A stretch of DNA of 64,000 nucleotides from Melioribacter roseus. Its GTDB lineage: Bacteria > Bacteroidota > Ignavibacteria > Ignavibacteriales > Melioribacteraceae. How positions within the stretch are numbered: the stretch's first letter is position 1; every line of letters starts with the position of its first letter. The position numbers were made by a program, and so were the translations under genes. The notes under the pieces were generated by a model. That model searched no databases. It worked only from the letters and a program-made list of their open reading frames with translations, and was not told where the DNA came from. Shown here in pieces: positions 1 through 64,000 of the stretch. The DNA lies in contig DYSW01000004.1 in assembly GCA_020726285.1 (NCBI GenBank), positions 1-64,000 of the forward strand. The letters run 5' to 3'.

Positions 1-203
1 TTTTGGTAAATCACTGTTGCAATGTGCAATGAATCGCTTTCAACATTAGAATAAAGATATTCCAGAACTTCGGGTGTTGCGTAAATTTTTATACTTGCGA
101 TGGTTTCATCATTATAAATTTTCCAACTTTCATCATTTATTTGAGCTGAGATATTATTGAAACTGAATAAAATTATAAGAAAATACTTTATGAATTTTTC
201 CAT
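1..203 (-). CDS. CotH-like secreted protein, N-terminal fragment
   Basis: This is the 5' part of a gene that runs off the left edge of the window. Read on the minus strand from the ATG at 203, it begins MEKFIKYFLIILFSF and continues to an AQ that looks like a signal-peptide end. The mature part has a pattern like IKIYATPEVLEYLYSN followed by ESDSLHIATVIYQ. That pattern resembles the opening of CotH-family (spore coat protein H kinase-like) proteins, which in FCB bacteria are often secreted and of unknown substrate. The start overlaps the end of the upstream asparaginase gene by 16 bp, so the two are probably co-transcribed. Only about 67 residues are visible, so the family call is tentative; the open frame and the signal peptide are clear. 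Confidence 0.6.
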   Translation of the reverse strand, partial: MEKFIKYFLIILFSFNNISAQINDESWKIYNDETIASIKIYATPEVLEYLYSNVESDSLHIATVIYQ

Positions 204-1171
204 TCAAATAACTCTTTTATTTCGTTAAGGTTTTGTGTTTTACCAAGAATAATCATTGTTTTTATTCTGGCTTTCTGACCGTTTAGATATTCTGCGAAAA
301 TAACACCAAGATTTTTTATCCATTTTCCAGCTCCTTCATAACTATAAACATCTAAAGTTTCGCCAGCTGGGCAACGTGAAACTAAAATTACAGGAATTCC
401 TTTACTAACAACGTATTCTATTCCATCAAAAGCTTTCGGTGGAACATTTCCTACTCCGAGTGCTTCAACTACTAATGCTTCAGTACCGGAATTAGCTGAA
501 AATCTAAAAAATTTATCATCCATTCCAGCATAAACTTCCAACAAATCAACATTCGAATTTATTTTATCAGTTGGAATTTTCTCTAAAAATTTTGGTAAAC
601 GATTGTAAATAACTCGCCCTTTTTCGACAAATCCTAGTGAACCAAAATTTAGGCTATGGAAAGTTTCTATATCATCAGTATGAGTTTTTGTTACTTCGCT
701 TGCAGCGTTAATTTCGCCATTTAAGCAAACTAAAACTCCCATTTTTCTACTATTATCTTCATTAATTATGTGAATTGCGTCGTTCAAATTACGAGGTCCA
801 TCCCAATCTGGCTCCGAACTTGTACGCATTGCACCAATTACAACAATTGGTTTTTCGGTAACAACGGTTAAATCTAAAAAGTAAGCAGTTTCTTCAAGTG
901 TGTCCGTTCCGTGCGTTATAACAATTCCGTCATACTCGTTTTTACTAATCTCAGATTGTATTAGCTTTGATAATTCCAACATTAATTCGGGAGTCATGTG
1001 TGGTCCCGGTCGATTTCCAAAATTATAGATAGATAATTTTGCAAGATTCCTAACATCGGGCATTAGTTGAATTAATTCTTCTCCTTGAAAAAATGGAATA
1101 GCTCCACCAGTTTTTTCATCAATTTTCATTGAAAATGTCCCACCTGTAAAAACAATTAAGATGTTCTTCAT
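188..1171 (-). CDS. L-asparaginase (asparaginase/glutaminase family)
   Basis: This enzyme hydrolyses L-asparagine to aspartate and ammonia. The 327-residue length fits the family. Both active-site threonine motifs are present: TGGTFS near the N terminus (Thr12) and HGTDT at 87-91 (Thr89, Asp90). The supporting lysine lies in the EKPIVVIGAMR segment (Lys107). There is no signal peptide, so the protein is probably cytoplasmic, as in type I enzymes. It starts directly after the epimerase stop codon and overlaps the CotH-like gene downstream, which suggests a three-gene minus-strand unit. The sequence does not show whether glutamine is also used. No key residue appears to be missing. Confidence 0.9.
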   Translation of the reverse strand: MKNILIVFTGGTFSMKIDEKTGGAIPFFQGEELIQLMPDVRNLAKLSIYNFGNRPGPHMTPELMLELSKLIQSEISKNEYDGIVITHGTDTLEETAYFLDLTVVTEKPIVVIGAMRTSSEPDWDGPRNLNDAIHIINEDNSRKMGVLVCLNGEINAASEVTKTHTDDIETFHSLNFGSLGFVEKGRVIYNRLPKFLEKIPTDKINSNVDLLEVYAGMDDKFFRFSANSGTEALVVEALGVGNVPPKAFDGIEYVVSKGIPVILVSRCPAGETLDVYSYEGAGKWIKNLGVIFAEYLNGQKARIKTMIILGKTQNLNEIKELFEWKNS

Positions 1172-2092
1172 TTATTTTCCTGTAAAATATTGAATTGTTT
1201 CAAATAAACCTTGTTCGAGTGAAAAGTCGGGAGAAAATCCAAGCAAATCTTCTGTTTCTTTTATTGAAGCTGAGCTGAATTTTATGTCACCAGGTCGAAT
1301 ATCAAGATATTTAATCTTGCTTTTTGAATTAGTAATTTTGATAATAGTTTTAGTAATTTCATTTATTGTAACAGATTTTCCGGTTGCTACATTAAAAACT
1401 TCGCCTTTTCCTTTAAAATCTTCAAGCAATTTTCCAGCTTTTACAACATCTTTAACAAACACAAAATCTCTTGTTTGTTCGCCATCACCATAAATTATTA
1501 TATCTAAATTATTTATTGCATTATGAACAAAAATTGGGATTGCTGCTGCATATTGACTTTTAGGATCTTGCCGTGGTCCAAAAACATTGAAAAATCTTAG
1601 TGAATTTGTGTTAAGTCCAAATTCTTCAGCGTACATTTTTAAGTAAAATTCACCATCTAATTTAGTAATTGCATAAGGAGTTTTTGGTTCTGGATTCATT
1701 AAAATAGTTTTAGGATGTTTTAGGTTATCGCCATAAATTGCTGCTGAACTTGCGTGAATAATTTTACCAACTTTGTTCTTTTTGGCAGCTTCCAACAGAT
1801 TTAATAATCCAAGAACATTTATATCAACTGTTTCATAAGGTTTTTGAATTGATTCTGGTACGGAAATTAATGCTGCAAGATTAATTAGAATGTCAGTGTC
1901 TTGTAAGATATTTTCAATCGAAACCTTATCTGTTATGCTAATTTGGTGAAATTTAAGATTATATTTTTCTATGTTTTTCTTAAAACCGGTTCTCAGATTG
2001 TCTATAACTTCAACGTGAAAACCTCGATTTACAAACTCTTCGACAAAATGACTTCCAATAAAACCCGCTCCGCCTGAAACAACAACTTTCAT
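1172..2092 (-). CDS. NAD-dependent sugar-nucleotide epimerase/dehydratase (extended SDR)
   Basis: This is an extended short-chain dehydrogenase/reductase of 306 residues. It has the N-terminal dinucleotide-binding GGAGFIGSH motif (residues 7-15). The catalytic set is also present: Ser115/Ser116 in HASSAAIYGD and the YxxxK pair Tyr140/Lys144. The pattern matches UDP-glucose 4-epimerase and related nucleotide-sugar epimerases or dehydratases acting in polysaccharide precursor synthesis. The segment LRFFNVFGPRQDP is typical of that branch. The gene is first in the minus-strand unit with the asparaginase. Exact substrate cannot be read from sequence; UDP-glucose/UDP-galactose or UDP-GlcNAc derivatives are the likely candidates. 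Confidence 0.88.
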   Translation of the reverse strand: MKVVVSGGAGFIGSHFVEEFVNRGFHVEVIDNLRTGFKKNIEKYNLKFHQISITDKVSIENILQDTDILINLAALISVPESIQKPYETVDINVLGLLNLLEAAKKNKVGKIIHASSAAIYGDNLKHPKTILMNPEPKTPYAITKLDGEFYLKMYAEEFGLNTNSLRFFNVFGPRQDPKSQYAAAIPIFVHNAINNLDIIIYGDGEQTRDFVFVKDVVKAGKLLEDFKGKGEVFNVATGKSVTINEITKTIIKITNSKSKIKYLDIRPGDIKFSSASIKETEDLLGFSPDFSLEQGLFETIQYFTGK

Positions 2093-2354
2093 TCTTACCT
2101 TTTTCTTTATTTTCTACCCAAAAAATAGCCAATTACAAGTAAATTATTAGAAATATCTTGCAATTAACATTTAAAAATAAAAGGATATTTAGTCGGCATT
2201 AAATAAAAAATAATCAAAAAAGTTTATTTGTTTGATATTAAAGGATTTAGCAAAAAAAGTAAAATATTATTTGGAGAAAGTGTAAAAAGCCGTTATTTTC
2301 GTATCGAAATTTGAACGTTACACTTGTGTTAATAAGTTGTTAATAACTCATTAA

Positions 2355-2370
2355 TGTGAAACGTTTCACA
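2355..2370. promoter_or_regulatory. Perfect 16-bp palindrome, operator-like
   Basis: The sequence TGTGAAACGTTTCACA is its own reverse complement. A central CG flanked by AAA/TTT arms is the style of LacI-family operators. It also contains the two half-sites of parS, but in everted order. It lies between dnaA and the epimerase gene with no regulator gene next to it. Function is inference. Confidence 0.45.
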
Positions 2371-2490
2371 AAAGCGAAGTAACTCAAATCTCACTTGTTA
2401 ATTATGTATTGATTGTTTATAGTCTTAGAAGCAAACTTGTAAATCTATTAAAAACAATAAGTTAATAAACAATAACTAATGTTTGTAAAT

Positions 2491-2499
2491 TGTTGATAA
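2491..2499 (-). promoter_or_regulatory. DnaA-box-like site (one mismatch)
   Basis: TGTTGATAA on the plus strand is the complement of TTATCAACA, one base away from the TTATCCACA consensus. It lies 68 bp before an exact box that overlaps the 5' end of the dnaA region. Confidence 0.4.
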
Positions 2500-2566
2500 C
2501 TTTATTTGCTTTTGTAATTATTATGTAATTTTTAAGAAAAACAATCTTTTTTGTTGAACAATTATT

Positions 2567-2575
2567 TGTGGATAA
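2567..2575 (-). promoter_or_regulatory. Consensus DnaA box
   Basis: TGTGGATAA on the plus strand is the exact complement of the DnaA box TTATCCACA. It lies just upstream of the preferred dnaA start at 2604, and inside the coding frame if an earlier start is used. It could serve autoregulation of dnaA or be part of an origin. Confidence 0.55.
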
Positions 2576-2603
2576 CTTTTTTATGACAGATTATGCAATT
2601 AAA

Positions 2604-4019
2604 ATGGAATCAAACCCAAATATGAAAAATATATGGAAAGATTGCCTTACAATAATAAAAGATAAAGTGCCAGATTTAACTTATAACACTTGGTTTTTAC
2701 CAATCAAACCAATCGAACTGAATAATCAAAATTTAAAGGTTGAAGTTCCGAGTAATTTTTTTATTGAATGGCTTGAAGAAAGATATGGAAATATTATCGA
2801 TGAAACGGTTAAATCCGTGATTGGAAAAAATGCAGAATTGTCATTTATTGTTGCAGAAAATAAAGAAGAGAAATCAGCCACAAATATTAGAAATTCCAAC
2901 ATTACACAATTGCCAACTTTGAAAAAAAATGAAAATCATAATTATTACAAGAAAAATGAAACTGATTCATCTGAAAAGGAAGAAACTCCGATATCTTTGT
3001 TAAATCCCAGATATACATTTGAAAATTTTATAAAAGGCGAAAATAATCAACTTGCGCGTGCAGCAGCTTTGGCAATTGCAGAAAACCCCGGCGAAACTTC
3101 TTTCAACCCACTTTTCATTTATGGCGGAGTTGGTCTCGGAAAAACACATATAATCCAAGCCATTGGGAATGAAATCTTACAAAAAAGATCTACAAAAAAA
3201 GTTAGCTATCTTTCGGTAGATATGTTTACTGCAGAATTTGTTGATGCAATTCAGCATGATAAAGTGAATGAATTTTCCAGCAGATACAAAACAGTTGATG
3301 TTTTGATAATCGACGATATTCAATTTTTGATCGGAAAAGAAAAAACACAAGATTTATTCTTTCAGATTTTTAATCAGTTACATCAATCAGGAAAGCAAAT
3401 TATTCTTTCATCTGATAAACCACCTAAAGAATTAAAAGGATTAAGCGAAAGACTTGTTTCTCGATTTCAGTGGGGACTGACTGCGGATATTCAACCACCA
3501 GATTTTGAGACGAGAATTGCAATTTTGAATAAAAAAAGCAAAAATTATGGAATAAATATCTCTCACAAAATGATTGAATATATTGCACTAAATATTACTT
3601 CAAATATTCGGGAATTAGAAGGTTGTTTAATAAAATTGCTAGCTAATTCATCTTTAAGTAATAAAGAAATCGATATTGAACTCGTAAAACGCACCGTTAA
3701 AGAAATTGCAACCAACCGAGAATCGAATATTACAATTGATCAAATTACAAAAGTAGTTTGCCATCACTTTAAGGTCGAGGAAAATGCAGTTCGTGAGAAA
3801 AATCGAAAGAAAGAAGTTGTAATTGCTCGCCAAGTTGCAATGTATTTATCAAAAAAATTAACTGCATCTTCATTAAAAACGGTTGGACTTCATTTCGGAG
3901 GACGCGACCATTCGACTGTAATTCATGCACAAACTACAGTTGAATCATTAATGGAAGTTGATCCGCAACTAAAAGAATCGGTTAAATATCTAAAAAATAA
4001 AATCGAATTCAGCATTTAA
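2604..4019 (+). CDS. dnaA: Chromosomal replication initiator protein DnaA
   Basis: DnaA binds DnaA boxes and opens the replication origin in an ATP-dependent way. With the start at 2604 the protein is 471 residues. Domain I is visible as IWKDCLTIIKDKVPDLTYNTW, followed by a low-complexity Asn/Lys linker. The AAA+ domain has Walker A GGVGLGKT (174-181) and Walker B LIIDD (234-238). The C-terminal DNA-binding domain has the signature GGRDHSTVIHA (432-442). The frame also allows GTG 2568 or ATG 2583. I prefer ATG 2604 because the distance to the conserved Trp then matches other DnaA proteins; there is no strong ribosome-binding site to decide. A weak imperfect hairpin follows the stop codon. Confidence 0.97.
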   Translation: MESNPNMKNIWKDCLTIIKDKVPDLTYNTWFLPIKPIELNNQNLKVEVPSNFFIEWLEERYGNIIDETVKSVIGKNAELSFIVAENKEEKSATNIRNSNITQLPTLKKNENHNYYKKNETDSSEKEETPISLLNPRYTFENFIKGENNQLARAAALAIAENPGETSFNPLFIYGGVGLGKTHIIQAIGNEILQKRSTKKVSYLSVDMFTAEFVDAIQHDKVNEFSSRYKTVDVLIIDDIQFLIGKEKTQDLFFQIFNQLHQSGKQIILSSDKPPKELKGLSERLVSRFQWGLTADIQPPDFETRIAILNKKSKNYGINISHKMIEYIALNITSNIRELEGCLIKLLANSSLSNKEIDIELVKRTVKEIATNRESNITIDQITKVVCHHFKVEENAVREKNRKKEVVIARQVAMYLSKKLTASSLKTVGLHFGGRDHSTVIHAQTTVESLMEVDPQLKESVKYLKNKIEFSI

Positions 4020-4050
4020 TACCTCTATTTTTTTAAATAATAGGTTTTCT

Positions 4051-6189
4051 ATGAAATTTAGACTCATTCTGATTCTCATTTTATCTATTTCTAACTTAAT
4101 TTTTGCAAAATATTCTGAAGGGCAATATCCTTTAAGTGAAATAAAGAAATTAAATTTGTTTCAAGCAGGACTCATAATATCAATTGATGAAATATACAAT
4201 CCAAATGGAATAAGTTTAATTGATGCTCTTGTAAAAGTAAATGGCTGTTCAGGTTCATTTTTATCTGATGATGGGCTAATAATTACAAATCATCATTGTG
4301 CATTTGCGGCAATAAATGATGCAAGTACAACTGAAAATAATTATCTTGAAAATGGATTTTGGTCGGGCAGTAAAGAAAATGAAATTCCAGCTAAAGACTA
4401 CACAGCAAAAATCACTGAATCTTATGAAGATGTTTCACAGCAAATTTTAGAATCAGTTAAAGGAATTGAAGATTTATCAGAACGTTCTAAAGCGATTCAG
4501 AAAAAGATGAAAGAAATCGGTGAAGCCTCAACTGATCTTAAAAATTCAATCGAGGCAAGTGTTTCAGAAATGTTTCCAGGACAATCTTACATTTTATTCA
4601 AATATCGAATAATTGAAGATGTACGTTTAGTTTATGTTCCACCAAGAACAATTGGTGAGTTTGGTGGTGAAGCTGATAATTGGGTTTGGCCACGTCATAC
4701 AGGCGATTTTACTTTCATGCGAGCGTATGTTGCAAGTGATGGAAGTTCGGCAAAATATGATAAAAGCAACATTCCCTTTAAACCGAAAAAATTTCTGAAA
4801 GTAAATGAAAATGGTTTGAACGAAGGCGATTTTGCATTTATACTTGGTTATCCTGGAAAAACTTACAGAAATTTTCCTTCAAATTTTCTTGAGTATCAAT
4901 ACAATTTTCAACTTCCTTTTATTTCAGATTTGTTTGAATGGACAATAGATTTGATTGAACGAACAACAAAAAATGATGAAAAAATGAGTTTGGCTTATTC
5001 AAGTCACATAAAACGGCTTGCTAATACAATGAAAAATTACAAGGGAAAAATTCAAGGTTTGCAAAAAACAAATTTAATTGATTCCAAAAAACAAGAAGAA
5101 ATTGAAATTCAGGAAATGATTAATTCCGACCAGAATCTAAATGAAAAATATTCAAAATTGTTTTTACAATTGGAAGAAGCGTATAAAATAAAAAATAATA
5201 TCGCAAAAAAGGAAATGTGGTTAAATAGTTTAGGAATGCTTTCGGACAATATGAAATTAGCATTTTTTGTGCTTAATAATGCCGAAGAAATGGAGAAACC
5301 AAATTCCGAAAGAAGTAAAGATTTTAAAGATGAAAATATTTCTACGACAATTGCAAAATTCGACGAATTATTCCAAATCTCAATGCCCAAAATGGAAAGG
5401 GAATTGTTAAATAAAATGATTAAAGATGCATCATTCTATTCTGAAAATTCGCAAATAATTGCCTTGCAACAACTTAAAACTGATGAACAAATTGCGGATT
5501 TTGTCGAAAAAGTAATTTCAAGCAATATTACAAATAGAAACAAATTTCAAGAATTGTTAAAATTAACAAAATCTGAATTAACCGAAATGAAAATCCCAAT
5601 TTTAAATATTTCAATGGAATTAAATGCACAAATCAAAGAAATTAAAGAAATAAACGATAATTTTAATGGAACGCTAAGCAAATTGTTGCCTCAGTTTAAC
5701 GAAGTAAAAAGGATTTATAAAGATGCTTTGTTTATTCCAGATGCAAATGGAACTTTAAGATTTACTTATGGTTACGTAAAAGGTTATTCACCTAAAGATG
5801 CAATTTATTCAAAACCATTTACAACATTAACCGGAATTATTGAAAAAAATAGCTTGGGCGGAGAATATCAAATTCCAGCAAAAATGAAAGAATTATATAA
5901 GCAAAAAGACTTTGGGAATTACTTCGAGGAAGATTTAAATTCAGTCCCGGTTGCATTACTTTATAATATGGACACAACTGGTGGAAATTCTGGAAGTCCC
6001 ATTTTAGATGAAAATGGTTATCTGGTTGGCGTTAATTTCGATAGAGCATTTGAAGCAACAATAAATGATTATGCTTGGAGCGATGAATATAGCCGTTCAA
6101 TCGGTGTTGATATTCGATACATTTTATGGGTAACCGAAAAAATTGGCGGAGCAGAAAAAATTCTTGATGAACTTGGAATCAAGAAATAG
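4051..6189 (+). CDS. S46-family dipeptidyl-peptidase (DPP7/DPP11 type)
   Basis: This is a secreted or periplasmic serine exopeptidase of 712 residues with an N-terminal signal peptide ending near AKYSEG. S46 landmarks are all present: NGCSGSF and TNHHC (catalytic His at 81-82), the NWVWPRHTGDF block with the probable catalytic Asp219, and TGGNSGSP with catalytic Ser647. Eighteen residues after that serine is Arg665 in the segment NFDRAFE. In the characterised enzymes an Arg at this place marks DPP11, which removes dipeptides ending in Asp or Glu, whereas DPP7 has Gly. The gene stands alone between dnaA and the convergent carB. A role in peptide use is likely. Confidence 0.92.
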   Translation: MKFRLILILILSISNLIFAKYSEGQYPLSEIKKLNLFQAGLIISIDEIYNPNGISLIDALVKVNGCSGSFLSDDGLIITNHHCAFAAINDASTTENNYLENGFWSGSKENEIPAKDYTAKITESYEDVSQQILESVKGIEDLSERSKAIQKKMKEIGEASTDLKNSIEASVSEMFPGQSYILFKYRIIEDVRLVYVPPRTIGEFGGEADNWVWPRHTGDFTFMRAYVASDGSSAKYDKSNIPFKPKKFLKVNENGLNEGDFAFILGYPGKTYRNFPSNFLEYQYNFQLPFISDLFEWTIDLIERTTKNDEKMSLAYSSHIKRLANTMKNYKGKIQGLQKTNLIDSKKQEEIEIQEMINSDQNLNEKYSKLFLQLEEAYKIKNNIAKKEMWLNSLGMLSDNMKLAFFVLNNAEEMEKPNSERSKDFKDENISTTIAKFDELFQISMPKMERELLNKMIKDASFYSENSQIIALQQLKTDEQIADFVEKVISSNITNRNKFQELLKLTKSELTEMKIPILNISMELNAQIKEIKEINDNFNGTLSKLLPQFNEVKRIYKDALFIPDANGTLRFTYGYVKGYSPKDAIYSKPFTTLTGIIEKNSLGGEYQIPAKMKELYKQKDFGNYFEEDLNSVPVALLYNMDTTGGNSGSPILDENGYLVGVNFDRAFEATINDYAWSDEYSRSIGVDIRYILWVTEKIGGAEKILDELGIKK

Positions 6190-6191
6190 AT

Positions 6192-9100
6192 TTAATATTC
6201 GTTCCAACTTCTGACTTGGTTTTCAGTTCCTTTGTCAGATAAAATTGCTTTGAAAAATCTACGGGCAATTTGGATATTTGTGATTAGAGGGATATTGAAA
6301 TCGACGGCTTTTCTGCGAATCAGATAATCACTATCTAGTTCATCTTCATCTGTATTTTTTGGAATGTTTACAACCAAATCAAATCTTTTTTCTTCGAGAT
6401 AATCCATCACATTTGGCGATTTTTCATCAAAAGGTCTGAAAAGAATTTCCACATCAATACCATTTCGTTGATAAAACAATGCAGTTGCTTCAGTTCCAAA
6501 TAATTTAATTCCATTTTTCTGAATTTTTCTTAATTCTTCAATAATTTGAGCTTTTTCTTCAGTTCTGCCAGTTGAAAGAAAAATTGCATTTTTTGGAATT
6601 TTATAACCAACTGCAAGCATGCTTTTCAAAAATGCTTCATTAAAATCATCTCCAATACACGCAACTTCGCCAGTTGAAGCCATTTCAACACCAAGAATTG
6701 GATCTGAACCTTTTAATCTTGTAAACGAAAATTGTGGTGCTTTTACGCCGACATAATCTAAATCAAAACTATTGTGATGAAATGCTGGTTTTTTTTCTCC
6801 AATAATCATGCGAGTTGCAATTTCAATAAAATTTAATTTAAGCACTTTTGAGATAAATGGAAAACTTCTTGAAGCACGCAGATTGCATTCAATTACTTTT
6901 ACTTCATTATCTTTTGCAAGAAATTGAATATTAAACGGACCAGAAATTTGTAATTTATCTGCAATTTTCTTTGTAATCAACTTTACTTTTCGCATTGTTT
7001 CAAGATAAGTTCTTTGTGGTGGAAAAACAATTGTTGCGTCTCCAGAATGAACTCCGGCATTTTCAATATGTTCTGAAATAGCATAAACTACAACTTCGCC
7101 ATCTTGAGCAACTGCGTCAACTTCAATTTCGCGTGCATCTGTAATAAATTTTGATATTACAACGGGATGTTCTTTGCTTATATCCGAAGCGTTTTTTAGA
7201 TAAATATCAAGTTCAGATACAGTTAAAATTACACTCATTGCAGCACCAGAAAGAACGTAACTTGGGCGAATTAAAACCGGAAAACCAACATTTTTACAGA
7301 AAATTCTTGCAGATTCGTGATCAGTTAATTCTTCCCATTGTGGTTGGTCAATTTCAAGATTATCAAGAATTTCAGAAAACTTGTCGCGACTTTCAGCGTT
7401 GTCAATCTGTTCGGGCGAAGTTCCAAGTATTTTTACGCCACTTTTGCTCAACTTAATCGCTAAATTATTTGGAATTTGTCCTCCAACGGAAACAATTACT
7501 CCAATTGGATTTTCTTTTTCATAAATATCAAGAATTCTTTCCAAACTTAATTCATCAAAATATAATTTATGAAAAGTATCGTGATCAGTACTTACAGTTT
7601 CTGGATTGTAATTAATCATAATTGATTTATAATTGTGTTTATCCAAAGTTTGTGCGGCATTTACGCAACACCAATCAAATTCTACAGAAGAACCAATTCG
7701 ATAAGCACCACTTCCTAAAACAATTATTTGATTTTTTTCACCAAAGTTGATGTCGTTTTCTGTTCCGTGATAAGTAAGATAAAGATAATTTGTTTTTGCG
7801 GGATATTCTGCGGCAAGTGTATCAATTTGCTTTACAACAGGAAAAATTCCCAGCGATTTTCTTCTTGCTCTCACAGAAAATTCATCATTGTTTGTAAGTA
7901 ACCCAATTTGTTTATCAGAAAAACCAACTTTTTTAAGATGGAAAAAGTTATCAATGTCAATTTCTTCAAGTTTAGAAGATTGAAATCTTTTCTTTAGATC
8001 TACAATTCTCTTTAATTTGTACAAAAACCATTTATCAATTTTGGTTAGTTTATTAATTTCATCAATAGAAAAATTTTGTTCGAGAGCAGTTGCAATTTGA
8101 AAAATTCTATTCGGATTTGCCGCTTTTATTTGCTTTCTAATATCTTCAGTATTTTCAGAATTATTGCAAACAAGGCCATTCTTACCAATATCAAGCATTC
8201 TAATTGCTTTTTGCAAAACTTCTTCAAAACTTCGTCCGATTGCCATTACTTCGCCAACCGATTTCATTTCTGAACCGAGAGTTGTGCTAACTTGGTTAAA
8301 TTTTTGTAAATCCCATCGTGGAAATTTTAGAACAACATAATCTAATGCTGGTTCAAAAGCTGCAGAAGTTTGTTTTGTAACGGAATTTTCAATTTCATTA
8401 AGTGCATAACCAATAGAAAGTTTAGTAGCAACAAATGCAAGTGGATAACCGGTTGCTTTTGAAGCTAAAGCCGAACTACGACTTAGGCGTGCATTTACTT
8501 CGATTATTCTGTAATCTTCAGAATTTGGTGAAAGTGCATATTGGATATTGCATTCGCCAATAATTCCCAAATGTCGAATCAATTTGATTCCGATTGAACG
8601 TAGTTTGAAATTTTCAGTTGCCGAAAGTGTTTGAACTGGCGAAATTACGATACTATCACCAGTGTGAATTCCCATTGGGTCAAAATTTTCCATAGAACAA
8701 ACTGCAATTGCGTTATCGAATTTATCTCTAACAATTTCATATTCTACTTCTTTCCAGCCAAAAAGTGATTCTTCAATTAAAATTTGATTTGTAAACGAAA
8801 ACGCACGATTTGCTTTTTCTATCAAATCTTGCTTGTTATCAACTATTCCAGAACCTAAACCTCCAAGAGCGTAAGCAATTCGCAACATAATCGGAAAACC
8901 AATTTTTTCAGCCGCTTGCACAGCTTCATCAACTGAATAAACAGAAAAACTTTGTGCCATTTGCAAACCAACTTCGGCTACTTTTTCCGCAAACAATTTT
9001 CTGTCTTCAGTATTTTTGATTGTTTCAACCGAAGTTCCTAAAACTTTTATGTTGTGTCTCTGTAAAATTCCTGAAGTGTAAAGTTCAACTCCAACATTTA

Positions 9101-9386
9101 AAGCAGTTTGTCCGCCAAATCCAAGTAAAATTCCATCAGGTTTTTCTTTTTCAATTACTTTTTCTACATAATTTATTGAAAGTGGTAGAAAGTAAACTTC
9201 ATCAGCCAATTGTTCGGAAGTTTGAATTGTTGCGATATTCGGATTTATTAAAACAATTTTAATTCCGTCTTCTTTCAGAGCTTTAATTGCTTGACTTCCT
9301 GAATAATCAAATTCGCCGGCTTGCCCAATTTGTAAAGCTCCAGAACCGAGAATTAAAATCTTATTGTATTTATCTTTTCTTATCAT
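6192..9386 (-). CDS. carB: Carbamoyl-phosphate synthase large subunit
   Basis: CarB makes carbamoyl phosphate from bicarbonate, ammonia and two ATP, feeding pyrimidine and arginine synthesis. The 1064-residue length is normal. The two duplicated halves are visible: an N-terminal pre-ATP-grasp segment LILGSGALQIGQAGEFDYSG, and its repeat IIVLGSGAYRIGSSVEFDW in the second half. Each is followed by an ATP-grasp domain with EVNARLSRSSALASKATGYP in the first half and IECNLRASRSFPFISK in the second. The C terminus is an MGS-like regulatory domain. It overlaps carA by 4 bp, which indicates translational coupling. Its 3' end is 2 bp from the convergent S46 peptidase gene. Confidence 0.97.
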   Translation of the reverse strand: MIRKDKYNKILILGSGALQIGQAGEFDYSGSQAIKALKEDGIKIVLINPNIATIQTSEQLADEVYFLPLSINYVEKVIEKEKPDGILLGFGGQTALNVGVELYTSGILQRHNIKVLGTSVETIKNTEDRKLFAEKVAEVGLQMAQSFSVYSVDEAVQAAEKIGFPIMLRIAYALGGLGSGIVDNKQDLIEKANRAFSFTNQILIEESLFGWKEVEYEIVRDKFDNAIAVCSMENFDPMGIHTGDSIVISPVQTLSATENFKLRSIGIKLIRHLGIIGECNIQYALSPNSEDYRIIEVNARLSRSSALASKATGYPLAFVATKLSIGYALNEIENSVTKQTSAAFEPALDYVVLKFPRWDLQKFNQVSTTLGSEMKSVGEVMAIGRSFEEVLQKAIRMLDIGKNGLVCNNSENTEDIRKQIKAANPNRIFQIATALEQNFSIDEINKLTKIDKWFLYKLKRIVDLKKRFQSSKLEEIDIDNFFHLKKVGFSDKQIGLLTNNDEFSVRARRKSLGIFPVVKQIDTLAAEYPAKTNYLYLTYHGTENDINFGEKNQIIVLGSGAYRIGSSVEFDWCCVNAAQTLDKHNYKSIMINYNPETVSTDHDTFHKLYFDELSLERILDIYEKENPIGVIVSVGGQIPNNLAIKLSKSGVKILGTSPEQIDNAESRDKFSEILDNLEIDQPQWEELTDHESARIFCKNVGFPVLIRPSYVLSGAAMSVILTVSELDIYLKNASDISKEHPVVISKFITDAREIEVDAVAQDGEVVVYAISEHIENAGVHSGDATIVFPPQRTYLETMRKVKLITKKIADKLQISGPFNIQFLAKDNEVKVIECNLRASRSFPFISKVLKLNFIEIATRMIIGEKKPAFHHNSFDLDYVGVKAPQFSFTRLKGSDPILGVEMASTGEVACIGDDFNEAFLKSMLAVGYKIPKNAIFLSTGRTEEKAQIIEELRKIQKNGIKLFGTEATALFYQRNGIDVEILFRPFDEKSPNVMDYLEEKRFDLVVNIPKNTDEDELDSDYLIRRKAVDFNIPLITNIQIARRFFKAILSDKGTENQVRSWNEY

Positions 9387-10456
9387 TTTAAGGTTCTTAT
9401 AAACATGTCAAAAATATAGTTTGTATCATCGGGACCAGGATTTGCTTCTGGATGAAATTGTGTTCCAAAAAAAGGTTTAGAAATATGAATAATTCCTTCG
9501 TTTGTGCTATCGTTATCGTTTGTAAACCATTCACGCCAATCTTCGGGCAAAGTCTCGCGTTTAATCGCAAAACCATGGTTTTGGGTTGTAATCAATGTCC
9601 TTTTCGTTCCCATTTCATTTACTGGTTGATTATGTGAACGATGACCGTATTTCAATTTGTAAGTATCACAACCAGCAGCTAAACCAAGAATTTGATGACC
9701 CAAACAAATTCCCAAAATTGGTTTATTCTCCAAAATAGCTTTTTTTGTGTGTTCGATAGTTTCCTTGCACTGTGTTGGGTCGCCAGGACCACTTGAAATA
9801 ACAATTCCATCTGCATTAATTGAACTGAAATCGAAATTGTATGGAACTCGTAGAATTGAAATATCTCGATTTAGAAATTCGCGAAGAATGTTAAATTTTA
9901 CACCATGATCAACTAAAATTATTCTACTTTTACCTTTTGCGTATTCAATTTCAGATGAAATGGAAACTTGTTGAACTAAGTTTTGTTCGTTTGGATCGAT
10001 AATATTTGAAAAATCTGCATTTTCATTTTCAAAAACAATTTTTGCAAGCATTGTGCCTTTATCACGTAGTTTTCGAGTTAAAGCACGTGTATCAATTCCG
10101 TAAATAGCGGGAATTTTTTCTTCAACCAACCAATCTGCAAGTGATTTATCTGCATTCCAATGTGAAAATTCAAATGAATAATCGTTTACAATCAATGCTC
10201 GAATTTGAATTTTATCTGATTCAAAAAATTGCAAAATTCCATTTTTTTTAGATTTATTAGGAACTCCGTAATTCCCAATCAATGGGTAAGTTTCAACTAA
10301 AATCTGCCCAAAATAGGATGGATCTGTTAATGTTTCTGGGTAACCAATCATTCCAGTGTTAAATACTATCTCGCCTTCGGTTCTGGCAAAATAGCCAAAG
10401 TTGTAGCCGACGTACTCGGTTGCATCTTCCAAAACTAATTTTAATTTTTCGTTCAA
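9383..10456 (-). CDS. carA: Carbamoyl-phosphate synthase small subunit (glutamine amidotransferase)
   Basis: CarA hydrolyses glutamine and passes ammonia to CarB. The 357 residues comprise the CPSase small-chain N-terminal domain (KLVLEDATEYVGYNFG and FNTGMIGYPETLTDPSY) and a class I glutamine amidotransferase domain. The catalytic triad is visible as Cys251 in GICLGHQ, His335 in FHPEA and Glu337. The start codon appears to be TTG: the frame has no ATG until residue 36, and an in-frame stop lies about 30 codons or fewer upstream. The gene follows the DUF192 lipoprotein gene by 71 bp on the same strand and overlaps carB. Confidence 0.95.
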   Translation of the reverse strand: MNEKLKLVLEDATEYVGYNFGYFARTEGEIVFNTGMIGYPETLTDPSYFGQILVETYPLIGNYGVPNKSKKNGILQFFESDKIQIRALIVNDYSFEFSHWNADKSLADWLVEEKIPAIYGIDTRALTRKLRDKGTMLAKIVFENENADFSNIIDPNEQNLVQQVSISSEIEYAKGKSRIILVDHGVKFNILREFLNRDISILRVPYNFDFSSINADGIVISSGPGDPTQCKETIEHTKKAILENKPILGICLGHQILGLAAGCDTYKLKYGHRSHNQPVNEMGTKRTLITTQNHGFAIKRETLPEDWREWFTNDNDSTNEGIIHISKPFFGTQFHPEANPGPDDTNYIFDMFIRTLK

Positions 10457-10527
10457 TTTACTCGGGAGTTTTTTTTGTTGGGCTCAAAATTAAGTAAATA
10501 TGTACAAATAGCGTTATAAAATTTGAA

Positions 10528-11025
10528 TTAATTTGTTATTCGCCAAGTAATTGAATTTTTTGATTGTATGTTGAATTTATCTGTAAAACCGGCTATAACT
10601 TCCACAACGTAAATTGCTGGTTCGGTTGAAGGGTAATTTGTTGTTGTAAAAGGAGTTGTGTCTTTTTGAATGTTAACTATTTGCTTATTTGAATTAACAA
10701 AAATCATATCAAGCGAAAGAATAGTATTTTTCATCCAAAAAGATTGAAAATCTTCATTTGGAAAAACAAATAACATCGCCTGGTTTTCCATCATTTTTTC
10801 ACGAAACATTAAACCCGTTGCTCTTTTTTGTTCTGTATCAGCAATTTCAATATCAACTATTGCTAAAATTTTTCCGTCTTCATCTAAAAAGGATAATTCT
10901 CCATCTTTTTTGAATTGAATTGAATTCTCATTAACAGCAGTCGTTTTGGGAATTTCGAGCTTTTCTTCTTTGCAACTTATTAAAAGAAGAATAGTAAAAG
11001 TAAAAATCAATAACTTTTCTTTCAT
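10528..11025 (-). CDS. DUF192-family lipoprotein
   Basis: A 165-residue protein with a lipoprotein signal peptide (MKEKLLIFTFTILLLISC, lipobox cysteine at 18), so it should be attached to a membrane on the outside of the cytoplasm. The mature part matches the DUF192 family: IEIADTEQKRATGLMFRE, then MLFVFPNE, FWMKNTILSLDMIFV and a closing YVVEVIAGF. DUF192 proteins are small beta-barrel-like domains of unknown biochemical role. The gene is upstream of carA on the same strand and divergent from the alpha/beta hydrolase gene, with about 50 bp between the starts. Confidence 0.88.
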   Translation of the reverse strand: MKEKLLIFTFTILLLISCKEEKLEIPKTTAVNENSIQFKKDGELSFLDEDGKILAIVDIEIADTEQKRATGLMFREKMMENQAMLFVFPNEDFQSFWMKNTILSLDMIFVNSNKQIVNIQKDTTPFTTTNYPSTEPAIYVVEVIAGFTDKFNIQSKNSITWRITN

Positions 11026-11074
11026 AAAATCACTTATTTTGAGTTTGAATTTTGAATATAATCGTGCAAAAGTA

Positions 11075-11926
11075 ATGAAAAATGAGTTAATAGAACAAAA
11101 ACAAATAGTTCTCGATGAAAGAAAGATGAAATTAATTTCAAGCGGTTGGGGAAAAGAAGTTGTTGAGCTTGCGGAAGTTCATAACTTAACTTATTCTTCT
11201 GATGGCTTAAAAGTAAAGGGTTTTGTTGCGTTCCCAAAAGGAATTAGTTCAAAAATTCCTTGTATTATGTGGAATAGAGGCGGACTTGGTGAACTTGGTT
11301 TGCTTGATGATTTTACTGCTTTTGGTTTTTTGGGACTTTTGGCAAGTTGGGGATATTTTGTATTTGCTTCGCAATATCGTGGAAATGCTGGCGGTGATGG
11401 AAAGGATACTTTTGGCGGCGAAGATGTAAATGATATTTTTAATCTGATGGAAATTGCTAAAAATTTTGATTTTGCTGATACAAATAATTGGGGAATTGAA
11501 GGTTGGAGCCGCGGTGGAATGATGACTTATCTTTCATTAATGCGGACAGAAGTATTTAAAGCGGCAATAACTATTGGTGGAGTTTCAAATTTGAGATGTG
11601 ATGAACCCAAAAGTAAATTCATGGAAAAATTAATTGAACGAACTTATGGAAAACTATCGCAGGAAGAAGAATCGAAAATGTGCAAATCTCGTTCAATTAT
11701 TGCAAATTCTGAATTAATCTCGCAAAATACTCCGCTTATGATAATTCACGGTTTGGCGGATGATAGAGTTCCAGTAGAAGATTCGATCTTGTTATCTCAG
11801 AAATTGGCTAAATTCAAAACAAACCTAAAAGTAGTTTTGTTGGAAGAAGGAACTCACTTTTTAAAAGCACATAAATCTGAAGTAAATTCTCTTAGAAAAG
11901 TTTGGTTTGATAAATATTTAAAGTGA
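11075..11926 (+). CDS. Alpha/beta hydrolase, prolyl-oligopeptidase/acylaminoacyl-peptidase-like
   Basis: A 283-residue alpha/beta hydrolase without a signal peptide. The nucleophile elbow is GWSRGG and the oxyanion region is MWNRGGLGELG. The acid residue lies in HGLADDRVP and the histidine in LEEGTHFL. This arrangement matches the catalytic domain of S9-type oligopeptidases and dienelactone-hydrolase-like esterases, but no beta-propeller domain is present. An open frame extends upstream to 10946, but that extension overlaps the divergent DUF192 gene. The ATG at 11075 begins a normal cytoplasmic N terminus, so I chose it. The substrate is unknown. Confidence 0.85.
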   Translation: MKNELIEQKQIVLDERKMKLISSGWGKEVVELAEVHNLTYSSDGLKVKGFVAFPKGISSKIPCIMWNRGGLGELGLLDDFTAFGFLGLLASWGYFVFASQYRGNAGGDGKDTFGGEDVNDIFNLMEIAKNFDFADTNNWGIEGWSRGGMMTYLSLMRTEVFKAAITIGGVSNLRCDEPKSKFMEKLIERTYGKLSQEEESKMCKSRSIIANSELISQNTPLMIIHGLADDRVPVEDSILLSQKLAKFKTNLKVVLLEEGTHFLKAHKSEVNSLRKVWFDKYLK

Positions 11927-11981
11927 AAACGCTATTTTCTAAGAAGAATTCTATTCAAGTTGAAAATTGTATTTTTTAAGC

Positions 11982-14153
11982 TTACCAAATTTGAGCAATA
12001 ATATAAGTTATTAAAAATCCGAGAATTAGAGGTATTAAAGTGGAAATTGAAGTCCATTTTATACTTCCGGTTTCTTTATAAATTGTATAAATTGTTGTTG
12101 AACATGGATTATGAATTAAACTGAATATCATTACATTTATTGCCGTAAGTAATGTCCAACCACCAGATTGAAGAAGAAACGCTGTGTCGGCTATTGAATC
12201 AGTTTCAAACATTACCCCAGCACCATTTCCAAATTCTGAAATTCCAGTAACTAAAGTTGTTAACATCAAAATTGTTGGAATTACAATCTCATTTGCGGGA
12301 ATTGCAATCAGATAAGCCAAAATAATTATTCCATTTAAGCCAAGTAAAATCCCGAATGGATTTAGAAAATCAATCAATTGTTTTGCTAAAACTTCATTCC
12401 CAAAAGAAATGTTTGAAATTCCCCAAATAACCAACCCAGCAGGAAATGCAAATAATATTGCACGCCACAAGACAAATATCGTTCTATCAATTAAAGAAGT
12501 GTACAGAGTTTGTAATATTCTCGGCGGTCTGTATGGTGGTAATTCAAAACTAAAAATTGAAGTTTCTCCTTTTAATACAGTTTTAGATAATAAAAGTGAA
12601 ATAATTAACGTTAATAGAACACCAAGAAGTGTAACTCCGATAACTGCTGCTGAAGCAATCAAACTTGAATATTCAATTGGAGCAAGTGTTCCTATAAAAA
12701 TTGTTGCAATCAGAATTTGGGTAGGCCATCTTCCATTACACATTGCAAAATTATTAGTAATTATTGCAATAAGTCTTTCGCGCGGACTATCAATTATTCT
12801 TGTAGCAACAACACCAGCAGCGTTGCAACCAAAACCCATTGTCATAGTTAATGCTTGTTTTCCGTGTCCGCCAACTCTTCGAAAAATGGAATCCATATTA
12901 AATGCAACACGTGGCAAATATCCAAAATCTTCCAAAAGTGTAAAAAGTGGAAAGAAAATTGCCATTGGTGGTAACATTACGCTTACAACCCAAGCAGTAG
13001 CAAGATAACCTCCATCAATTAGCAAACCAGTTAACCAATTCGGTAAAAAAATGCTAGTAAATTGTTTTAGAATTGGCAGAAAATCATCAATTAAAAGTGT
13101 TCCCAACCAAGCTGAAGGAATGTTTGCACCTTGAATTGTAATCCAAAGTGTAATTGCAAGAAAGAGGAACATTATTGGAAAGCCTGTAAATTTACTTACG
13201 AATAATTTATCGAGAAAAACATCCCAATTAAATTTATGAGATTGTTTCGTTTCGATTACTTTTTCCGCTATTTTCTGACATCGAACGTAAATATCTTCTA
13301 CAACTTGGTCGATAAAAGAATCACCAATTTCCCATCTGCAATTTTCAATTGTATCAAATAACTTTTGACTTTGTTCTTTGCTTATTTCCTTTTTTAGAAT
13401 TTCATTGGATTTTTTTTCAGAAAATTCATCATAAATTGTTTGGTCACCTTCAAGCATTCTGAGTGAAATCCATCGTAAATTGGGAATATTTGGGTCGATT
13501 TGTTCGAGTTCAGTTACTATATTTTTGCAAGCAGTTTCAATATTTGGTGAGAATTGTTCCATTTTACGAGGTTTTGTGATATACTTCTTCGTCGCAACTT
13601 CATCAATATATTTAAGAAGTTCATCCATTCCAACTTTTGAGCGAGCATTCATCCCAACAACAGGAATTCCTAATTCCTTTGAAAGTTGGCGAATGTTGAT
13701 TGTTAGTCCTTTTCTTTCAGCTTCATCTAGTAAATTTAATACGAGAATTGCGTTATCAGTTATTTCTAAAATCTGAAAAACGAGATTTAGATTTCTTTCA
13801 AGCCGAGTAGAATCAACAATAATAAGAGTTACTGCTGGATTTTCGAAAAGTATATAATTCCGTGCAATTTCTTCATCAATACTTGTTGAAAGTAGGGAAT
13901 ATGTGCCAGGCAAGTCTACAATTTTATATTTATTTTCGCCGAATTTGAAACTTCCTTCGGCTCGCGAAACGGTTTTCCCAGGCCAATTTCCTGTGTGTTG
14001 ATGTAAACCAGTTAAATTGTTAAATACTGTACTTTTACCAACATTTGGATTTCCTGCAAGAGCAATTTTGAAATCGTAATTTCCCAAATTTCCACCAAGC
14101 TGCGAAAGTCCATCGGTTTTCCAAAATGGACAAAGAACACAATTTTTACTCAT
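11982..14153 (-). CDS. feoB: Ferrous iron transport protein B
   Basis: FeoB is the inner-membrane Fe(II) importer with a cytoplasmic G domain. The 723-residue protein begins with a short stretch carrying CVLC (Cys5 and Cys8). The G protein follows: G1 GNPNVGKS (34-41), G3 DLPGTYSL (80-87) and G4 NLLDE. A helical spacer and a multi-pass membrane part with Gate motifs such as GFGCNAAGV follow. The start overlaps the upstream FeoA-containing gene by 4 bp, so feoA and feoB functions are translationally coupled. The pair of DtxR-type genes upstream suggests iron-dependent repression. Confidence 0.96.
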   Translation of the reverse strand: MSKNCVLCPFWKTDGLSQLGGNLGNYDFKIALAGNPNVGKSTVFNNLTGLHQHTGNWPGKTVSRAEGSFKFGENKYKIVDLPGTYSLLSTSIDEEIARNYILFENPAVTLIIVDSTRLERNLNLVFQILEITDNAILVLNLLDEAERKGLTINIRQLSKELGIPVVGMNARSKVGMDELLKYIDEVATKKYITKPRKMEQFSPNIETACKNIVTELEQIDPNIPNLRWISLRMLEGDQTIYDEFSEKKSNEILKKEISKEQSQKLFDTIENCRWEIGDSFIDQVVEDIYVRCQKIAEKVIETKQSHKFNWDVFLDKLFVSKFTGFPIMFLFLAITLWITIQGANIPSAWLGTLLIDDFLPILKQFTSIFLPNWLTGLLIDGGYLATAWVVSVMLPPMAIFFPLFTLLEDFGYLPRVAFNMDSIFRRVGGHGKQALTMTMGFGCNAAGVVATRIIDSPRERLIAIITNNFAMCNGRWPTQILIATIFIGTLAPIEYSSLIASAAVIGVTLLGVLLTLIISLLLSKTVLKGETSIFSFELPPYRPPRILQTLYTSLIDRTIFVLWRAILFAFPAGLVIWGISNISFGNEVLAKQLIDFLNPFGILLGLNGIIILAYLIAIPANEIVIPTILMLTTLVTGISEFGNGAGVMFETDSIADTAFLLQSGGWTLLTAINVMIFSLIHNPCSTTIYTIYKETGSIKWTSISTLIPLILGFLITYIIAQIW

Positions 14154-15130
14154 TTTATCCTCACAAGAATATTTTCTGAAATATCATTACGAAGAGCAAC
14201 TAAAGTTTTCTTTACTTCAAAAGCACGCGGGTCATTTGCAAAATTTTCAAAATTCAGGGAAATTTCAGCCCCGGGAATAAATCCGAAATCGAGTAATCTT
14301 CTTCTATTCAAACCACGTAATTTTGAGGAAATATTTTTAACTACAGCTATTTGTCCAATTTGTAGTTGAGAAAGTGGGAATAAATTATTCTCAAATTCAA
14401 TTTCTTCATCTAAAATTTGTATGGAAATGTTTGTTCCAACTGATTTTGGAATTAGAATATCTCCAAATTCTGTTTTCGCAAACCAGAATTTCGTATCGAC
14501 TTTTTCAATTTTAATTTTAGAATTAGGAAACAAACCAATTTTGAGAATTTGAGAATAAATTTCCTTTGGTTCATCTTCAATATGTAAAATTTGAAAATTA
14601 ATCGGTTCGTTAATTTGGGAAAGTGGAATTGATTTCAATTGGAAAAATTGCCCGCTTATTGTTGGAATTGGATCTCCATGTGGGTCGCGTAGCGGATTAC
14701 CAAGTTTTTTAATCAAATGATTTCTTTCAATCTCAGATAAATTGTGTTCTTTTTTCTCTGCTTCAGAATGCCAATCCAATTCATGAATTCCAGTTTCTTC
14801 AGCTAAGTATTTTTCCCACAATCTGTGATTTCTAATAATATTTACCGCAAAATCTTTCCCTTCATCACTTACAAAAAAATCATAGTTATTTTGTGTAATT
14901 AATTGTGAATCGAGTAAATGTTGGATTATTTCGAGAGTTCGTTTATCGGAAAGTTCCAAATGTCCTTTTATACTTATAAAATTCACAGAAATGTTGTTTC
15001 TATTTTGCTTGAATATGAACTTTAAGGCATTCTCAAAGTTTATTCTATTAGAATTATCCCTTCGGATTTTACTTAAGTAAAAAGTGAAAAAAGATATAAT
15101 AATTGCTGTTAAGATTATGTAAATAAACAT
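14150..15130 (-). CDS. Membrane-anchored DtxR/FeoA fusion protein
   Basis: A 326-residue protein with an unusual order of domains. Residues 2-20 are a single hydrophobic helix (FIYIILTAIIISFFTFYL) followed by basic residues. Residues about 35-95 look like the DtxR winged helix. Residues about 100-155 match the DtxR dimerisation/metal domain (NHRLWEKYLAEETG, HSEAEKKEH, RDPHGDPIP). Two FeoA/SH3-like segments follow, at about 163-240 and 250-325; the second is canonical (PLSQLQIGQ, RRRLLDFGFIPGAEI). An upstream in-frame Met at 15190 lies inside the preceding gene; the start at 15130, right after that gene's stop, is preferred. It overlaps feoB by 4 bp. It may be the FeoA partner of FeoB, a membrane-bound metal sensor, or both. 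Confidence 0.85.
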   Translation of the reverse strand: MFIYIILTAIIISFFTFYLSKIRRDNSNRINFENALKFIFKQNRNNISVNFISIKGHLELSDKRTLEIIQHLLDSQLITQNNYDFFVSDEGKDFAVNIIRNHRLWEKYLAEETGIHELDWHSEAEKKEHNLSEIERNHLIKKLGNPLRDPHGDPIPTISGQFFQLKSIPLSQINEPINFQILHIEDEPKEIYSQILKIGLFPNSKIKIEKVDTKFWFAKTEFGDILIPKSVGTNISIQILDEEIEFENNLFPLSQLQIGQIAVVKNISSKLRGLNRRRLLDFGFIPGAEISLNFENFANDPRAFEVKKTLVALRNDISENILVRIK

Positions 15131-15131
15131 T

Positions 15132-15800
15132 TTATGCTCCTTCAACAAGAGAAACTGAAAATATTTCAGAAATTTGAGAAGAAATTGCAATTGAATTTCC
15201 TCTAATTTTTACGATTAACGTTTTGTCAAATTCCAAGCTATTTTCAATAAATAATTTTTCGCCTAGAACAATTCCAATTTTTGTTAAATAATTCATAACT
15301 TCCTTGTTTTCGTCGTTAACTCGAGCAACTTCGTAGAACTTTCCAACTTCAACTTGCGAAAAATTGATAATTTCGCGAGTATTTGGAAAATTTCCATTTT
15401 TATCGGGAATTGGGTAGCCGTGCGGGTCAAGAATTGGGAAATTCAGAAATTCTTCTATTTTATTTATCAATTTTGTGCTTGTAGAATGTTCTAACATTTC
15501 AGCTTCATCGTGAACTTCATCGCAATTATAACCGAGTGTATTCGTCAAAAATACTTCCCAAAGCCTATGTTTTCTGATAATATCAAGAGCAATATTTCTG
15601 CCTTTTTGAGTGGTTTTCAAGCCTTTATATTTTTGATAATCTAACAAATCTTCATTTGCTAATTTTTTTGACATATCAGAAACTGCAGCTTGCGAAATTC
15701 CCAACTTAGCAGAAAGAATATTAACAGGAACGTGTGAATTTCTTTCAACTTCTTCAATGAAAATTGCTTTTAGATAATTTTCTTTCGAGATTGTACTCAT
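15132..15800 (-). CDS. DtxR/MntR-family metal-dependent transcriptional regulator
   Basis: A 222-residue soluble regulator. The winged helix spans residues about 3-65 (ISKENYLKAIF and LGISQAAVSDMSKKL). The dimerisation domain carries likely metal ligands: His78 in KHRLWEVFL, then HDEAEMLEH (His97 to His105). The motif DPHGYPIP follows and a C-terminal FeoA/SH3-like domain ends the protein. Such proteins repress iron or manganese uptake genes when metal-loaded. It is the first gene of the three-gene iron operon with the fusion protein and feoB, so autoregulation is likely. A DtxR-like half-site and a short inverted repeat lie just upstream. Confidence 0.93.
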   Translation of the reverse strand: MSTISKENYLKAIFIEEVERNSHVPVNILSAKLGISQAAVSDMSKKLANEDLLDYQKYKGLKTTQKGRNIALDIIRKHRLWEVFLTNTLGYNCDEVHDEAEMLEHSTSTKLINKIEEFLNFPILDPHGYPIPDKNGNFPNTREIINFSQVEVGKFYEVARVNDENKEVMNYLTKIGIVLGEKLFIENSLEFDKTLIVKIRGNSIAISSQISEIFSVSLVEGA

Positions 15801-15802
15801 AA

Positions 15803-15839
15803 TTAACCTAACTTATTAAATAAAATTAAGCAAACTTAA
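15803..15839. promoter_or_regulatory. Possible DtxR-type operator upstream of the iron operon
   Basis: TTAACCTAA at 15803-15811 resembles one arm of a DtxR box (TTAGGTTA on the other strand). A 14-bp inverted repeat, TTAAG-CAAA-CTTAA, lies at 15826-15839. Both are within 40 bp of the dtxR-like start codon. This is similarity by eye only. Confidence 0.3.
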
Positions 15840-15960
15840 ATTAATAATCAAGAGAGCTTTATATTATTTTTAGTTGAATATTATCTAAAAAAATATGGTT
15901 ATTAAGTCCCATTTAATTAATTTTGTTCACTTAAAAAATTAAAGAAAGAAAAGGAGAAAG

Positions 15961-17049
15961 ATGAGTTTAATCACTGTCGATTCTGTTGTAAATTCACTAC
16001 GAAAAGTTGATGACCCAGATTTACACAAAGATTTGGTTACATTAAAAATGGTAAAAGATGTAAAAGTTGATGGAAAAAAAGTTTCATTAAACATTGAACT
16101 TACAACACCAGCCTGTCCACTTAAAGACAAAATAAAAAATGATGCAATTGCCGAAATAAAAAAAGATCATCCAGAATTAGAAGAAATTGAAGTAAATTTG
16201 ACTTCAAACGTAACTACGCAAGATGATGATAAAATGAAAGAATTTTTACCACACGTTAAAAATACAATAGCAGTAGCTTCAGGAAAAGGCGGCGTCGGAA
16301 AAAGCACTGTCGCTGTAAATCTTGCTGTTGCTCTAGCCAAAGATGGAGCGAAAGTTGGTTTGTTGGATGCTGATTTTTACGGACCAAGTATTCCATTAAT
16401 GCTTGGAATAAATGAACGTCCAATAATGGTAAATAAAAATGGAAAACAACAAATTGTTCCATTGGAAAATTATGGAGTAAAAATAATGTCAATAGGTTTT
16501 TTAATTGATAATAACGACCCTGTAATTTGGCGTGGTTCAATGGTTAGCGGAGCAACAAAACAATTTATGTCGGATGTTGATTGGGATGAACTTGATTATT
16601 TAATTTTCGATTTACCACCCGGGACTGGAGATATTCAACTTACTTTGGCTCAATCAATTCCGCTTACTGGTTCTGTAATTGTTACAACTCCGCAAGATGT
16701 TTCATTGGCAGACGCAAGTAAAGCATTAAGAATGTTCAGAAAAGTTAATGTTCCTGTGCTCGGCATTGTTGAAAATATGAGCTATTTTATTGCACCAGAT
16801 ACAGGAAATAGATATAATATTTTTGGTGAAGGTGGCGGACAAAAATTAGCTGATGAATTAGAAACAGTTTTTCTTGGTGGAATTCCTATTGATATGGCAA
16901 TTCGTGAAGGTGGAGATTCTGGAAAGCCATTCGTAATTTCTCATCCAGAAACTGAGTACACAAAGAAATTCGTTGAAATTGGAAGAAACTTAGCCGCACA
17001 AATAAGCATAAGAAATAGTATCAAAAATAAAATAGAAATAACAATATAA
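15961..17049 (+). CDS. apbC: Mrp/NBP35-family ATP-binding iron-sulfur carrier
   Basis: A 362-residue P-loop ATPase involved in iron-sulfur cluster transfer. The N-terminal ~90 residues are a MIP18/DUF59 domain with LTTPACPLKD. The ATPase domain has the deviant Walker A GKGGVGKST (108-116), LLDADFYGPSIP and FDLPPGTGD. The CxxC that many Mrp proteins carry after ENMSYF is replaced here by IAPDTG, a variant found in part of the family. AAGGAG at 15951-15956 precedes the ATG. The stop shares a base with the start of the Nfu gene, so the two are coupled. The gene is divergent from the iron operon. Confidence 0.94.
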   Translation: MSLITVDSVVNSLRKVDDPDLHKDLVTLKMVKDVKVDGKKVSLNIELTTPACPLKDKIKNDAIAEIKKDHPELEEIEVNLTSNVTTQDDDKMKEFLPHVKNTIAVASGKGGVGKSTVAVNLAVALAKDGAKVGLLDADFYGPSIPLMLGINERPIMVNKNGKQQIVPLENYGVKIMSIGFLIDNNDPVIWRGSMVSGATKQFMSDVDWDELDYLIFDLPPGTGDIQLTLAQSIPLTGSVIVTTPQDVSLADASKALRMFRKVNVPVLGIVENMSYFIAPDTGNRYNIFGEGGGQKLADELETVFLGGIPIDMAIREGGDSGKPFVISHPETEYTKKFVEIGRNLAAQISIRNSIKNKIEITI

Positions 17050-17285
17050 TGTCTATAACACTTGAAAAAGTAAAAGAGGCAATTGAAGATGTTCGCCCAT
17101 ATTTAACTGCAGATGGTGGTGATGTTGAAATTGTTGAAATTACAGATAAAAATATAGTTAAAGTTAAATTGCTTGGAACTTGTAGCCACTGTCCGATGGC
17201 AACATTAACTTTACGAGCTGGAATCGAGCGAGCTTTGATGTTGAAAATTCCAGAAATTAAAAGAGTAGAAGCAATAAATTTATAA
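17049..17285 (+). CDS. NifU C-terminal-domain (Nfu) iron-sulfur scaffold
   Basis: A 78-residue single-domain Nfu protein that can hold and deliver an iron-sulfur cluster. It contains PYLTADGGDVEIVEI and the cluster-binding GTCSHCPMA with Cys45 and Cys48. It overlaps the Mrp gene by one base (TAATG arrangement), which supports joint work in Fe-S assembly. tpiA follows after 8 bp. Confidence 0.93.
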   Translation: MSITLEKVKEAIEDVRPYLTADGGDVEIVEITDKNIVKVKLLGTCSHCPMATLTLRAGIERALMLKIPEIKRVEAINL

Positions 17286-17293
17286 GGATTACA

Positions 17294-18052
17294 ATGCGAA
17301 GAAAAATAATTGCAGGAAATTGGAAAATGAATAACAATCTGAAATTAACAGTTGAACTGATTTCAGAAATTATTAATAAAATGGATAATCACCTTGAAAA
17401 TACGGACGTAATTGTATGTCCACCATTTACATCACTTGAAACTGCGGTTGAATTAACCAAAAATTCGAAAGTGCGAGTTGGCGCTCAAAATATGTTCTAT
17501 GAGAAAAATGGAGCTTTTACTGGTGAAGTTTCAGCTGAAATGATAAAAAATATTGGTTGCGAGTACGTTATTTTAGGCCATTCAGAACGAAGAACAATTT
17601 TTGGCGAAAGTAATGAATGGATAAATAAAAAAATCAAAAAAGCACTTGAAGAAAGTTTAAAACCAATTTTCTGTATTGGCGAAACATTAGAAGAAAGACA
17701 AAATGGAACAATGGAACAAGTTCTAAAAACGCAAGTTTTTGAAGGACTTTCTGGAGTAACTGAAAGCCAAATGGCAAATATTATTGTTGCTTACGAACCA
17801 GTTTGGGCAATTGGAACTGGAGTTACTGCTTCGCCCGAACAAGCTGACGAAGCACACAAATTCGTTCGCGATTTAGTTGAAAAACTGTTTAATTCATCGG
17901 TTGCACAAGAACTTATTATTCAATATGGCGGAAGTATGAAGCCAGAAAATGCTAAAGAATTATTAAGTAAACCAAATATTGATGGTGGTTTGATTGGCGG
18001 AGCTTCATTAAAAGCCGATACATTTTTATCAATTATTAATGCTTCAAATTAA
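17294..18052 (+). CDS. tpiA: Triosephosphate isomerase
   Basis: TpiA interconverts dihydroxyacetone phosphate and glyceraldehyde 3-phosphate in glycolysis and gluconeogenesis. The 252-residue TIM barrel has all landmarks: GNWKMN with Asn9 and Lys11, the electrophile His96 in ILGHSERR, catalytic Glu168 in VAYEPVWAIGTG, and the phosphate-binding GGSMKPENA and GLIGGASL. An AAGGA sequence lies just before the start. It follows the Mrp-Nfu pair closely and is probably in the same transcript, with the cupin gene downstream. Confidence 0.97.
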   Translation: MRRKIIAGNWKMNNNLKLTVELISEIINKMDNHLENTDVIVCPPFTSLETAVELTKNSKVRVGAQNMFYEKNGAFTGEVSAEMIKNIGCEYVILGHSERRTIFGESNEWINKKIKKALEESLKPIFCIGETLEERQNGTMEQVLKTQVFEGLSGVTESQMANIIVAYEPVWAIGTGVTASPEQADEAHKFVRDLVEKLFNSSVAQELIIQYGGSMKPENAKELLSKPNIDGGLIGGASLKADTFLSIINASN

Positions 18053-18067
18053 TCTAAGAAAGTAAAA

Positions 18068-18418
18068 ATGATTATTAAAAATTTGGATTCTATTTCAAAA
18101 ATTGCTGTTACAATGCAAGGTGCCGAAAAAGTTACAAAACAACTTGTAATTGGCAAATTAGATGGAACTCCTAAAATGTCTTTGAGAGTTTTTACAATCG
18201 AACCTGGCGGAAATTCCCCTTTCCATTCGCATAATTATGAACATTTGAATTATATTATTAGTGGAAAGGGAGCAATGTTGGATGAAGATGGGAATGAAAA
18301 TCGCGTAGAAAGTGGCAATATTGCACTTGTTTTACCAAATGAAAAACATCAATTTAAAAATCTATCTGAAACTGAAGATTTTGTTTTTATCTGTCTTGTT
18401 GATAAAGAATTTGAGTGA
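18068..18418 (+). CDS. Small cupin-domain protein
   Basis: A 116-residue single cupin. The first cupin motif is visible as FHSHNYEHLNYIISGKG with His53, His55 and His59, and the second as LPNEKHQFKN with His94, giving a plausible metal site. Such proteins are small metal-binding beta barrels with very varied roles, including isomerases, dioxygenases and ligand-binding regulators. It lies 15 bp after tpiA and is convergent with the next gene. The function cannot be assigned more closely. Confidence 0.82.
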   Translation: MIIKNLDSISKIAVTMQGAEKVTKQLVIGKLDGTPKMSLRVFTIEPGGNSPFHSHNYEHLNYIISGKGAMLDEDGNENRVESGNIALVLPNEKHQFKNLSETEDFVFICLVDKEFE

Positions 18419-18479
18419 TTAATTCTTATTTATTATTGATAAACTGCAATTCATAATTAATTTGAAATTTTACCTAAAA

Positions 18480-18890
18480 TTAAATATCCTTGAAAATTCG
18501 AGCGAAGGAATTGCCAGGTGCTTTTAAATCTAAATCTAAAAAGAAACCGAAAGGAGTTTGGAATGTTTCATATTCACTTTCTTTTAATCTTTTTTCCGCA
18601 CTGTCAAAAAATTGCTTTATAAAATTAGGATTTGCTTTGCTTTCGGATAAATGTGCGAATGAATGCAAAATAATGCGATTTGTTTCATTTTTTCGTGCCG
18701 CCCATTTCAGTTGTTTTATCATTTTAGTCTCAACTTCTGCAAGTCTGTTTTCGTCATTTTCTTCAATTTGAATAAATCCAACTAGAGCATTTTCAATCTG
18801 TTTTTCTTCGTTAATTTCTTCGGCTTCTTCCCAACCTTTTTTTGTTGTTTTGTAGCCGAAAAGGTTAGCGTAAATCATAAGTAGTTTCAT
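18480..18890 (-). CDS. Freestanding threonyl-tRNA synthetase editing domain (archaeal type)
   Basis: A 136-residue protein resembling the N-terminal editing domain of archaeal ThrRS, a D-aminoacyl-tRNA-deacylase-like fold that removes serine from mischarged tRNA-Thr. Matching features are the N terminus MKLLMIYANLFGYKT, the NALVGFIQIEEND strand, RIILHSFAHLSE (72-83) and the closing TPFGFFLDLDLKAPG (112-126). In canonical archaeal ThrRS this domain is fused to the synthetase; here it is alone. It is monocistronic, divergent from the TIGR02757-family gene and convergent with the cupin gene. The family assignment is from remembered motif similarity; the editing role is inference. Confidence 0.72.
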   Translation of the reverse strand: MKLLMIYANLFGYKTTKKGWEEAEEINEEKQIENALVGFIQIEENDENRLAEVETKMIKQLKWAARKNETNRIILHSFAHLSESKANPNFIKQFFDSAEKRLKESEYETFQTPFGFFLDLDLKAPGNSFARIFKDI

Positions 18891-18939
18891 TATATTTTAT
18901 CTCGTATTTTGAAGCACAAACTTAATAATTTGAGATTAA

Positions 18940-19743
18940 ATGCAATTAAAATTGCTCGAAAAAAAGTTAAATACTTTCTATCATCATTTTGATAAAAAAG
19001 AGTTAATTTCTCCAGATCCTTTAGAAATTCCGCATAAATACAACAAAATAGCTGATATTGAAATTGTAGCATTTATTTCTGCAATATTTGCTTTTGGAAA
19101 TGTTAGTCAAATATTAAAAATAATTTTGAAACTCGAACAAATTTGGGGAAAATCGGTCAAAAATTATTTTCTTCAGTTCGAAGAAAAATCAGAATTTGGG
19201 AAATTTGCTAATCTGAAGTACAGATTTTTTTCTTCACAAGATATTTTCACATTGTTTGAATTGATTCACGAAGCAATTTTTGAATTCGATTCGTTGGAAA
19301 ATCTATTTATGGAAAAATATTCTTCAAAACACAATAATTTGAAGAAAGAGATTTCAGAATTTTCAACTTGGTTTATAGAAAAATCAAATGAAAAAGGAAA
19401 ATTTACAAATGGAATTAAATTTATGTTCGCAAATCCTGGAAATGGAAGTTCTGCCAAAAGGATGAATTTATTTTTACGATGGATGGTTAGAAAAGATGAA
19501 TTGGATTTTGGAATTTGGCAAGGAATTCGAAAAAATCAGCTTGTTATTCCAGTTGATGTGCATGTCGCAAGAATTTCGCAAGAATTTCGGTTAACCAAGT
19601 TGAAAAATATCAGTTGGAAAATGGCTGAAGAAATAACAGAAAATTTAATGAAATTTGACAATTTCGACCCAATTAAATATGATTTTGCAATTAGTCACAT
19701 TGGAATGCGAAAGAAAGAGTATTCTATTGAATCAAAAAGATAA
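18940..19743 (+). CDS. TIGR02757/DUF2400-family protein
   Basis: A 267-residue protein of a conserved family with unknown function, common in Bacteroidota and relatives. The recognisable stretches are DPLEIPHKYNKIADIEIVAF near the N terminus, then RMNLFLRWMVRKDELDFGIW, then VIPVDVHVARISQEF, and finally DFAISHIGMRKK at the C terminus. The D-V-H-V-A and LRWMVR pattern suggests relation to helix-hairpin-helix DNA glycosylase-like folds. There is no signal peptide. The gene is divergent from the tRNA-editing gene, with a 49-bp gap. Confidence 0.85.
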   Translation: MQLKLLEKKLNTFYHHFDKKELISPDPLEIPHKYNKIADIEIVAFISAIFAFGNVSQILKIILKLEQIWGKSVKNYFLQFEEKSEFGKFANLKYRFFSSQDIFTLFELIHEAIFEFDSLENLFMEKYSSKHNNLKKEISEFSTWFIEKSNEKGKFTNGIKFMFANPGNGSSAKRMNLFLRWMVRKDELDFGIWQGIRKNQLVIPVDVHVARISQEFRLTKLKNISWKMAEEITENLMKFDNFDPIKYDFAISHIGMRKKEYSIESKR

Positions 19744-19788
19744 AATATCGTTAAATTTATTCACTAAAAATTATGTTTTGGAGTGATA

Positions 19789-21924
19789 GTGAAAAAAGTT
19801 ATAATTCTAATTTTTCTTGTGTTTTCTTCCGTTTTTCCTCAACAAAGAAAAGTTACTTTTGATGATTTGTTTAGTTCACCTTTTTACAAACAAATTCCTT
19901 CTTTTTATAAATGGGTTGATGATGAAAATTACATTCTTACTCAAAGGAAAAATGGAGAAGTTGTTTACGAAAAATGGAATGTAAGGGACAAAACTTCAGA
20001 AATTATTTTCCAAAAAAGTGATTTGAAAGAAATTATTGCAGAAAATGTAAATTCTATGGAAATTGTTGAAAATTCAGAAGATTTTAAAAAATTTTTACTG
20101 AAAGATGGCGAAGAATTTTATTTTGTAACAACAGACGGAATCAATAAAAAACTAAATATTTCAACTACAGAAATTGTAAATCCAACTTTATCAAAAGATT
20201 TTAAAACATTGGGTTTCACTTGTAAAAACAATCTTTTTGCTTATAACATTCAAACTGATGAACAAACTCAAATTACATTTGATGGCAGTGATATTGTGAA
20301 AAATGGTTACGCTTCATGGGTTTATTATGAAGAAATTCTTGGTAGAGCTTCAAATTATAGATCTTTTTATCTTTCTCCAAATAGTGAAAAAGTTGCTTTT
20401 CTAAAATTTGATGATTCTACAGTTCCAACTTTTACTTTGTTCAAAGCAGATGGAATTCACGGTGAATTGGAAGTTGCAAATTATCCAAAAGCTGGTGATA
20501 GCGACCCAAAAGTCTGGTTGGGAATTTTCGATTTTGCAACAAAAAAGACAAGTTGGATAGATTCGAGTTTGAATAGTGAAAAATATATCGCTTGGATTTT
20601 GTGGTCAGAAAATGGCGATAAATTGCTTTATCAAACAGTAGATAGAAGTCAGGAAAACCTAAATTTTGTTTTGTGGAATACAAAAACGAACTCAAATAAA
20701 GTAATTTATAGTGAGCATCAGAAAAGTTGGGTGGAATTCAAAGAGAATGTTAGTTTCTTGGAAAATGACACGAAAATTGAATTTATTTCAGATTTTGAAG
20801 GAACCGCAAAAGTTTATATTTATGATGAAAATGGAAAAAAATCTAAAGATTATGGAAATGAGAATTTAATTATTCAAAATGTTTTAGATTTTGACGAAAA
20901 TGGAAATTTATTCTGCGAAGCATTCGAAATTGGAAGTACAGAAACGCATTTTTATAAAATCTCTTCAAAAAATGAAGTGGAAAAACTTACACAGAATGTT
21001 GGAACTCATTCGGTTAATTTATCTCCAAATCGAGAATATTATTTGGATAGATTTTCCAGTTTATCAAATCCAACTCAAATAATTTTGAACCAAATCTCAT
21101 CAAACCAAATTGAAATTCTTTTTGATTCAAAATCAGAAAAATATAATGAATTTAATTTTGGTAAAACTGAAGAAATTCGGATAAAAAATAGAAATGGAAT
21201 AGAAATGCCAGCGATTTGTATTTATCCGCCGGATTTCGATAAATCAAAGAAATACCCAATTTTGTTTGATGTTTACGGCGGACCTGGGAATTCACTTGTA
21301 AAAAATCGTGCATCACGCTGGATGTATAATTATTATCTCGCTGCTGAAGGAATAATTGTACTAACTATCGACAATTCATTTGCTGGTCATTACGGGAAAA
21401 AGCAAGTTGAAAAAATTCATAGAAATCTTGGAAATTACGAAATCTATGATTTTATTGATGCTGCAAAAGAAGTTAGAAATTGGAGTTTTATTGATTCAAC
21501 TAAGATTGGAATTACTGGCGGAAGTTATGGTGGTTATGCAACTTTGCTTGCTCTAACTTTGGGTGCTGATTATTTTACGCATGGAGTTTCGGAATTTGCA
21601 GTAACTGATTTTCAACTTTATGACAATGTTTATACTGAAAGGAATATGGATAAACCGTCTGAAAATCCTGAAGGTTACAAGTTCGGTTCTGTCATGAATC
21701 ACGCAGAAAAATTAAAAGGAAAGTTATTGATAACTTCTGGAACGATGGATGATAATGTTCACTATCAAAATACTTTGCAATTGATTGAAAAGTTACAAAT
21801 TTTAGGAAAAGAATTTGAAATTATGATTTATCCAAACGAACGACACGGTTATCGCGGTGCAAAAATGAAGCACGGAATAAAAAATGGAATAAATTTTTGG
21901 TTCAGAGAATTTAATATAAAATAA
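19789..21924 (+). CDS. Dipeptidyl-peptidase IV-type S9 peptidase
   Basis: A 711-residue secreted serine peptidase that should cleave N-terminal dipeptides, classically after proline. A signal peptide (MKKVIILIFLVFSSVFPQ) is followed by a beta-propeller domain of about 450 residues and a C-terminal alpha/beta hydrolase domain. The catalytic triad is visible as Ser579 in GGSYGGYA, Asp in GTMDDNVHY (about 654) and His686 in ERHGYRG. The propeller contains YEEILGRASNYRSFYLSPN, in the place where DPP IV has its dipeptide-binding glutamates. GGAG at 19780-19783 supports the GTG at 19789 over the GTG six bases earlier. A lipoprotein gene follows after 9 bp. Confidence 0.94.
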   Translation: MKKVIILIFLVFSSVFPQQRKVTFDDLFSSPFYKQIPSFYKWVDDENYILTQRKNGEVVYEKWNVRDKTSEIIFQKSDLKEIIAENVNSMEIVENSEDFKKFLLKDGEEFYFVTTDGINKKLNISTTEIVNPTLSKDFKTLGFTCKNNLFAYNIQTDEQTQITFDGSDIVKNGYASWVYYEEILGRASNYRSFYLSPNSEKVAFLKFDDSTVPTFTLFKADGIHGELEVANYPKAGDSDPKVWLGIFDFATKKTSWIDSSLNSEKYIAWILWSENGDKLLYQTVDRSQENLNFVLWNTKTNSNKVIYSEHQKSWVEFKENVSFLENDTKIEFISDFEGTAKVYIYDENGKKSKDYGNENLIIQNVLDFDENGNLFCEAFEIGSTETHFYKISSKNEVEKLTQNVGTHSVNLSPNREYYLDRFSSLSNPTQIILNQISSNQIEILFDSKSEKYNEFNFGKTEEIRIKNRNGIEMPAICIYPPDFDKSKKYPILFDVYGGPGNSLVKNRASRWMYNYYLAAEGIIVLTIDNSFAGHYGKKQVEKIHRNLGNYEIYDFIDAAKEVRNWSFIDSTKIGITGGSYGGYATLLALTLGADYFTHGVSEFAVTDFQLYDNVYTERNMDKPSENPEGYKFGSVMNHAEKLKGKLLITSGTMDDNVHYQNTLQLIEKLQILGKEFEIMIYPNERHGYRGAKMKHGIKNGINFWFREFNIK

Positions 21925-21933
21925 AGGTCTGTT

Positions 21934-22392
21934 ATGAAAAAAATACAAATATTACTTGTTTTTGGTTTAATATTGCTGTCATTAGGATGTCAGACAATCA
22001 AATTAGAGCCAGCAAATTACGAATGGCCAATCGAAAATGCGGTTCAAGTGCAAAAAGATTTTACAATATCAATTCCGAGATATTCGTTAACAATGAATCT
22101 GAAAAAGATATTCGAAAATGAAATTCTGATTACAGATAATCAACCAAATGTTCAAGAAGTGCGTGTAATAAGAAATTATGAAGGATTATACTTTTTGACT
22201 GCAAACAAATTTAAGAATGTTTACATCTTACAAGAAGATTTGAACAAAATGGAAGTCTATTCAATAATTGAAATAACAAAGAATGGAATCGTAAATCCCG
22301 TATTTAACCAACGCGGAAGTTATGTCGAGTTACTTATTGATAATGAAAAAATTGTAAAGCTTAGTAAGGAAGGAAAATATGAAAAGAAATAA
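21934..22392 (+). CDS. Uncharacterised lipoprotein
   Basis: A 152-residue protein with a lipoprotein signal peptide: MKKIQILLVFGLILLSLGC, lipobox cysteine at 19. The mature part begins with EPANYEWPIENAVQVQKD and looks beta-rich with no family that I recognise. Its end overlaps the next gene by 14 bp, and it starts 9 bp after the DPP IV-type peptidase. Translational coupling with the coiled-coil membrane protein suggests that the two act together at the cell envelope. Confidence 0.8.
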   Translation: MKKIQILLVFGLILLSLGCQTIKLEPANYEWPIENAVQVQKDFTISIPRYSLTMNLKKIFENEILITDNQPNVQEVRVIRNYEGLYFLTANKFKNVYILQEDLNKMEVYSIIEITKNGIVNPVFNQRGSYVELLIDNEKIVKLSKEGKYEKK

Positions 22393-23671
22393 AATTTTAG
22401 GTTTAGTTGTACTTCTATTCTCGTTTGCTTTTGGCCAATCAGATTTAGAATATGTTACAAGTTTCGAAAAGCAAATTGACCAATTTAACCAGTCAATTGA
22501 AGTGGTAACAGATAATTTATCACTTTCTCGTTTGGAAGTTGAAATTGCAAATTATAAAGACAAAAATGTATCTCATTCTGAATTAATTTCTCAATCTCTT
22601 TACCCAAAAACATATAAATCAATTTTTGATGAGTTGAGCAAAAATTTATATGCAAAACGCGAAGTTTTAGCAAAAGAAGTTCAATATGAAGAAAATATTG
22701 AAACTCTACAGACTGAAATTAGCGAATTGAAGCAACAACTTGATGAATTGTCAAATTCATATATGTCGAAATTGAACGAAATTGAAGGTTTGAAGAAATC
22801 TGCACGAAAGAATTCGCAAAATCAGTCGCAATTGAATAGAAAAATTCGAGAGTTGCAAAGTAATTTAATTGAAAGAGAAAGAGTAATCTACTCACTTCTT
22901 GATTCAATATTATTTGTGCAAGCAAGAATAAATCCAAATGAATCACTTGAAACAGGCGGAGGAGTTTTGAAAATCATCAACTTCAATTACCTAAAACAAC
23001 TTGAGATTTTGGTAAACGATAACCGTCAGTACTTAAAAAATGTTGAATTACCAGCCGAAGAATTAATCAGAATTTACAAAGAAAGTAAGGATTTATCCAA
23101 AAATCTATCAAAATTAGATAATAGTACAATAGAATTCCTGCAAAAGAAATCAGTAGATAGCAGCGAATATCAGAATCTGAAATATGAAGTAAGTGCATGG
23201 CAATTTGAAATTCAAAGACAACTTACTAGTATGATGGGAAAAGTTTTCAGAGAACAGGGAATTATGCTTGAAGATAACAATTCAGTTGAAGTATTCTTCG
23301 ATTCGATGATAGATTTTCTTGAAAAGGAAAGTGTTCGAGCGGGCGACAAAGATAGTTTAATAATGACATATCATTCTTTTGTTGATTCTGCTTGGAATGA
23401 CGTAAACGATGATTATTTATCATTGTTATTAGAGGCTAATTTAGTAAATAAAGATAAAATTGATACAGTAGATGATTTGATTAGTGAATGGGAAAAACGT
23501 CTTGACCAGGGAAAACCAATTTATTTGTATGTTGGAATAGGTTTAGTTTTTGTAATAATTATTCTATTTGTCTTTTCACAAATAAAGAAATCAAAGTTCA
23601 AACAGAATATAAAAGATCAAATTCGTAACGAAGAATATGAAAAACAAAAAGCGTTAGATAATCAGGAATAA
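22379..23671 (+). CDS. Uncharacterised coiled-coil membrane protein
   Basis: A 430-residue protein of no recognised family. It has an N-terminal signal peptide (MKRNKILGLVVLLFSFAFGQ) and a long periplasmic part rich in Glu, Lys, Ser and Gln. Residues about 100-170 have heptad character typical of coiled coils (ISELKQQLDEL, LNRKIRELQSNL). A single transmembrane helix lies near residues 378-396 (YVGIGLVFVIIILFVFSQI), followed by a short basic cytoplasmic tail. The layout suggests an envelope-spanning tether. It overlaps the lipoprotein gene upstream and is followed after 2 bp by an acyl-CoA dehydrogenase gene. Confidence 0.8.
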   Translation: MKRNKILGLVVLLFSFAFGQSDLEYVTSFEKQIDQFNQSIEVVTDNLSLSRLEVEIANYKDKNVSHSELISQSLYPKTYKSIFDELSKNLYAKREVLAKEVQYEENIETLQTEISELKQQLDELSNSYMSKLNEIEGLKKSARKNSQNQSQLNRKIRELQSNLIERERVIYSLLDSILFVQARINPNESLETGGGVLKIINFNYLKQLEILVNDNRQYLKNVELPAEELIRIYKESKDLSKNLSKLDNSTIEFLQKKSVDSSEYQNLKYEVSAWQFEIQRQLTSMMGKVFREQGIMLEDNNSVEVFFDSMIDFLEKESVRAGDKDSLIMTYHSFVDSAWNDVNDDYLSLLLEANLVNKDKIDTVDDLISEWEKRLDQGKPIYLYVGIGLVFVIIILFVFSQIKKSKFKQNIKDQIRNEEYEKQKALDNQE

Positions 23672-23673
23672 TT

Positions 23674-24819
23674 ATGGATTTCAACTTAACAAATCAGCAA
23701 AATGATATAAGAAAAACAGTCCGCGATTTTGCCGAAAATGAAGTAAAACCGCTTGCCAAACAACTTGATGAAAATGAACAATTCTCACCAGAATTAACAA
23801 AAAAGATGGGAGAACTTGGACTTTTCGGAATGTATTTGCCAGAAGAATATGGCGGTTTGGGAACAGATACTATTTCTTATATTATTGCTGTTGAAGAATT
23901 AGCACGAATTGATGGTTCACACGCAGCAACTTTAGCCGCACACAATTCACTTGGAATTGGACCACTTTACTACTTTGGAACAAAAGTTCAAAAAGAAAAA
24001 TACTTGCCTCAACTTACAAAAGGCGATAAACTTTGGGCTTTTGGATTAACAGAACCAAATGCTGGCTCCGATTCACGCGGGACAAAAACAAATGCAGTTC
24101 TTGAAAACGGTCAGTGGACAATAAACGGTTCAAAAATATTCATCACGAATGGATCAACAGATTTTTCACTTGGAACAACTGTTCAAGCAATAACTGGAAT
24201 GAACGGCGATAGAAAAGAATATTCCACAATCATAGTTGAAAATGGAACTTCGGGATTTAATCCAGTTACAATGCACAAAAAAATGATGTGGCGAGCATCA
24301 ATAACATCAGAACTATATTTTGATGATTGCAAAGTTCCGGAAGGAAATCTACTCGGTGCAATCGGTCAAGGTTCAAAAATAATGTTAAGTACATTGGATA
24401 ACGGAAGATTGTCAATTGCTGCAATGGGTTTGGGATTAGCACAAGGTGCTTACGAAATTGCTTTAGAACACGCAAAAACTCGCCAACAATTCGGAAAACC
24501 TATCATAAAATTTCAAGCAATTGCATTCAAACTTGCTGATATGGCTCTAAAAATTGAACTTGGCAGAAATTTACTTTATAAAGCTTGTTGGTTAAAAGAT
24601 TCTAAAAAGCAATTTGCAAAGGAAGCTGCAATGGCAAAATTATATTGCTCAGAAATTGCAAAAGAAGTTGCTGATGAGGCTGTCCAAATTCACGGTGGTT
24701 ATGGTTTGATGAAAGAATATGACATCGAAAGGTTTTATCGCGACCAACGACTTTTGCAAATTGGCGAAGGAACTTCAGAAATCCAAAGATTGGTAATCTC
24801 AAGACATATTGGAGCGTAA
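23674..24819 (+). CDS. Acyl-CoA dehydrogenase
   Basis: A 381-residue FAD flavoprotein that oxidises an acyl-CoA to the trans-2-enoyl-CoA and passes electrons to ETF. The standard family blocks are present: AFGLTEPNAGSDSRG, a second block with WTINGSKIFITNGS, TRQQFGKPI, and QIHGGYGLMKEYDIERFYRD. The likely catalytic base is Glu365 in IGEGTSEIQR, in the position used by short- and medium-chain enzymes such as butyryl-CoA dehydrogenase. Chain-length specificity cannot be read from the sequence. It starts 2 bp after the coiled-coil gene and so may share its transcript. Confidence 0.95.
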   Translation: MDFNLTNQQNDIRKTVRDFAENEVKPLAKQLDENEQFSPELTKKMGELGLFGMYLPEEYGGLGTDTISYIIAVEELARIDGSHAATLAAHNSLGIGPLYYFGTKVQKEKYLPQLTKGDKLWAFGLTEPNAGSDSRGTKTNAVLENGQWTINGSKIFITNGSTDFSLGTTVQAITGMNGDRKEYSTIIVENGTSGFNPVTMHKKMMWRASITSELYFDDCKVPEGNLLGAIGQGSKIMLSTLDNGRLSIAAMGLGLAQGAYEIALEHAKTRQQFGKPIIKFQAIAFKLADMALKIELGRNLLYKACWLKDSKKQFAKEAAMAKLYCSEIAKEVADEAVQIHGGYGLMKEYDIERFYRDQRLLQIGEGTSEIQRLVISRHIGA

Positions 24820-24831
24820 TTTAATTTTCTT

Positions 24832-24839
24832 GAGGAGGA
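24832..24839 (+). promoter_or_regulatory. Strong Shine-Dalgarno sequence before a GTG start
   Basis: GAGGAGGA lies 4 bases before GTG 24844. The overlapping ATG at 24842 is followed at once by a stop, so this site fixes the GTG as the start of the type IX cargo gene. It also shows that this organism uses Shine-Dalgarno signals. Confidence 0.75.
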
Positions 24840-24843
24840 AAAT

Positions 24844-26871
24844 GTGAAAAGAGCATTGTTTTTGATTTTCATCTTAACTGCAACAAATTTTGCTCAATTC
24901 AAGAAAATTGTGTTGTTGGAAGTTGCAACAAATTCAGGTTGCGGAAGTTGTGCGGCTTCTAACGAATTGCTTAATGATTTCTATGCAGATTATTATGGCG
25001 GCTTAATTTCTGTTCGTTATCATCCAAATTTCCCCGATCCAACTGATCCAATGTATCTTGATAATCCAATTGATAATGCTGGTCGTATTGAATTTTATAA
25101 TCTTCTTTACACTCCACAATATTTAATAAATGGAAAAGTGAAAGGTGCACCTACTGATAAAGAACTAATGTGGCAACAGATGAATGAAGAAATAATTTCT
25201 ACTCCATTTTGGATAAACATTTCTGCACAAATTACTTCTGATTCCGTAAAATATTTTGTTCACATTTATTCGTCAGAAAATATTTCATCTGAAAATCTGA
25301 AACTTCATACATCAATTACACAGAGAATGGTAACTTATTCTTCGCCTCCAGGTTCAAATGGTGAGACTAATTTTCCTTCTGTTATGCGGAAAATGTTACC
25401 CAATTTCGAGGGAATTTCGGTAAATCAGATAAATGCTGGCGATTCGCTCACTTTTTACTTTGCTACATCTATTGAAAATAATTGGGATTGGAAGAATCTT
25501 GAAATTATTGCTTGGCTACAAGATGATGAAACAAAAGAAATCTATCAAGCAAATTCATCGCTTCCTGTTTTGTCAATTGAACCTCAACAACCTGATTTTA
25601 GCGTGATTGAAAATGGTACGATTTTAACTCTTAACAAATATAACGTTACAAATTTCAACAATAAGCCAATTTCGTTTTACATAAAAAGCGAAATCTTTGA
25701 AACATCTGAAGATATACAAATTGATTTTAGCGATGAAGACGGAAATCAGATTGATAGTTCAGTTTTTACAATTCAGTCTTTACAAACAATGGAATTTAAT
25801 GTTGGAATTGCTTACGTAAATCCGCAAAGTTTGGCAAATATAGATATTTTTATCAGCAATTTAGAAAATCAACTTCCTTACAGATTTAAGTATTCATTTC
25901 TAACTTTTTCGAAGAACTACGATATTTTATTGCTCGACAATTCAAATTCAAATTCGGTTAAAGATGAAATTGTTCCAGGAATTTATTTGATGTCCTTAAA
26001 ATATGGAATTACAAATTCGTTTGTTCTAAACCATTGGAAAGATATTTTCCTTGAATTTCCTCCGAAATCCGTGTTTTTGTATTCTGGAAATAATCCAAAA
26101 CAATATTCTGAAACTGATATTTCTTTTCTGCTCGATTATTTATCACAAAATAGAAATGTAGTAGTTAGTGGAAATAAATTAACAACACTTCGCTCAACTT
26201 CGTGGGAATCAATTGATTTCTTCGACAATTATCTTGATGTACAATTTGTTGAAAACACAAATCTATCAGAAATTCACGTTATTGATCATCCTGATACTTT
26301 GTTTTTTGTTCAAGATTTTACACTTGAAAATGCAGATGAAATTGAATTTGAAGTAATTCAAAGTAAACACGGAAACAGTTTGCCATTTTTGTATTATTTG
26401 GGCGAAGATACAAGCAAAGTTGCAGGATTATTAAACTCGACAGACACAACAAAACTTGCTTTTGTTGCATTTGACATTGCAAGAATTTCAGAACAAAATA
26501 GACAAAATGAATTTCTACAAACAATTTTTAATTGGTTAGATATTTATGAAATAGTTGATATAAAAAGTGAACCAATTCCTTATGAATTTATTCTTTTTCA
26601 AAATTATCCAAATCCGTTCAATCCAAGTACGGAAATAAAATTCAGTATTGCTAAAGGTTCTCACGTAAAATTAGAACTATTCAACACACTTGGCGAAAAA
26701 GTAGCAACCTTGATAAATAAAGAAATGTCCGCTGGAACTCATAATTATCAATTATCAATTATCAATTATCAATTACCAAGTGGTGTTTATTTTTATAGGT
26801 TGCAAATAGTTAATACCGAAAATTCGGGACAAGCTTTTACAGAAACCAAGAAAATGTTGCTTGTTAAATAA
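24844..26871 (+). CDS. Secreted thioredoxin-like protein with type IX secretion sorting domain
   Basis: A 675-residue exported protein. It has a signal peptide (MKRALFLIFILTATNFAQ), then a thioredoxin-like segment in which VATNSGCGSC places a CxxC at Cys33/Cys36, as in Omp28-like proteins. A long beta-rich middle follows. The C terminus is a Por/type IX sorting domain: FQNYPNPFNPSTEIKFS, then VKLELFNTLGEKVATL and SGVYFYRLQ. The protein should cross the outer membrane by the type IX system. A 7-nt tandem repeat (26743-26777) lies inside the sorting-domain coding sequence. A cysteine pair like this could be redox-active, but the role is unknown. Confidence 0.88.
   Translation: MKRALFLIFILTATNFAQFKKIVLLEVATNSGCGSCAASNELLNDFYADYYGGLISVRYHPNFPDPTDPMYLDNPIDNAGRIEFYNLLYTPQYLINGKVKGAPTDKELMWQQMNEEIISTPFWINISAQITSDSVKYFVHIYSSENISSENLKLHTSITQRMVTYSSPPGSNGETNFPSVMRKMLPNFEGISVNQINAGDSLTFYFATSIENNWDWKNLEIIAWLQDDETKEIYQANSSLPVLSIEPQQPDFSVIENGTILTLNKYNVTNFNNKPISFYIKSEIFETSEDIQIDFSDEDGNQIDSSVFTIQSLQTMEFNVGIAYVNPQSLANIDIFISNLENQLPYRFKYSFLTFSKNYDILLLDNSNSNSVKDEIVPGIYLMSLKYGITNSFVLNHWKDIFLEFPPKSVFLYSGNNPKQYSETDISFLLDYLSQNRNVVVSGNKLTTLRSTSWESIDFFDNYLDVQFVENTNLSEIHVIDHPDTLFFVQDFTLENADEIEFEVIQSKHGNSLPFLYYLGEDTSKVAGLLNSTDTTKLAFVAFDIARISEQNRQNEFLQTIFNWLDIYEIVDIKSEPIPYEFILFQNYPNPFNPSTEIKFSIAKGSHVKLELFNTLGEKVATLINKEMSAGTHNYQLSIINYQLPSGVYFYRLQIVNTENSGQAFTETKKMLLVK
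26743..26777 (+). repeat. Heptanucleotide tandem repeat (AATTATC)
   Basis: Four perfect copies of AATTATC (26743-26770) are followed by one copy with a single change, AATTACC (26771-26777). The array is inside the reading frame of the sorting domain and is read as the peptide repeat NYQLSII-NYQL. Gain or loss of one 7-nt unit would shift the frame. Confidence 0.9.
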
Positions 26872-26970
26872 TGTTAAATTTTGAAAATATTATTAAGTTG
26901 TATTGTTTTTATTTGGCAATAAACGAGAAAATTAAAAACAAAACTATTAAGAAAAGTTAAAGAGGATTTA

Positions 26971-27417
26971 ATGGAAAATCACGAATATTTTTTGAACGAA
27001 GCAATCGAAGAAGCAAAAAAAGGATTATCTGAAGGCGGAATTCCAATTGGTTCTGTAATTGTTCATAATGGAAAAATTATTGGACGTGGTCACAATCGTC
27101 GTGTACAAAAAGGAAGCGTAATTCTACACGGAGAAATGGACGCTTTGGAAAATGCTGGAAGGTTGTCAGCATCAGTTTATCGGGAATGTACAATCTACAC
27201 AACTTTATCACCTTGTCCGATGTGTAGCGGAGCAATTCGGTTATATGGAATTCCAAAAGTTGTAATCGGAGAAAATAAAACTTTTCTTGGCGATGAAAAA
27301 TTACTTAACGAAAGTGGAATAGAAACCATTTTGATGAATAACTCAAATTGTATTTCATTGATGGAAAAATTTATCAGCGAAAAACCAACTTTGTGGAATG
27401 AAGATATAGGGGAATAA
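26971..27417 (+). CDS. Cytosine deaminase-like nucleoside/base deaminase (yeast Fcy1 type)
   Basis: A 148-residue zinc-dependent deaminase. The zinc and catalytic motifs are HGE at 53-55 and PCPMC at 81-85. Beyond these, the sequence follows the small fungal cytosine deaminase along its length: EGGIPIGSVI, GRGHNRRVQKGSVILHGE, ENAGRL, YTTLSPCPMCSGAI, YGIPKVVIGEN, and the C-terminal tail LWNEDIGE. That tail is diagnostic of the Fcy1 type rather than of TadA or guanine deaminase. The likely reaction is cytosine to uracil, which the UPRT encoded at 38.8 kb could turn into UMP. The gene is 30 bp upstream of the ATP-citrate lyase genes on the same strand. Substrate is inferred. Confidence 0.85.
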   Translation: MENHEYFLNEAIEEAKKGLSEGGIPIGSVIVHNGKIIGRGHNRRVQKGSVILHGEMDALENAGRLSASVYRECTIYTTLSPCPMCSGAIRLYGIPKVVIGENKTFLGDEKLLNESGIETILMNNSNCISLMEKFISEKPTLWNEDIGE

Positions 27418-27447
27418 TTTTATTAATTGAACCTACTCGAGGTTTTT

Positions 27448-28695
27448 ATGCAAGTTACTGGTATGCGATATGGGAAACAAATGCTTGATTTAGCAGATTT
27501 CCCAACTCCAAAAGTTCTTTTTGAGAATGCAACTTTGGAAGAACTAGATAAAATGATGAAAGAACAAGGAAAATGCGTTATTAAACCAATTTTTTATGGT
27601 GGCGTAGGCAAAAAGGGAAAAGCTGGTTTGGTTCAAATAGCAAACTCAGCAACTGACGCTTTTTCTGCAAAAAGGAAATTATATTTCGCTCAACATTTTT
27701 TTCATAACCGATTAATCCAAGCAAATGGAGTTACTTTCGAGGAATTTATTCCATCATCCTACGAAATATATTTTAATCTTTCAGTTTCAACTTTTTCGAG
27801 AAAAGTAAATTTCACACTAACACATCACGGTGGAATTGATATTGAAGAACTCGGACCAGATAAACTTTACGAAGGTACTTTTGATTCAATAACCGGTTTG
27901 AAAACTTATCACATAGTTGATGCTCTTTCGCACTTAAATGCTCCATCGGAAATTATTTCTCCATTAGCGCAACAATTGCCCAAATTGTGGAATCTTTACA
28001 ACGATTTCGGATTTACTATGATTGAAATTAATCCAATTCGAATGAAAATGATAAACGGAAGATTAGTTCCAATTGCTTGCGATTTCAAAGCTCAATTTGA
28101 TAGAGACAACAAACAATATAAAAGATTAAATCTTCCAGAAGAGATATTTGCAACTGAGCTATCTCAATTTGAAGAAGAAATTAATCAACTTCGCACGCAT
28201 CAAGGACAAAGTGATGTTGTTGTTGTAAATCCATTTGGAACAGTAACTCCATTTATGTTTGGTGGCGGAGCAAATAGTGCAGCAACAGAAATATTAAGCG
28301 AAAAAGCTACAATTTCCAGCGATTTCGGAGGAAATCCACCTTACGAAAAAATGTACGAAATTTCCAAAATTGTATTCAAATATTGGTTGAAGCAAACAAA
28401 CGTTCTTCTTATTATTGGTGGAAAAGCAAATAACACAGATATTTATGTAACATTCAAAGGAATGTTTGACGCTTTGCGTGATATTATTTCGCAAAGTGGA
28501 AAGCAAGATTTTTATGTAGTTGTGGGAAGAGGTGGACCAAATTTGATTAAAGGCATGAGTTATGCACGCGATATTTTAGATAATTTTTCTATTCCTTATA
28601 AATTCTATGGTTACGATAGTTCAATGGTTGAAGTTGTTCAATATGCATCCGAACTTGACGATTGGTTCATTTCACAAAAAGGTGAGTTAAAGTAG
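27448..28695 (+). CDS. aclB: ATP-citrate lyase, small (ATP-grasp) subunit
   Basis: With the large subunit this makes acetyl-CoA and oxaloacetate from citrate, CoA and ATP, a key step of the reductive TCA cycle. The 415-residue protein matches the N-terminal half of ATP-citrate lyase: an ATP-grasp domain with CVIKPIFYGGVGKKGKAGL and EINPIRMKM, then the CoA-ligase/citrate-binding part with FMFGGGANSAATEIL, IIGGKANNTDIYVTFKG and VVGRGGPNLIKGM. The open frame extends to a TTG at 27427, but GAGG at 27439-27442 sits 5 bases before the ATG at 27448, which I take as the start. The large subunit follows after 8 bp. It is a divergent member of the family. Confidence 0.87.
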   Translation: MQVTGMRYGKQMLDLADFPTPKVLFENATLEELDKMMKEQGKCVIKPIFYGGVGKKGKAGLVQIANSATDAFSAKRKLYFAQHFFHNRLIQANGVTFEEFIPSSYEIYFNLSVSTFSRKVNFTLTHHGGIDIEELGPDKLYEGTFDSITGLKTYHIVDALSHLNAPSEIISPLAQQLPKLWNLYNDFGFTMIEINPIRMKMINGRLVPIACDFKAQFDRDNKQYKRLNLPEEIFATELSQFEEEINQLRTHQGQSDVVVVNPFGTVTPFMFGGGANSAATEILSEKATISSDFGGNPPYEKMYEISKIVFKYWLKQTNVLLIIGGKANNTDIYVTFKGMFDALRDIISQSGKQDFYVVVGRGGPNLIKGMSYARDILDNFSIPYKFYGYDSSMVEVVQYASELDDWFISQKGELK

Positions 28696-28703
28696 GAGAA
28701 AAT

Positions 28704-31421
28704 ATGTCAAAATTTAATAAACCATTCAATTACTTTGTTGGAATTAATTCATTAGAAGAAATTGCAACTCGTGAATCAAAAGTTTTAGTTATGAATATTT
28801 TGGGGAATGAAAGCAAAAATGTTACTCCAATTTCTCATATTTTTAGCGGTGGAAACATCGTTGCTGGAGTGCAATATGGTCGTCCTGGAAAAATTAAAAC
28901 AGATTTAGGTGAAATTCCAGTTTATAGTAGAGTAGCAGAAGCATCGAAGCAACATTTTTTTGATACAGGCGTAATTTATCTTCCGCCCGAAGCAGTTTTT
29001 CACGCAGTAACAGAATTATGTCATTACAATGCAATAAATCTTAAAAAAATTGTAATTGTTACTGAAAAACTTAGCGTAAAAGATCAAAGATTAATTCGCG
29101 CTGTTGCACAAGCAAATCAAATTGATGTTTTTGGTGCTAACTGTTTGGGAGTTGCAGATTCTTGGAATCGAGTTAGAATTGGTGGAGCTTTAGGAGGCGA
29201 TAAACCTGACGAAACACTAATTAAAGGTTCAATTGCAATTCATAGTAATTCTGGAAATTTTAGTACAACAATTGCAGAATATCTTAAAACTACAGGTTTT
29301 GGAACTTCGACAATTATCAGCTCTGGAAAAGATGTTATTATTCAATTTGCTGTTCCAGAATTCCTTTATGCAGCACAAAATGATGTTCGGACAAAAGCGG
29401 TTGTTTTATATATTGAACCTGGTGGCTATTACGAAAAGCAAGCATTAGATTTAATTCAAACTGGTAAATTAAAATTTGATAAACCAATAATTGCATGTAT
29501 TACTGGTAGATGGAAATCGAATTTAACACGAGCTTGCGGACACGCTGGAGCTTTGGCTGGTTCGGGTGATGATGCAATTACAAAAGAAAAATGGTTTGAT
29601 GATTATTTTGAAACAAAACCATTTTCACCAGAAAATCCAGAAGATGTTTCTACAAAGGGAATTAGAGTTGTTTCAATTCAACATATTCCACAAGCAGTAA
29701 AAGCAGTTTTAGCAAAATGTGATAAAAATACGGATTTTGAACCAATAGGAAATCTTGGTCTAAAACCTTGGTTTGGAAACGATTTCGAAAAAAATCTTCC
29801 GCTAAAATTAAGAATTCCAACAACACAAGCAATTTTTCCTTACAACGATGAAATTACAAAAGTTAACAAAGAACTCGGAACTACTTTCATCAAGCAGAAT
29901 ATGAGAAATAAATCTGGAGCTTCAAAAATTAATGATGATACACAAGTCGCCGAATTGCACCGCAAACCGATTGTGGATTTGATTGAAAAATCTTATGAAA
30001 TAAATATTGTTTTCACACTTTTCAAGATTTTTCCTCAAAAAGAGAAGGAAAAGTTTGTTAGCTTTATTCTCAATTATTTTGGAAAACCATCCAATTTTGA
30101 ATTTGAAATTATCAAAAAAGCTTATGAAAATAAAGCAACTCCAAATCAATCGTTAATTTCAGCTTTACCAATTTCTGGGAATTTATCTCAAAATTCTAAA
30201 ATCAAACAGAATGTTTCTGATTTGATTGAATTTATTGGCGAATTGGGAATCAGAAACGTAAATCAAGAAATTGATTTTGAAAAAGCAAAATCAGCAGCAA
30301 AAGAAAAATTTATTCAACTAACTTCGGACGAAAATCCACTTACTACTTTTCTTTTCAAAATGCAAAAATCGTGTAATTTCAAATCGACATTTTGCAGCTT
30401 GTTAGTAAATCTTGCAGAAGAAAACCAAAATTTCATGAATTTTGATTTTTTAACTGCGTCAATAATTGTTGATTTAGCTTTAGAATCACTCATTTTGAAG
30501 AGAATTTCACGTAAAAATGTAATTGATTCTATAGATTATTTCTCCTTGATTGCAAAAACCGTTTTCCTTTCGACTATAAATTATCAATCTAATAAAAAGA
30601 TAAATGAAATCCTTCAGCAAACTGACTTGGACTTGCTCACAACTTCGTTTACAAAAGTAGCTTATTATTCACTTTTTGATGAAGAGCCAACTTCGGAATC
30701 GCTTATTGAATTTTCCGCACTTTTGGCATTAACTTTAACAAATGGCGCAGGTACAATTAGTGCAAAAGGTGCAAAAGAAAGTGTGAGTGCAAGAAACAAT
30801 TTAGCAACAATTTATGCTGGATATTTGTCGAACACAGGGTTGGCTCATGGTGGAAGCGGTTATGAGGCAATTGAATATTTGTTAAAATCTTTTGAAGGAA
30901 CGGAAATCGAGAACCCAGAACTGAACGAAAATGAATTCTCAACTCTTGAAATTGCGAAAAAATCAGCGAAGAAATTCCTTAGTTACAAAAATGCTGTAAA
31001 ATTCAGTGGCGAAATGAGTTATGAAAGAATTCCATGCATAAATCATCCGGTTTTTAAGGGGAAAAAAGTAAATATTGACCCGCGAGAAGATTACATTCGA
31101 AAATATTTGGAAGCAAGAAATATCAAAAATGTGTTTTGGAATTTTTACCACAATTTGGTTGAACAACTTTTCAATATTGGTGCAACTAAAAATACTTATT
31201 GTGTGAATATTGACGCTGTAATTGCCGTAATTTCCCTCAAATTGATGTGGAAATCTTTCTCAAACGGGAAATTAACTACTGAAAATTTGCAAGATATTGG
31301 CTTTTTGATTTTCCTTTTCGGAAGAACAGTTGGAGTTTCAGCCGAAATTATTGACCATATTGAACGTGGAACAGATATGGATTGCCGAACTCCGCAAGAA
31401 GAATTGCAATTTCTTTCGTAA
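28704..31421 (+). CDS. aclA: ATP-citrate lyase, large subunit with a long internal insertion
   Basis: A 905-residue protein that combines a succinyl-CoA-synthetase-alpha-like part and a citrate-synthase-like (citryl-CoA lyase) part. The phosphohistidine is His280 in CGHAGALAGSGDD. The lyase part has GLAHGGSGYEAIEYLLKSF, His781 in INHPVF (replacing the usual GHRV), Asp837 in CVNIDAVIAV, and the closing LFGRTVGVSAEIIDH. Known alpha subunits are about 610 residues, with some 140 residues between the two catalytic histidines; here there are 501. The extra ~360 residues (roughly 400-660) have no motif that I recognise. AGGAG precedes the ATG. Catalytic residues seem kept, so activity is likely, but the branch is divergent. 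Confidence 0.85.
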   Translation: MSKFNKPFNYFVGINSLEEIATRESKVLVMNILGNESKNVTPISHIFSGGNIVAGVQYGRPGKIKTDLGEIPVYSRVAEASKQHFFDTGVIYLPPEAVFHAVTELCHYNAINLKKIVIVTEKLSVKDQRLIRAVAQANQIDVFGANCLGVADSWNRVRIGGALGGDKPDETLIKGSIAIHSNSGNFSTTIAEYLKTTGFGTSTIISSGKDVIIQFAVPEFLYAAQNDVRTKAVVLYIEPGGYYEKQALDLIQTGKLKFDKPIIACITGRWKSNLTRACGHAGALAGSGDDAITKEKWFDDYFETKPFSPENPEDVSTKGIRVVSIQHIPQAVKAVLAKCDKNTDFEPIGNLGLKPWFGNDFEKNLPLKLRIPTTQAIFPYNDEITKVNKELGTTFIKQNMRNKSGASKINDDTQVAELHRKPIVDLIEKSYEINIVFTLFKIFPQKEKEKFVSFILNYFGKPSNFEFEIIKKAYENKATPNQSLISALPISGNLSQNSKIKQNVSDLIEFIGELGIRNVNQEIDFEKAKSAAKEKFIQLTSDENPLTTFLFKMQKSCNFKSTFCSLLVNLAEENQNFMNFDFLTASIIVDLALESLILKRISRKNVIDSIDYFSLIAKTVFLSTINYQSNKKINEILQQTDLDLLTTSFTKVAYYSLFDEEPTSESLIEFSALLALTLTNGAGTISAKGAKESVSARNNLATIYAGYLSNTGLAHGGSGYEAIEYLLKSFEGTEIENPELNENEFSTLEIAKKSAKKFLSYKNAVKFSGEMSYERIPCINHPVFKGKKVNIDPREDYIRKYLEARNIKNVFWNFYHNLVEQLFNIGATKNTYCVNIDAVIAVISLKLMWKSFSNGKLTTENLQDIGFLIFLFGRTVGVSAEIIDHIERGTDMDCRTPQEELQFLS

Positions 31422-31422
31422 T

Positions 31423-33189
31423 CTACTTTTCTAAAAGTGTGATTTTATAAATATTTCCGACAAAATCGGTGAGAATTATTGATTGATTCTCGGAAAAAGA
31501 TATTCCAGAAAATGGTGAATTTGAAGATTCTGCAATTGTTGAGATTTTGAAATTTTTACTGATTTTGTGAATTTTCGTTCCATTTATCAAAAAAAGATTA
31601 TTCTGATTTGCCGCGAATTTGATAGAATTGAAGCGATTATCAATTTGTAGTTTTAGTGCAGACCTAAATTTTCCGTCATTTTCGTTAATAAAAGTTAATT
31701 TTCCATTAGTTTCAAGCACTGAAATTCCCAAATTCTTGGAAAAATAAATAGCAGAATTCGGAATTTTAATTCGCCAATTTTCTTTCCCAAGTTGCAAATC
31801 AATGGAAAATAAATTAATTCCATCTGAAACGAAAGCATTTTTAGAATTACTAAATATCTCGTTTTCTAGTAAATTAGCGGTTTCCCACGACCAAATTAAT
31901 CTTCCATCTTTCAAACTTATTGCTTTAACTGAATTCCCAAGTTGGAAAATCAACTTATCGTCAAGCAAAACGGGTGAAGAAAAAGCACTTTCCTCGAATT
32001 GAAATTCCCAAATTTGTTCAAGTGTTTCCAAATCATAACAAAAATACTTTGAATTTTCTGTTCCAAAAACAACTGCGGCTTTCGAACCACTTGTTTTTGG
32101 CGACATTGTATTTAATTCCCATTTGTAATCAAAAGTTTTCAAATCAGTAATAATTGTGTTTTCGGTATTCAAAGTTTGAATTTGTTCGCCATTTGCCGAA
32201 TTTATCGTGAATAAATCACCTTGAATTGATGCCAAAACTAGAATTCCGTCATTTAGAATTGGCGATTTTGCAAAATCTGCAAACAAATCAAATTCCCAGA
32301 AAATAGTTCCATCGTTTTCAATTGAATACAACAAACCATCATCAGTAACACAAAAAGTATTTTGGGAATTACTGATTGGCGAATTAGAAATTGGTGAACC
32401 TATATTTTGCGACCAATTAACTTTTGCAATTTTCGGCACGATTTTCAACTCGATTTTCGATTCATTTTTACCAACCAAATTCATCTTTTCAAAATCAAAA
32501 CTAAATAATTCTACATTTTGCTGATTTGTTACTTGCAAATGATTTTCAGAAAAATTCAAAAAAAGAACACTTTCAGAATTTGGCGGATAAACAAAATAGA
32601 ATTCTTGAGATACTTCTTTTGGTATTTTTGGTAGAAAAATGATTGGAAAAAAGCTGTTTTGAAGATGATTATGAAAACTTGCAAAATTCAGAATTTCAAA
32701 AGGTTCATTATTCGAAAAAGCGAAAAAATAGTTTGAATCAGATTTAGATTGAAATTCATCTGTAAACCAATTACTAAAATATGGCGAAATCATTCCTATT
32801 TCCGATGAATTGCAGATTGCGGATTGTAACCCTACAAAATTCAAATTGCTGGAAGAAAAGCCAAATTGTAGTTCGTCGAAATATTCGTAAAAATTTAGCT
32901 CAAATTGCGAAGTTGAGAATAAATCATTTTCAGAAGGAAGAATAAAAGTTGGCAAATTTGCCGATTTTATCATTTTATCAAGAATTTTAAATTCGTTTAG
33001 AAACCCATTTTTAGTCAGATTCCCCGTAATAAATACTGCATCAATATTTTTTTCAGCAGCCAATCTTTTTATTTGAGATTCATAATTTTCGTCAGTTTGA
33101 ATTTCGGGTGAAATCAACCATAAAAAACTATTTGATTGAGCAAGAAAATCTGAACTAAAAAGCACAAGAAAAATTAGAATGTATTTCAT
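31423..33189 (-). CDS. Secreted PQQ-type beta-propeller protein with degenerate phosphoesterase-like domain
   Basis: A 588-residue exported protein (signal peptide MKYILIFLVLFSSDFLAQ). Residues about 20-230 follow the layout of calcineurin-like metallophosphoesterases: a first strand LWLISPE, then DAVFITGNLTKNGFLNEF, then FILPSENDLF. The metal-binding DxH, GDxx and GNHD motifs are changed, so metal-dependent catalysis is unlikely. Residues about 260-580 are PQQ/WD-like propeller repeats with blade motifs such as DGLLYSIENDGTIFWEF and LKDGRLIWSWE. The gene converges on aclA with a 1-bp gap and is divergent from the M28 peptidase gene. A binding or scaffold role in the envelope is inferred. Confidence 0.75.
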   Translation of the reverse strand: MKYILIFLVLFSSDFLAQSNSFLWLISPEIQTDENYESQIKRLAAEKNIDAVFITGNLTKNGFLNEFKILDKMIKSANLPTFILPSENDLFSTSQFELNFYEYFDELQFGFSSSNLNFVGLQSAICNSSEIGMISPYFSNWFTDEFQSKSDSNYFFAFSNNEPFEILNFASFHNHLQNSFFPIIFLPKIPKEVSQEFYFVYPPNSESVLFLNFSENHLQVTNQQNVELFSFDFEKMNLVGKNESKIELKIVPKIAKVNWSQNIGSPISNSPISNSQNTFCVTDDGLLYSIENDGTIFWEFDLFADFAKSPILNDGILVLASIQGDLFTINSANGEQIQTLNTENTIITDLKTFDYKWELNTMSPKTSGSKAAVVFGTENSKYFCYDLETLEQIWEFQFEESAFSSPVLLDDKLIFQLGNSVKAISLKDGRLIWSWETANLLENEIFSNSKNAFVSDGINLFSIDLQLGKENWRIKIPNSAIYFSKNLGISVLETNGKLTFINENDGKFRSALKLQIDNRFNSIKFAANQNNLFLINGTKIHKISKNFKISTIAESSNSPFSGISFSENQSIILTDFVGNIYKITLLEK

Positions 33190-33336
33190 AAGTTTTGTTA
33201 TTTTTTGTTGAAAAATGAAAAATCTTAAAATTGCAATTTTTTGAATTTGAATATTAAAATTTATTTAATTTTACGCAATTTTAAAGGTTATTAAATTAAT
33301 TATTAGTCCAATTTCAACTTTTTATTCAGAGGAAAA

Positions 33337-34800
33337 ATGAAAAAATATCTTTTCTTGATTAGCATTTTAGCTACAAACTTTGTCTTTTCGCAAAATTCAG
33401 CGGAAAATTTTGCATCCCAAATTTCTTCAGAAAGTTTATTGAAAACAGTTGAATATTTATCAAGTCAAGAATTGGAAGGAAGATTTTCGGGAAGTGAAGG
33501 TTATTACAAAGCTGCAGAATTTATGGCAAAGGAATTTGCAAATCTCAGTTTGAATAAACCTAAAGATGAATCATTTTTTCAGAAATTGCTTGTTGAATAT
33601 AACGAAATACTGCAACCAATTGAATTTAAGCTAATTTCAGATTTTGAAAGGGAATTTGAACTCGGAAAAGATTTCGTATTTCGTGGATTTACAGGCGAAG
33701 GAAATATTCAATCTGAAGTGGTTTTTGTTGGATATGGAATTTCAATTCCAGAATATGATGAATATGCCAATGTAGATGTGAAAGATAAAATTGTGTTGGC
33801 GTTCAAATTCAATCCAAGTTGGAAAATTGAAAATATTAACTTTCCAAGCGATTTGCCACGCGAAAAAGCTCGAGTGGCGAAAAATCACGGAGCAAAAGGA
33901 TTGTTATTGGTTTCGTTGCCAAACGATAAAAATCCACAGAAAACAATAGGAAGTGTGATGCACGGAAAAGGTGAACAAGTAAATATTCCGCAATTGCATA
34001 TCAATATTCCAGTTGCAGATGAATTCCTTTCAAAAAGTGGGAAAACATTAAAGCAGTTGCAATCAGAAATTGATTCGACAAAATCGCCAAAATCAATAGA
34101 ATTGCAAGCAAAAGCAAAAATTCAAGTTAAAACCAATTATAAAAAGGAAAAAGAAACGGTAAATATAATTTCAATCTTACCTGGAAAAGATGAAAAATTG
34201 AAAGATGAGTTTGTAATTATTGGGGCACATCTCGACCACGTTGGCGAGCAAGGGAAAAAAATATATTTCCCAGGTGCAAATGATAACGCTTCAGGTTCGG
34301 CGGCTGTGCTGGAAATTGCTCGAACTTTCGCAAAAAATAATATTCAAACCAAACGAAGCATATTGTTCGTACTTTTTGCGAGCGAAGAATCTGGAATGAA
34401 AGGTTCTGAATATTTAGCGGAAAATTTACCTTTTCCAAAAGAAAAGTTAGTTGCAATGCTAAATATGGATTGCGTTGCTCACGGAGATTCAATCCAACTT
34501 GGAAATGGAAAATCGGCACCAAAACTTTGGGAATTATCAAAATTAATTGATTCTGAAAATGCAGAACTGACAGTTAGAAACACTTGGTCTGGCGGTGGTG
34601 CAGATGCTTCACCATTTCATCAAATTGGAATTCCTTCTTTATATTTTGTTACAACAAATAGTTACACTCATTTGCATTATATGACAGATAAGACTGAAAC
34701 ACTAAATCCCAAATTATTTGAAGAAATTACAAGACTTGCATTTTTAACAACTTTACAAATTGCAGAGGGAAAATACGTGCGAGAAAGTTTAGTTCAGTAA
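33337..34800 (+). CDS. Secreted M28-family metallopeptidase with PA domain
   Basis: A 487-residue zinc aminopeptidase. It has a signal peptide (MKKYLFLISILATNFVFSQ), an inserted protease-associated domain at about 125-235 and a C-terminal M28 domain. Metal ligands are visible as His298 in GAHLDHVG, Asp316 in GANDNASG, the catalytic/ligand pair Glu350-Glu351 in ASEESG, Asp378 in NMDCV and a final His in YTHLHYMTD. It should remove N-terminal residues from peptides outside the cytoplasm, complementing the S46 and DPP IV-type dipeptidases in this window. AGAGGAA precedes the ATG. It stands alone, followed by a 245-bp repeat-containing spacer. Confidence 0.94.
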   Translation: MKKYLFLISILATNFVFSQNSAENFASQISSESLLKTVEYLSSQELEGRFSGSEGYYKAAEFMAKEFANLSLNKPKDESFFQKLLVEYNEILQPIEFKLISDFEREFELGKDFVFRGFTGEGNIQSEVVFVGYGISIPEYDEYANVDVKDKIVLAFKFNPSWKIENINFPSDLPREKARVAKNHGAKGLLLVSLPNDKNPQKTIGSVMHGKGEQVNIPQLHINIPVADEFLSKSGKTLKQLQSEIDSTKSPKSIELQAKAKIQVKTNYKKEKETVNIISILPGKDEKLKDEFVIIGAHLDHVGEQGKKIYFPGANDNASGSAAVLEIARTFAKNNIQTKRSILFVLFASEESGMKGSEYLAENLPFPKEKLVAMLNMDCVAHGDSIQLGNGKSAPKLWELSKLIDSENAELTVRNTWSGGGADASPFHQIGIPSLYFVTTNSYTHLHYMTDKTETLNPKLFEEITRLAFLTTLQIAEGKYVRESLVQ

Positions 34801-34810
34801 TTTTCAATTT

Positions 34811-34827
34811 AGTGAACAGTGAACAGT
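34811..34827 (+). repeat. Short heptanucleotide repeat (AGTGAAC)
   Basis: Two perfect 7-nt copies of AGTGAAC plus AGT lie directly after the M28 peptidase gene. The unit length equals that of the AATTATC array at 26.7 kb, though the sequence differs. Confidence 0.5.
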
Positions 34828-34858
34828 TTTTAGAAAATTGCGTTTATCTTTAAGTTTT

Positions 34859-34895
34859 AATCTTGAAAATCCTTTAATCCTGTAAATCTTGATTC
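34859..34895. repeat. Intergenic degenerate direct repeat with AATC units
   Basis: Four imperfect units starting AATC (AATCTTGAA, AATCCTTT, AATCCTGTA, AATCTTGATTC) follow each other in the spacer between the M28 peptidase gene and murB. Such AATCCTGTAAATC-like spacers are, as far as I recall, common between genes in FCB genomes. The rest of 34801-35045 shows nothing else that I can support. Confidence 0.4.
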
Positions 34896-35045
34896 AGACA
34901 TTTTCTAAAGCATTTAACCTTTTCTTTCTTCAAATAAGTAAACAATCAATAACTTTGCTAAAAGAAATAATAAGAATTTGTAATCTCCAAATTTTACTTT
35001 TATTGTACATTATACTTAATTATTAAAACGACAATTCTAACACAA

Positions 35046-36044
35046 ATGAAAATATCAGAAAAAATCTCGCTAAAAAGTAAAAATACATTCAAAATTGATG
35101 TTTGTTCGAGTAGGTTTGTTGAATTAACTAAGTCAGATTTAGTGAGTTTTTGCGATTTAATGCAGGAAAATCGTGGGAAAATTCTTGTAATTGGCGAAGG
35201 AAGTAATATATTATTTACACAAGATTTTGATGGAATTGTCGTAAAATATTTATCAGATGAAATTGAAATTGTAGCTGAAAATGAAATTGAAATTGTGGTT
35301 AAAGTTGGTGGTGGAAAAATTTGGGATGATTTTGTGTCTTGGTGCACCGAAAGAAATTATTGGGGAATTGAAAATTTGTCCTTAATTCCAGGTTCGGTTG
35401 GAGCTTCACCAGTTCAAAATATTGGTGCTTATGGAATGGAAGTTAGCAATTCAATCGAAAAAGTGAATTTTTTCAATTTCGAGAAGAGAGAAATAATCGA
35501 AATATCAAACAAAGAATGCAATTTTAGTTATAGAAATAGTATTTTCAAAAATGATTTAAAGCAAAAGGGAATAATTGTTTCTGTCCAATTTAAGTTGAGC
35601 AAGATAGCAAAACCAATTTTGGAATATGGTGAAATGAAAAATATGGGGAATAATCCATCAATAATAGAAATTAGAAACAAAATCATACAAATTAGAAAAT
35701 CAAAATTGCCTGAAACAAAAGAATTTGGTAATGCGGGGAGTTTCTTCAAAAATCCAATTGTTTCGAAAAAACAGTTTGAATTGCTTAAATCTGAATTTCC
35801 TCAAATACCATCTTTTATTTCAAATGGCGAATTTGTAAAAATTTCTGCAGCTTGGTTAATATCAAATGTAGAAACAAAGCAATTTGAAACAGAAAATGTG
35901 GCACTTTCTGAGAAACATTCACTTGTAATTATCAATAAAAATAATGCAAAAGGAAAGGATATTCTTACATTTGCAGAGCAAATTCAAAAATTAGTAGATT
36001 ATAAATTCAAAATTAAATTAGAAATAGAAGTAAATATTTTATAG
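35046..36044 (+). CDS. murB: UDP-N-acetylenolpyruvoylglucosamine reductase
   Basis: MurB reduces the enolpyruvyl group made by MurA, using FAD and NADPH, to give UDP-MurNAc for peptidoglycan. The 332-residue protein has the FAD-binding GEGSNIL (50-56) and PGSVGASPVQNIGAYG (115-130), SYRNSIFK (161-168) and the proton-donor Ser232 in GNAGSFFKNP. A C-terminal Glu lies in KLEIEVNIL. The ATG at 35046 gives the typical start KISLKSKNTFKID. murA is encoded separately at 51.6 kb. The MFS transporter gene follows after 11 bp with a good Shine-Dalgarno sequence. Confidence 0.95.
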   Translation: MKISEKISLKSKNTFKIDVCSSRFVELTKSDLVSFCDLMQENRGKILVIGEGSNILFTQDFDGIVVKYLSDEIEIVAENEIEIVVKVGGGKIWDDFVSWCTERNYWGIENLSLIPGSVGASPVQNIGAYGMEVSNSIEKVNFFNFEKREIIEISNKECNFSYRNSIFKNDLKQKGIIVSVQFKLSKIAKPILEYGEMKNMGNNPSIIEIRNKIIQIRKSKLPETKEFGNAGSFFKNPIVSKKQFELLKSEFPQIPSFISNGEFVKISAAWLISNVETKQFETENVALSEKHSLVIINKNNAKGKDILTFAEQIQKLVDYKFKIKLEIEVNIL

Positions 36045-36055
36045 TTGGAGGAAAA

Positions 36056-37438
36056 ATGGCTTCAGAAAACAATTCGCAAAACAGCATTATTAAGGAATTA
36101 ACTCAACCATTCATCGATTTGGCGCATACATCGCGGGCATTATTTGGTGTAAATCTTTCATACGTTTTTGAAGGACTAACTTATTTTGGTGTTGTAGGTC
36201 TTTTGGCGATATTTTTTAACGAATATGTAGGTTTAAACGACATTGAAGCAGGTTGGATGGTTGGAATTATGACTGCTGGAATTACGTTAAGTCAACTTTT
36301 ACTTGGTGCTACTGTGGATTGGATTGGAGTTAGGAAATCTTTACTTATTGCACTTTTATTTATGCTTGTCGGCAGAATTATGATTACAATTAGTCCAACA
36401 TTTTTTCCAGGAAATGGAATATGGTCAATGAATCACATTTTTGTAATGTTTGGAATTTTTGGAATTGTAGTTGGTTACGGAATTTATCAGCCTGCAGCTT
36501 ATACAGCAGTTAAAAAATTTACAAACGAAAACACTGCAGCAATGGGTTATGCAATGCTTTATGCGTTAATGAATTTAGGTGGATTTTTGCCAGGTTTAAT
36601 TTCTCCACCAGTTCGTCAATCTTTTGGAATTACGGGAGTTTTTTGGGTTTATGTGGGATTAACAGTCGCTGGTTTGATAACGGTTTTCTTTATAATAACA
36701 AACAAAGCACAAAAGCAAGCTATTGCAGATGCAAAAACTGAGAATGGTAATTCAGAAGTAGAAGATGAAGATGAATTATCTAAAATGTCGGCAAAGGAAA
36801 AGATGAATTTTTACATCAAGAATTTTCCACTTCGCGATTTAAGATTTCTATTTTTCATTTTTATCTTGATTCCAGTTCAGACACTTTTTGCTCACAATTG
36901 GTTAACTTTACCACTTTACACAAGTAGAGCATTCGATGGATTTGTCCAACAAAATTTTGAATTCTTTGTAAATCTAAACCCAATTTTGATATTTATTCTA
37001 ACTCCAATGGTAACCGCATTAACATCCAAAAAGAATACTTATAAAATGATGATTATTGGGACTTTTGTGATGGCATTTCCAACTTTTATACTTGCAACTG
37101 GCGCCACATTTACAAATTTGATGCTTTATCTTGTAATTATGACAATCGGCGAAGCAATGTGGCAACCAAGATTTTTGCAATGGGTCGCTGAAATTGCACC
37201 AAAAAATATGACTGGAATTTACATGGGAATTGGACAATTTCCTTGGTTTTTGACAAAAATGATAACATCGCTTTATTCAGGTTGGTTTTTAATGAATTAT
37301 TGTCCAGCAGAAACGCCTCAAAATCTTATGAACACTGAAACAATGTGGTTATATTATGGAGCAATTGCAATGATAAGTCCGATAGCACTAATTTTAGCTA
37401 AAAATTGGATGTTAAAAGGTTTCAAAACCAAAGCGTAA
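36056..37438 (+). CDS. MFS transporter
   Basis: A 460-residue multi-pass inner-membrane protein of the major facilitator superfamily. Hydrophobic helices run through the sequence in two blocks, separated by a charged cytoplasmic loop at about 222-260 (KTENGNSEVEDEDELSKMS). The loop between helices 2 and 3 has the MFS-type GATVDWIGVRKSLL. The substrate cannot be predicted; the N-terminal half recalls peptide/nitrate-type members but without a decisive motif. TTGGAGG lies just before the ATG. One base separates it from the flavin disulfide reductase gene, so the two probably share a transcript. Confidence 0.88.
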   Translation: MASENNSQNSIIKELTQPFIDLAHTSRALFGVNLSYVFEGLTYFGVVGLLAIFFNEYVGLNDIEAGWMVGIMTAGITLSQLLLGATVDWIGVRKSLLIALLFMLVGRIMITISPTFFPGNGIWSMNHIFVMFGIFGIVVGYGIYQPAAYTAVKKFTNENTAAMGYAMLYALMNLGGFLPGLISPPVRQSFGITGVFWVYVGLTVAGLITVFFIITNKAQKQAIADAKTENGNSEVEDEDELSKMSAKEKMNFYIKNFPLRDLRFLFFIFILIPVQTLFAHNWLTLPLYTSRAFDGFVQQNFEFFVNLNPILIFILTPMVTALTSKKNTYKMMIIGTFVMAFPTFILATGATFTNLMLYLVIMTIGEAMWQPRFLQWVAEIAPKNMTGIYMGIGQFPWFLTKMITSLYSGWFLMNYCPAETPQNLMNTETMWLYYGAIAMISPIALILAKNWMLKGFKTKA

Positions 37439-37439
37439 G

Positions 37440-38789
37440 ATGAATAACAATATTATAATTATTGGTGGAAATGCTGCTGGTCCTGCAGCGGCTGCAAGTG
37501 CAAAAAGAGAAAATCCGAATGCGAATGTTATTCTTTTTGAAGCTACGGAATTTATTTCAACCGGAACTTGCGAAATGCCTTTTGTTATTTCTAAAAAAAT
37601 AGAAAATTATAAAAAGATTGTTTTTTTCGATTCAGAATCATTTTTTCAATCAAAAGGTGTACAAGTTTACACAAATCATTTTGTTGAAGAAATCAAGAGA
37701 AAAGAAAAAAAAATTGTCGTACGAAATATTAAATCACACGATTTACTTGAATTTGATTACGATAAACTAGTTTTAGCAACTGGTTCAGTAGCAAAAAAGT
37801 TGCCAATTCTTGCAAAAGGCTATTCCAATTTATTTTATTTAAAAAATATTCCAGATTTAATTAAAATCTTAGATTTCACAGAGGAAAATGATTTAAATTC
37901 TGTACTTATTTTAGGTAGCGGATTTGTCGGTTTGGAAGTTGCGGAAGCATTTTCTGAAATAGAGAAAAATGTTACAATAATTGATATTGAATCGCAACCA
38001 TTCCCGGGAGCAGAACCAGAAATTAGAGAGTTAATTGCTGAGGAATTGAAAGGAAATGGAGTGCAATTTATCGGTGGAATTCCATATCAATTCATTTTTT
38101 CGAATGAAAGAATAACAGCAATAAAAGTAGATGGAAGAATATTAGAGTTTGATATTGTGATTTCTGTAATTGGAGTTAAACCAAACGTTCAACTCGCTGA
38201 AAATATCGGTTTAGAAATAGGGAAATTTGGTGGTTTGAAAGTAGATAAAAAGCAAAAAACTTCGGATTCAAACATATATGCCGCTGGTGATAATACTGAA
38301 ATTATTAATTCAGTAACTGGAAAGTCGGATTATCTTCCATTGGCAACAATTGCTTATTCACAAAGTCATGTTTCTGGAACTAATTCTGCGGGAGGAAATA
38401 AATATTCAGATTCTGTTGTGAAAAACATCGTTGTAAAAGTATTTTCGAAAACTTATGTTTCAGTTGGAATATCTGAAGAACAAGCCAAAGAATTTTTTCC
38501 TTCGAAGAAATCTGTTTCGGCGTTGGGATTTTCAAAAATTAAAGTAATGAAAGACAGCGAGAAGATTTTCGGAAAACTTGTATTTGAAAAATCATCAAAA
38601 CGAATTTTGGGAGCTTCTTTTTGGGGAGCAAATCAAGCCGCAGGATACGGAGATTTGCTTTCGGCTTTAATTAAGATTAAAGCTGATTTTAGAATACTAG
38701 AAAATGTTAATTTCAATTATACTCCACCAATTTCACCTTTTATAAATTTATTAAATATTTTAGGAAAAAAGGCAAATGAATTACAATAA
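37440..38789 (+). CDS. FAD-dependent disulfide reductase, CoA-disulfide reductase/NADH oxidase type
   Basis: A 449-residue flavoprotein of the single-cysteine pyridine-nucleotide disulfide oxidoreductase group. The FAD-binding IIIIGGNAAGPAAAA is at the N terminus and the redox cysteine is Cys44 in STGTCEMPF. The NAD(P)H-binding motif LILGSGFVGLEVAEAF and the FAD-contacting IYAAGDNTE follow. The C-terminal part is the dimerisation domain. Members reduce CoA disulfide or related persulfides, or reduce oxygen with NADH. It lies between the MFS gene (1 bp) and upp (14-bp overlap). The exact acceptor cannot be decided from the sequence. Confidence 0.9.
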   Translation: MNNNIIIIGGNAAGPAAAASAKRENPNANVILFEATEFISTGTCEMPFVISKKIENYKKIVFFDSESFFQSKGVQVYTNHFVEEIKRKEKKIVVRNIKSHDLLEFDYDKLVLATGSVAKKLPILAKGYSNLFYLKNIPDLIKILDFTEENDLNSVLILGSGFVGLEVAEAFSEIEKNVTIIDIESQPFPGAEPEIRELIAEELKGNGVQFIGGIPYQFIFSNERITAIKVDGRILEFDIVISVIGVKPNVQLAENIGLEIGKFGGLKVDKKQKTSDSNIYAAGDNTEIINSVTGKSDYLPLATIAYSQSHVSGTNSAGGNKYSDSVVKNIVVKVFSKTYVSVGISEEQAKEFFPSKKSVSALGFSKIKVMKDSEKIFGKLVFEKSSKRILGASFWGANQAAGYGDLLSALIKIKADFRILENVNFNYTPPISPFINLLNILGKKANELQ

Positions 38790-39408
38790 TTTTACACTTG
38801 TTACTAATCCATTGGTAAAAAGGGAAATAACAATTTTACGCGATAAAAATACATGTGTTCGCGATTTTAGAAGAAGTTTAAATCGCCTTGCATTCCATTT
38901 AGCGGTTGCGGTTTCCGAAAATCTTGAATTGGATGAAATTTTTGTCGAAACTCCGCTGGAAGTAACAAATGGTGTAAAAATTAAAAATTCAATTGTTTTA
39001 ATTCCGGTTTTACGTGCAGGATTAAGTATGGTTAGTTCGTTTATAGAATTAATGCCGAACGCAAAAGTTGGCCATATTGGTTTGCAACGCGACGAAGAAA
39101 CTCTGCTTCCAATTGAATATTATTATAAAACGCCTAAAAATTTAGAAGAAGCAAAAGTATTTATTTTAGACCCAATGTTAGCCACTGGCGGAAGTGCTTC
39201 AGCAGCTTTCGATTTTATTAAAAAACGTGGTGCAAAAGATTTGTATTTTGTTTCTATTATCTCTGCTCCCGAAGGAATTGAAAACCTACAGAAAAATCAT
39301 CCCGAAGTAAAAATTTATTCAACATCAATTGATCGCGGGTTAAATGAAAATGGTTACATTGTCCCCGGTTTAGGAGATGCTGGAGATCGAACATTTGGTA
39401 CGCTTTAG
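38776..39408 (+). CDS. upp: Uracil phosphoribosyltransferase
   Basis: Upp joins uracil and PRPP to give UMP in pyrimidine salvage. The 210-residue length is typical. The PRPP-binding loop is FILDPMLATGGSA (about 129-141), and the uracil-binding end is visible as YIVPGLGDAGDRTFGT. The N-terminal segment has TCVRDFRRSLNRLAFHLA. It overlaps the upstream reductase gene by 14 bp. Together with the yeast-type cytosine deaminase at 27 kb it completes a cytosine to uracil to UMP route. Confidence 0.96.
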   Translation: MNYNNFTLVTNPLVKREITILRDKNTCVRDFRRSLNRLAFHLAVAVSENLELDEIFVETPLEVTNGVKIKNSIVLIPVLRAGLSMVSSFIELMPNAKVGHIGLQRDEETLLPIEYYYKTPKNLEEAKVFILDPMLATGGSASAAFDFIKKRGAKDLYFVSIISAPEGIENLQKNHPEVKIYSTSIDRGLNENGYIVPGLGDAGDRTFGTL

Positions 39409-40405
39409 AAACCTATTATTAATATTTTTTTACATTTCAATTTCTGCAAAAGAATATCCAAACAGCAAGATCCATAATTTTATTACGCAAGTTACTCGCT
39501 TAATTACAAATGAAGAATTTGTTAAATCAGATTCGCTATGTAATTATTATATAAAGAATTATGGCTCAGAACCGATTCCATATATTTACAAATCTGCAAA
39601 TTTAATAATGCAGAACTTTACTTTTAACACTTCAGAAAATCAAAGTATAATTTTAAGGAATTTTGAGATTGGAATTCAATTAGCTAAAGATAAAAAATGG
39701 GAGCATAATCAAAAATGGAAATATTACACATTGGGATTGGCGTTCGGTTTTTGGGCATATTGGGAAGCAATTCAAGAAAATTATATAATTACTTTGGAAT
39801 ATGGTAATTCATCACTGGATTATTTCGAAAAATGTTTAAAATATGATGAGAATTTTGCTGAATCAAAAATCGCTATTGCTACTTATGATTATTGGTTTTC
39901 AAAAAAATTGAGTTGGTTGCCATTTGTAAAAAGTAATTCTAAAATAGCAATTTGGGAATTAGAAAAAGCTGTAGCAGAGAATTCCTATAGTCATAATATG
40001 GGAGCAATCTCTCTTTTTTGGATTTACAAGAATGAAAATCAATTGCAAAAAGCAAAAATGTTAATGGAAAAACAATTTAATGCAAATCATCAAAGTCGTT
40101 ATTTAATAATGAGTTATGCTAATATTTATCAAAAATTTGATAAAATGAAATCTATCGAACTATACTTTAAAGCTTTGAAAATGACAAATTCTAAAAAAGA
40201 AAAGAATCGGATTAATGAAATTACTTTAAGACATAAAATTGCTATGTTATCAACTGAAACGGGAAATTGGGAGCAAGCTAAATTACAATGTAAAAAGATT
40301 ATAGCTTTTAAAAATATTACGGAGCATGAAGAAAAAAATGTTGGCGAAAGAATAAAAAAAGCTAAATCGATTTTGGAAAATATCGAAAGTAAAGATAAAT
40401 TGTAA
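39377..40405 (+). CDS. TPR-like repeat protein of unknown function
   Basis: A 342-residue protein with an N-terminal hydrophobic stretch (NLLLIFFYISISA) that looks like a signal peptide, and a mostly helical mature part. Repeated segments with spaced aromatic and alanine residues (AKDKKWEHNQKWKYYTLGLA, ALKMTNSKKEKNRINEI) suggest tetratricopeptide-like repeats. The start is uncertain: ATG 39377 overlaps upp by 32 bp, while TTG 39395 has GGAG nine bases upstream and gives a shorter signal peptide. No family is recognised with confidence. It precedes the Rel/SpoT gene by 22 bp. Confidence 0.72.
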   Translation: MLEIEHLVRFRNLLLIFFYISISAKEYPNSKIHNFITQVTRLITNEEFVKSDSLCNYYIKNYGSEPIPYIYKSANLIMQNFTFNTSENQSIILRNFEIGIQLAKDKKWEHNQKWKYYTLGLAFGFWAYWEAIQENYIITLEYGNSSLDYFEKCLKYDENFAESKIAIATYDYWFSKKLSWLPFVKSNSKIAIWELEKAVAENSYSHNMGAISLFWIYKNENQLQKAKMLMEKQFNANHQSRYLIMSYANIYQKFDKMKSIELYFKALKMTNSKKEKNRINEITLRHKIAMLSTETGNWEQAKLQCKKIIAFKNITEHEEKNVGERIKKAKSILENIESKDKL

Positions 40406-40427
40406 TTATATAATTTAATAAGATAGA

Positions 40428-42593
40428 ATGAGAATCTCAGAAGAAGAATATAACGAACTATTAAGCGATTTATTAGAAACTTGTCATAAGTTTTTACCAA
40501 GTGTTGACGATAAACTAATTACAAATGCTTTCAAATATAGTTACGAATCGCATATAAATGACACTCGTGCTTCAGGTGAACCTTATTTTTATCATCCAGT
40601 TGCAGTTGCAAAAATTGTGGCTGAAGAAATTACATTGGACGATATTTCAGTTGCGGCTGCGTTGCTTCATGATGTAATTGAAGATACTGAAGTAACATAC
40701 GAATTAATTAAAAATGAATTTGGGGTAACTGTAGCCGAAATTGTTGAAGGTGTAACAAAAATAGGAGGAATATTTAAAGGGCATGAAATCAACCAAGCAG
40801 AAAACTATAGAAAGTTACTCTTGTCAATGGTTCGTGATATTCGTGTGATATTGGTGAAATTTGCTGATAGATTGCATAATATGAGAACTTTGCATTATAT
40901 GCGTCCAGATAAACAAAGACGAATTGCAAAAGAAACTATAGAAATTTATGCTCCGTTTGCAAGTCGTTTTGGGCTTGGAAACGTAAAATGGGAATTAGAA
41001 GATTTATCTTTTAAATATCTTAACAAAGAGGCGTATAACGATTTAGCTCGAAAAATTAAAGATAAAAGAGAAGAACGAGAAAAATATATTGCAGATTTCA
41101 TCAAACCTATTCAAATTGCTCTAGAAGGAATAAATCTGAAATGTGAAGTTTACGGACGTCCAAAACATCTTTATAGTATTTATCGTAAAATGATGAAAAG
41201 GAATACAGTTTTCGAAAATATTTTTGATTTACTTGCTATTCGAGTAATTGTAGAAAGCACAGATTCTAATTTGTGTTATTATGCTGTTGGAGTTATAAAT
41301 CAACTTTATATGCAAGTTCAAAGTAAATACAAAGATTATATTGCTGTTCCAAAGGTAAATAATTATCAATCTATTCATAACACTGTAATTAATAACGATG
41401 GAAGAATGATTGAAATCCAAATTCGAACCCGAGCAATGCACGATATTTCAGAACGTGGTGTGGCGGCACATTGGAAATACAAAGAATCAACTTTTACATC
41501 AGATAAAGAAATGGAAGAATGGGTAAATTGGATAAGGGATGTTTTTGAAAATTCATCGAAAGATGACGCAGCAAAAGATATAATCTCTAGTTTTCAATTG
41601 TATCTTTATCAAGAAGAAATTTATGTTTTTACCCCAAAAGGAGATTTATTAAGACTGCCACTAGGTGCAACGCCAATTGATTTTGCTTATGAAGTACATT
41701 CAAGAATTGGTGAAACTTGTATAGGTGCAAAAGTAAATGGAAAAATTGTACCACTAAATACAGAGTTGAAAAGTGGAGATCAAGTTGAAATTTTAACATC
41801 TAAAAATCAACATCCAACGGAAAACTGGTTGAAATTTGTTAAAACTCATAAAGCAAAAAATAATATTAAAAAGTATATAAAGCATCAAGATGATGAAATT
41901 GTGGAGCATGGTAAACACATCTGGGAAAAGAAAATAAAGAAATTAAAACTAACTTTTAACGATGATGAAGTACAGAAATTAGCAACAAAACTACGATATG
42001 ATAGCTCAAGAATTTTTTTCAAGGCAATTGGCGAAATGGAAATTGATTTGGATAAAGTTTTTGCCCCAAATCAAACTCAACAAGAAGCAAAAAATGAATT
42101 TCAAGTCGATAAATTTACAAGTCAAGTACGTTCAGAAGTTGGAGGAATTGTAATTGATGGAGCACAAGGATTTGAGATTTATTATGCAAAATGTTGCAAC
42201 CCAATTCCAGGTGATGAAATTATTGGATTTGTAACAATTGCAAAAGGTGTTACAATTCATAGAAAAGATTGCAAAAATATTAGTACACTTTCAAAAACTA
42301 CTCCAGATAGACTTATTTCAGTTGATTGGCGAAATGTCAGGAAAAATGAGTTTGTGGCAGGAATTTCGATTAGAGGAGAAGATAACACTGGAATCCTTAA
42401 GGATATTTCAAATAGTATTACAAATTATGAAAACACAAATATTCATTCAATTAACATAAAAACTGAGGAAGGCTTTTTCTCTGGAGTTATTACAGTTTAT
42501 GTGAAAAATTTGGAACATTTAGAACATCTAATTAAAAGGTTGAAAAAAATTAACGGATTATTTTCAGCTGAAAGGACTCAACTTGTTAATTAA
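40428..42593 (+). CDS. spoT: Bifunctional (p)ppGpp synthetase/hydrolase, Rel/SpoT family
   Basis: The 721-residue stringent-response enzyme has all family domains in order. The HD hydrolase has HPVAVA (from His56) and HDVIEDT (81-87). The synthetase domain has GRPKHLYSIYRKM, IFDLLAIRVIV and EIQIRTRAMHD, with the key acidic residues kept. The TGS domain starts at IYVFTPKGDLLRLPLGAT, and the ACT domain is at the C terminus (AGISIRGEDNTGILKDIS). Both activities should therefore work. It is followed by ruvX with an 11-bp overlap. It makes or breaks the alarmone in response to starvation. Confidence 0.96.
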   Translation: MRISEEEYNELLSDLLETCHKFLPSVDDKLITNAFKYSYESHINDTRASGEPYFYHPVAVAKIVAEEITLDDISVAAALLHDVIEDTEVTYELIKNEFGVTVAEIVEGVTKIGGIFKGHEINQAENYRKLLLSMVRDIRVILVKFADRLHNMRTLHYMRPDKQRRIAKETIEIYAPFASRFGLGNVKWELEDLSFKYLNKEAYNDLARKIKDKREEREKYIADFIKPIQIALEGINLKCEVYGRPKHLYSIYRKMMKRNTVFENIFDLLAIRVIVESTDSNLCYYAVGVINQLYMQVQSKYKDYIAVPKVNNYQSIHNTVINNDGRMIEIQIRTRAMHDISERGVAAHWKYKESTFTSDKEMEEWVNWIRDVFENSSKDDAAKDIISSFQLYLYQEEIYVFTPKGDLLRLPLGATPIDFAYEVHSRIGETCIGAKVNGKIVPLNTELKSGDQVEILTSKNQHPTENWLKFVKTHKAKNNIKKYIKHQDDEIVEHGKHIWEKKIKKLKLTFNDDEVQKLATKLRYDSSRIFFKAIGEMEIDLDKVFAPNQTQQEAKNEFQVDKFTSQVRSEVGGIVIDGAQGFEIYYAKCCNPIPGDEIIGFVTIAKGVTIHRKDCKNISTLSKTTPDRLISVDWRNVRKNEFVAGISIRGEDNTGILKDISNSITNYENTNIHSINIKTEEGFFSGVITVYVKNLEHLEHLIKRLKKINGLFSAERTQLVN

Positions 42594-43014
42594 CAATGAA
42601 TTACGCGTCCTTGCTGTTGATTGGGGAATTAAAAGAATTGGGTTAGCAATAAGCGACCCTTTACAACTATTTGCAATAGGTTTAGTTACAATAAACAATA
42701 ATTCAAAATTTTGGAAAGATTTTCTATCAACAATTGCAAATTATAATATTGTAAAAATTATTGTTGGATTACCATTTTATAATGACGGAACAGAATCAGA
42801 TTTGGCAAAAAAAGTTCACGAATTTATCAATGAATTACAATCAAAAACAAATGTTCAAATCGAAACAATTGATGAAAGATATTCCTCAAAAATAGCGGAG
42901 CATCAAATTATTGAAAGTGTAAAATCGAAAAAGAAAAGGCAAGATAAATCTCTTGTTGATAAAATGGCAGCTGCAGTTATACTGCAAAATTATCTTGATT
43001 CAATAAAAAAATAG
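42583..43014 (+). CDS. ruvX: Holliday junction resolvase-like RuvX/YqgF nuclease
   Basis: A 143-residue RNase H-fold protein linked to pre-16S rRNA processing and possibly to recombination. The family motif LAVDWGIKRIGLAISDP is near the N terminus with Asp13, and the later acidic motifs IVGLPFYNDG, IDERYSS and DKMAAAVILQ are present. The start is TTG, overlapping the Rel/SpoT gene by 11 bp; AAAGGA at 42571-42576 lies six bases before it, and the nearby ATG is in another frame. A promoter-like sequence follows immediately downstream for the microcompartment genes. Confidence 0.92.
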   Translation: MLINNELRVLAVDWGIKRIGLAISDPLQLFAIGLVTINNNSKFWKDFLSTIANYNIVKIIVGLPFYNDGTESDLAKKVHEFINELQSKTNVQIETIDERYSSKIAEHQIIESVKSKKKRQDKSLVDKMAAAVILQNYLDSIKK

Positions 43015-43020
43015 TATATA

Positions 43021-43049
43021 TTGACTTTCACATCTTTAAAAAGTAAATT
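43021..43049 (+). promoter_or_regulatory. Sigma-70-like promoter for the microcompartment genes
   Basis: TTGACT (43021-43026) and TAAATT (43044-43049) are separated by 17 bp, close to a vegetative promoter. A Shine-Dalgarno TAGGAG lies at 43071-43076, six bases before the ATG at 43083. Confidence 0.5.
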
Positions 43050-43082
43050 TTCATATAGAATTTAACTAAATAGGAGTTAATT

Positions 43083-43361
43083 ATGGCACTTGATGCATTA
43101 GGAATGGTAGAAACGAAAGGTTTAGTTGGTTCAATTGAAGCTGCTGACGCAATGGTAAAAGCCGCTAAAGTTGAATTAATTGGCAAAGAAACTATTGGTG
43201 GTGGATATGTTACAGTTATGGTTCGTGGTGATGTTGGAGCAGTTAAAGCTGCAACTGATGCCGGAGCAGCAGCCGCACAAAGAGTAGGTGAACTAGTTTC
43301 AGTTCATGTTATTCCACGTCCGCACAATGATGTTGAATTAATTCTACCTAAAAAAGGATAA
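43083..43361 (+). CDS. Bacterial microcompartment shell protein (BMC-H, PduA/EutM type)
   Basis: A 92-residue single-domain shell tile that should form hexamers. It is close to PduA/EutM along its whole length: [43 protein letters not shown] and [12 protein letters not shown]. The pore loop reads TIGGGY (37-42), where PduA has KIGSGL. No other classic shell piece (pentamer EutN/CcmL or BMC-T) and no encapsulated enzyme lies in this window. A second, tailed BMC gene follows after 2 bp. A promoter and terminator bracket the two, making them an independent unit. Confidence 0.95.
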
Positions 43362-43363
43362 CA

Positions 43364-44200
43364 ATGCTTCTTGCAATTGGGTTGATTGAAACCAAAGGAT
43401 TAATTGGAGCAATTGAAGCCGCAGATGCAATGTTAAAAGCTTCGAACGTACAACTAATTGGTAAAGAATATACAACTGGAGCAATGGTTTTAATTAAAGT
43501 TGCTGGAGAAGTAGCGGCTGTAAAATCTTCTGTAGATGCCGGAGCGTCTGCAGCACAACGTGTAGGCCAATTGGTTTCTACTCATGTAATTCCAAGACCG
43601 GATGACCAACTTGAATCGATACTTTTCAATATTAATTCAAAAAAAAAGAAACACAAAAAAAGAAATAATAAAGAAAATGAAAAAAATCAGATTGATTTAT
43701 TTACTCATTCAGAAGTAACTGAAAAGGTGGAATCTGAAAAAACGAGAGATGATAATGATTCTAAAAAGCTAGATGAAGTTATTAATTTCGAAGGAACTGA
43801 CGATTCTTTAATTAATGAAGATCATGATGTTGATTTAAAAACTGAAGTAGTGGACGAATTATTAGTTGAAATTTCAGATGAAATAAATTTACATGATGCA
43901 GAACCGGAAGTAGTTTCTGTTGATGAAATTGATAATTCCTTAAATTCAAAGGATGAAGAAGTTCTAGTTGAGGAGAATTCTACAGAAAAAATTGAAGAAT
44001 CTGAAATGAATAATGATTTAGAATCACCAATTCAAACAGAAATATTATCAAAATTTCCTTCTCAAAGTGATTTAGAAAGTTTAAATGTTCAGCAATTAAG
44101 GCATTTGGCAAGAAATTTTACAAACTTCCCGATAAAAGGAAGAGACATTTCCAAAGCAAATAGAACAATTTTACTACAAATGTTTAATGAAATGAGATAG
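43364..44200 (+). CDS. Microcompartment shell protein with long C-terminal tail
   Basis: A 278-residue protein. Residues 1-88 are a BMC-H domain (IGLIETKGLIGAIEAADAML, VAGEVAAVKSSVDAGASAA, THVIPRP) whose pore loop TTGAM differs from its neighbour. Residues 92-108 are strongly basic (SKKKKHKKRNNKENEKN), and residues about 110-230 are acidic and low in complexity. Residues about 235-278 form a small helical domain (DLESLNVQQLRHLARNF, then KANRTILLQMFNEM) recalling SAP or Rho-N modules. The tail could bind cargo, nucleic acid or other shell proteins; this is inference. The stop codon lies in the stem of a terminator-like hairpin. Confidence 0.9.
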   Translation: MLLAIGLIETKGLIGAIEAADAMLKASNVQLIGKEYTTGAMVLIKVAGEVAAVKSSVDAGASAAQRVGQLVSTHVIPRPDDQLESILFNINSKKKKHKKRNNKENEKNQIDLFTHSEVTEKVESEKTRDDNDSKKLDEVINFEGTDDSLINEDHDVDLKTEVVDELLVEISDEINLHDAEPEVVSVDEIDNSLNSKDEEVLVEENSTEKIEESEMNNDLESPIQTEILSKFPSQSDLESLNVQQLRHLARNFTNFPIKGRDISKANRTILLQMFNEMR

Positions 44201-44224
44201 TTTCGGCTATCTCATTTGCTTTCC
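44190..44224 (+). terminator. Intrinsic terminator-like hairpin after the microcompartment genes
   Basis: AAATGAGATAG and CTATCTCATTT form a perfect 11-bp stem around the loop TTTCGG, followed by a mixed GCTTT tract. The left arm includes the stop codon of the tailed shell gene. Confidence 0.65.
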
Positions 44225-44279
44225 CCCGAAAAATCCTCAATTATGTATTATATTTATCATCAATCATAATAATAAATTT

Positions 44280-45188
44280 GTGAAAAAAAACTGGAAACAA
44301 ATATTGTATGTTGTAGCATTTTCCACCGTTTTGTGGGCTTTTGTTACATTTTCTGATTCGTTTTATGCGAATATTTATTTTCCAATTGAAGTTGAGGTTG
44401 AAGGGAATCAGTACGCTGTAAAATCAAAATCAGATAAATTTATTATTGTGAATGTTGAAGCCGAAGGTTGGTTGCTTTCAAATTATTATTGGGGAAAAGG
44501 GAAAGTGTTGAAAGTAAAAATTAAACCAGATAAACTCATTCACACATTTTCGACTAACCAGATACTACAGGAAAATAATCTTTTACCTTCAACAATTAAC
44601 GTAATTTCAATTTCTCCTTCTACAATTACAGTTAAATTGGAAAGTAATGCAGAGAAGGAAGTTGTAATTAAACCAAATCTTAAAATTAAATTTGAAAATG
44701 GTTACGATTATGTTTCCGATATTCTAGTAATTCCAGCAAAAATTAATATTTCTGGAATTAAATCTCAAATTGCTAAAATTGATACTATTCTTACTGCCCC
44801 AATTGAATTTTCATATTTGAACACAGATGTTAATGATACTTATTCTTTAAAAATTCCATACGGTGTAAATTCAGATATAAATTCTGTTGTTATTAGTTTT
44901 AGTGTTCAGAAAATAAGTGATAGAATTATACAAAATGTGCCAATTCAAATTGTTGGACAACGCAACGATAGGGAATTACATATTTTCCCACAACAAATAT
45001 CTGTTCTAATTCGTGGTGGAATTGATATAATTGCAGCATCAAAACCGGAAGATATTAAAGCTATAATTAATTACAACGATGCAATTTTAGATACAAATGG
45101 AATTATTGTTCCGGAAATAAGTACAGATAAGAATTTTAAGATTGTGAATTTGATTCCAGATAAAATTGAATATGTGATTAAGAACTGA
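44280..45188 (+). CDS. YbbR-like domain membrane protein
   Basis: A 302-residue protein with one N-terminal membrane helix (KQILYVVAFSTVLWAFVTFS) and an extracytoplasmic part of YbbR-like beta domains, seen in repeats such as STINVISISPSTITVKLES and in PAKINISGI and IPDKIEYVI. In Firmicutes the YbbR protein CdaR regulates the diadenylate cyclase CdaA. No cyclase gene is adjacent here, so a regulatory role is not supported by context. The start is GTG at 44280. It is followed after 1 bp by tmk. Confidence 0.8.
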   Translation: MKKNWKQILYVVAFSTVLWAFVTFSDSFYANIYFPIEVEVEGNQYAVKSKSDKFIIVNVEAEGWLLSNYYWGKGKVLKVKIKPDKLIHTFSTNQILQENNLLPSTINVISISPSTITVKLESNAEKEVVIKPNLKIKFENGYDYVSDILVIPAKINISGIKSQIAKIDTILTAPIEFSYLNTDVNDTYSLKIPYGVNSDINSVVISFSVQKISDRIIQNVPIQIVGQRNDRELHIFPQQISVLIRGGIDIIAASKPEDIKAIINYNDAILDTNGIIVPEISTDKNFKIVNLIPDKIEYVIKN

Positions 45189-45189
45189 T

Positions 45190-45813
45190 ATGTTTATTAC
45201 ATTTGAAGGGTTAGATTTTTGCGGAAAATCAACTCAAATAGAGAAAACAAAAGAATATTTGGAAGCAAATCGCAAAAAAGTTATGTTGATTCGCGAACCT
45301 GGCGGAACTGAAATTTCGGAAAAAATACGGGAATTACTACTCGATAAAAAAAATTCCAAAATGCACGAAAAAGCGGAACTTCTGCTTTTTTACGCAAGCA
45401 GAGTTCAGTTGTTGAATGAAAAAATAATTCCGAAACTAAATGAAGGATATTTTGTCTTATCTGACAGATTTCACGATTCTTCTACAGCTTATCAAGGATT
45501 TGGTCGTGGAATTGATGTAAATTTTATCAACGAATTAAATAAATTTACACTTTCAGAAACAAAACCCGATTTAACTTTTTTTATTGATGTTCCTTTGCAA
45601 ACAATTTCTAACAGAAAAATGAAAAGAACTATTGTTGAATTAGATAGAATTGAAATATCCGATGTCGAATTCTATCAAAATGTACTAAATGGTTACCATA
45701 AAATTGCAAAAAAGGAAAAACGAGTTGTTATTATTAACGGATTAAAATCAATTGAAGAAGTTCAAGCTGAAATTCAATATTACATTAAAAATCATCCTAA
45801 ATATAAGGAATAG
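45190..45813 (+). CDS. tmk: Thymidylate kinase
   Basis: Tmk phosphorylates dTMP to dTDP. The 207-residue protein has the P-loop GLDFCGKST (7-15), slightly different from the usual GxDGAGKST. The nucleotide-binding REPGGTEISEKIR follows, then SDRFHDSSTAYQGFGRG for substrate binding and the lid region. The family context is unambiguous. It is placed between YbbR (1-bp gap) and the CtpA-type protease gene, which starts in the next base, so the genes are in one transcript. Confidence 0.93.
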   Translation: MFITFEGLDFCGKSTQIEKTKEYLEANRKKVMLIREPGGTEISEKIRELLLDKKNSKMHEKAELLLFYASRVQLLNEKIIPKLNEGYFVLSDRFHDSSTAYQGFGRGIDVNFINELNKFTLSETKPDLTFFIDVPLQTISNRKMKRTIVELDRIEISDVEFYQNVLNGYHKIAKKEKRVVIINGLKSIEEVQAEIQYYIKNHPKYKE

Positions 45814-47460
45814 ATGAAATTTAATAAAAACACATTTTTTATAGCTTTTATCTTTTTAACTTTTGGATTTATTCTACGAAGTGATGGTGATATATATTTT
45901 GAAATGTCGAAAAGCATCGACATTTTTGGCGAAGTTTACAAACAAGCAACTATCAATTACGTGGATAATATCAATCCAGAAAAATTTATGGAAAAAGGAA
46001 TAGAAGGAATGTTGAGTTCACTTGATCCTTATTCAGATTTTTACAACTACGAAAAAGAGAAAGATGTTGAAGTAATTACAAACGGAAAATATGGCGGAAT
46101 TGGTGCCACTGTTGGTTTACAAGACAATCAAGTTACAATTATGGATTTATTGGATGGTTATCCAGCTCAAATTCAGGGTTTAAGAATTGGTGATGTGATT
46201 GTTAAAATCGATTCTATTCCAATAAATGAAAGCAATTATGAAGATTTGGGAAGTAAATTAAAAGGAGAACCTGGAAGTTTTGTAAAGATAAAAATCTTAA
46301 GACAAAGTGAAGATGATACACTTTCTTTTAATTTGGTGCGTGAAGAAATTGTTATTAAAAATATTAGCTATTGCGGATTTTTCCCGAAGAATAGTAATAA
46401 TCTATATATAAAACTAACTGGTTTTACAAGAACTGCTGGAACAGAATTACGTAATGAGTTTGAATTAAAGCAAACAGAACAAGAAATTAAAAGTGTAATA
46501 CTCGATTTGCGAGGAAATCCAGGCGGATTACTTGATGCTGCGATTGATATTTCTGAGAAATTTTTGAATACAGAGCAACTGATTGTATCAGTTTCAAATA
46601 AAGATTCAGTGAAAATTGAAAAATACTATTCAAAAGAATCGCCAATTGCGGGAAAAATTCCGCTTGTTGTTCTAATTAATGGAAATTCTGCAAGTGCTTC
46701 AGAAATTGTTGCTGGTGCAATTCAAGATCATGATAGAGGTGTAATTGTTGGGGAAACTTCGTTTGGAAAAGGTTTAGTGCAATCGGTTATTAAATTACCA
46801 TATAATAATACATTAAAACTCACAACAGGAAAATATTATACACCAAGTGGAAGATTAATTCAAAAATTGGATTATAACAACAAAGTACTTGAAGTTCCAC
46901 AAAGAAATATTGCAACCAAATTTAAGACAGATAATGGAAGAATTGTAATGTCGGCTGGTGGAATTACTCCTGATTCTGTTGTAAAATCGTTTGAAGTAAG
47001 TTCAATTTCAGAAGAATTACTTTCGTCTGGAATGTTTTTCAAGTTTTCATCACATTATTTTAATGAAAATGAAAAGGACGGAAAAATTCAAATTTCAAAA
47101 ATTTCTGATAATCAAATCTTTGAATTATTTAAAAAATACTTAAATTCGAACAATTTTGATTATCTCGGAGAAGATAGAAAGGCAATCGAAAAAATTGAAA
47201 AAAGTAAATCTGTAAAAGAATCAAAAGAATTGAGTGAAAAATTTGCAGAATTTAAGTCAATTCTTGCTCAAAAATCAAGTTCAGCTTTGGATGAAAAAAA
47301 GCAAGAAATCATAAAATTGATAAAATTAGAGCTTGTTTCACGAAGTATGGGTTTGAAAGGAAGAATTGAATACGCGCAGGAATTTGATGATCAATTAGCA
47401 AAAGCCGTAAAAATTATTGATAATACTAAACTTTATAACAAGATTTTGAATAGTCGTTGA
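45814..47460 (+). CDS. S41-family C-terminal processing peptidase
   Basis: A 548-residue CtpA/Prc-like serine protease exported with an N-terminal hydrophobic signal or anchor (FFIAFIFLTFGFILR). A PDZ domain lies at about 95-165 (GGIGATVGLQDNQV, PAQIQGLRIGDVIV). The protease core has ILDLRGNPGGLLDAA, the nucleophile serine within NSASASE (291-297) and the catalytic Lys319 in SFGKG. The C-terminal ~200 residues contain a charged helical extension. It degrades or trims periplasmic proteins from their C termini. Its stop overlaps the start of the TauE gene. Confidence 0.94.
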   Translation: MKFNKNTFFIAFIFLTFGFILRSDGDIYFEMSKSIDIFGEVYKQATINYVDNINPEKFMEKGIEGMLSSLDPYSDFYNYEKEKDVEVITNGKYGGIGATVGLQDNQVTIMDLLDGYPAQIQGLRIGDVIVKIDSIPINESNYEDLGSKLKGEPGSFVKIKILRQSEDDTLSFNLVREEIVIKNISYCGFFPKNSNNLYIKLTGFTRTAGTELRNEFELKQTEQEIKSVILDLRGNPGGLLDAAIDISEKFLNTEQLIVSVSNKDSVKIEKYYSKESPIAGKIPLVVLINGNSASASEIVAGAIQDHDRGVIVGETSFGKGLVQSVIKLPYNNTLKLTTGKYYTPSGRLIQKLDYNNKVLEVPQRNIATKFKTDNGRIVMSAGGITPDSVVKSFEVSSISEELLSSGMFFKFSSHYFNENEKDGKIQISKISDNQIFELFKKYLNSNNFDYLGEDRKAIEKIEKSKSVKESKELSEKFAEFKSILAQKSSSALDEKKQEIIKLIKLELVSRSMGLKGRIEYAQEFDDQLAKAVKIIDNTKLYNKILNSR

Positions 47461-48254
47461 TGGAAATTCTTTTCTTTGTTTTTTTGATTATTGCTGGATT
47501 TGTCGGTGGTTTTTTGTCGGGTTTACTTGGAATTGGCGGCGGATTGGTTTTTGTGCCAGTATTAATTTCTCTCAGTTCGTTTGGAATTATAGAACCAATT
47601 AATTCAATTTCGGTAGTGCTTGCAACTTCACTTTTTACAACAGTTATAACATCATTTGCTTCGTATTATCAGCACAAGAAAATCCAAAATGTGGATAAGA
47701 AAAAGGCAGTAACAATAATTCTTGGTTCAATATTTGCCGCAATTGTAATTCCGCAGATTATTCACAATCTGAATCACCAAATTCTTGTGTTTTTGCTCGC
47801 GTTTGTTCAAATAGTAGTTGCAATAAATTTTCTCTTCTTTGATGGAAAAACGCGAAAAATTAAGTCGGTAAAACCAATCATATTATCAATTTTCGGATTT
47901 ATTTTTGGTGCAATTGCGATTGTAAGTGGTTCGGCTGGTGGAATATTTTACACACCACTTTTATATATTTTTACTGAACTTGACTTTAAGAAATCAGTTG
48001 GAACTTCCTCGTTAATTGTTGTAATAACAATGGCGGTTGCCACTACTCAATTTTTGTTTCTAAAAACAGAATTTAATGATGTTTTTCAGATTGGTTATGT
48101 AAATTTACGGGCAAGTTTACCTTTAGCAATCGGTGCAATTTTGGGTCCAAAAGTTGGAATCCATTTTTTAAACAAATCATCGAATCGGCTTGTAAAAATT
48201 ATCTTTTCATTATTTTTACTTATCTATTCATTAAAATTATTGATATTCTCATGA
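47460..48254 (+). CDS. TauE/SafE-family membrane transporter
   Basis: A 264-residue inner-membrane protein with about eight hydrophobic helices. Family hallmarks are the N-terminal GFVGGFLSGLLGIGGGLVFVPVL and the internal repeat GFIFGAIAIVSGSAGGIFYTPLL. TauE/SafE proteins export or import sulfite, sulfoacetate and other small organosulfur anions; the substrate here is not known. The ATG at 47460 overlaps the protease stop (TGATG arrangement), which makes it a better start than the TTG three bases earlier. The next gene overlaps its end by 4 bp. Confidence 0.88.
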   Translation: MEILFFVFLIIAGFVGGFLSGLLGIGGGLVFVPVLISLSSFGIIEPINSISVVLATSLFTTVITSFASYYQHKKIQNVDKKKAVTIILGSIFAAIVIPQIIHNLNHQILVFLLAFVQIVVAINFLFFDGKTRKIKSVKPIILSIFGFIFGAIAIVSGSAGGIFYTPLLYIFTELDFKKSVGTSSLIVVITMAVATTQFLFLKTEFNDVFQIGYVNLRASLPLAIGAILGPKVGIHFLNKSSNRLVKIIFSLFLLIYSLKLLIFS

Positions 48255-48541
48255 GATCACCAAGTATTATATTTCACAATAACGCACAATTTGCGAGCTG
48301 TCCAAGTTGCAAAAGTCACGGTTCGCTTCGAAAATCAAAATCCCATAATAATTGGGAACAATTTGTAACGAAATTTACTTTTTTTAGATATTATCGCTGT
48401 CGGGAATGTGGTTGGCGAGGTACAAAATCAAATTATACACTTACTTCGATTTCATTCAAAAATCTAATTACTTACATCATTGTTGCGGCAGTTGCAGGGT
48501 ATTTAGTAAAATTCATACTTACAAATTTTATCATTAAATAA
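48251..48541 (+). CDS. Small zinc-ribbon membrane protein
   Basis: A 96-residue protein of unknown function. Two CxxC pairs, CPSC (17-20) and CREC about 30 residues later, could hold one zinc ion. A C-terminal hydrophobic segment (ITYIIVAAVAGYLVKFIL) makes a single membrane helix. It overlaps the TauE gene by 4 bp, so the two are translationally coupled. It may act as a small accessory to the transporter, but there is no direct evidence. Confidence 0.72.
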   Translation: MRSPSIIFHNNAQFASCPSCKSHGSLRKSKSHNNWEQFVTKFTFFRYYRCRECGWRGTKSNYTLTSISFKNLITYIIVAAVAGYLVKFILTNFIIK

Positions 48542-48571
48542 TTGAATTATATTAATTTACATTAAAATTAT

Positions 48572-48577
48572 GGAGGT
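48572..48577 (+). promoter_or_regulatory. Shine-Dalgarno that sets a TTG start for htpG
   Basis: GGAGGT lies four bases before TTG 48582. It is inside the codons that would follow the alternative ATG at 48570, which argues that translation starts at the TTG. Confidence 0.6.
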
Positions 48578-48581
48578 AACA

Positions 48582-50477
48582 TTGAACAAAACAACTTTCG
48601 AGTTTAAAGCTGAAATCAAACAATTATTAAATATTCTCGTTCATTCTTTATATACTAATAAAGAGATTTTTATGCGTGAATTAATATCAAACGCTTCTGA
48701 TGCTTCAGATAAATTACGGTTTAACCAAATAAAAGGAATGGAAATTGAGAACTCTAATCTTGAGTTGGAGATTAAAATTTCTGTAGATAAAAAGAAAAAT
48801 ATTTTACGAATTCGTGATTTCGGCATTGGAATGACAGTTGATGAAATAATTGAAAATATTGGCACAATTGCAAAATCGGGTACAGGTGAGTTTCTTAAAA
48901 AACTATCTGAAAGCAAAGAAAATGTGTCAAACCTTATCGGAAAATTTGGCGTAGGTTTCTATTCTGTTTTTATGGTAGCCGATAAAGTGATTGTAAAATC
49001 AAAATCTTACAAAATTGGAGAAAAGGCTGTAATTTGGGAATCTGACGGATTGGGAAGTTACACACTTTCAGAAATGGACGATAATTTTGACCGCGGAACA
49101 GAAGTTGAAATATTTCTTAAAGAAGAAGAGAAAGATTTTACTGAAGATTACAGATTGGAAAATATCATAAAAACTCATTCAAATTTTATTTCTTTCCCAA
49201 TAAAGCTTGATGAAAAGCAAATTAACACAATTTCGGCTTTGTGGCGTGAACCAAAATCTTCCGTAAAGAAAGAACAATATGATGAATTCTTCAAATCTTT
49301 TACTTACGATAGTGAACCACCGATGGAAGTTATTCATACTTCAGTTGACGCACCAATTCAATTTACAAGTTTATTGTTTATTCCTAAGAAGAATTTCGAT
49401 TTTTTTGGGTATAATCGTGATAATTATGGCTTAGATTTATATGTTCGACGCGTGTTAATTCAACATCAAAATAAGGAATTATTACCCGAATATTTAAGCT
49501 TTGTAAAAGGAATAGTAGAATCTGAAGATATTCCACTAAATATTTCCCGCGAAACTTTGCAACAGAATATAATCTTTAATAAGATTTCGTCAAGTGTTAC
49601 AACTACCGTTCTTTCTCACTTGATGAAAATGGCAAAAGATAGGGCTGAAGAATTTGAAGTATTTTGGAAAGAGCACGGAAGAGTATTTACTTTAGGATAT
49701 GGAGATTATGCAAATCAGGAAAAATGGCTTGATTTGTATCGATTTAATTCATCCTTTAACGAAAATGAAAAGCAAATTACAGGTTTTGAGCGTTACGTTG
49801 CTCGTATGAAAGAAGGTCAGAAGGAAATATATTATATTTTCGGACAATCTCGCGAAGCAGTTGAAACCGCCGCTCAAACTGAAATTTTTAAGAAAAAGGG
49901 AATAGAAATCATTTATCTTTTTGATCCTTTGGATGAATTTGCGATAAATTCTGTAAGAAAATACAAGGAATTCGAAATAAAATCTGTTGACCAAGCAGAT
50001 TTATCAAAATTAGAAAAATTTACTGACGAAAAGTTAGATGATAAAAAAACTGAAGAACTTTCCAAAGATGAAAAACTTCAATTATCATCCCTTTTTGAAA
50101 AAATGAAAGAAATTCTTGGTGATAAAGTTACTGACGTAAAAGAAAGTAAAAGATTAAGTGATAGCCCTGTAGTTTTGCTAAATCCTGATGATAGCATTTC
50201 AGCAACGATGCAAAAAATAATGCAAATCTCTCAAAATGATAAATCTATTCCAAAACGAATAATGGAAGTTAACCCTGATCACATTTTAGTTAGAAATTTA
50301 CTGAAAGTATATAAAGCGAATAACAACGATTCCTATATTTCTGATGTAACAAATCAACTTTATCAGGGAGCTTTACTTCTTGAGGGTTATTTGCATGATC
50401 CACATCAACTCGTTAAAAATATCAATAAAATGTTAGAAAAATCGAGTTCATGGTACACACAAATCAATTCTTTGTAG
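48582..50477 (+). CDS. htpG: Molecular chaperone HtpG (Hsp90)
   Basis: HtpG is the bacterial Hsp90, an ATP-dependent dimeric chaperone. The 631-residue protein has the family start FEFKAEIKQLLNILVHSLYT, the ATP-binding ELISNASDASDKLR, IRDFGIGMT, GTIAKSGTGEF and GKFGVGFYSVFMVADKV. The middle domain has RVLIQHQNKELLPEYLSFVKG and ISRETLQQN, with the catalytic Arg in place. The C-terminal dimerisation domain is complete. An ATG at 48570 is in frame, but the strong GGAGGT inside that stretch favours TTG 48582. An inverted repeat follows in the downstream spacer. Confidence 0.96.
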   Translation: MNKTTFEFKAEIKQLLNILVHSLYTNKEIFMRELISNASDASDKLRFNQIKGMEIENSNLELEIKISVDKKKNILRIRDFGIGMTVDEIIENIGTIAKSGTGEFLKKLSESKENVSNLIGKFGVGFYSVFMVADKVIVKSKSYKIGEKAVIWESDGLGSYTLSEMDDNFDRGTEVEIFLKEEEKDFTEDYRLENIIKTHSNFISFPIKLDEKQINTISALWREPKSSVKKEQYDEFFKSFTYDSEPPMEVIHTSVDAPIQFTSLLFIPKKNFDFFGYNRDNYGLDLYVRRVLIQHQNKELLPEYLSFVKGIVESEDIPLNISRETLQQNIIFNKISSSVTTTVLSHLMKMAKDRAEEFEVFWKEHGRVFTLGYGDYANQEKWLDLYRFNSSFNENEKQITGFERYVARMKEGQKEIYYIFGQSREAVETAAQTEIFKKKGIEIIYLFDPLDEFAINSVRKYKEFEIKSVDQADLSKLEKFTDEKLDDKKTEELSKDEKLQLSSLFEKMKEILGDKVTDVKESKRLSDSPVVLLNPDDSISATMQKIMQISQNDKSIPKRIMEVNPDHILVRNLLKVYKANNNDSYISDVTNQLYQGALLLEGYLHDPHQLVKNINKMLEKSSSWYTQINSL

Positions 50478-50494
50478 AATATTGAATAATAAAC

Positions 50495-50530
50495 ATAAGC
50501 CCATTAAGTTATTACTTTGTGGGCTTATGA
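50495..50530. repeat. Inverted repeat after htpG
   Basis: CATAAGCCCA and TGGGCTTATG form a perfect 10-bp stem with a 16-base loop. No run of T follows on the plus strand (a run of A does), so it is a weak terminator candidate for htpG; it could act on RNA stability. Confidence 0.5.
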
Positions 50531-50612
50531 AAAAAAATAGAGATTTGTAATAAAAAAACGGAAATCTTTTCCGAATTTAAGATATTATTTTAATTAATTA
50601 TTCAAACATGAT

Positions 50613-51566
50613 ATGAAAGAATTAATCGGACAAAACATACAAGGTTACAAAATAATTCAAATTTTGGGTAGTGGCGGAATGGGTATTGTTTACCGTGCCT
50701 ATGATAACAATTTGGAACGTTATGTTGCCATCAAATTTCTAGAAAGTGAAATATTTGATAACCCAAACATTCGCGAAAGATTCAAACGTGAAGCTAAAAA
50801 TCAAGCTAAGTTAAATCATTCAAATATCGTAACAGTTTACGGATTTTTAGATTACGAAGGAATGCTTGGAATTGTAGCCAAAGCTCTTTCGAAAAATTCA
50901 GTTGAAAGATTTAAGGATTGTTATGAATTCAAAAATGAAAATGTTAAATACGAAAAACTAAAAGATTTTAGTCCAACGGGCACGCAAACAGTAGAAAAAA
51001 AAGGTATTAAAAAATATGCACCTATTTTCTTTATTGTCGGATTTCTTGCAATTCTACTAATAATTATGAATTTTATCTATAAGCAAGTCGATGAATTTCT
51101 GAAAAGCGACACATTAGAAGAGATGGAGAAATATAATGTTGGTAATTTTTTCAAATCAAATAAACAAATAAATCTTGAAAGTTTAACATTAATTGAAACA
51201 GGCACACAAGCAAATCTTCAGCATATTAATTTTGTGAACGAAAATATTGGATATATTTTTGGTGATTCTGGTTTAGTACTTCGCACTATAGATAGAAAAA
51301 AGTGGAATAAAGTAAAAGTTGTAACTTCAGATTCAATTGATATAATTAATAGAAGAGCAATATTTGCGTCAGAATTCATCGAAAAAGGCACTGCAATTCT
51401 TGTTGGGCAAAACGGTTTGGCGCTCAAATCTGAGAATTTATTACAAAATATTTCTAAAATGGAAATAAATACAACAGCATCGTTATTTGATGTAGAATTT
51501 ATCGACAATCAACTTGGTTTTATTGTTGGAAGTAACGATTCACTTATTAATTTAAAGTCTATATAA
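50613..51566 (+). CDS. Core-deleted serine/threonine protein kinase remnant with YCF48-like domain
   Basis: A 317-residue protein that starts as a Hanks-type kinase: glycine loop GSGGMGIVY (19-27), Lys41 in VAIKFL and Glu60 in RFKREAKNQAKL. After YEGMLGIV (to residue 88) the sequence jumps straight to AKALSKNSVERFKDCYEF, which matches the very end of the kinase fold. The catalytic loop HRD, DFG and APE segments are absent, an in-frame loss of very roughly 170-190 residues. A membrane helix follows (about 137-155), then a beta-rich extracellular part (about 200-317) with YCF48-like repeats such as NENIGYIFGDSGLVLRT. It cannot phosphorylate. It may be a decaying gene or a pseudokinase receptor. 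Confidence 0.82.
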   Translation: MKELIGQNIQGYKIIQILGSGGMGIVYRAYDNNLERYVAIKFLESEIFDNPNIRERFKREAKNQAKLNHSNIVTVYGFLDYEGMLGIVAKALSKNSVERFKDCYEFKNENVKYEKLKDFSPTGTQTVEKKGIKKYAPIFFIVGFLAILLIIMNFIYKQVDEFLKSDTLEEMEKYNVGNFFKSNKQINLESLTLIETGTQANLQHINFVNENIGYIFGDSGLVLRTIDRKKWNKVKVVTSDSIDIINRRAIFASEFIEKGTAILVGQNGLALKSENLLQNISKMEINTTASLFDVEFIDNQLGFIVGSNDSLINLKSI

Positions 51567-51569
51567 AAC

Positions 51570-52835
51570 ATGGAAAAATTTATTATTCACGGTGGAAAAC
51601 CGTTATTTGGCAAAGTGAAAGTAAGCGGAGCAAAAAATTCTGCCTTAGCAATTATGCCTGCAACATTATTAACAAATGGCGAAAATAGATTAACTAACAT
51701 CCCACAAGTAAATGACATTTTCACAATGAAAAAACTGATGGAGCATTTAGGTTCGGTCATTACATTTGATAATGGTACTCTAATTATCGATAATTCAAAA
51801 ATTCATAATCAAAATGCTCCGTATGAACATGTAAAAAAAATGCGAGCTTCAATTTATGTGCTCGGTCCATTATTAGCGCGTTATGGTTATGCAAAAGTAT
51901 CAATGCCCGGAGGTTGTGCTTGGGGACCACGACCAATCAATTTACATATTGATTCTATGAAAAAACTTGGAGCAAAAATTGAATACGAAGATGGCTATAT
52001 AATTGCAAAATCGTCAAAATTAATAGGAACTAAAATTTATTTTGAGGTTTCTTCAGTTGGAGCAACCGGAAATACCTTAATGGCAACAGTTTTAGCGAAA
52101 GGAACATCTAAAATAATTAATGCTTCAATTGAGCCTGAAATTACTTTACTCGCAAATTCTCTTCTCAAAATGGGAGCACGAATTAATGGAATTGGAACAA
52201 GTACACTTGAGATTGAGGGAGTTGAAGATTTAATTCCTAATAATTGTGAAAATATTGATGATAGAATTGAAGCGGGAACTCTTTTAATTGCCTCAGCAAT
52301 GACCAAAGGTGAAATTACATTAGAATATAAAAATAGTGATCACCTTTCCATTTTATTCGAAAAATTAGAAGAAAGTGGCTGTAAAATCAATGTTAACAAC
52401 GATTTAGTGTCAATTAAAAATATTTCAGATTTCATAAAACCAGTTAATATTTCTACTTCAATTTATCCTGGATTTCCAACAGATTTGCAAGCGCAATGGA
52501 TTTCCTACATGTCTTTAGCAAATGGTACATCGCATGCAACAGATACAATATATTTTGATAGATTTAAACATGTACCTGAATTAATTCGTATGGGAGCATC
52601 TATTGAATTAATGGAAAATACTGCCGTAGTTAACGGTGTTAAAAGTTTAAAAGGTGCAAAAGTTATGTCAACTGATTTGAGAGCATCTGCATCTTTAGTT
52701 TTAGCAGGATTAGCAACACAAGGTCAAACAGAAGTTTTAAGAATTTATCATTTGGACCGTGGTTATGAAAAAATTGAAGAAAAATTGACTCAATTAGGTG
52801 CTCAAATCGACAGAGTGAAAACTGAAGAATTTTAG
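51570..52835 (+). CDS. murA: UDP-N-acetylglucosamine 1-carboxyvinyltransferase
   Basis: MurA adds enolpyruvate from PEP to UDP-GlcNAc, the first committed step of peptidoglycan synthesis and the target of fosfomycin. The 421-residue length is normal. The conserved GAKNSALAIMPATLL (with Lys22) and the catalytic loop PGGCAWGPRP with Cys116 are present, so fosfomycin sensitivity is expected rather than the resistant Asp variant. The later EAGTLLIA, PGFPTDLQAQ and DLRASASLVLAGL blocks are also there. It starts 3 bp after the kinase remnant stop, and the next gene begins 3 bp after its own stop. Confidence 0.97.
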   Translation: MEKFIIHGGKPLFGKVKVSGAKNSALAIMPATLLTNGENRLTNIPQVNDIFTMKKLMEHLGSVITFDNGTLIIDNSKIHNQNAPYEHVKKMRASIYVLGPLLARYGYAKVSMPGGCAWGPRPINLHIDSMKKLGAKIEYEDGYIIAKSSKLIGTKIYFEVSSVGATGNTLMATVLAKGTSKIINASIEPEITLLANSLLKMGARINGIGTSTLEIEGVEDLIPNNCENIDDRIEAGTLLIASAMTKGEITLEYKNSDHLSILFEKLEESGCKINVNNDLVSIKNISDFIKPVNISTSIYPGFPTDLQAQWISYMSLANGTSHATDTIYFDRFKHVPELIRMGASIELMENTAVVNGVKSLKGAKVMSTDLRASASLVLAGLATQGQTEVLRIYHLDRGYEKIEEKLTQLGAQIDRVKTEEF

Positions 52836-52838
52836 AAA

Positions 52839-54977
52839 ATGGATAAAAGTAAAATAGCTCAAAGTGTTGTAATCATTATAGTTATAGCCATTAATCTAAT
52901 TTCTTTTTTTTCACCGCTTTTAAGCAACATTAGTTATGAATATTTTATTGTGAATGTGTTGTTTCTTGTATTATTATTTCCAATAATTATGGAAATAACT
53001 AGAAAAGAAATCTCTGCTCCCAAAGTTTGCCATTATAAAAATCCAATCATAAATTTTATTTTATTTCAAATAATTGCTCTAATTGTTAAACATTTTCATT
53101 CAATGGAATTATTGTTATTTGAAGCTAAATATTTTATCGGAATCTTTCTTTTTACACTTATAAATTTATATGTTATTTGGTTAACAATTATTTTATATGC
53201 TCCCAAACATAAAATATTAATTTATTATTTTATTGTTGGCATATTAGTTCTAATTCCCGTTTTCGAAATTTATTTTTTACCTCAGATCTTCTTTTATAAT
53301 CCAATAATAGGTTATTTCCCAGGAACGATTTATGACGATTATATCCCATTCAATGGAAAATTCTTCTTTTATAGAACTTTCATAATTTTTTTGTTAATGT
53401 CATTTTATTTTTTAGCCAAAAATCTAAACAGAAAAATAGGAATTACTGTAACTATAATAATTTTCACTATTTATATAGTATTTATTAACCCAGTCTTGGG
53501 TTTTTCCAACTCTATAAGAAGTTTGCAGAAACAATCAAAATCCACAATTGAAAACAAAAATTTCAAAATAACCTCTTTTGATAACTCTAATGAAATTTTA
53601 TCTAAATACCGAATTTTAGAGCAAGAATATGTAAAATCTAAAATATTTTCAAAAATTCAATTGAGCTTATACCAGAAAGTTGAAACTTATATTTTTTGTG
53701 ATAATTTCCAAAAGCAACGTTATTTTGGTTCTTCCGGAGCAGATGTAAGCAAAATATGGCAAAATTCGATATTTTTAGATGAAAATTCTTTCGATGAAAA
53801 TATACTTCACGAATTAGTACATTCTTATTCAAAGAATATTGGCACTGGATATTTGAAGTTGCCACACGATTACAATTTTGCTGTACTCGAAGGACTTCCA
53901 ATTTTTATTGAAGACAACTTCTTTGGCTATCCATTATTTGAACTTACAAATTATTTTAAGGAAAAAGATTCTTCATTAAGTATTCAAAAATTATTTGTTG
54001 AGAATAAATTCTTTATTTATTCGCCAACTGTAAGTTATCTAATTAGTGGAAGTTACGTTAAATATCTTGTCGAAAAATATGGAGTCCAAAAGTTTAAAAA
54101 ATATTATCAAAATGGAAATTATACTTTAACTTTTGGTAACAAAATTGAATATGATGAAATGGAATTTTGGCGAATTATCGAAAAAGTTGAATTAATAAAT
54201 TTTGTTGAATTTGAGAAACTTTTCTCAAAAGTAAAACCAATTTATAAAAAAGTAAATAATCATTTCATTGCGGAGCAGATTTGGAGAGCGGAAGAATTAA
54301 CCAAAATGAATAAATTATCCAATGCAATCGAAATTTATAATTCTATTTGGGAAAAATACCAAAATCCGGGAGCATTATTCAAAGCACTCAATTTGTTATT
54401 CAAATCTGAAAAATATGATTCAGTTTCATTTATAATTGGGCAAAATGAACATAATTTAAAAAATACAAGCTATAGCGATTTTGTTCAGTATTATAAATTT
54501 AAAATTGAATTAGTTAAAAATAATCTCACTAAAGCAAAAAAAATATCTTTCAAATTGTTAAATGAAAGTGTTAATAAAGAAATCCGCAAAAAAACGCAAA
54601 TAATTACTGATTTAATAGGATATGGAAAAATTGATTTTACAGGATATTTTCTTTCTAAAGAATATAAAACTGAGATTTTGAAAGAATATTTTAAGAAAAG
54701 TCCACAAATAAATTTGCTTGAAGAATTAATTTCTTACTTAAATTATGAAGAAAATGTTCAATATTTTGCACAAATAGATTTACAAAAAGAAGAAAATATC
54801 GAAAGTATGATTTTCATTGGGAATTATTTTTTAACAAACATGGACTTCGAAAACGCCTTATTTATCAAAAGTAGATTGGAAAACATGTTAAATACACCTA
54901 AATCACAGAGATTTATTGAAAAAGTTACGTGGATGAATTCCAATCAAAACCTCATTAAAAATATAAAAATGAATTAA
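52839..54977 (+). CDS. Polytopic membrane protein with HExxH metallopeptidase-like domain
   Basis: A 712-residue protein of no family that I recognise. Residues 1-220 contain about seven hydrophobic helices. A soluble domain follows with HELVH at 324-328 and a likely third ligand Glu351 in VLEGLPIFIED, about 23 residues further on, the gluzincin (peptidase MA/M1-like) arrangement. Residues about 420-710 are helical and charged with TPR-like spacing (IEIYNSIWEKYQNPGALFKA). The signals point to a membrane-bound zinc peptidase with a repeat tail. It is 3 bp from murA, and the CCA-adding-type gene starts at the next base after its stop. Enzyme activity is inferred from the motif only. Confidence 0.72.
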   Translation: MDKSKIAQSVVIIIVIAINLISFFSPLLSNISYEYFIVNVLFLVLLFPIIMEITRKEISAPKVCHYKNPIINFILFQIIALIVKHFHSMELLLFEAKYFIGIFLFTLINLYVIWLTIILYAPKHKILIYYFIVGILVLIPVFEIYFLPQIFFYNPIIGYFPGTIYDDYIPFNGKFFFYRTFIIFLLMSFYFLAKNLNRKIGITVTIIIFTIYIVFINPVLGFSNSIRSLQKQSKSTIENKNFKITSFDNSNEILSKYRILEQEYVKSKIFSKIQLSLYQKVETYIFCDNFQKQRYFGSSGADVSKIWQNSIFLDENSFDENILHELVHSYSKNIGTGYLKLPHDYNFAVLEGLPIFIEDNFFGYPLFELTNYFKEKDSSLSIQKLFVENKFFIYSPTVSYLISGSYVKYLVEKYGVQKFKKYYQNGNYTLTFGNKIEYDEMEFWRIIEKVELINFVEFEKLFSKVKPIYKKVNNHFIAEQIWRAEELTKMNKLSNAIEIYNSIWEKYQNPGALFKALNLLFKSEKYDSVSFIIGQNEHNLKNTSYSDFVQYYKFKIELVKNNLTKAKKISFKLLNESVNKEIRKKTQIITDLIGYGKIDFTGYFLSKEYKTEILKEYFKKSPQINLLEELISYLNYEENVQYFAQIDLQKEENIESMIFIGNYFLTNMDFENALFIKSRLENMLNTPKSQRFIEKVTWMNSNQNLIKNIKMN

Positions 54978-56393
54978 ATGCAAATTGAATATCTAATTAA
55001 AAAGCAATTGAATACATTCGACTTCTGGGAAAAATTCAGACAGACTTCCATCGAGACTGATTTGGAAATATATCTAGTTGGCGGTTACATTCGAGATATT
55101 ATTCTTGGACGAGACGAATTTCGACATGAAATGGATTTTTTAGTACTTGGAGACGGAGTTGAGTTCGCAAAAAACCTTGCTAAAAAATTTAATATAAAGG
55201 AAATTAATACTTTCCGAAATTTTGGTACAGCACATTTTAAGTACAAAAAAATGAATTTTGAATTTGTGGGAGCACGAAAAGAATCATACAATTTCGAAAG
55301 TAGAAATCCAATAGTTGCTCCAGGTTCGCTTGATGATGATATAAATAGAAGAGATTTTACAATTAATGCAATTGCAATTTCGATTGGAAAAACGGATTTT
55401 GGTGAAATTATTGATAAATTTGATGGAATTAAAGATCTTAAAAAGAGAATAATTAAAACCCCACTTACACCAGATGAAACGTTTTCGGATGATCCGTTAC
55501 GTATTATGAGAGCTATAAGATTTGCAACACAATTGAATTTTAAGATTTCCGATGGAACGATTCAAGGTATAAAAAATCAAAAAGATCGATTAAGAATTAT
55601 TTCACAAGAAAGAATATCTGACGAATTTCTAAAAATAATGGGAGCAGAAAAACCATCAATCGGTTTAGTTTTATTGCAAGAAATTGGAGTAATGGAAATT
55701 ATTTTTAATGAAATTGCTAAATTAAATGGAGTTGATCAAAGATTCGATTATCATCACAAAGATGTTTTTTTACATACTTGCCAAGTAGTGGATAATATTG
55801 CAGCAAAATCAAATAATCTTTGGCTTAGAATTGCTGGTTTGTTGCACGATATTGCAAAGCCACGAACAAAGGATTTTGTTGAAGGAACTGGTTGGACTTT
55901 TCACGGACACGAAGAAATTGGTGCAAGAATGGTAAAACATATTTTCAAGAAGATGAAATTTCCGTTTGTGCATATTCCCTATGTCGAGAATTTAGTCCGA
56001 CTTCATCTGCGTCCAATTGCACTTATTGATGAAATTGTAACTGATTCAGCAATAAGAAGATTAATTGTTTCAGCTGGTGAAAGTTTAGATGATTTGATCC
56101 TTTTATGCCGTTCAGATATTACTAGTAAAAATCTCACAAAAGTAACAAAGTATCTGAAAAATTATGATAGAGTGGTAGAAAAAATTAAGGAAGTTGAAGA
56201 AAAGGACAAATTAAGAGCATTCCAATCGCCAGTAAAAGGTGAAGAAATAATGGAAATTTGTAATCTGAAACCATCTAAAAAAGTAGGCGAAATAAAAGCA
56301 GCAATCGAAAATGCAATTCTTGAAGGAATAATTCCGAACGAATATGATGCAGCGTTTGAATATCTAAATAAAATAAAAGATGATTATTTGTAA
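54978..56393 (+). CDS. cca: CCA tRNA nucleotidyltransferase/poly(A) polymerase with HD domain
   Basis: A 471-residue class II nucleotidyltransferase. The head domain has LVGGYIRDIILG (33-44), and the metal-binding pair here is Glu51-Met-Asp53 (EMDF) instead of the usual DxD. The nucleotide-recognition segment includes DDDINRRDFTINAIAI and DDPLRIMRAIRFATQLNF. A C-terminal HD domain (LLHDIAKPRTKD, HGHEEIGARM) is fused, as in other bacterial CCA enzymes. It most likely adds or repairs the CCA end of tRNAs. The Glu substitution is conservative. It starts at the base after the stop of the membrane peptidase-like gene. Confidence 0.9.
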   Translation: MQIEYLIKKQLNTFDFWEKFRQTSIETDLEIYLVGGYIRDIILGRDEFRHEMDFLVLGDGVEFAKNLAKKFNIKEINTFRNFGTAHFKYKKMNFEFVGARKESYNFESRNPIVAPGSLDDDINRRDFTINAIAISIGKTDFGEIIDKFDGIKDLKKRIIKTPLTPDETFSDDPLRIMRAIRFATQLNFKISDGTIQGIKNQKDRLRIISQERISDEFLKIMGAEKPSIGLVLLQEIGVMEIIFNEIAKLNGVDQRFDYHHKDVFLHTCQVVDNIAAKSNNLWLRIAGLLHDIAKPRTKDFVEGTGWTFHGHEEIGARMVKHIFKKMKFPFVHIPYVENLVRLHLRPIALIDEIVTDSAIRRLIVSAGESLDDLILLCRSDITSKNLTKVTKYLKNYDRVVEKIKEVEEKDKLRAFQSPVKGEEIMEICNLKPSKKVGEIKAAIENAILEGIIPNEYDAAFEYLNKIKDDYL

Positions 56394-56478
56394 TTAGATT
56401 TGATTTTCGTTTTTTAATTGGAACTTATCAATTAGCAGCTCGTCATAACCATTGAAAAAAATTTTTTAGGAAAAATTT

Positions 56479-57819
56479 ATGCGTAAAATCAAAATCCTTT
56501 TTTTCTTGATAATAATTGCAAATACAACATTTGCTCAGAAACAATTAACGCTCGATGAAGTAATTTCGATTGCACTTCAAAATAACACAACTCTTAAAAC
56601 AAGCGAAAATAGTCTTCAGAATTATAAAAATTCGCTAACTGCTTCCCAAATGGAATTATTGCCAAGTTTATCAGCATCAGCTGGTTGGAGTTGGGCAAAA
56701 ATTTTGGATGACGGAGGAAAACAAAAAGATTATTTAGGTAATATTGTTACAACTCCGGCGTCAGAACAAGATAGTAGAGATTACAATGTTCGAGTCGGTG
56801 GAAGTTGGGTTTTGTTTGATGGGCTATCAAATTTTGCAACAATAAGTAGTTCACAAAATCAGTATATGGCAAATATTCAAACACTAAAAAAAATGAGAGA
56901 AGATATTGTTCTTCAAACTCAAACACTTTTTTACAATATAATAAAAGCCGATTTTCTGATGAATGTTAGAAAAGATATACTTGATTACAATAGAAAATTT
57001 ACATATATGATTGAAGAAAAAGTGAAAGTTGGAGCAGCAGCAAATGCAGATCTTTATGCTCAGCAAGTGCAAGAAGGGAATTCGGAATTAGCACTTATTA
57101 ATTCTGAAAACGATTACGAATTAGCTTTAAGTGAATTGCTCTATTATCTATCTATTGATGTTTTGCAAGAATATGAAATAGTAAATCCATTCAAAAATGC
57201 AATTGAAATTTCTGACTTGGACAAGGAATATGATTCTTTAGAAAATCTTGTTCAAACTGCTTTAGAAAATCGTGCGGACATTAAAAGTTATGAATTTAAC
57301 TTACAAGCACTTTCTGAAAATGTAATCTCAGCTCGAGGTGCTTATTTACCAAGCTTAACAGGAAGTTATGGTTGGGGAACATCTGGAACTGCAGTTAATG
57401 ATCTTTTTTCAAGAAATACTTATTCGGCATCACTTTCATTAAATATTCCTTTTTTTAGCAATTTTCGAACTACACAAAGTTACGAAGCTGCAAAAATTGC
57501 AGAATTAAACGGTATAGAAGAATTCAAATCATACAAACTTGAAATTACAAAGGAAGTTAAACAAGCATTTCTAAATCTGAAAACAGCAAAAAAAGGTTTG
57601 GACATAAGTGTTAAAACTCTAAAAGCTGCAACTGAAAATAGAAATCTAACTTCCGAAAAATATAAACTCGGTTCAGCAAGTATTGTTGAAGTTCTAAAGT
57701 CAGATAGTGATTATCAGGATGCAATAAGAAACAAAATTGATGCTGATTTTTTGTATTTAATATATAAAGAAACACTTTTAAATAGTATTGGCAAAATTGA
57801 TAACAAATTTTTGAACTAA
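56479..57819 (+). CDS. TolC-family outer-membrane efflux protein
   Basis: A 446-residue exported protein (signal peptide MRKIKILFFLIIIANTTFAQ) with the TolC/OEP fold: two repeats rich in long helices, starting LTLDEVISIALQNNTTLK and later LVQTALENRADIKSYEFNL. The beta-barrel strands read LLPSLSASAGWSWAK and YLPSLTGSYGWGTSG. It forms the outer-membrane channel of a tripartite exporter. It opens the operon of HlyD-type adaptor, ABC ATPase and two MacB-like permeases, with a 16-bp gap to the adaptor gene. The cargo (drug, peptide or lipoprotein-like compound) is unknown. Confidence 0.92.
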   Translation: MRKIKILFFLIIIANTTFAQKQLTLDEVISIALQNNTTLKTSENSLQNYKNSLTASQMELLPSLSASAGWSWAKILDDGGKQKDYLGNIVTTPASEQDSRDYNVRVGGSWVLFDGLSNFATISSSQNQYMANIQTLKKMREDIVLQTQTLFYNIIKADFLMNVRKDILDYNRKFTYMIEEKVKVGAAANADLYAQQVQEGNSELALINSENDYELALSELLYYLSIDVLQEYEIVNPFKNAIEISDLDKEYDSLENLVQTALENRADIKSYEFNLQALSENVISARGAYLPSLTGSYGWGTSGTAVNDLFSRNTYSASLSLNIPFFSNFRTTQSYEAAKIAELNGIEEFKSYKLEITKEVKQAFLNLKTAKKGLDISVKTLKAATENRNLTSEKYKLGSASIVEVLKSDSDYQDAIRNKIDADFLYLIYKETLLNSIGKIDNKFLN

Positions 57820-57835
57820 ATTCCTGGAGTAAATA

Positions 57836-59125
57836 ATGGGAAAGAATAAAAAAAATAACAAGAAAAAAATTATAATTTTTAGCGTACTCGGAGTACTTGT
57901 AATAGCTTTAATAATTGTAGCCATTGTAAATAGTAATAAAGAAAAAATTACAAAAGTTACGACTGAAATAGTAGAAAAAAGAAAAGTTACCCAAACAGTT
58001 AATGCAACTGGAACAATAAATCCAATTGATCAAGTAATTATAACACCTGAAGTTACTGGTGAAATTGTTCAACTTCCGGTACAAGAAGGCGATATTGTTA
58101 AAAAAGGTACACTTTTAATAAGAATTAAACCTGATATTTATATAGCAAAACGGAATAGAGCAATTGCTTCGCTTGAAGCAGCAAAAGCTGGATTATCAGT
58201 TTCTCATGCGTCGCTTGAAAAAATTGAAGCAGAATATGAAAGAATGAAAAAATTATTTGCTAAACAATTGGCTTCCCAACAAGATTTGGATGCTTTAAAA
58301 GCAAATTTTTTAAGTGCGAAAGGGCAATATGAATCTCAAATTGCTAATGTTCATCAGAATGAAGAATCACTTAAGGAACAAGAAGAAGATTTAGCAAAGA
58401 CTTCAATTTATTCGCCTTTGGACGGAGTTGTAAGTAAACTTAATGTTGAATTTGGCGAAAGAGTTTTAGGTAGCGGTTTTAGTCAAGGTACAGATATAAT
58501 GACTATTGCAGATTTAAATAATATGGAAGCTGTAGTTGAAGTTGATGAAAATGACGTAGTTTTAGTTTCAGTTGGCGATACATCAACCATTTCAATTGAT
58601 GCATTTGGTGAAGAAAAATTCAAAGGCGTAGTTTATCAAGTTGGAAATAGTGCAATTGCTGCAAACCTTGGAACACAAAATCAAGTTGTTAATTTTGAAG
58701 TAAAAATCAAATTAATTGGAAAGAATGAAAAACTAAAACCTGGAATGTCATGCGATTCTGACATCGAAACAGAAACGAAAATGAACGTAATTACAGTTCC
58801 AATTCAGAGTGTTACAGCAAGAATGGATACTCCAATTAAGTCGAAAAAACAAGATTCTGCTGAAAGTGAAGAAATTCAAGCACCAACAAATGGTAAAAAA
58901 CACAAATTAGAAGAAATAGTTTTTATATATAAAGATGGAAAAACTGTCAAAAAACCAGTAAAAACTGGAATTAGTGACGACTATTATATTGAAATAATCA
59001 GTGGTTTATCAGTTGGAGATGAAGTAATTAGCGGTCCATATAAATCAATTTCTCGCGAACTTGAAGATGGCTCACAAGTTGTAAAGGAAGAAAAATCAAA
59101 TTCATCAAAATTTTCTAAGAAGTAA
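57836..59125 (+). CDS. HlyD/MacA-type periplasmic adaptor protein
   Basis: A 429-residue membrane-fusion protein with a basic cytoplasmic start, one N-terminal membrane helix ([20 protein letters not shown]) and a periplasmic part. The lipoyl-like motif [19 protein letters not shown] is followed by a helical hairpin (about 100-190) with [19 protein letters not shown], the second lipoyl half [22 protein letters not shown], and beta-barrel/MP domains. The C-terminal tail is charged. It links the TolC-type channel to the MacB-type ABC transporter encoded next. Confidence 0.92.
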
Positions 59126-59130
59126 TTAAA

Positions 59131-59838
59131 ATGAATATAATAAACATTGAACATATTGCTAAAATTTATGAAGTTGGAAGTGAAATTGTAAAAGCACTTG
59201 CTGATGTTTCGTTACGAATTGACAAAAACGAATACGTCGCAATTATGGGACCTTCCGGCTCTGGCAAATCAACTTTGATGAATATTTTAGGTTGTCTGGA
59301 TACACCATCAAGAGGAATTTATAATTTTGAAGGTTTTAATGTAAGCGAAATGGATGACAATCAATTAGCTTCAATCAGAAATAAAAAAATTGGCTTTGTT
59401 TTTCAGATATTTAATTTGCTTCCTCGTTCTACCGCACTTCATAATGTTGAACTTCCGCTAGTTTATGCTGGAATTGGAAAAGTTGAAAGATTAGAAAGAG
59501 CTAGCAAAGCTTTGGAAAGTGTAGGACTTTCAGATCGCGTTGAACATAAACCAAACGAACTTTCGGGCGGACAGCGACAAAGAGTAGCAGTAGCACGTGC
59601 GTTAGTAACAAATCCATCCATAATATTAGCCGATGAACCTACTGGAAATTTAGATTCGAAAACTGGTAATGATATTATGAAATTATTTCAAGATTTGCAC
59701 GATAAAGGAAATACTATAATTATTGTTACTCACGAGGAAGAAGTTGCACGTCATGCAAACAGAATAATCAGAATTCGTGATGGTTTTGTTGAAAGAGATG
59801 AAATAGTTAGAGAACGAACATTTTTGAGTGGAAATTAA
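59131..59838 (+). CDS. MacB/LolD-type ABC transporter ATP-binding protein
   Basis: A 235-residue ABC ATPase. Walker A is GPSGSGKST (about 40-48), the Q loop is [11 protein letters not shown], the signature is [15 protein letters not shown] and Walker B is [13 protein letters not shown], with the switch His in IIVTHEEE. The family with this exact signature serves the MacB, LolCDE and FtsEX-type permeases. It sits between the adaptor gene (5-bp gap) and the first permease gene (1-bp gap to the preferred start). Confidence 0.95.
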
Positions 59839-59839
59839 T

Positions 59840-61075
59840 ATGCGAAATTTCTTATTTGAACTGAAAGAAGGTTTGTTTATTTCTTTTCGAGCAATTGGCG
59901 CCAACAAGGGGCGTTCTGTACTAACAACACTCGGCATTGTAATTGGAGTTTGGGCAGTTGTAACAATGTCCACTGCAATTAAAGGAATAGATAATGCCTT
60001 TAAAACTGGAGTAGCTTCACTTGGCTCTGATAATATTTTCATTGACAAATGGGCTTGGTTTAACCACGATACACCTTGGTGGGAACTTCGTAATCGTCGC
60101 GATTTAACAATGGAAGATTATGAAAAATACCGCTCACTTGCAAAATTACCAATTGCAATTGCCCCAAGTAATTGGACAAGAAAACTAGTTAAACACGGTG
60201 ATAATATAATCGAAAGCGTTTTTCTGACAGCAACTACAAGCGAATATTTAAATACAACAAATCTTACATTTTCTGAAGGAAGATTTTTTAATGAATTAGA
60301 AAGTAACGGCGGACGTGGAGTTGCAGTTTTGGGGAGTGCAATCGCTGAAAAATTATTCCCAAATGGTGGTGCTGTTGGAAATATAATTGATGTTTCTGGC
60401 AAAAAAATGCGTGTTGTCGGAATTCTTGAAGAGCAAGGAAGTTGGGTTATGGGCGATTTTAATCCCGATAATCAAATATATTTTCCATTAGAATTTACTT
60501 TTAAGAATTTTATTCACAGACGCGAATCAATCACAATTAACGTGCGAGCAGCAAATCCGCAATCAGTCGCAGAAGTTGAAGAAGAAGCTATCGGAATTAT
60601 GCGAAGAGTGCGAAGTTTAAAATACAATGAAGACAACGATTTTTCAATAAATCAACAATCTGGTTTGTTAGGAGAAATAGATAAAACAGTTGGAGTAATT
60701 CAAATAGCTGGATATTTCATCACAGGATTATCACTTTTTGTTGGAGCTATTGGAATTATGAATATAATGTTTGTCTCAGTAAAAGAAAGAACCAAAGAAA
60801 TTGGAATTCGTAAAGCAATTGGTGCAAAACGAAGAACAATTCTCGGACAGTTTATTGCTGAAGCATCAATAATTTGTTTAATCGGTGGATTTATTGGATT
60901 GATTTTTGCCGTAATAACTGGATTTGTGATAAATCAATGGTTACCAACTGTTGTACAATTCGATGCCGTTATTTTAGCTGTTGGAATTTCCTTAATAACT
61001 GGAATTTTCTCGGGTTTTGCACCAGCATACACTGCCGCAAAATTAGATCCAGTTGATGCTTTAAGATATGAATAG
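59840..61075 (+). CDS. MacB-like ABC transporter permease, first copy
   Basis: A 411-residue permease with the MacB/FtsX-type topology: one N-terminal helix (TTLGIVIGVWAVVTM), a large periplasmic domain and three C-terminal helices. The conserved coupling sequence [20 protein letters not shown] precedes the second helix pair, and DPVDALRYE ends the protein. The ATG at 59840 just after the ATPase stop is preferred over the GTG at 59828 inside it. A second permease follows after 7 bp, so the membrane part may be a heterodimer. Confidence 0.93.
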   Translation: MRNFLFELKEGLFISFRAIGANKGRSVLTTLGIVIGVWAVVTMSTAIKGIDNAFKTGVASLGSDNIFIDKWAWFNHDTPWWELRNRRDLTMEDYEKYRSLAKLPIAIAPSNWTRKLVKHGDNIIESVFLTATTSEYLNTTNLTFSEGRFFNELESNGGRGVAVLGSAIAEKLFPNGGAVGNIIDVSGKKMRVVGILEEQGSWVMGDFNPDNQIYFPLEFTFKNFIHRRESITINVRAANPQSVAEVEEEAIGIMRRVRSLKYNEDNDFSINQQSGLLGEIDKTVGVIQIAGYFITGLSLFVGAIGIMNIMFVSVKERTKEIGIRKAIGAKRRTILGQFIAEASIICLIGGFIGLIFAVITGFVINQWLPTVVQFDAVILAVGISLITGIFSGFAPAYTAAKLDPVDALRYE

Positions 61076-61082
61076 GTAGAAA

Positions 61083-62306
61083 ATGGAAATATTAAAAGTT
61101 GCTTTAGATTCAATACGAGCCAATAAATTAAGATCATTGCTAACAATACTTGGTATAGTGGTGGGTATTTTTTCAATTATTTCAATTAGTACAATTATTA
61201 CAGTTTTGCAAGAAACTATTGAACAAGGAGTTTCGAGTTTAGGTCAGAATACATTCCAAATTCAAAAATATCCAGCACAAATAAATATGGGTGGTCCAAA
61301 CCGACATAGATTTAGAAATAGAAAAGATATTACCTACGATGATTTTAAAAGATTTGAAAAGAAAATAACAAATGCCAAAAATATAGCTGCTGAACGTTGC
61401 GACGGAGGAAAAGTTGTTAAATATCGCGGTGAAGAAACAAATCCTAACGTAAATATTTGTGGTGGAACTATTGGTGTTTTTGTCAATAATGATTGGACTA
61501 TTTCAGAAGGACGAGAATTTAACGAAAGAGATATTGAAAGAACAGAAAAAATTGTTGTAATTGGAGCGGAGATTGCTGAAAAATTATTCAAAAATAATAG
61601 TCCACTCGGACAAACAATACGAGTTGATAATTTCAATCTGAGAGTAATTGGAGTTCTCGAGAAAAAGGGTGCAACATTTGGACGAAGTCAAGATAATTTC
61701 ATAATTACTCCATTTTCATCTTTTGAATCAATGTATGGAAAGTACGATCAATCTTTAAACATTACTGTAATGTCATTTTCTGAAGATGATTATGATGAAT
61801 TAATTGAACAAGCTACTGGAATTATGAGAACTTTGCGAAAAGTTCCACCAGGAGAAGAAGATGATTTTGGTATTTATTCAAATAAATCGATAATGGAACA
61901 AATAAATGAAATAACTTCTGGTGCTCGAATTGGTTCAATAGCAGTTGCATTAATTGCTTTGCTTGCAGCTGGTGTAGGAATTATGAATATTATGCTTGTT
62001 TCTGTAACTGAACGAACTCGCGAAATTGGTATCAGAAAAGCAATTGGTGCAAAAAAATCAAATATACTTATTCAATTCCTTTCGGAAGCAGTTGTTTTAT
62101 CACTTGTTGGCGGTGTAATTGGGATAATTCTTGGTGTAATTGCCGGAAATTTAGCAGGCTCATTGTTAGAAGCAACTGCAACTATTCCAATACTTTGGGT
62201 GATTATTGGTATTCTACTATGCGTACTTGTTGGAGTTGGTTTTGGAACTTATCCAGCTTATAAAGCGGCAAACCTTGATCCTATTGAAGCTTTGAGATAC
62301 GAATAA
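61083..62306 (+). CDS. MacB-like ABC transporter permease, second copy
   Basis: A 407-residue paralogue of the preceding permease with the same topology and the same blocks: [39 protein letters not shown], and DPIEALRYE at the end. The periplasmic domains of the two copies differ much more than the membrane parts. It is the last gene of the five-gene export operon, which ends in a strong terminator about 40 bp downstream. The pair is best read as two subunits of one exporter. Confidence 0.93.
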
Positions 62307-62344
62307 GACAAGATTTATCAACTCTTATTAAATTGAAAAATTTT

Positions 62345-62380
62345 AACCTTCGCAGAAAATTTCTACGAAGGTTTTTTTTT
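62345..62380 (+). terminator. Rho-independent terminator of the export operon
   Basis: AACCTTCG (62345-62352) and CGAAGGTT (62366-62373) form an 8-bp stem around a 13-base loop that itself contains AGAAA/TTTCT. A run of T (62372-62380) follows directly, the classic form. Confidence 0.85.
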
Positions 62381-62606
62381 GCTGAAACTCATTTATCTTT
62401 AAAAAATAATTCAATATTTGTCTTTCGAAATTTTCAATACGTAAATCTGGAACCCAAAATTAGTAGTCCTTCAATCAGTTGATTCTAAATGAAATTAATT
62501 CTAAATCTTTTTTGTTGTTTTATATATTGGTATATTTACGTCCGAATTTATTTTCTTATTCAAAATTAAAGACTATTAATGCAATTTATAATAAATGGGA
62601 GAATCC
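62381..62606. other. Spacer before nifJ
   Basis: This stretch between the export-operon terminator and nifJ has no convincing gene. A weak promoter-like pair, TTTG (62511-62514) and TATATTTA (62531-62538), lies about 70 bp before the start. GGGAG at 62597-62601 is the ribosome-binding site. Confidence 0.4.
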
Positions 62607-64000
62607 ATGGAAATTAAACGTAACAAAATCACCATTGATGGAAACGAAGCGGCTGCTAAAGTTGCCTATAAATTAAGTGAAGTGATTGCAATTTATCCAA
62701 TCACACCTTCATCACCAATGGGCGAATTATCAGATGCTTGGGCATCAGAATCTGGTGAAAATGTTTGGGGAACTATTCCTTCAGTAACCGAAATGCAAAG
62801 TGAAGGCGGTGCCGTTGGTGCTGTTCACGGTGCTTTACAAGCTGGCTCACTAACTACAACTTTTACAGCCTCACAAGGTTTATTATTAATGATCCCAAAT
62901 ATGTATAAAATTGCTGGCGAACTAACTCCAACTGTTTTTCACGTTACAGCTCGTTCACTTGCAGCACAAGCTTTATCAATTTTTGGTGATCATAGTGATG
63001 TTATGCAAGTTCGACAAACTGGTTTTGCGATGATTGCTTCAAATTCAGTACAAGAAGTTCATGATACAGCTGCAATCGCACACAAAGCAACTTTGGAATC
63101 AAGAATTCCATTTATCCATTTTTTTGATGGTTTTAGAACTTCACATGAAGTTCTAAAAATTGAAGAATTGAATGATTCTGACTTAAAAGCAATGGTTGAT
63201 CCAAATACAATTTATGATTTCCGTAAAAGAGCAATGAATCCAAATAACCCAGTTTTACGTGGAACTGCACAAAATCCTGATGTTTTTTTCCAAGGACGTG
63301 AAACTGTAAATAAATTTTATGATGCAACTCCTGAAATTGTTCAAAACGCAATGGACAAATTTTATGAGTTAACAGGAAGAAGATATAATTTATTTGACTA
63401 TTATGGCGATAAAGAAGCTAAAAAAGTTGTAATAATTATGGGCTCTGGTGCAGAAACCGCTGAAGAAACAGTTGATTATTTATTGAAAAATGAAGAAAAA
63501 GTTGGAATTCTTAAAGTTAGATTATTTAGACCATTTTCAACAAAACATTTATTATCCACACTACCAAAAACTGTAGAAAAAATTGCAGTTTTAGATAGAA
63601 CCAAAGAACCTGGTTCTATTGGCGAACCTTTGTATCTTGATATTGTTACTGCAATTAGCGAAGCAATGTCATCTGAAGAAAAACCATTTGAAAAAATGCC
63701 ATTGATTATTGGTGGTAGGTACGGACTTTCTTCAAAAGAATTTACACCATCGATGGTAAAAGCCGTTTTTGATAATCTTAAAGAAAGTAAACCAAAAAAT
63801 CATTTTACAATTGGAATTAATGATGACGTTACCTTCACAAGTCTAAATTTTGATAAATCCTTCATTATTGAAGATACACAAGCAACAAAGTGTATGTTTT
63901 ACGGACTTGGAGCCGACGGAACAGTTGGAGCCAATAAAAACTCAATCAAAATTATTGGTGAAGAAACTGAAAACTTTGCTCAAGGTTATTTTGTTTATGA
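62607..64000 (+). CDS. nifJ: Pyruvate:ferredoxin (flavodoxin) oxidoreductase, N-terminal part
   Basis: The open frame runs off the right edge; about 465 residues are visible. NifJ converts pyruvate and CoA to acetyl-CoA and CO2 with ferredoxin, and can run in reverse to fix CO2. Landmarks of the N-terminal domains are DGNEAAAKVAYKLSEVIA, YPITPSSPMGELSDAW and SEGGAVGAVHGALQAGSLTT, then the transketolase-like part with FDGFRTSHEV, and finally DRTKEPGSIGEPLYLD. GGGAG at 62597-62601 lies five bases before ATG 62607, favouring it over ATG 62595. Together with ATP-citrate lyase at 27-31 kb it supports reductive TCA capability. Confidence 0.95.
   Translation, partial: MEIKRNKITIDGNEAAAKVAYKLSEVIAIYPITPSSPMGELSDAWASESGENVWGTIPSVTEMQSEGGAVGAVHGALQAGSLTTTFTASQGLLLMIPNMYKIAGELTPTVFHVTARSLAAQALSIFGDHSDVMQVRQTGFAMIASNSVQEVHDTAAIAHKATLESRIPFIHFFDGFRTSHEVLKIEELNDSDLKAMVDPNTIYDFRKRAMNPNNPVLRGTAQNPDVFFQGRETVNKFYDATPEIVQNAMDKFYELTGRRYNLFDYYGDKEAKKVVIIMGSGAETAEETVDYLLKNEEKVGILKVRLFRPFSTKHLLSTLPKTVEKIAVLDRTKEPGSIGEPLYLDIVTAISEAMSSEEKPFEKMPLIIGGRYGLSSKEFTPSMVKAVFDNLKESKPKNHFTIGINDDVTFTSLNFDKSFIIEDTQATKCMFYGLGADGTVGANKNSIKIIGEETENFAQGYFVY

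Follow-up and report, generated by a model that had tools for sequence, protein, structure and literature searches.

Background

Type II ATP-citrate lyase (ACL), a class named by Hugler and Sievert in 2011 (as cited in PMC3522073, PMC6315080 and PMC6783814), has been published from tubeworm symbionts, Thioflavicoccus and Magnetococcales (PMC3522073, PMC6315080, PMC6783814), and in Thioflavicoccus and the tubeworm symbionts its aclAB genes lie within rTCA clusters (PMC6315080). Type I ACL, as in Chlorobium and human ACLY, has a synthetase module with a GHAGA phosphohistidine, a C-terminal lyase with a GHRV-like histidine and an aspartate, and, in AclB, ATP-grasp and citrate-binding domains. The core of ACLY is a D2 homotetramer of CSH (lyase) domains drawn from four chains (PMC10115795). 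It is debated whether the CSH domain performs catalysis or acts as an allosteric module, the second view being favoured by PMC10115795. Citryl-CoA synthetase (6HXQ) and citryl-CoA lyase (6HXP) are separate enzymes, with the lyase domain present only once.

The AclA described here shares these type I features, as does its AclB, but it is 905 residues long and holds two lyase folds, whereas type I AclA has 583–610 residues and one lyase domain. Where the type I lyase has the ADHGP histidine and FGGA, NGxG (Asn680) and HGG are found in all 16 proteins of the present family. Unlike 6HXQ and 6HXP, synthetase and lyase parts are fused in one chain, with the lyase fold in two copies, which we call copy N and copy C.

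The aclBA locus and its assignment to type II

The window (the whole stretch of DNA that was analysed, 64,000 nucleotides) carries aclB and aclA as a two-gene unit on one strand, the genes separated by 8 nt:

27448..28695, + strand: aclB, ATP-grasp and citrate-binding subunit (Pfam Citrate_bind E 1.9e-19, ATP-grasp_2 E 2.6e-15; aligned with type I and type II AclB)
28704..31421, + strand: aclA, 905-residue large subunit assigned to type II ATP-citrate lyase (open frame)
28704..29603, + strand: citryl-CoA synthetase (SucD-like) module of AclA, residues 1–300 (PDB 6HXQ, E 1.3e-31)
29541..29543, + strand: phosphohistidine His280 in CGHAGA (invariant in 16 homologues)
29604..29855, + strand: linker, residues 301–384 (alignment, regional conservation)

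The frame listing starts aclB at a TTG at 27427; we give it from the ATG at 27448, the position at which homologues start in the alignment. AclA matched the Pfam families CoA_binding, Succ_CoA_lig and, weakly, Citrate_synt, and passed no cut-off of the NCBIfam models. Its closest relative, from Melioribacter roseus of the same genus group, is 93% identical, and the nearest solved relative of residues 24–293 is citryl-CoA synthetase 6HXQ (E 1.3e-31).

The initial annotation saw in AclA a divergent branch of the enzyme, and this proved correct. In a tree of the synthetase module that took in the 16 proteins, type I AclA and SucD and did not include the published type II sequences, the 16 proteins stood apart from both type I and SucD with a branch support of 100/100. 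The type II ACL primers of PMC3522073 encode the peptides VAKEEWF and NGFEAIA, whose counterparts in this AclA are TKEKWF (293–298) and SGYEAIE (718–724). Close variants of both peptides were present in all 16 proteins, 1.30–1.32 kb apart in a stretch that spans copy N, and in none of eight type I AclA. With published type II ACL the pair thus has in common both primer-peptide motifs and the two-gene aclB–aclA arrangement; within this comparison of primer peptides and gene arrangement, no difference is known. On the strength of the separate clade and the primer-peptide match, we class aclBA by sequence as type II ATP-citrate lyase, a family already published but little studied.

The 905-residue AclA-like frame beside AclB had been read at first as an ACL large subunit with 501 residues between His280 and His781, and both points stand, with a spacing of 501–506 in all 16 aligned relatives. 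Since these homologues keep the spacing and the length, a frameshift or misassembly as the source of the extra length was rejected. The proposed insertion of ~360 residues, however, came from taking the 140 residues between human His760 and His900 as a yardstick, which compares non-equivalent histidines. In seven of eight type I AclA from the same phylum, the phosphohistidine lies 142–144 residues from the ADHGP histidine (the motif pattern gave no match in the eighth, which was left out of this range), and the distance to the GHRV histidine in type I AclA of the phylum is 218–220 residues, so that the human spacing refers to the ADHGP histidine and not to GHRV. When copy C was aligned with citryl-CoA lyase 6HXP, the counterpart of human His900 was Asn680. 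Compared like for like, the excess is ~257 (400 minus 143) or ~281 (501 minus 220) residues, of which ~255 precede the lyase domain and ~25 lengthen the stretch from HGG to HPVF, which counts 66 residues here and 41 in type I.

A second lyase-fold domain in AclA

The extra segment is a tandem-duplicated, degenerate domain of the citrate-synthase (citryl-CoA-lyase) fold, placed before the intact one:

29856..30623, + strand: copy N, degenerate citryl-CoA-lyase-fold domain, residues 385–640 (profile–profile E 1.9e-10 to copy C, controls, fold match to 6HXK)
29895..29960, + strand: hairpin conserved within copy N, residues 398–419, QNMxxKSGASxxxxxTQVxELH (Q398, S404, G405, S407, Q414 and H419 invariant)
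30444..30446, + strand: Asp581 in copy N, matching catalytic Asp837 of copy C (acidic, Asp or Glu, throughout the homologues)
30624..31418, + strand: copy C, intact citryl-CoA-lyase domain, residues 641–905 (Pfam Citrate_synt E 4.4e-8; 53/265 columns invariant)
30741..30743, + strand: Asn680, where human ACLY has His900 and type I reads ADHGP (alignment with 6HXP; invariant)
30846..30848, + strand: His715 in HGG, FGGA in type I (motif alignment)
31044..31046, + strand: His781 in NHPVF, counterpart of the type I GHRV histidine (motif alignment)
31212..31214, + strand: Asp837 in NIDAV, the catalytic Asp, human Asp1026 (invariant)

The segment had been described as an insertion without recognisable motif. 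This holds in so far as a Pfam search found no convincing family, but profile and fold comparison both identified a second lyase-fold domain of ~255 residues, so that it is no longer an insertion of unknown nature. Using profiles built on a 16-protein alignment from Ignavibacteria and Proteobacteria, residues 385–645 matched residues 641–905 with an E-value of 1.9e-10, a probability of 97% and a score of 75.4 over ~204 columns, a result reproduced on repeat. In control comparisons, the best of 40 column shuffles scored 18.5, the reversed profile 18.6 and the synthetase module 11.9. The first hhalign comparison, with Ignavibacteria sequences only, was weak (P 0.0017) and became strong after the proteobacterial homologues were added. 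Searched against PDB sequences, the copy N profile retrieved nothing up to E 10, which makes the relationship invisible to sequence search alone, and against the type I lyase it reached only P 0.035. The copy C profile matched a single PDB sequence, citryl-CoA lyase 6HXP (E 0.012), in which the motifs HGG and GHRYYK...DPR correspond to HGG and HPVFK...DPR.

An AF2 model of copy N alone had a mean pLDDT of 61.8, mostly 60–87 in the core helices, and the top 16 of its PDB matches were taken up by lyase modules of ACLY and by synthases of citrate or methylcitrate. The best of these was 6HXK, the citryl-CoA lyase core of human ACLY (probability 1.00, 257–260 columns, TM 0.48, Foldseek E 0.03). The full-length AF2 model, made with five sequences, was poor (mean pLDDT 51.0), and its Foldseek matches were discarded. 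The profile and fold lines of evidence are independent, because one draws only on the other half of the protein and the other only on solved folds. We found no earlier description of a duplication with one dead copy in the open-access literature, a body that did not extend to the defining 2011 review.

State and conservation of the two copies

Copy C keeps Asn680, His715, His781, Asp837, Arg874, Glu881, Asp884 and His885 invariant across the 16 proteins. The initial annotation was right that Asp837 is kept and that NHPVF occupies the place of GHRV; this replacement is no lesion, HPVF being invariant in 16/16 proteins, as is His715 of HGG, a residue missing from type I. Copy N is without the catalytic His/His/Asp set: in this protein Ser stands at the position of His715 and His781 has no counterpart, while the position of Asp837 is taken by Asp (in this protein and all Proteobacteria) or Glu (in most Ignavibacteria).

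The two copies are also conserved to different degrees. Between phyla, copy N outside the hairpin is 17% identical and copy C 45%; invariant columns number 4/215 in copy N outside the hairpin and 53/265 in copy C. The hairpin, residues 398–419, is confined to copy N. Between the two closest genomes, the synthetase module had a dN/dS of 0.05, against 0.095 in copy C and 0.12 in copy N, from which it follows that copy N is maintained by purifying selection. A pseudogene was rejected, with dN/dS at 0.05–0.17 by region. Copies N and C share one frame in every case found, and the presence of copy N in both phyla dates the duplication to before their split or before a transfer between them.

Proposed working and alternative explanations

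Taken together, the account that we hold to be likely is that of a type II ACL in which copy C cleaves and a dead copy N partners it in an alpha2beta2 enzyme. AclB and the first third of AclA would phosphorylate His280 and form citryl-CoA as type I does, and copy C, through His715, His781 and Asp837, would split citryl-CoA into acetyl-CoA and oxaloacetate. That copy C is the active copy and citrate cleavage the reaction is what the residues retained would predict. Copy N, its catalytic histidines lost, would serve as a structural and possibly ligand-binding partner that packs on copy C and stands in for every second lyase domain. With two lyase folds in each alpha chain, two chains should suffice for a tetrameric core, and we infer a half-size assembly in which two alpha chains would form a pseudo-tetrameric core of two live and two dead folds, giving alpha2beta2 and not alpha4beta4. 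The different mode of assembly that the initial annotation had raised is plausible on this view. The more general proposition, that type II ACL as such is a half-size alpha2beta2 enzyme with a lyase core formed by an obligate live/dead pseudo-heterodimer born of an ancient tandem duplication, with a scaffold or allosteric role split from catalysis, is plausible but put forward tentatively.

Copy N might instead be an allosteric sensor, adjusting the synthetase modules through non-reactive binding of CoA, citrate or acetyl-CoA. PMC10115795 argues for such a role of the CSH domain in human ACLY, and a sensor of this kind would fit the invariance of Q398, SGAS, Q414, H419, P480-N481 and R600 while the rest of copy N drifts, as well as the acidic residue kept at its catalytic Asp position. 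We nevertheless consider it unlikely: no ligand site was identified in copy N, the invariant residues may equally serve the fold or the N–C interface, and the between-phyla identity of the copy N core is low for a conserved binding site. The added regulation that had been suggested for the extra segment at the outset likewise finds no direct support among the present findings.

A further question is whether an enzyme built as described acts on citrate. Type II AclB reads GGKxNNTD where type I reads GGAIANFTD, with Asn for Phe in all type II AclB aligned, and human Phe347, the Phe of ANFTD, is described as important for ACLY catalysis (PMC10115795). This exchange, together with Asn680 in place of the His of type I ACL and citryl-CoA lyase, leaves the activity and exact substrate uncertain. 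Gene context was read in both phyla. The Microvirga pair adjoins a tripartite tricarboxylate transporter and two-component genes, that of Polymorphobacter a 2-hydroxycarboxylate carrier and a two-component pair, and those of Caballeronia and Paraburkholderia an MFS carrier and DctA (dicarboxylate transport). In Gemmobacter the neighbours are tricarballylate and tripartite tricarboxylate genes, tcuAB and a 4-oxalomesaconate tautomerase. No citrate or organic-acid transport genes were found near the Aminobacter locus, and the Ignavibacteria loci that were read had no common neighbourhood and no citrate genes nearby. The proteobacterial context suggests citrate use in heterotrophs. Another tricarboxylate or hydroxy-acid, such as a relative of methylcitrate or tricarballylate, would accord with the two Asn exchanges and with the Gemmobacter neighbours, but we judge it improbable, given that AclB keeps ANxTD and RGGPN, that type II aclAB occur in the rTCA clusters of Thioflavicoccus and tubeworm symbionts (PMC6315080), and that the neighbouring genes are mostly for general citrate or tricarboxylate uptake.

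The idea that the extra segment is an unrelated helical domain between synthetase and lyase, likened to a lyase through helix composition, could appeal to the missing Pfam match, to the capacity of all-helical segments to match spuriously and to the modest confidence of the copy N model, yet it is highly improbable in view of shuffled and reversed controls of at most 18.6 against 75.4, a copy N/copy C alignment that is collinear end to end, and top fold matches of the isolated segment that are all lyases or citrate synthases.

A live and a dead lyase copy in one chain remain the preferred reading, and their occurrence in 16/16 relatives suggests that half of the enzyme core takes no part in catalysis and acts as a scaffold or regulator. 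As one copy lacks the histidines and the other has them, the question of catalyst versus regulator can be tested here by mutating the copies separately.

Distribution and neighbouring genes

The distribution survey covered Bacteroidota genomes and plasmids. Of 197 genomes from the class Ignavibacteria, 6 had full-length AclA relatives, and among 395 genomes drawn from across the phylum such relatives came from Ignavibacteria only. Strong AclB matches (E < 1e-50) in other families of the phylum belonged to type I wherever the adjoining aclA was read, whereas Ignavibacteria type II AclB copies scored ~1e-18 in the same search; none of the genomes listed had both types of AclB. The match in Bacteroidetes HGW-Bacteroidetes-3 (L007) was rejected as proof of another phylum. 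At the end of that contig (L007:5-613), the encoded protein repeats the AclA of L005, from Ignavibacteriae, without a single difference before it is cut short, which makes a chimera or contamination likely. Among the viral contigs searched there was no AclA relative, and the phage search gave SucD-like matches only.

A tblastn search of plasmids retrieved 19 records with a coverage of at least 80% and an identity of 38–45%, from Microvirga, Caballeronia, Paraburkholderia, Sinorhizobium, Gemmobacter, Aminobacter and Polymorphobacter. Plasmid type II aclBA in rhizobia, Paraburkholderia, Gemmobacter and Polymorphobacter, which often adjoins genes for organic-acid transporters and two-component systems, is probably an overlooked citrate-use module of heterotrophs. 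The copies on proteobacterial megaplasmids (L044, L045, L049, L051, L095 and L097) are annotated as 'CoA-binding protein' or 'hypothetical protein', and with such annotation surveys that use type I markers will miss the family. On a Paraburkholderia plasmid, 174 bases (L097:16940-17113) are labelled as CTX-M-122 beta-lactamase at 100% identity in PLSDB; the stretch is too short for the gene and is taken to be a fragment or a false call.

As to rTCA potential in the present genome, a 2-oxoacid:acceptor oxidoreductase model scored above its cut-off and the sdhA/frdA model matched only below it; an ordinary citrate synthase is also there. Within the window, about 31 kb from aclBA, positions 62598-63596, part of a 1201-codon frame, match the 2-oxoacid:acceptor oxidoreductase model below cut-off, and this frame probably encodes a pyruvate:ferredoxin oxidoreductase. 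Directly upstream of aclB and on the same strand lies a cytidine/adenosine-deaminase-like gene of the TadA type (26971-27417); none of the other Ignavibacteria loci that were read had such a gene next to aclB. The gene at 24844-26871 encodes a secreted-looking protein with a C-terminal FQNYPNPFNPST...SGVYFYRL sorting domain, of a kind linked to type IX secretion.
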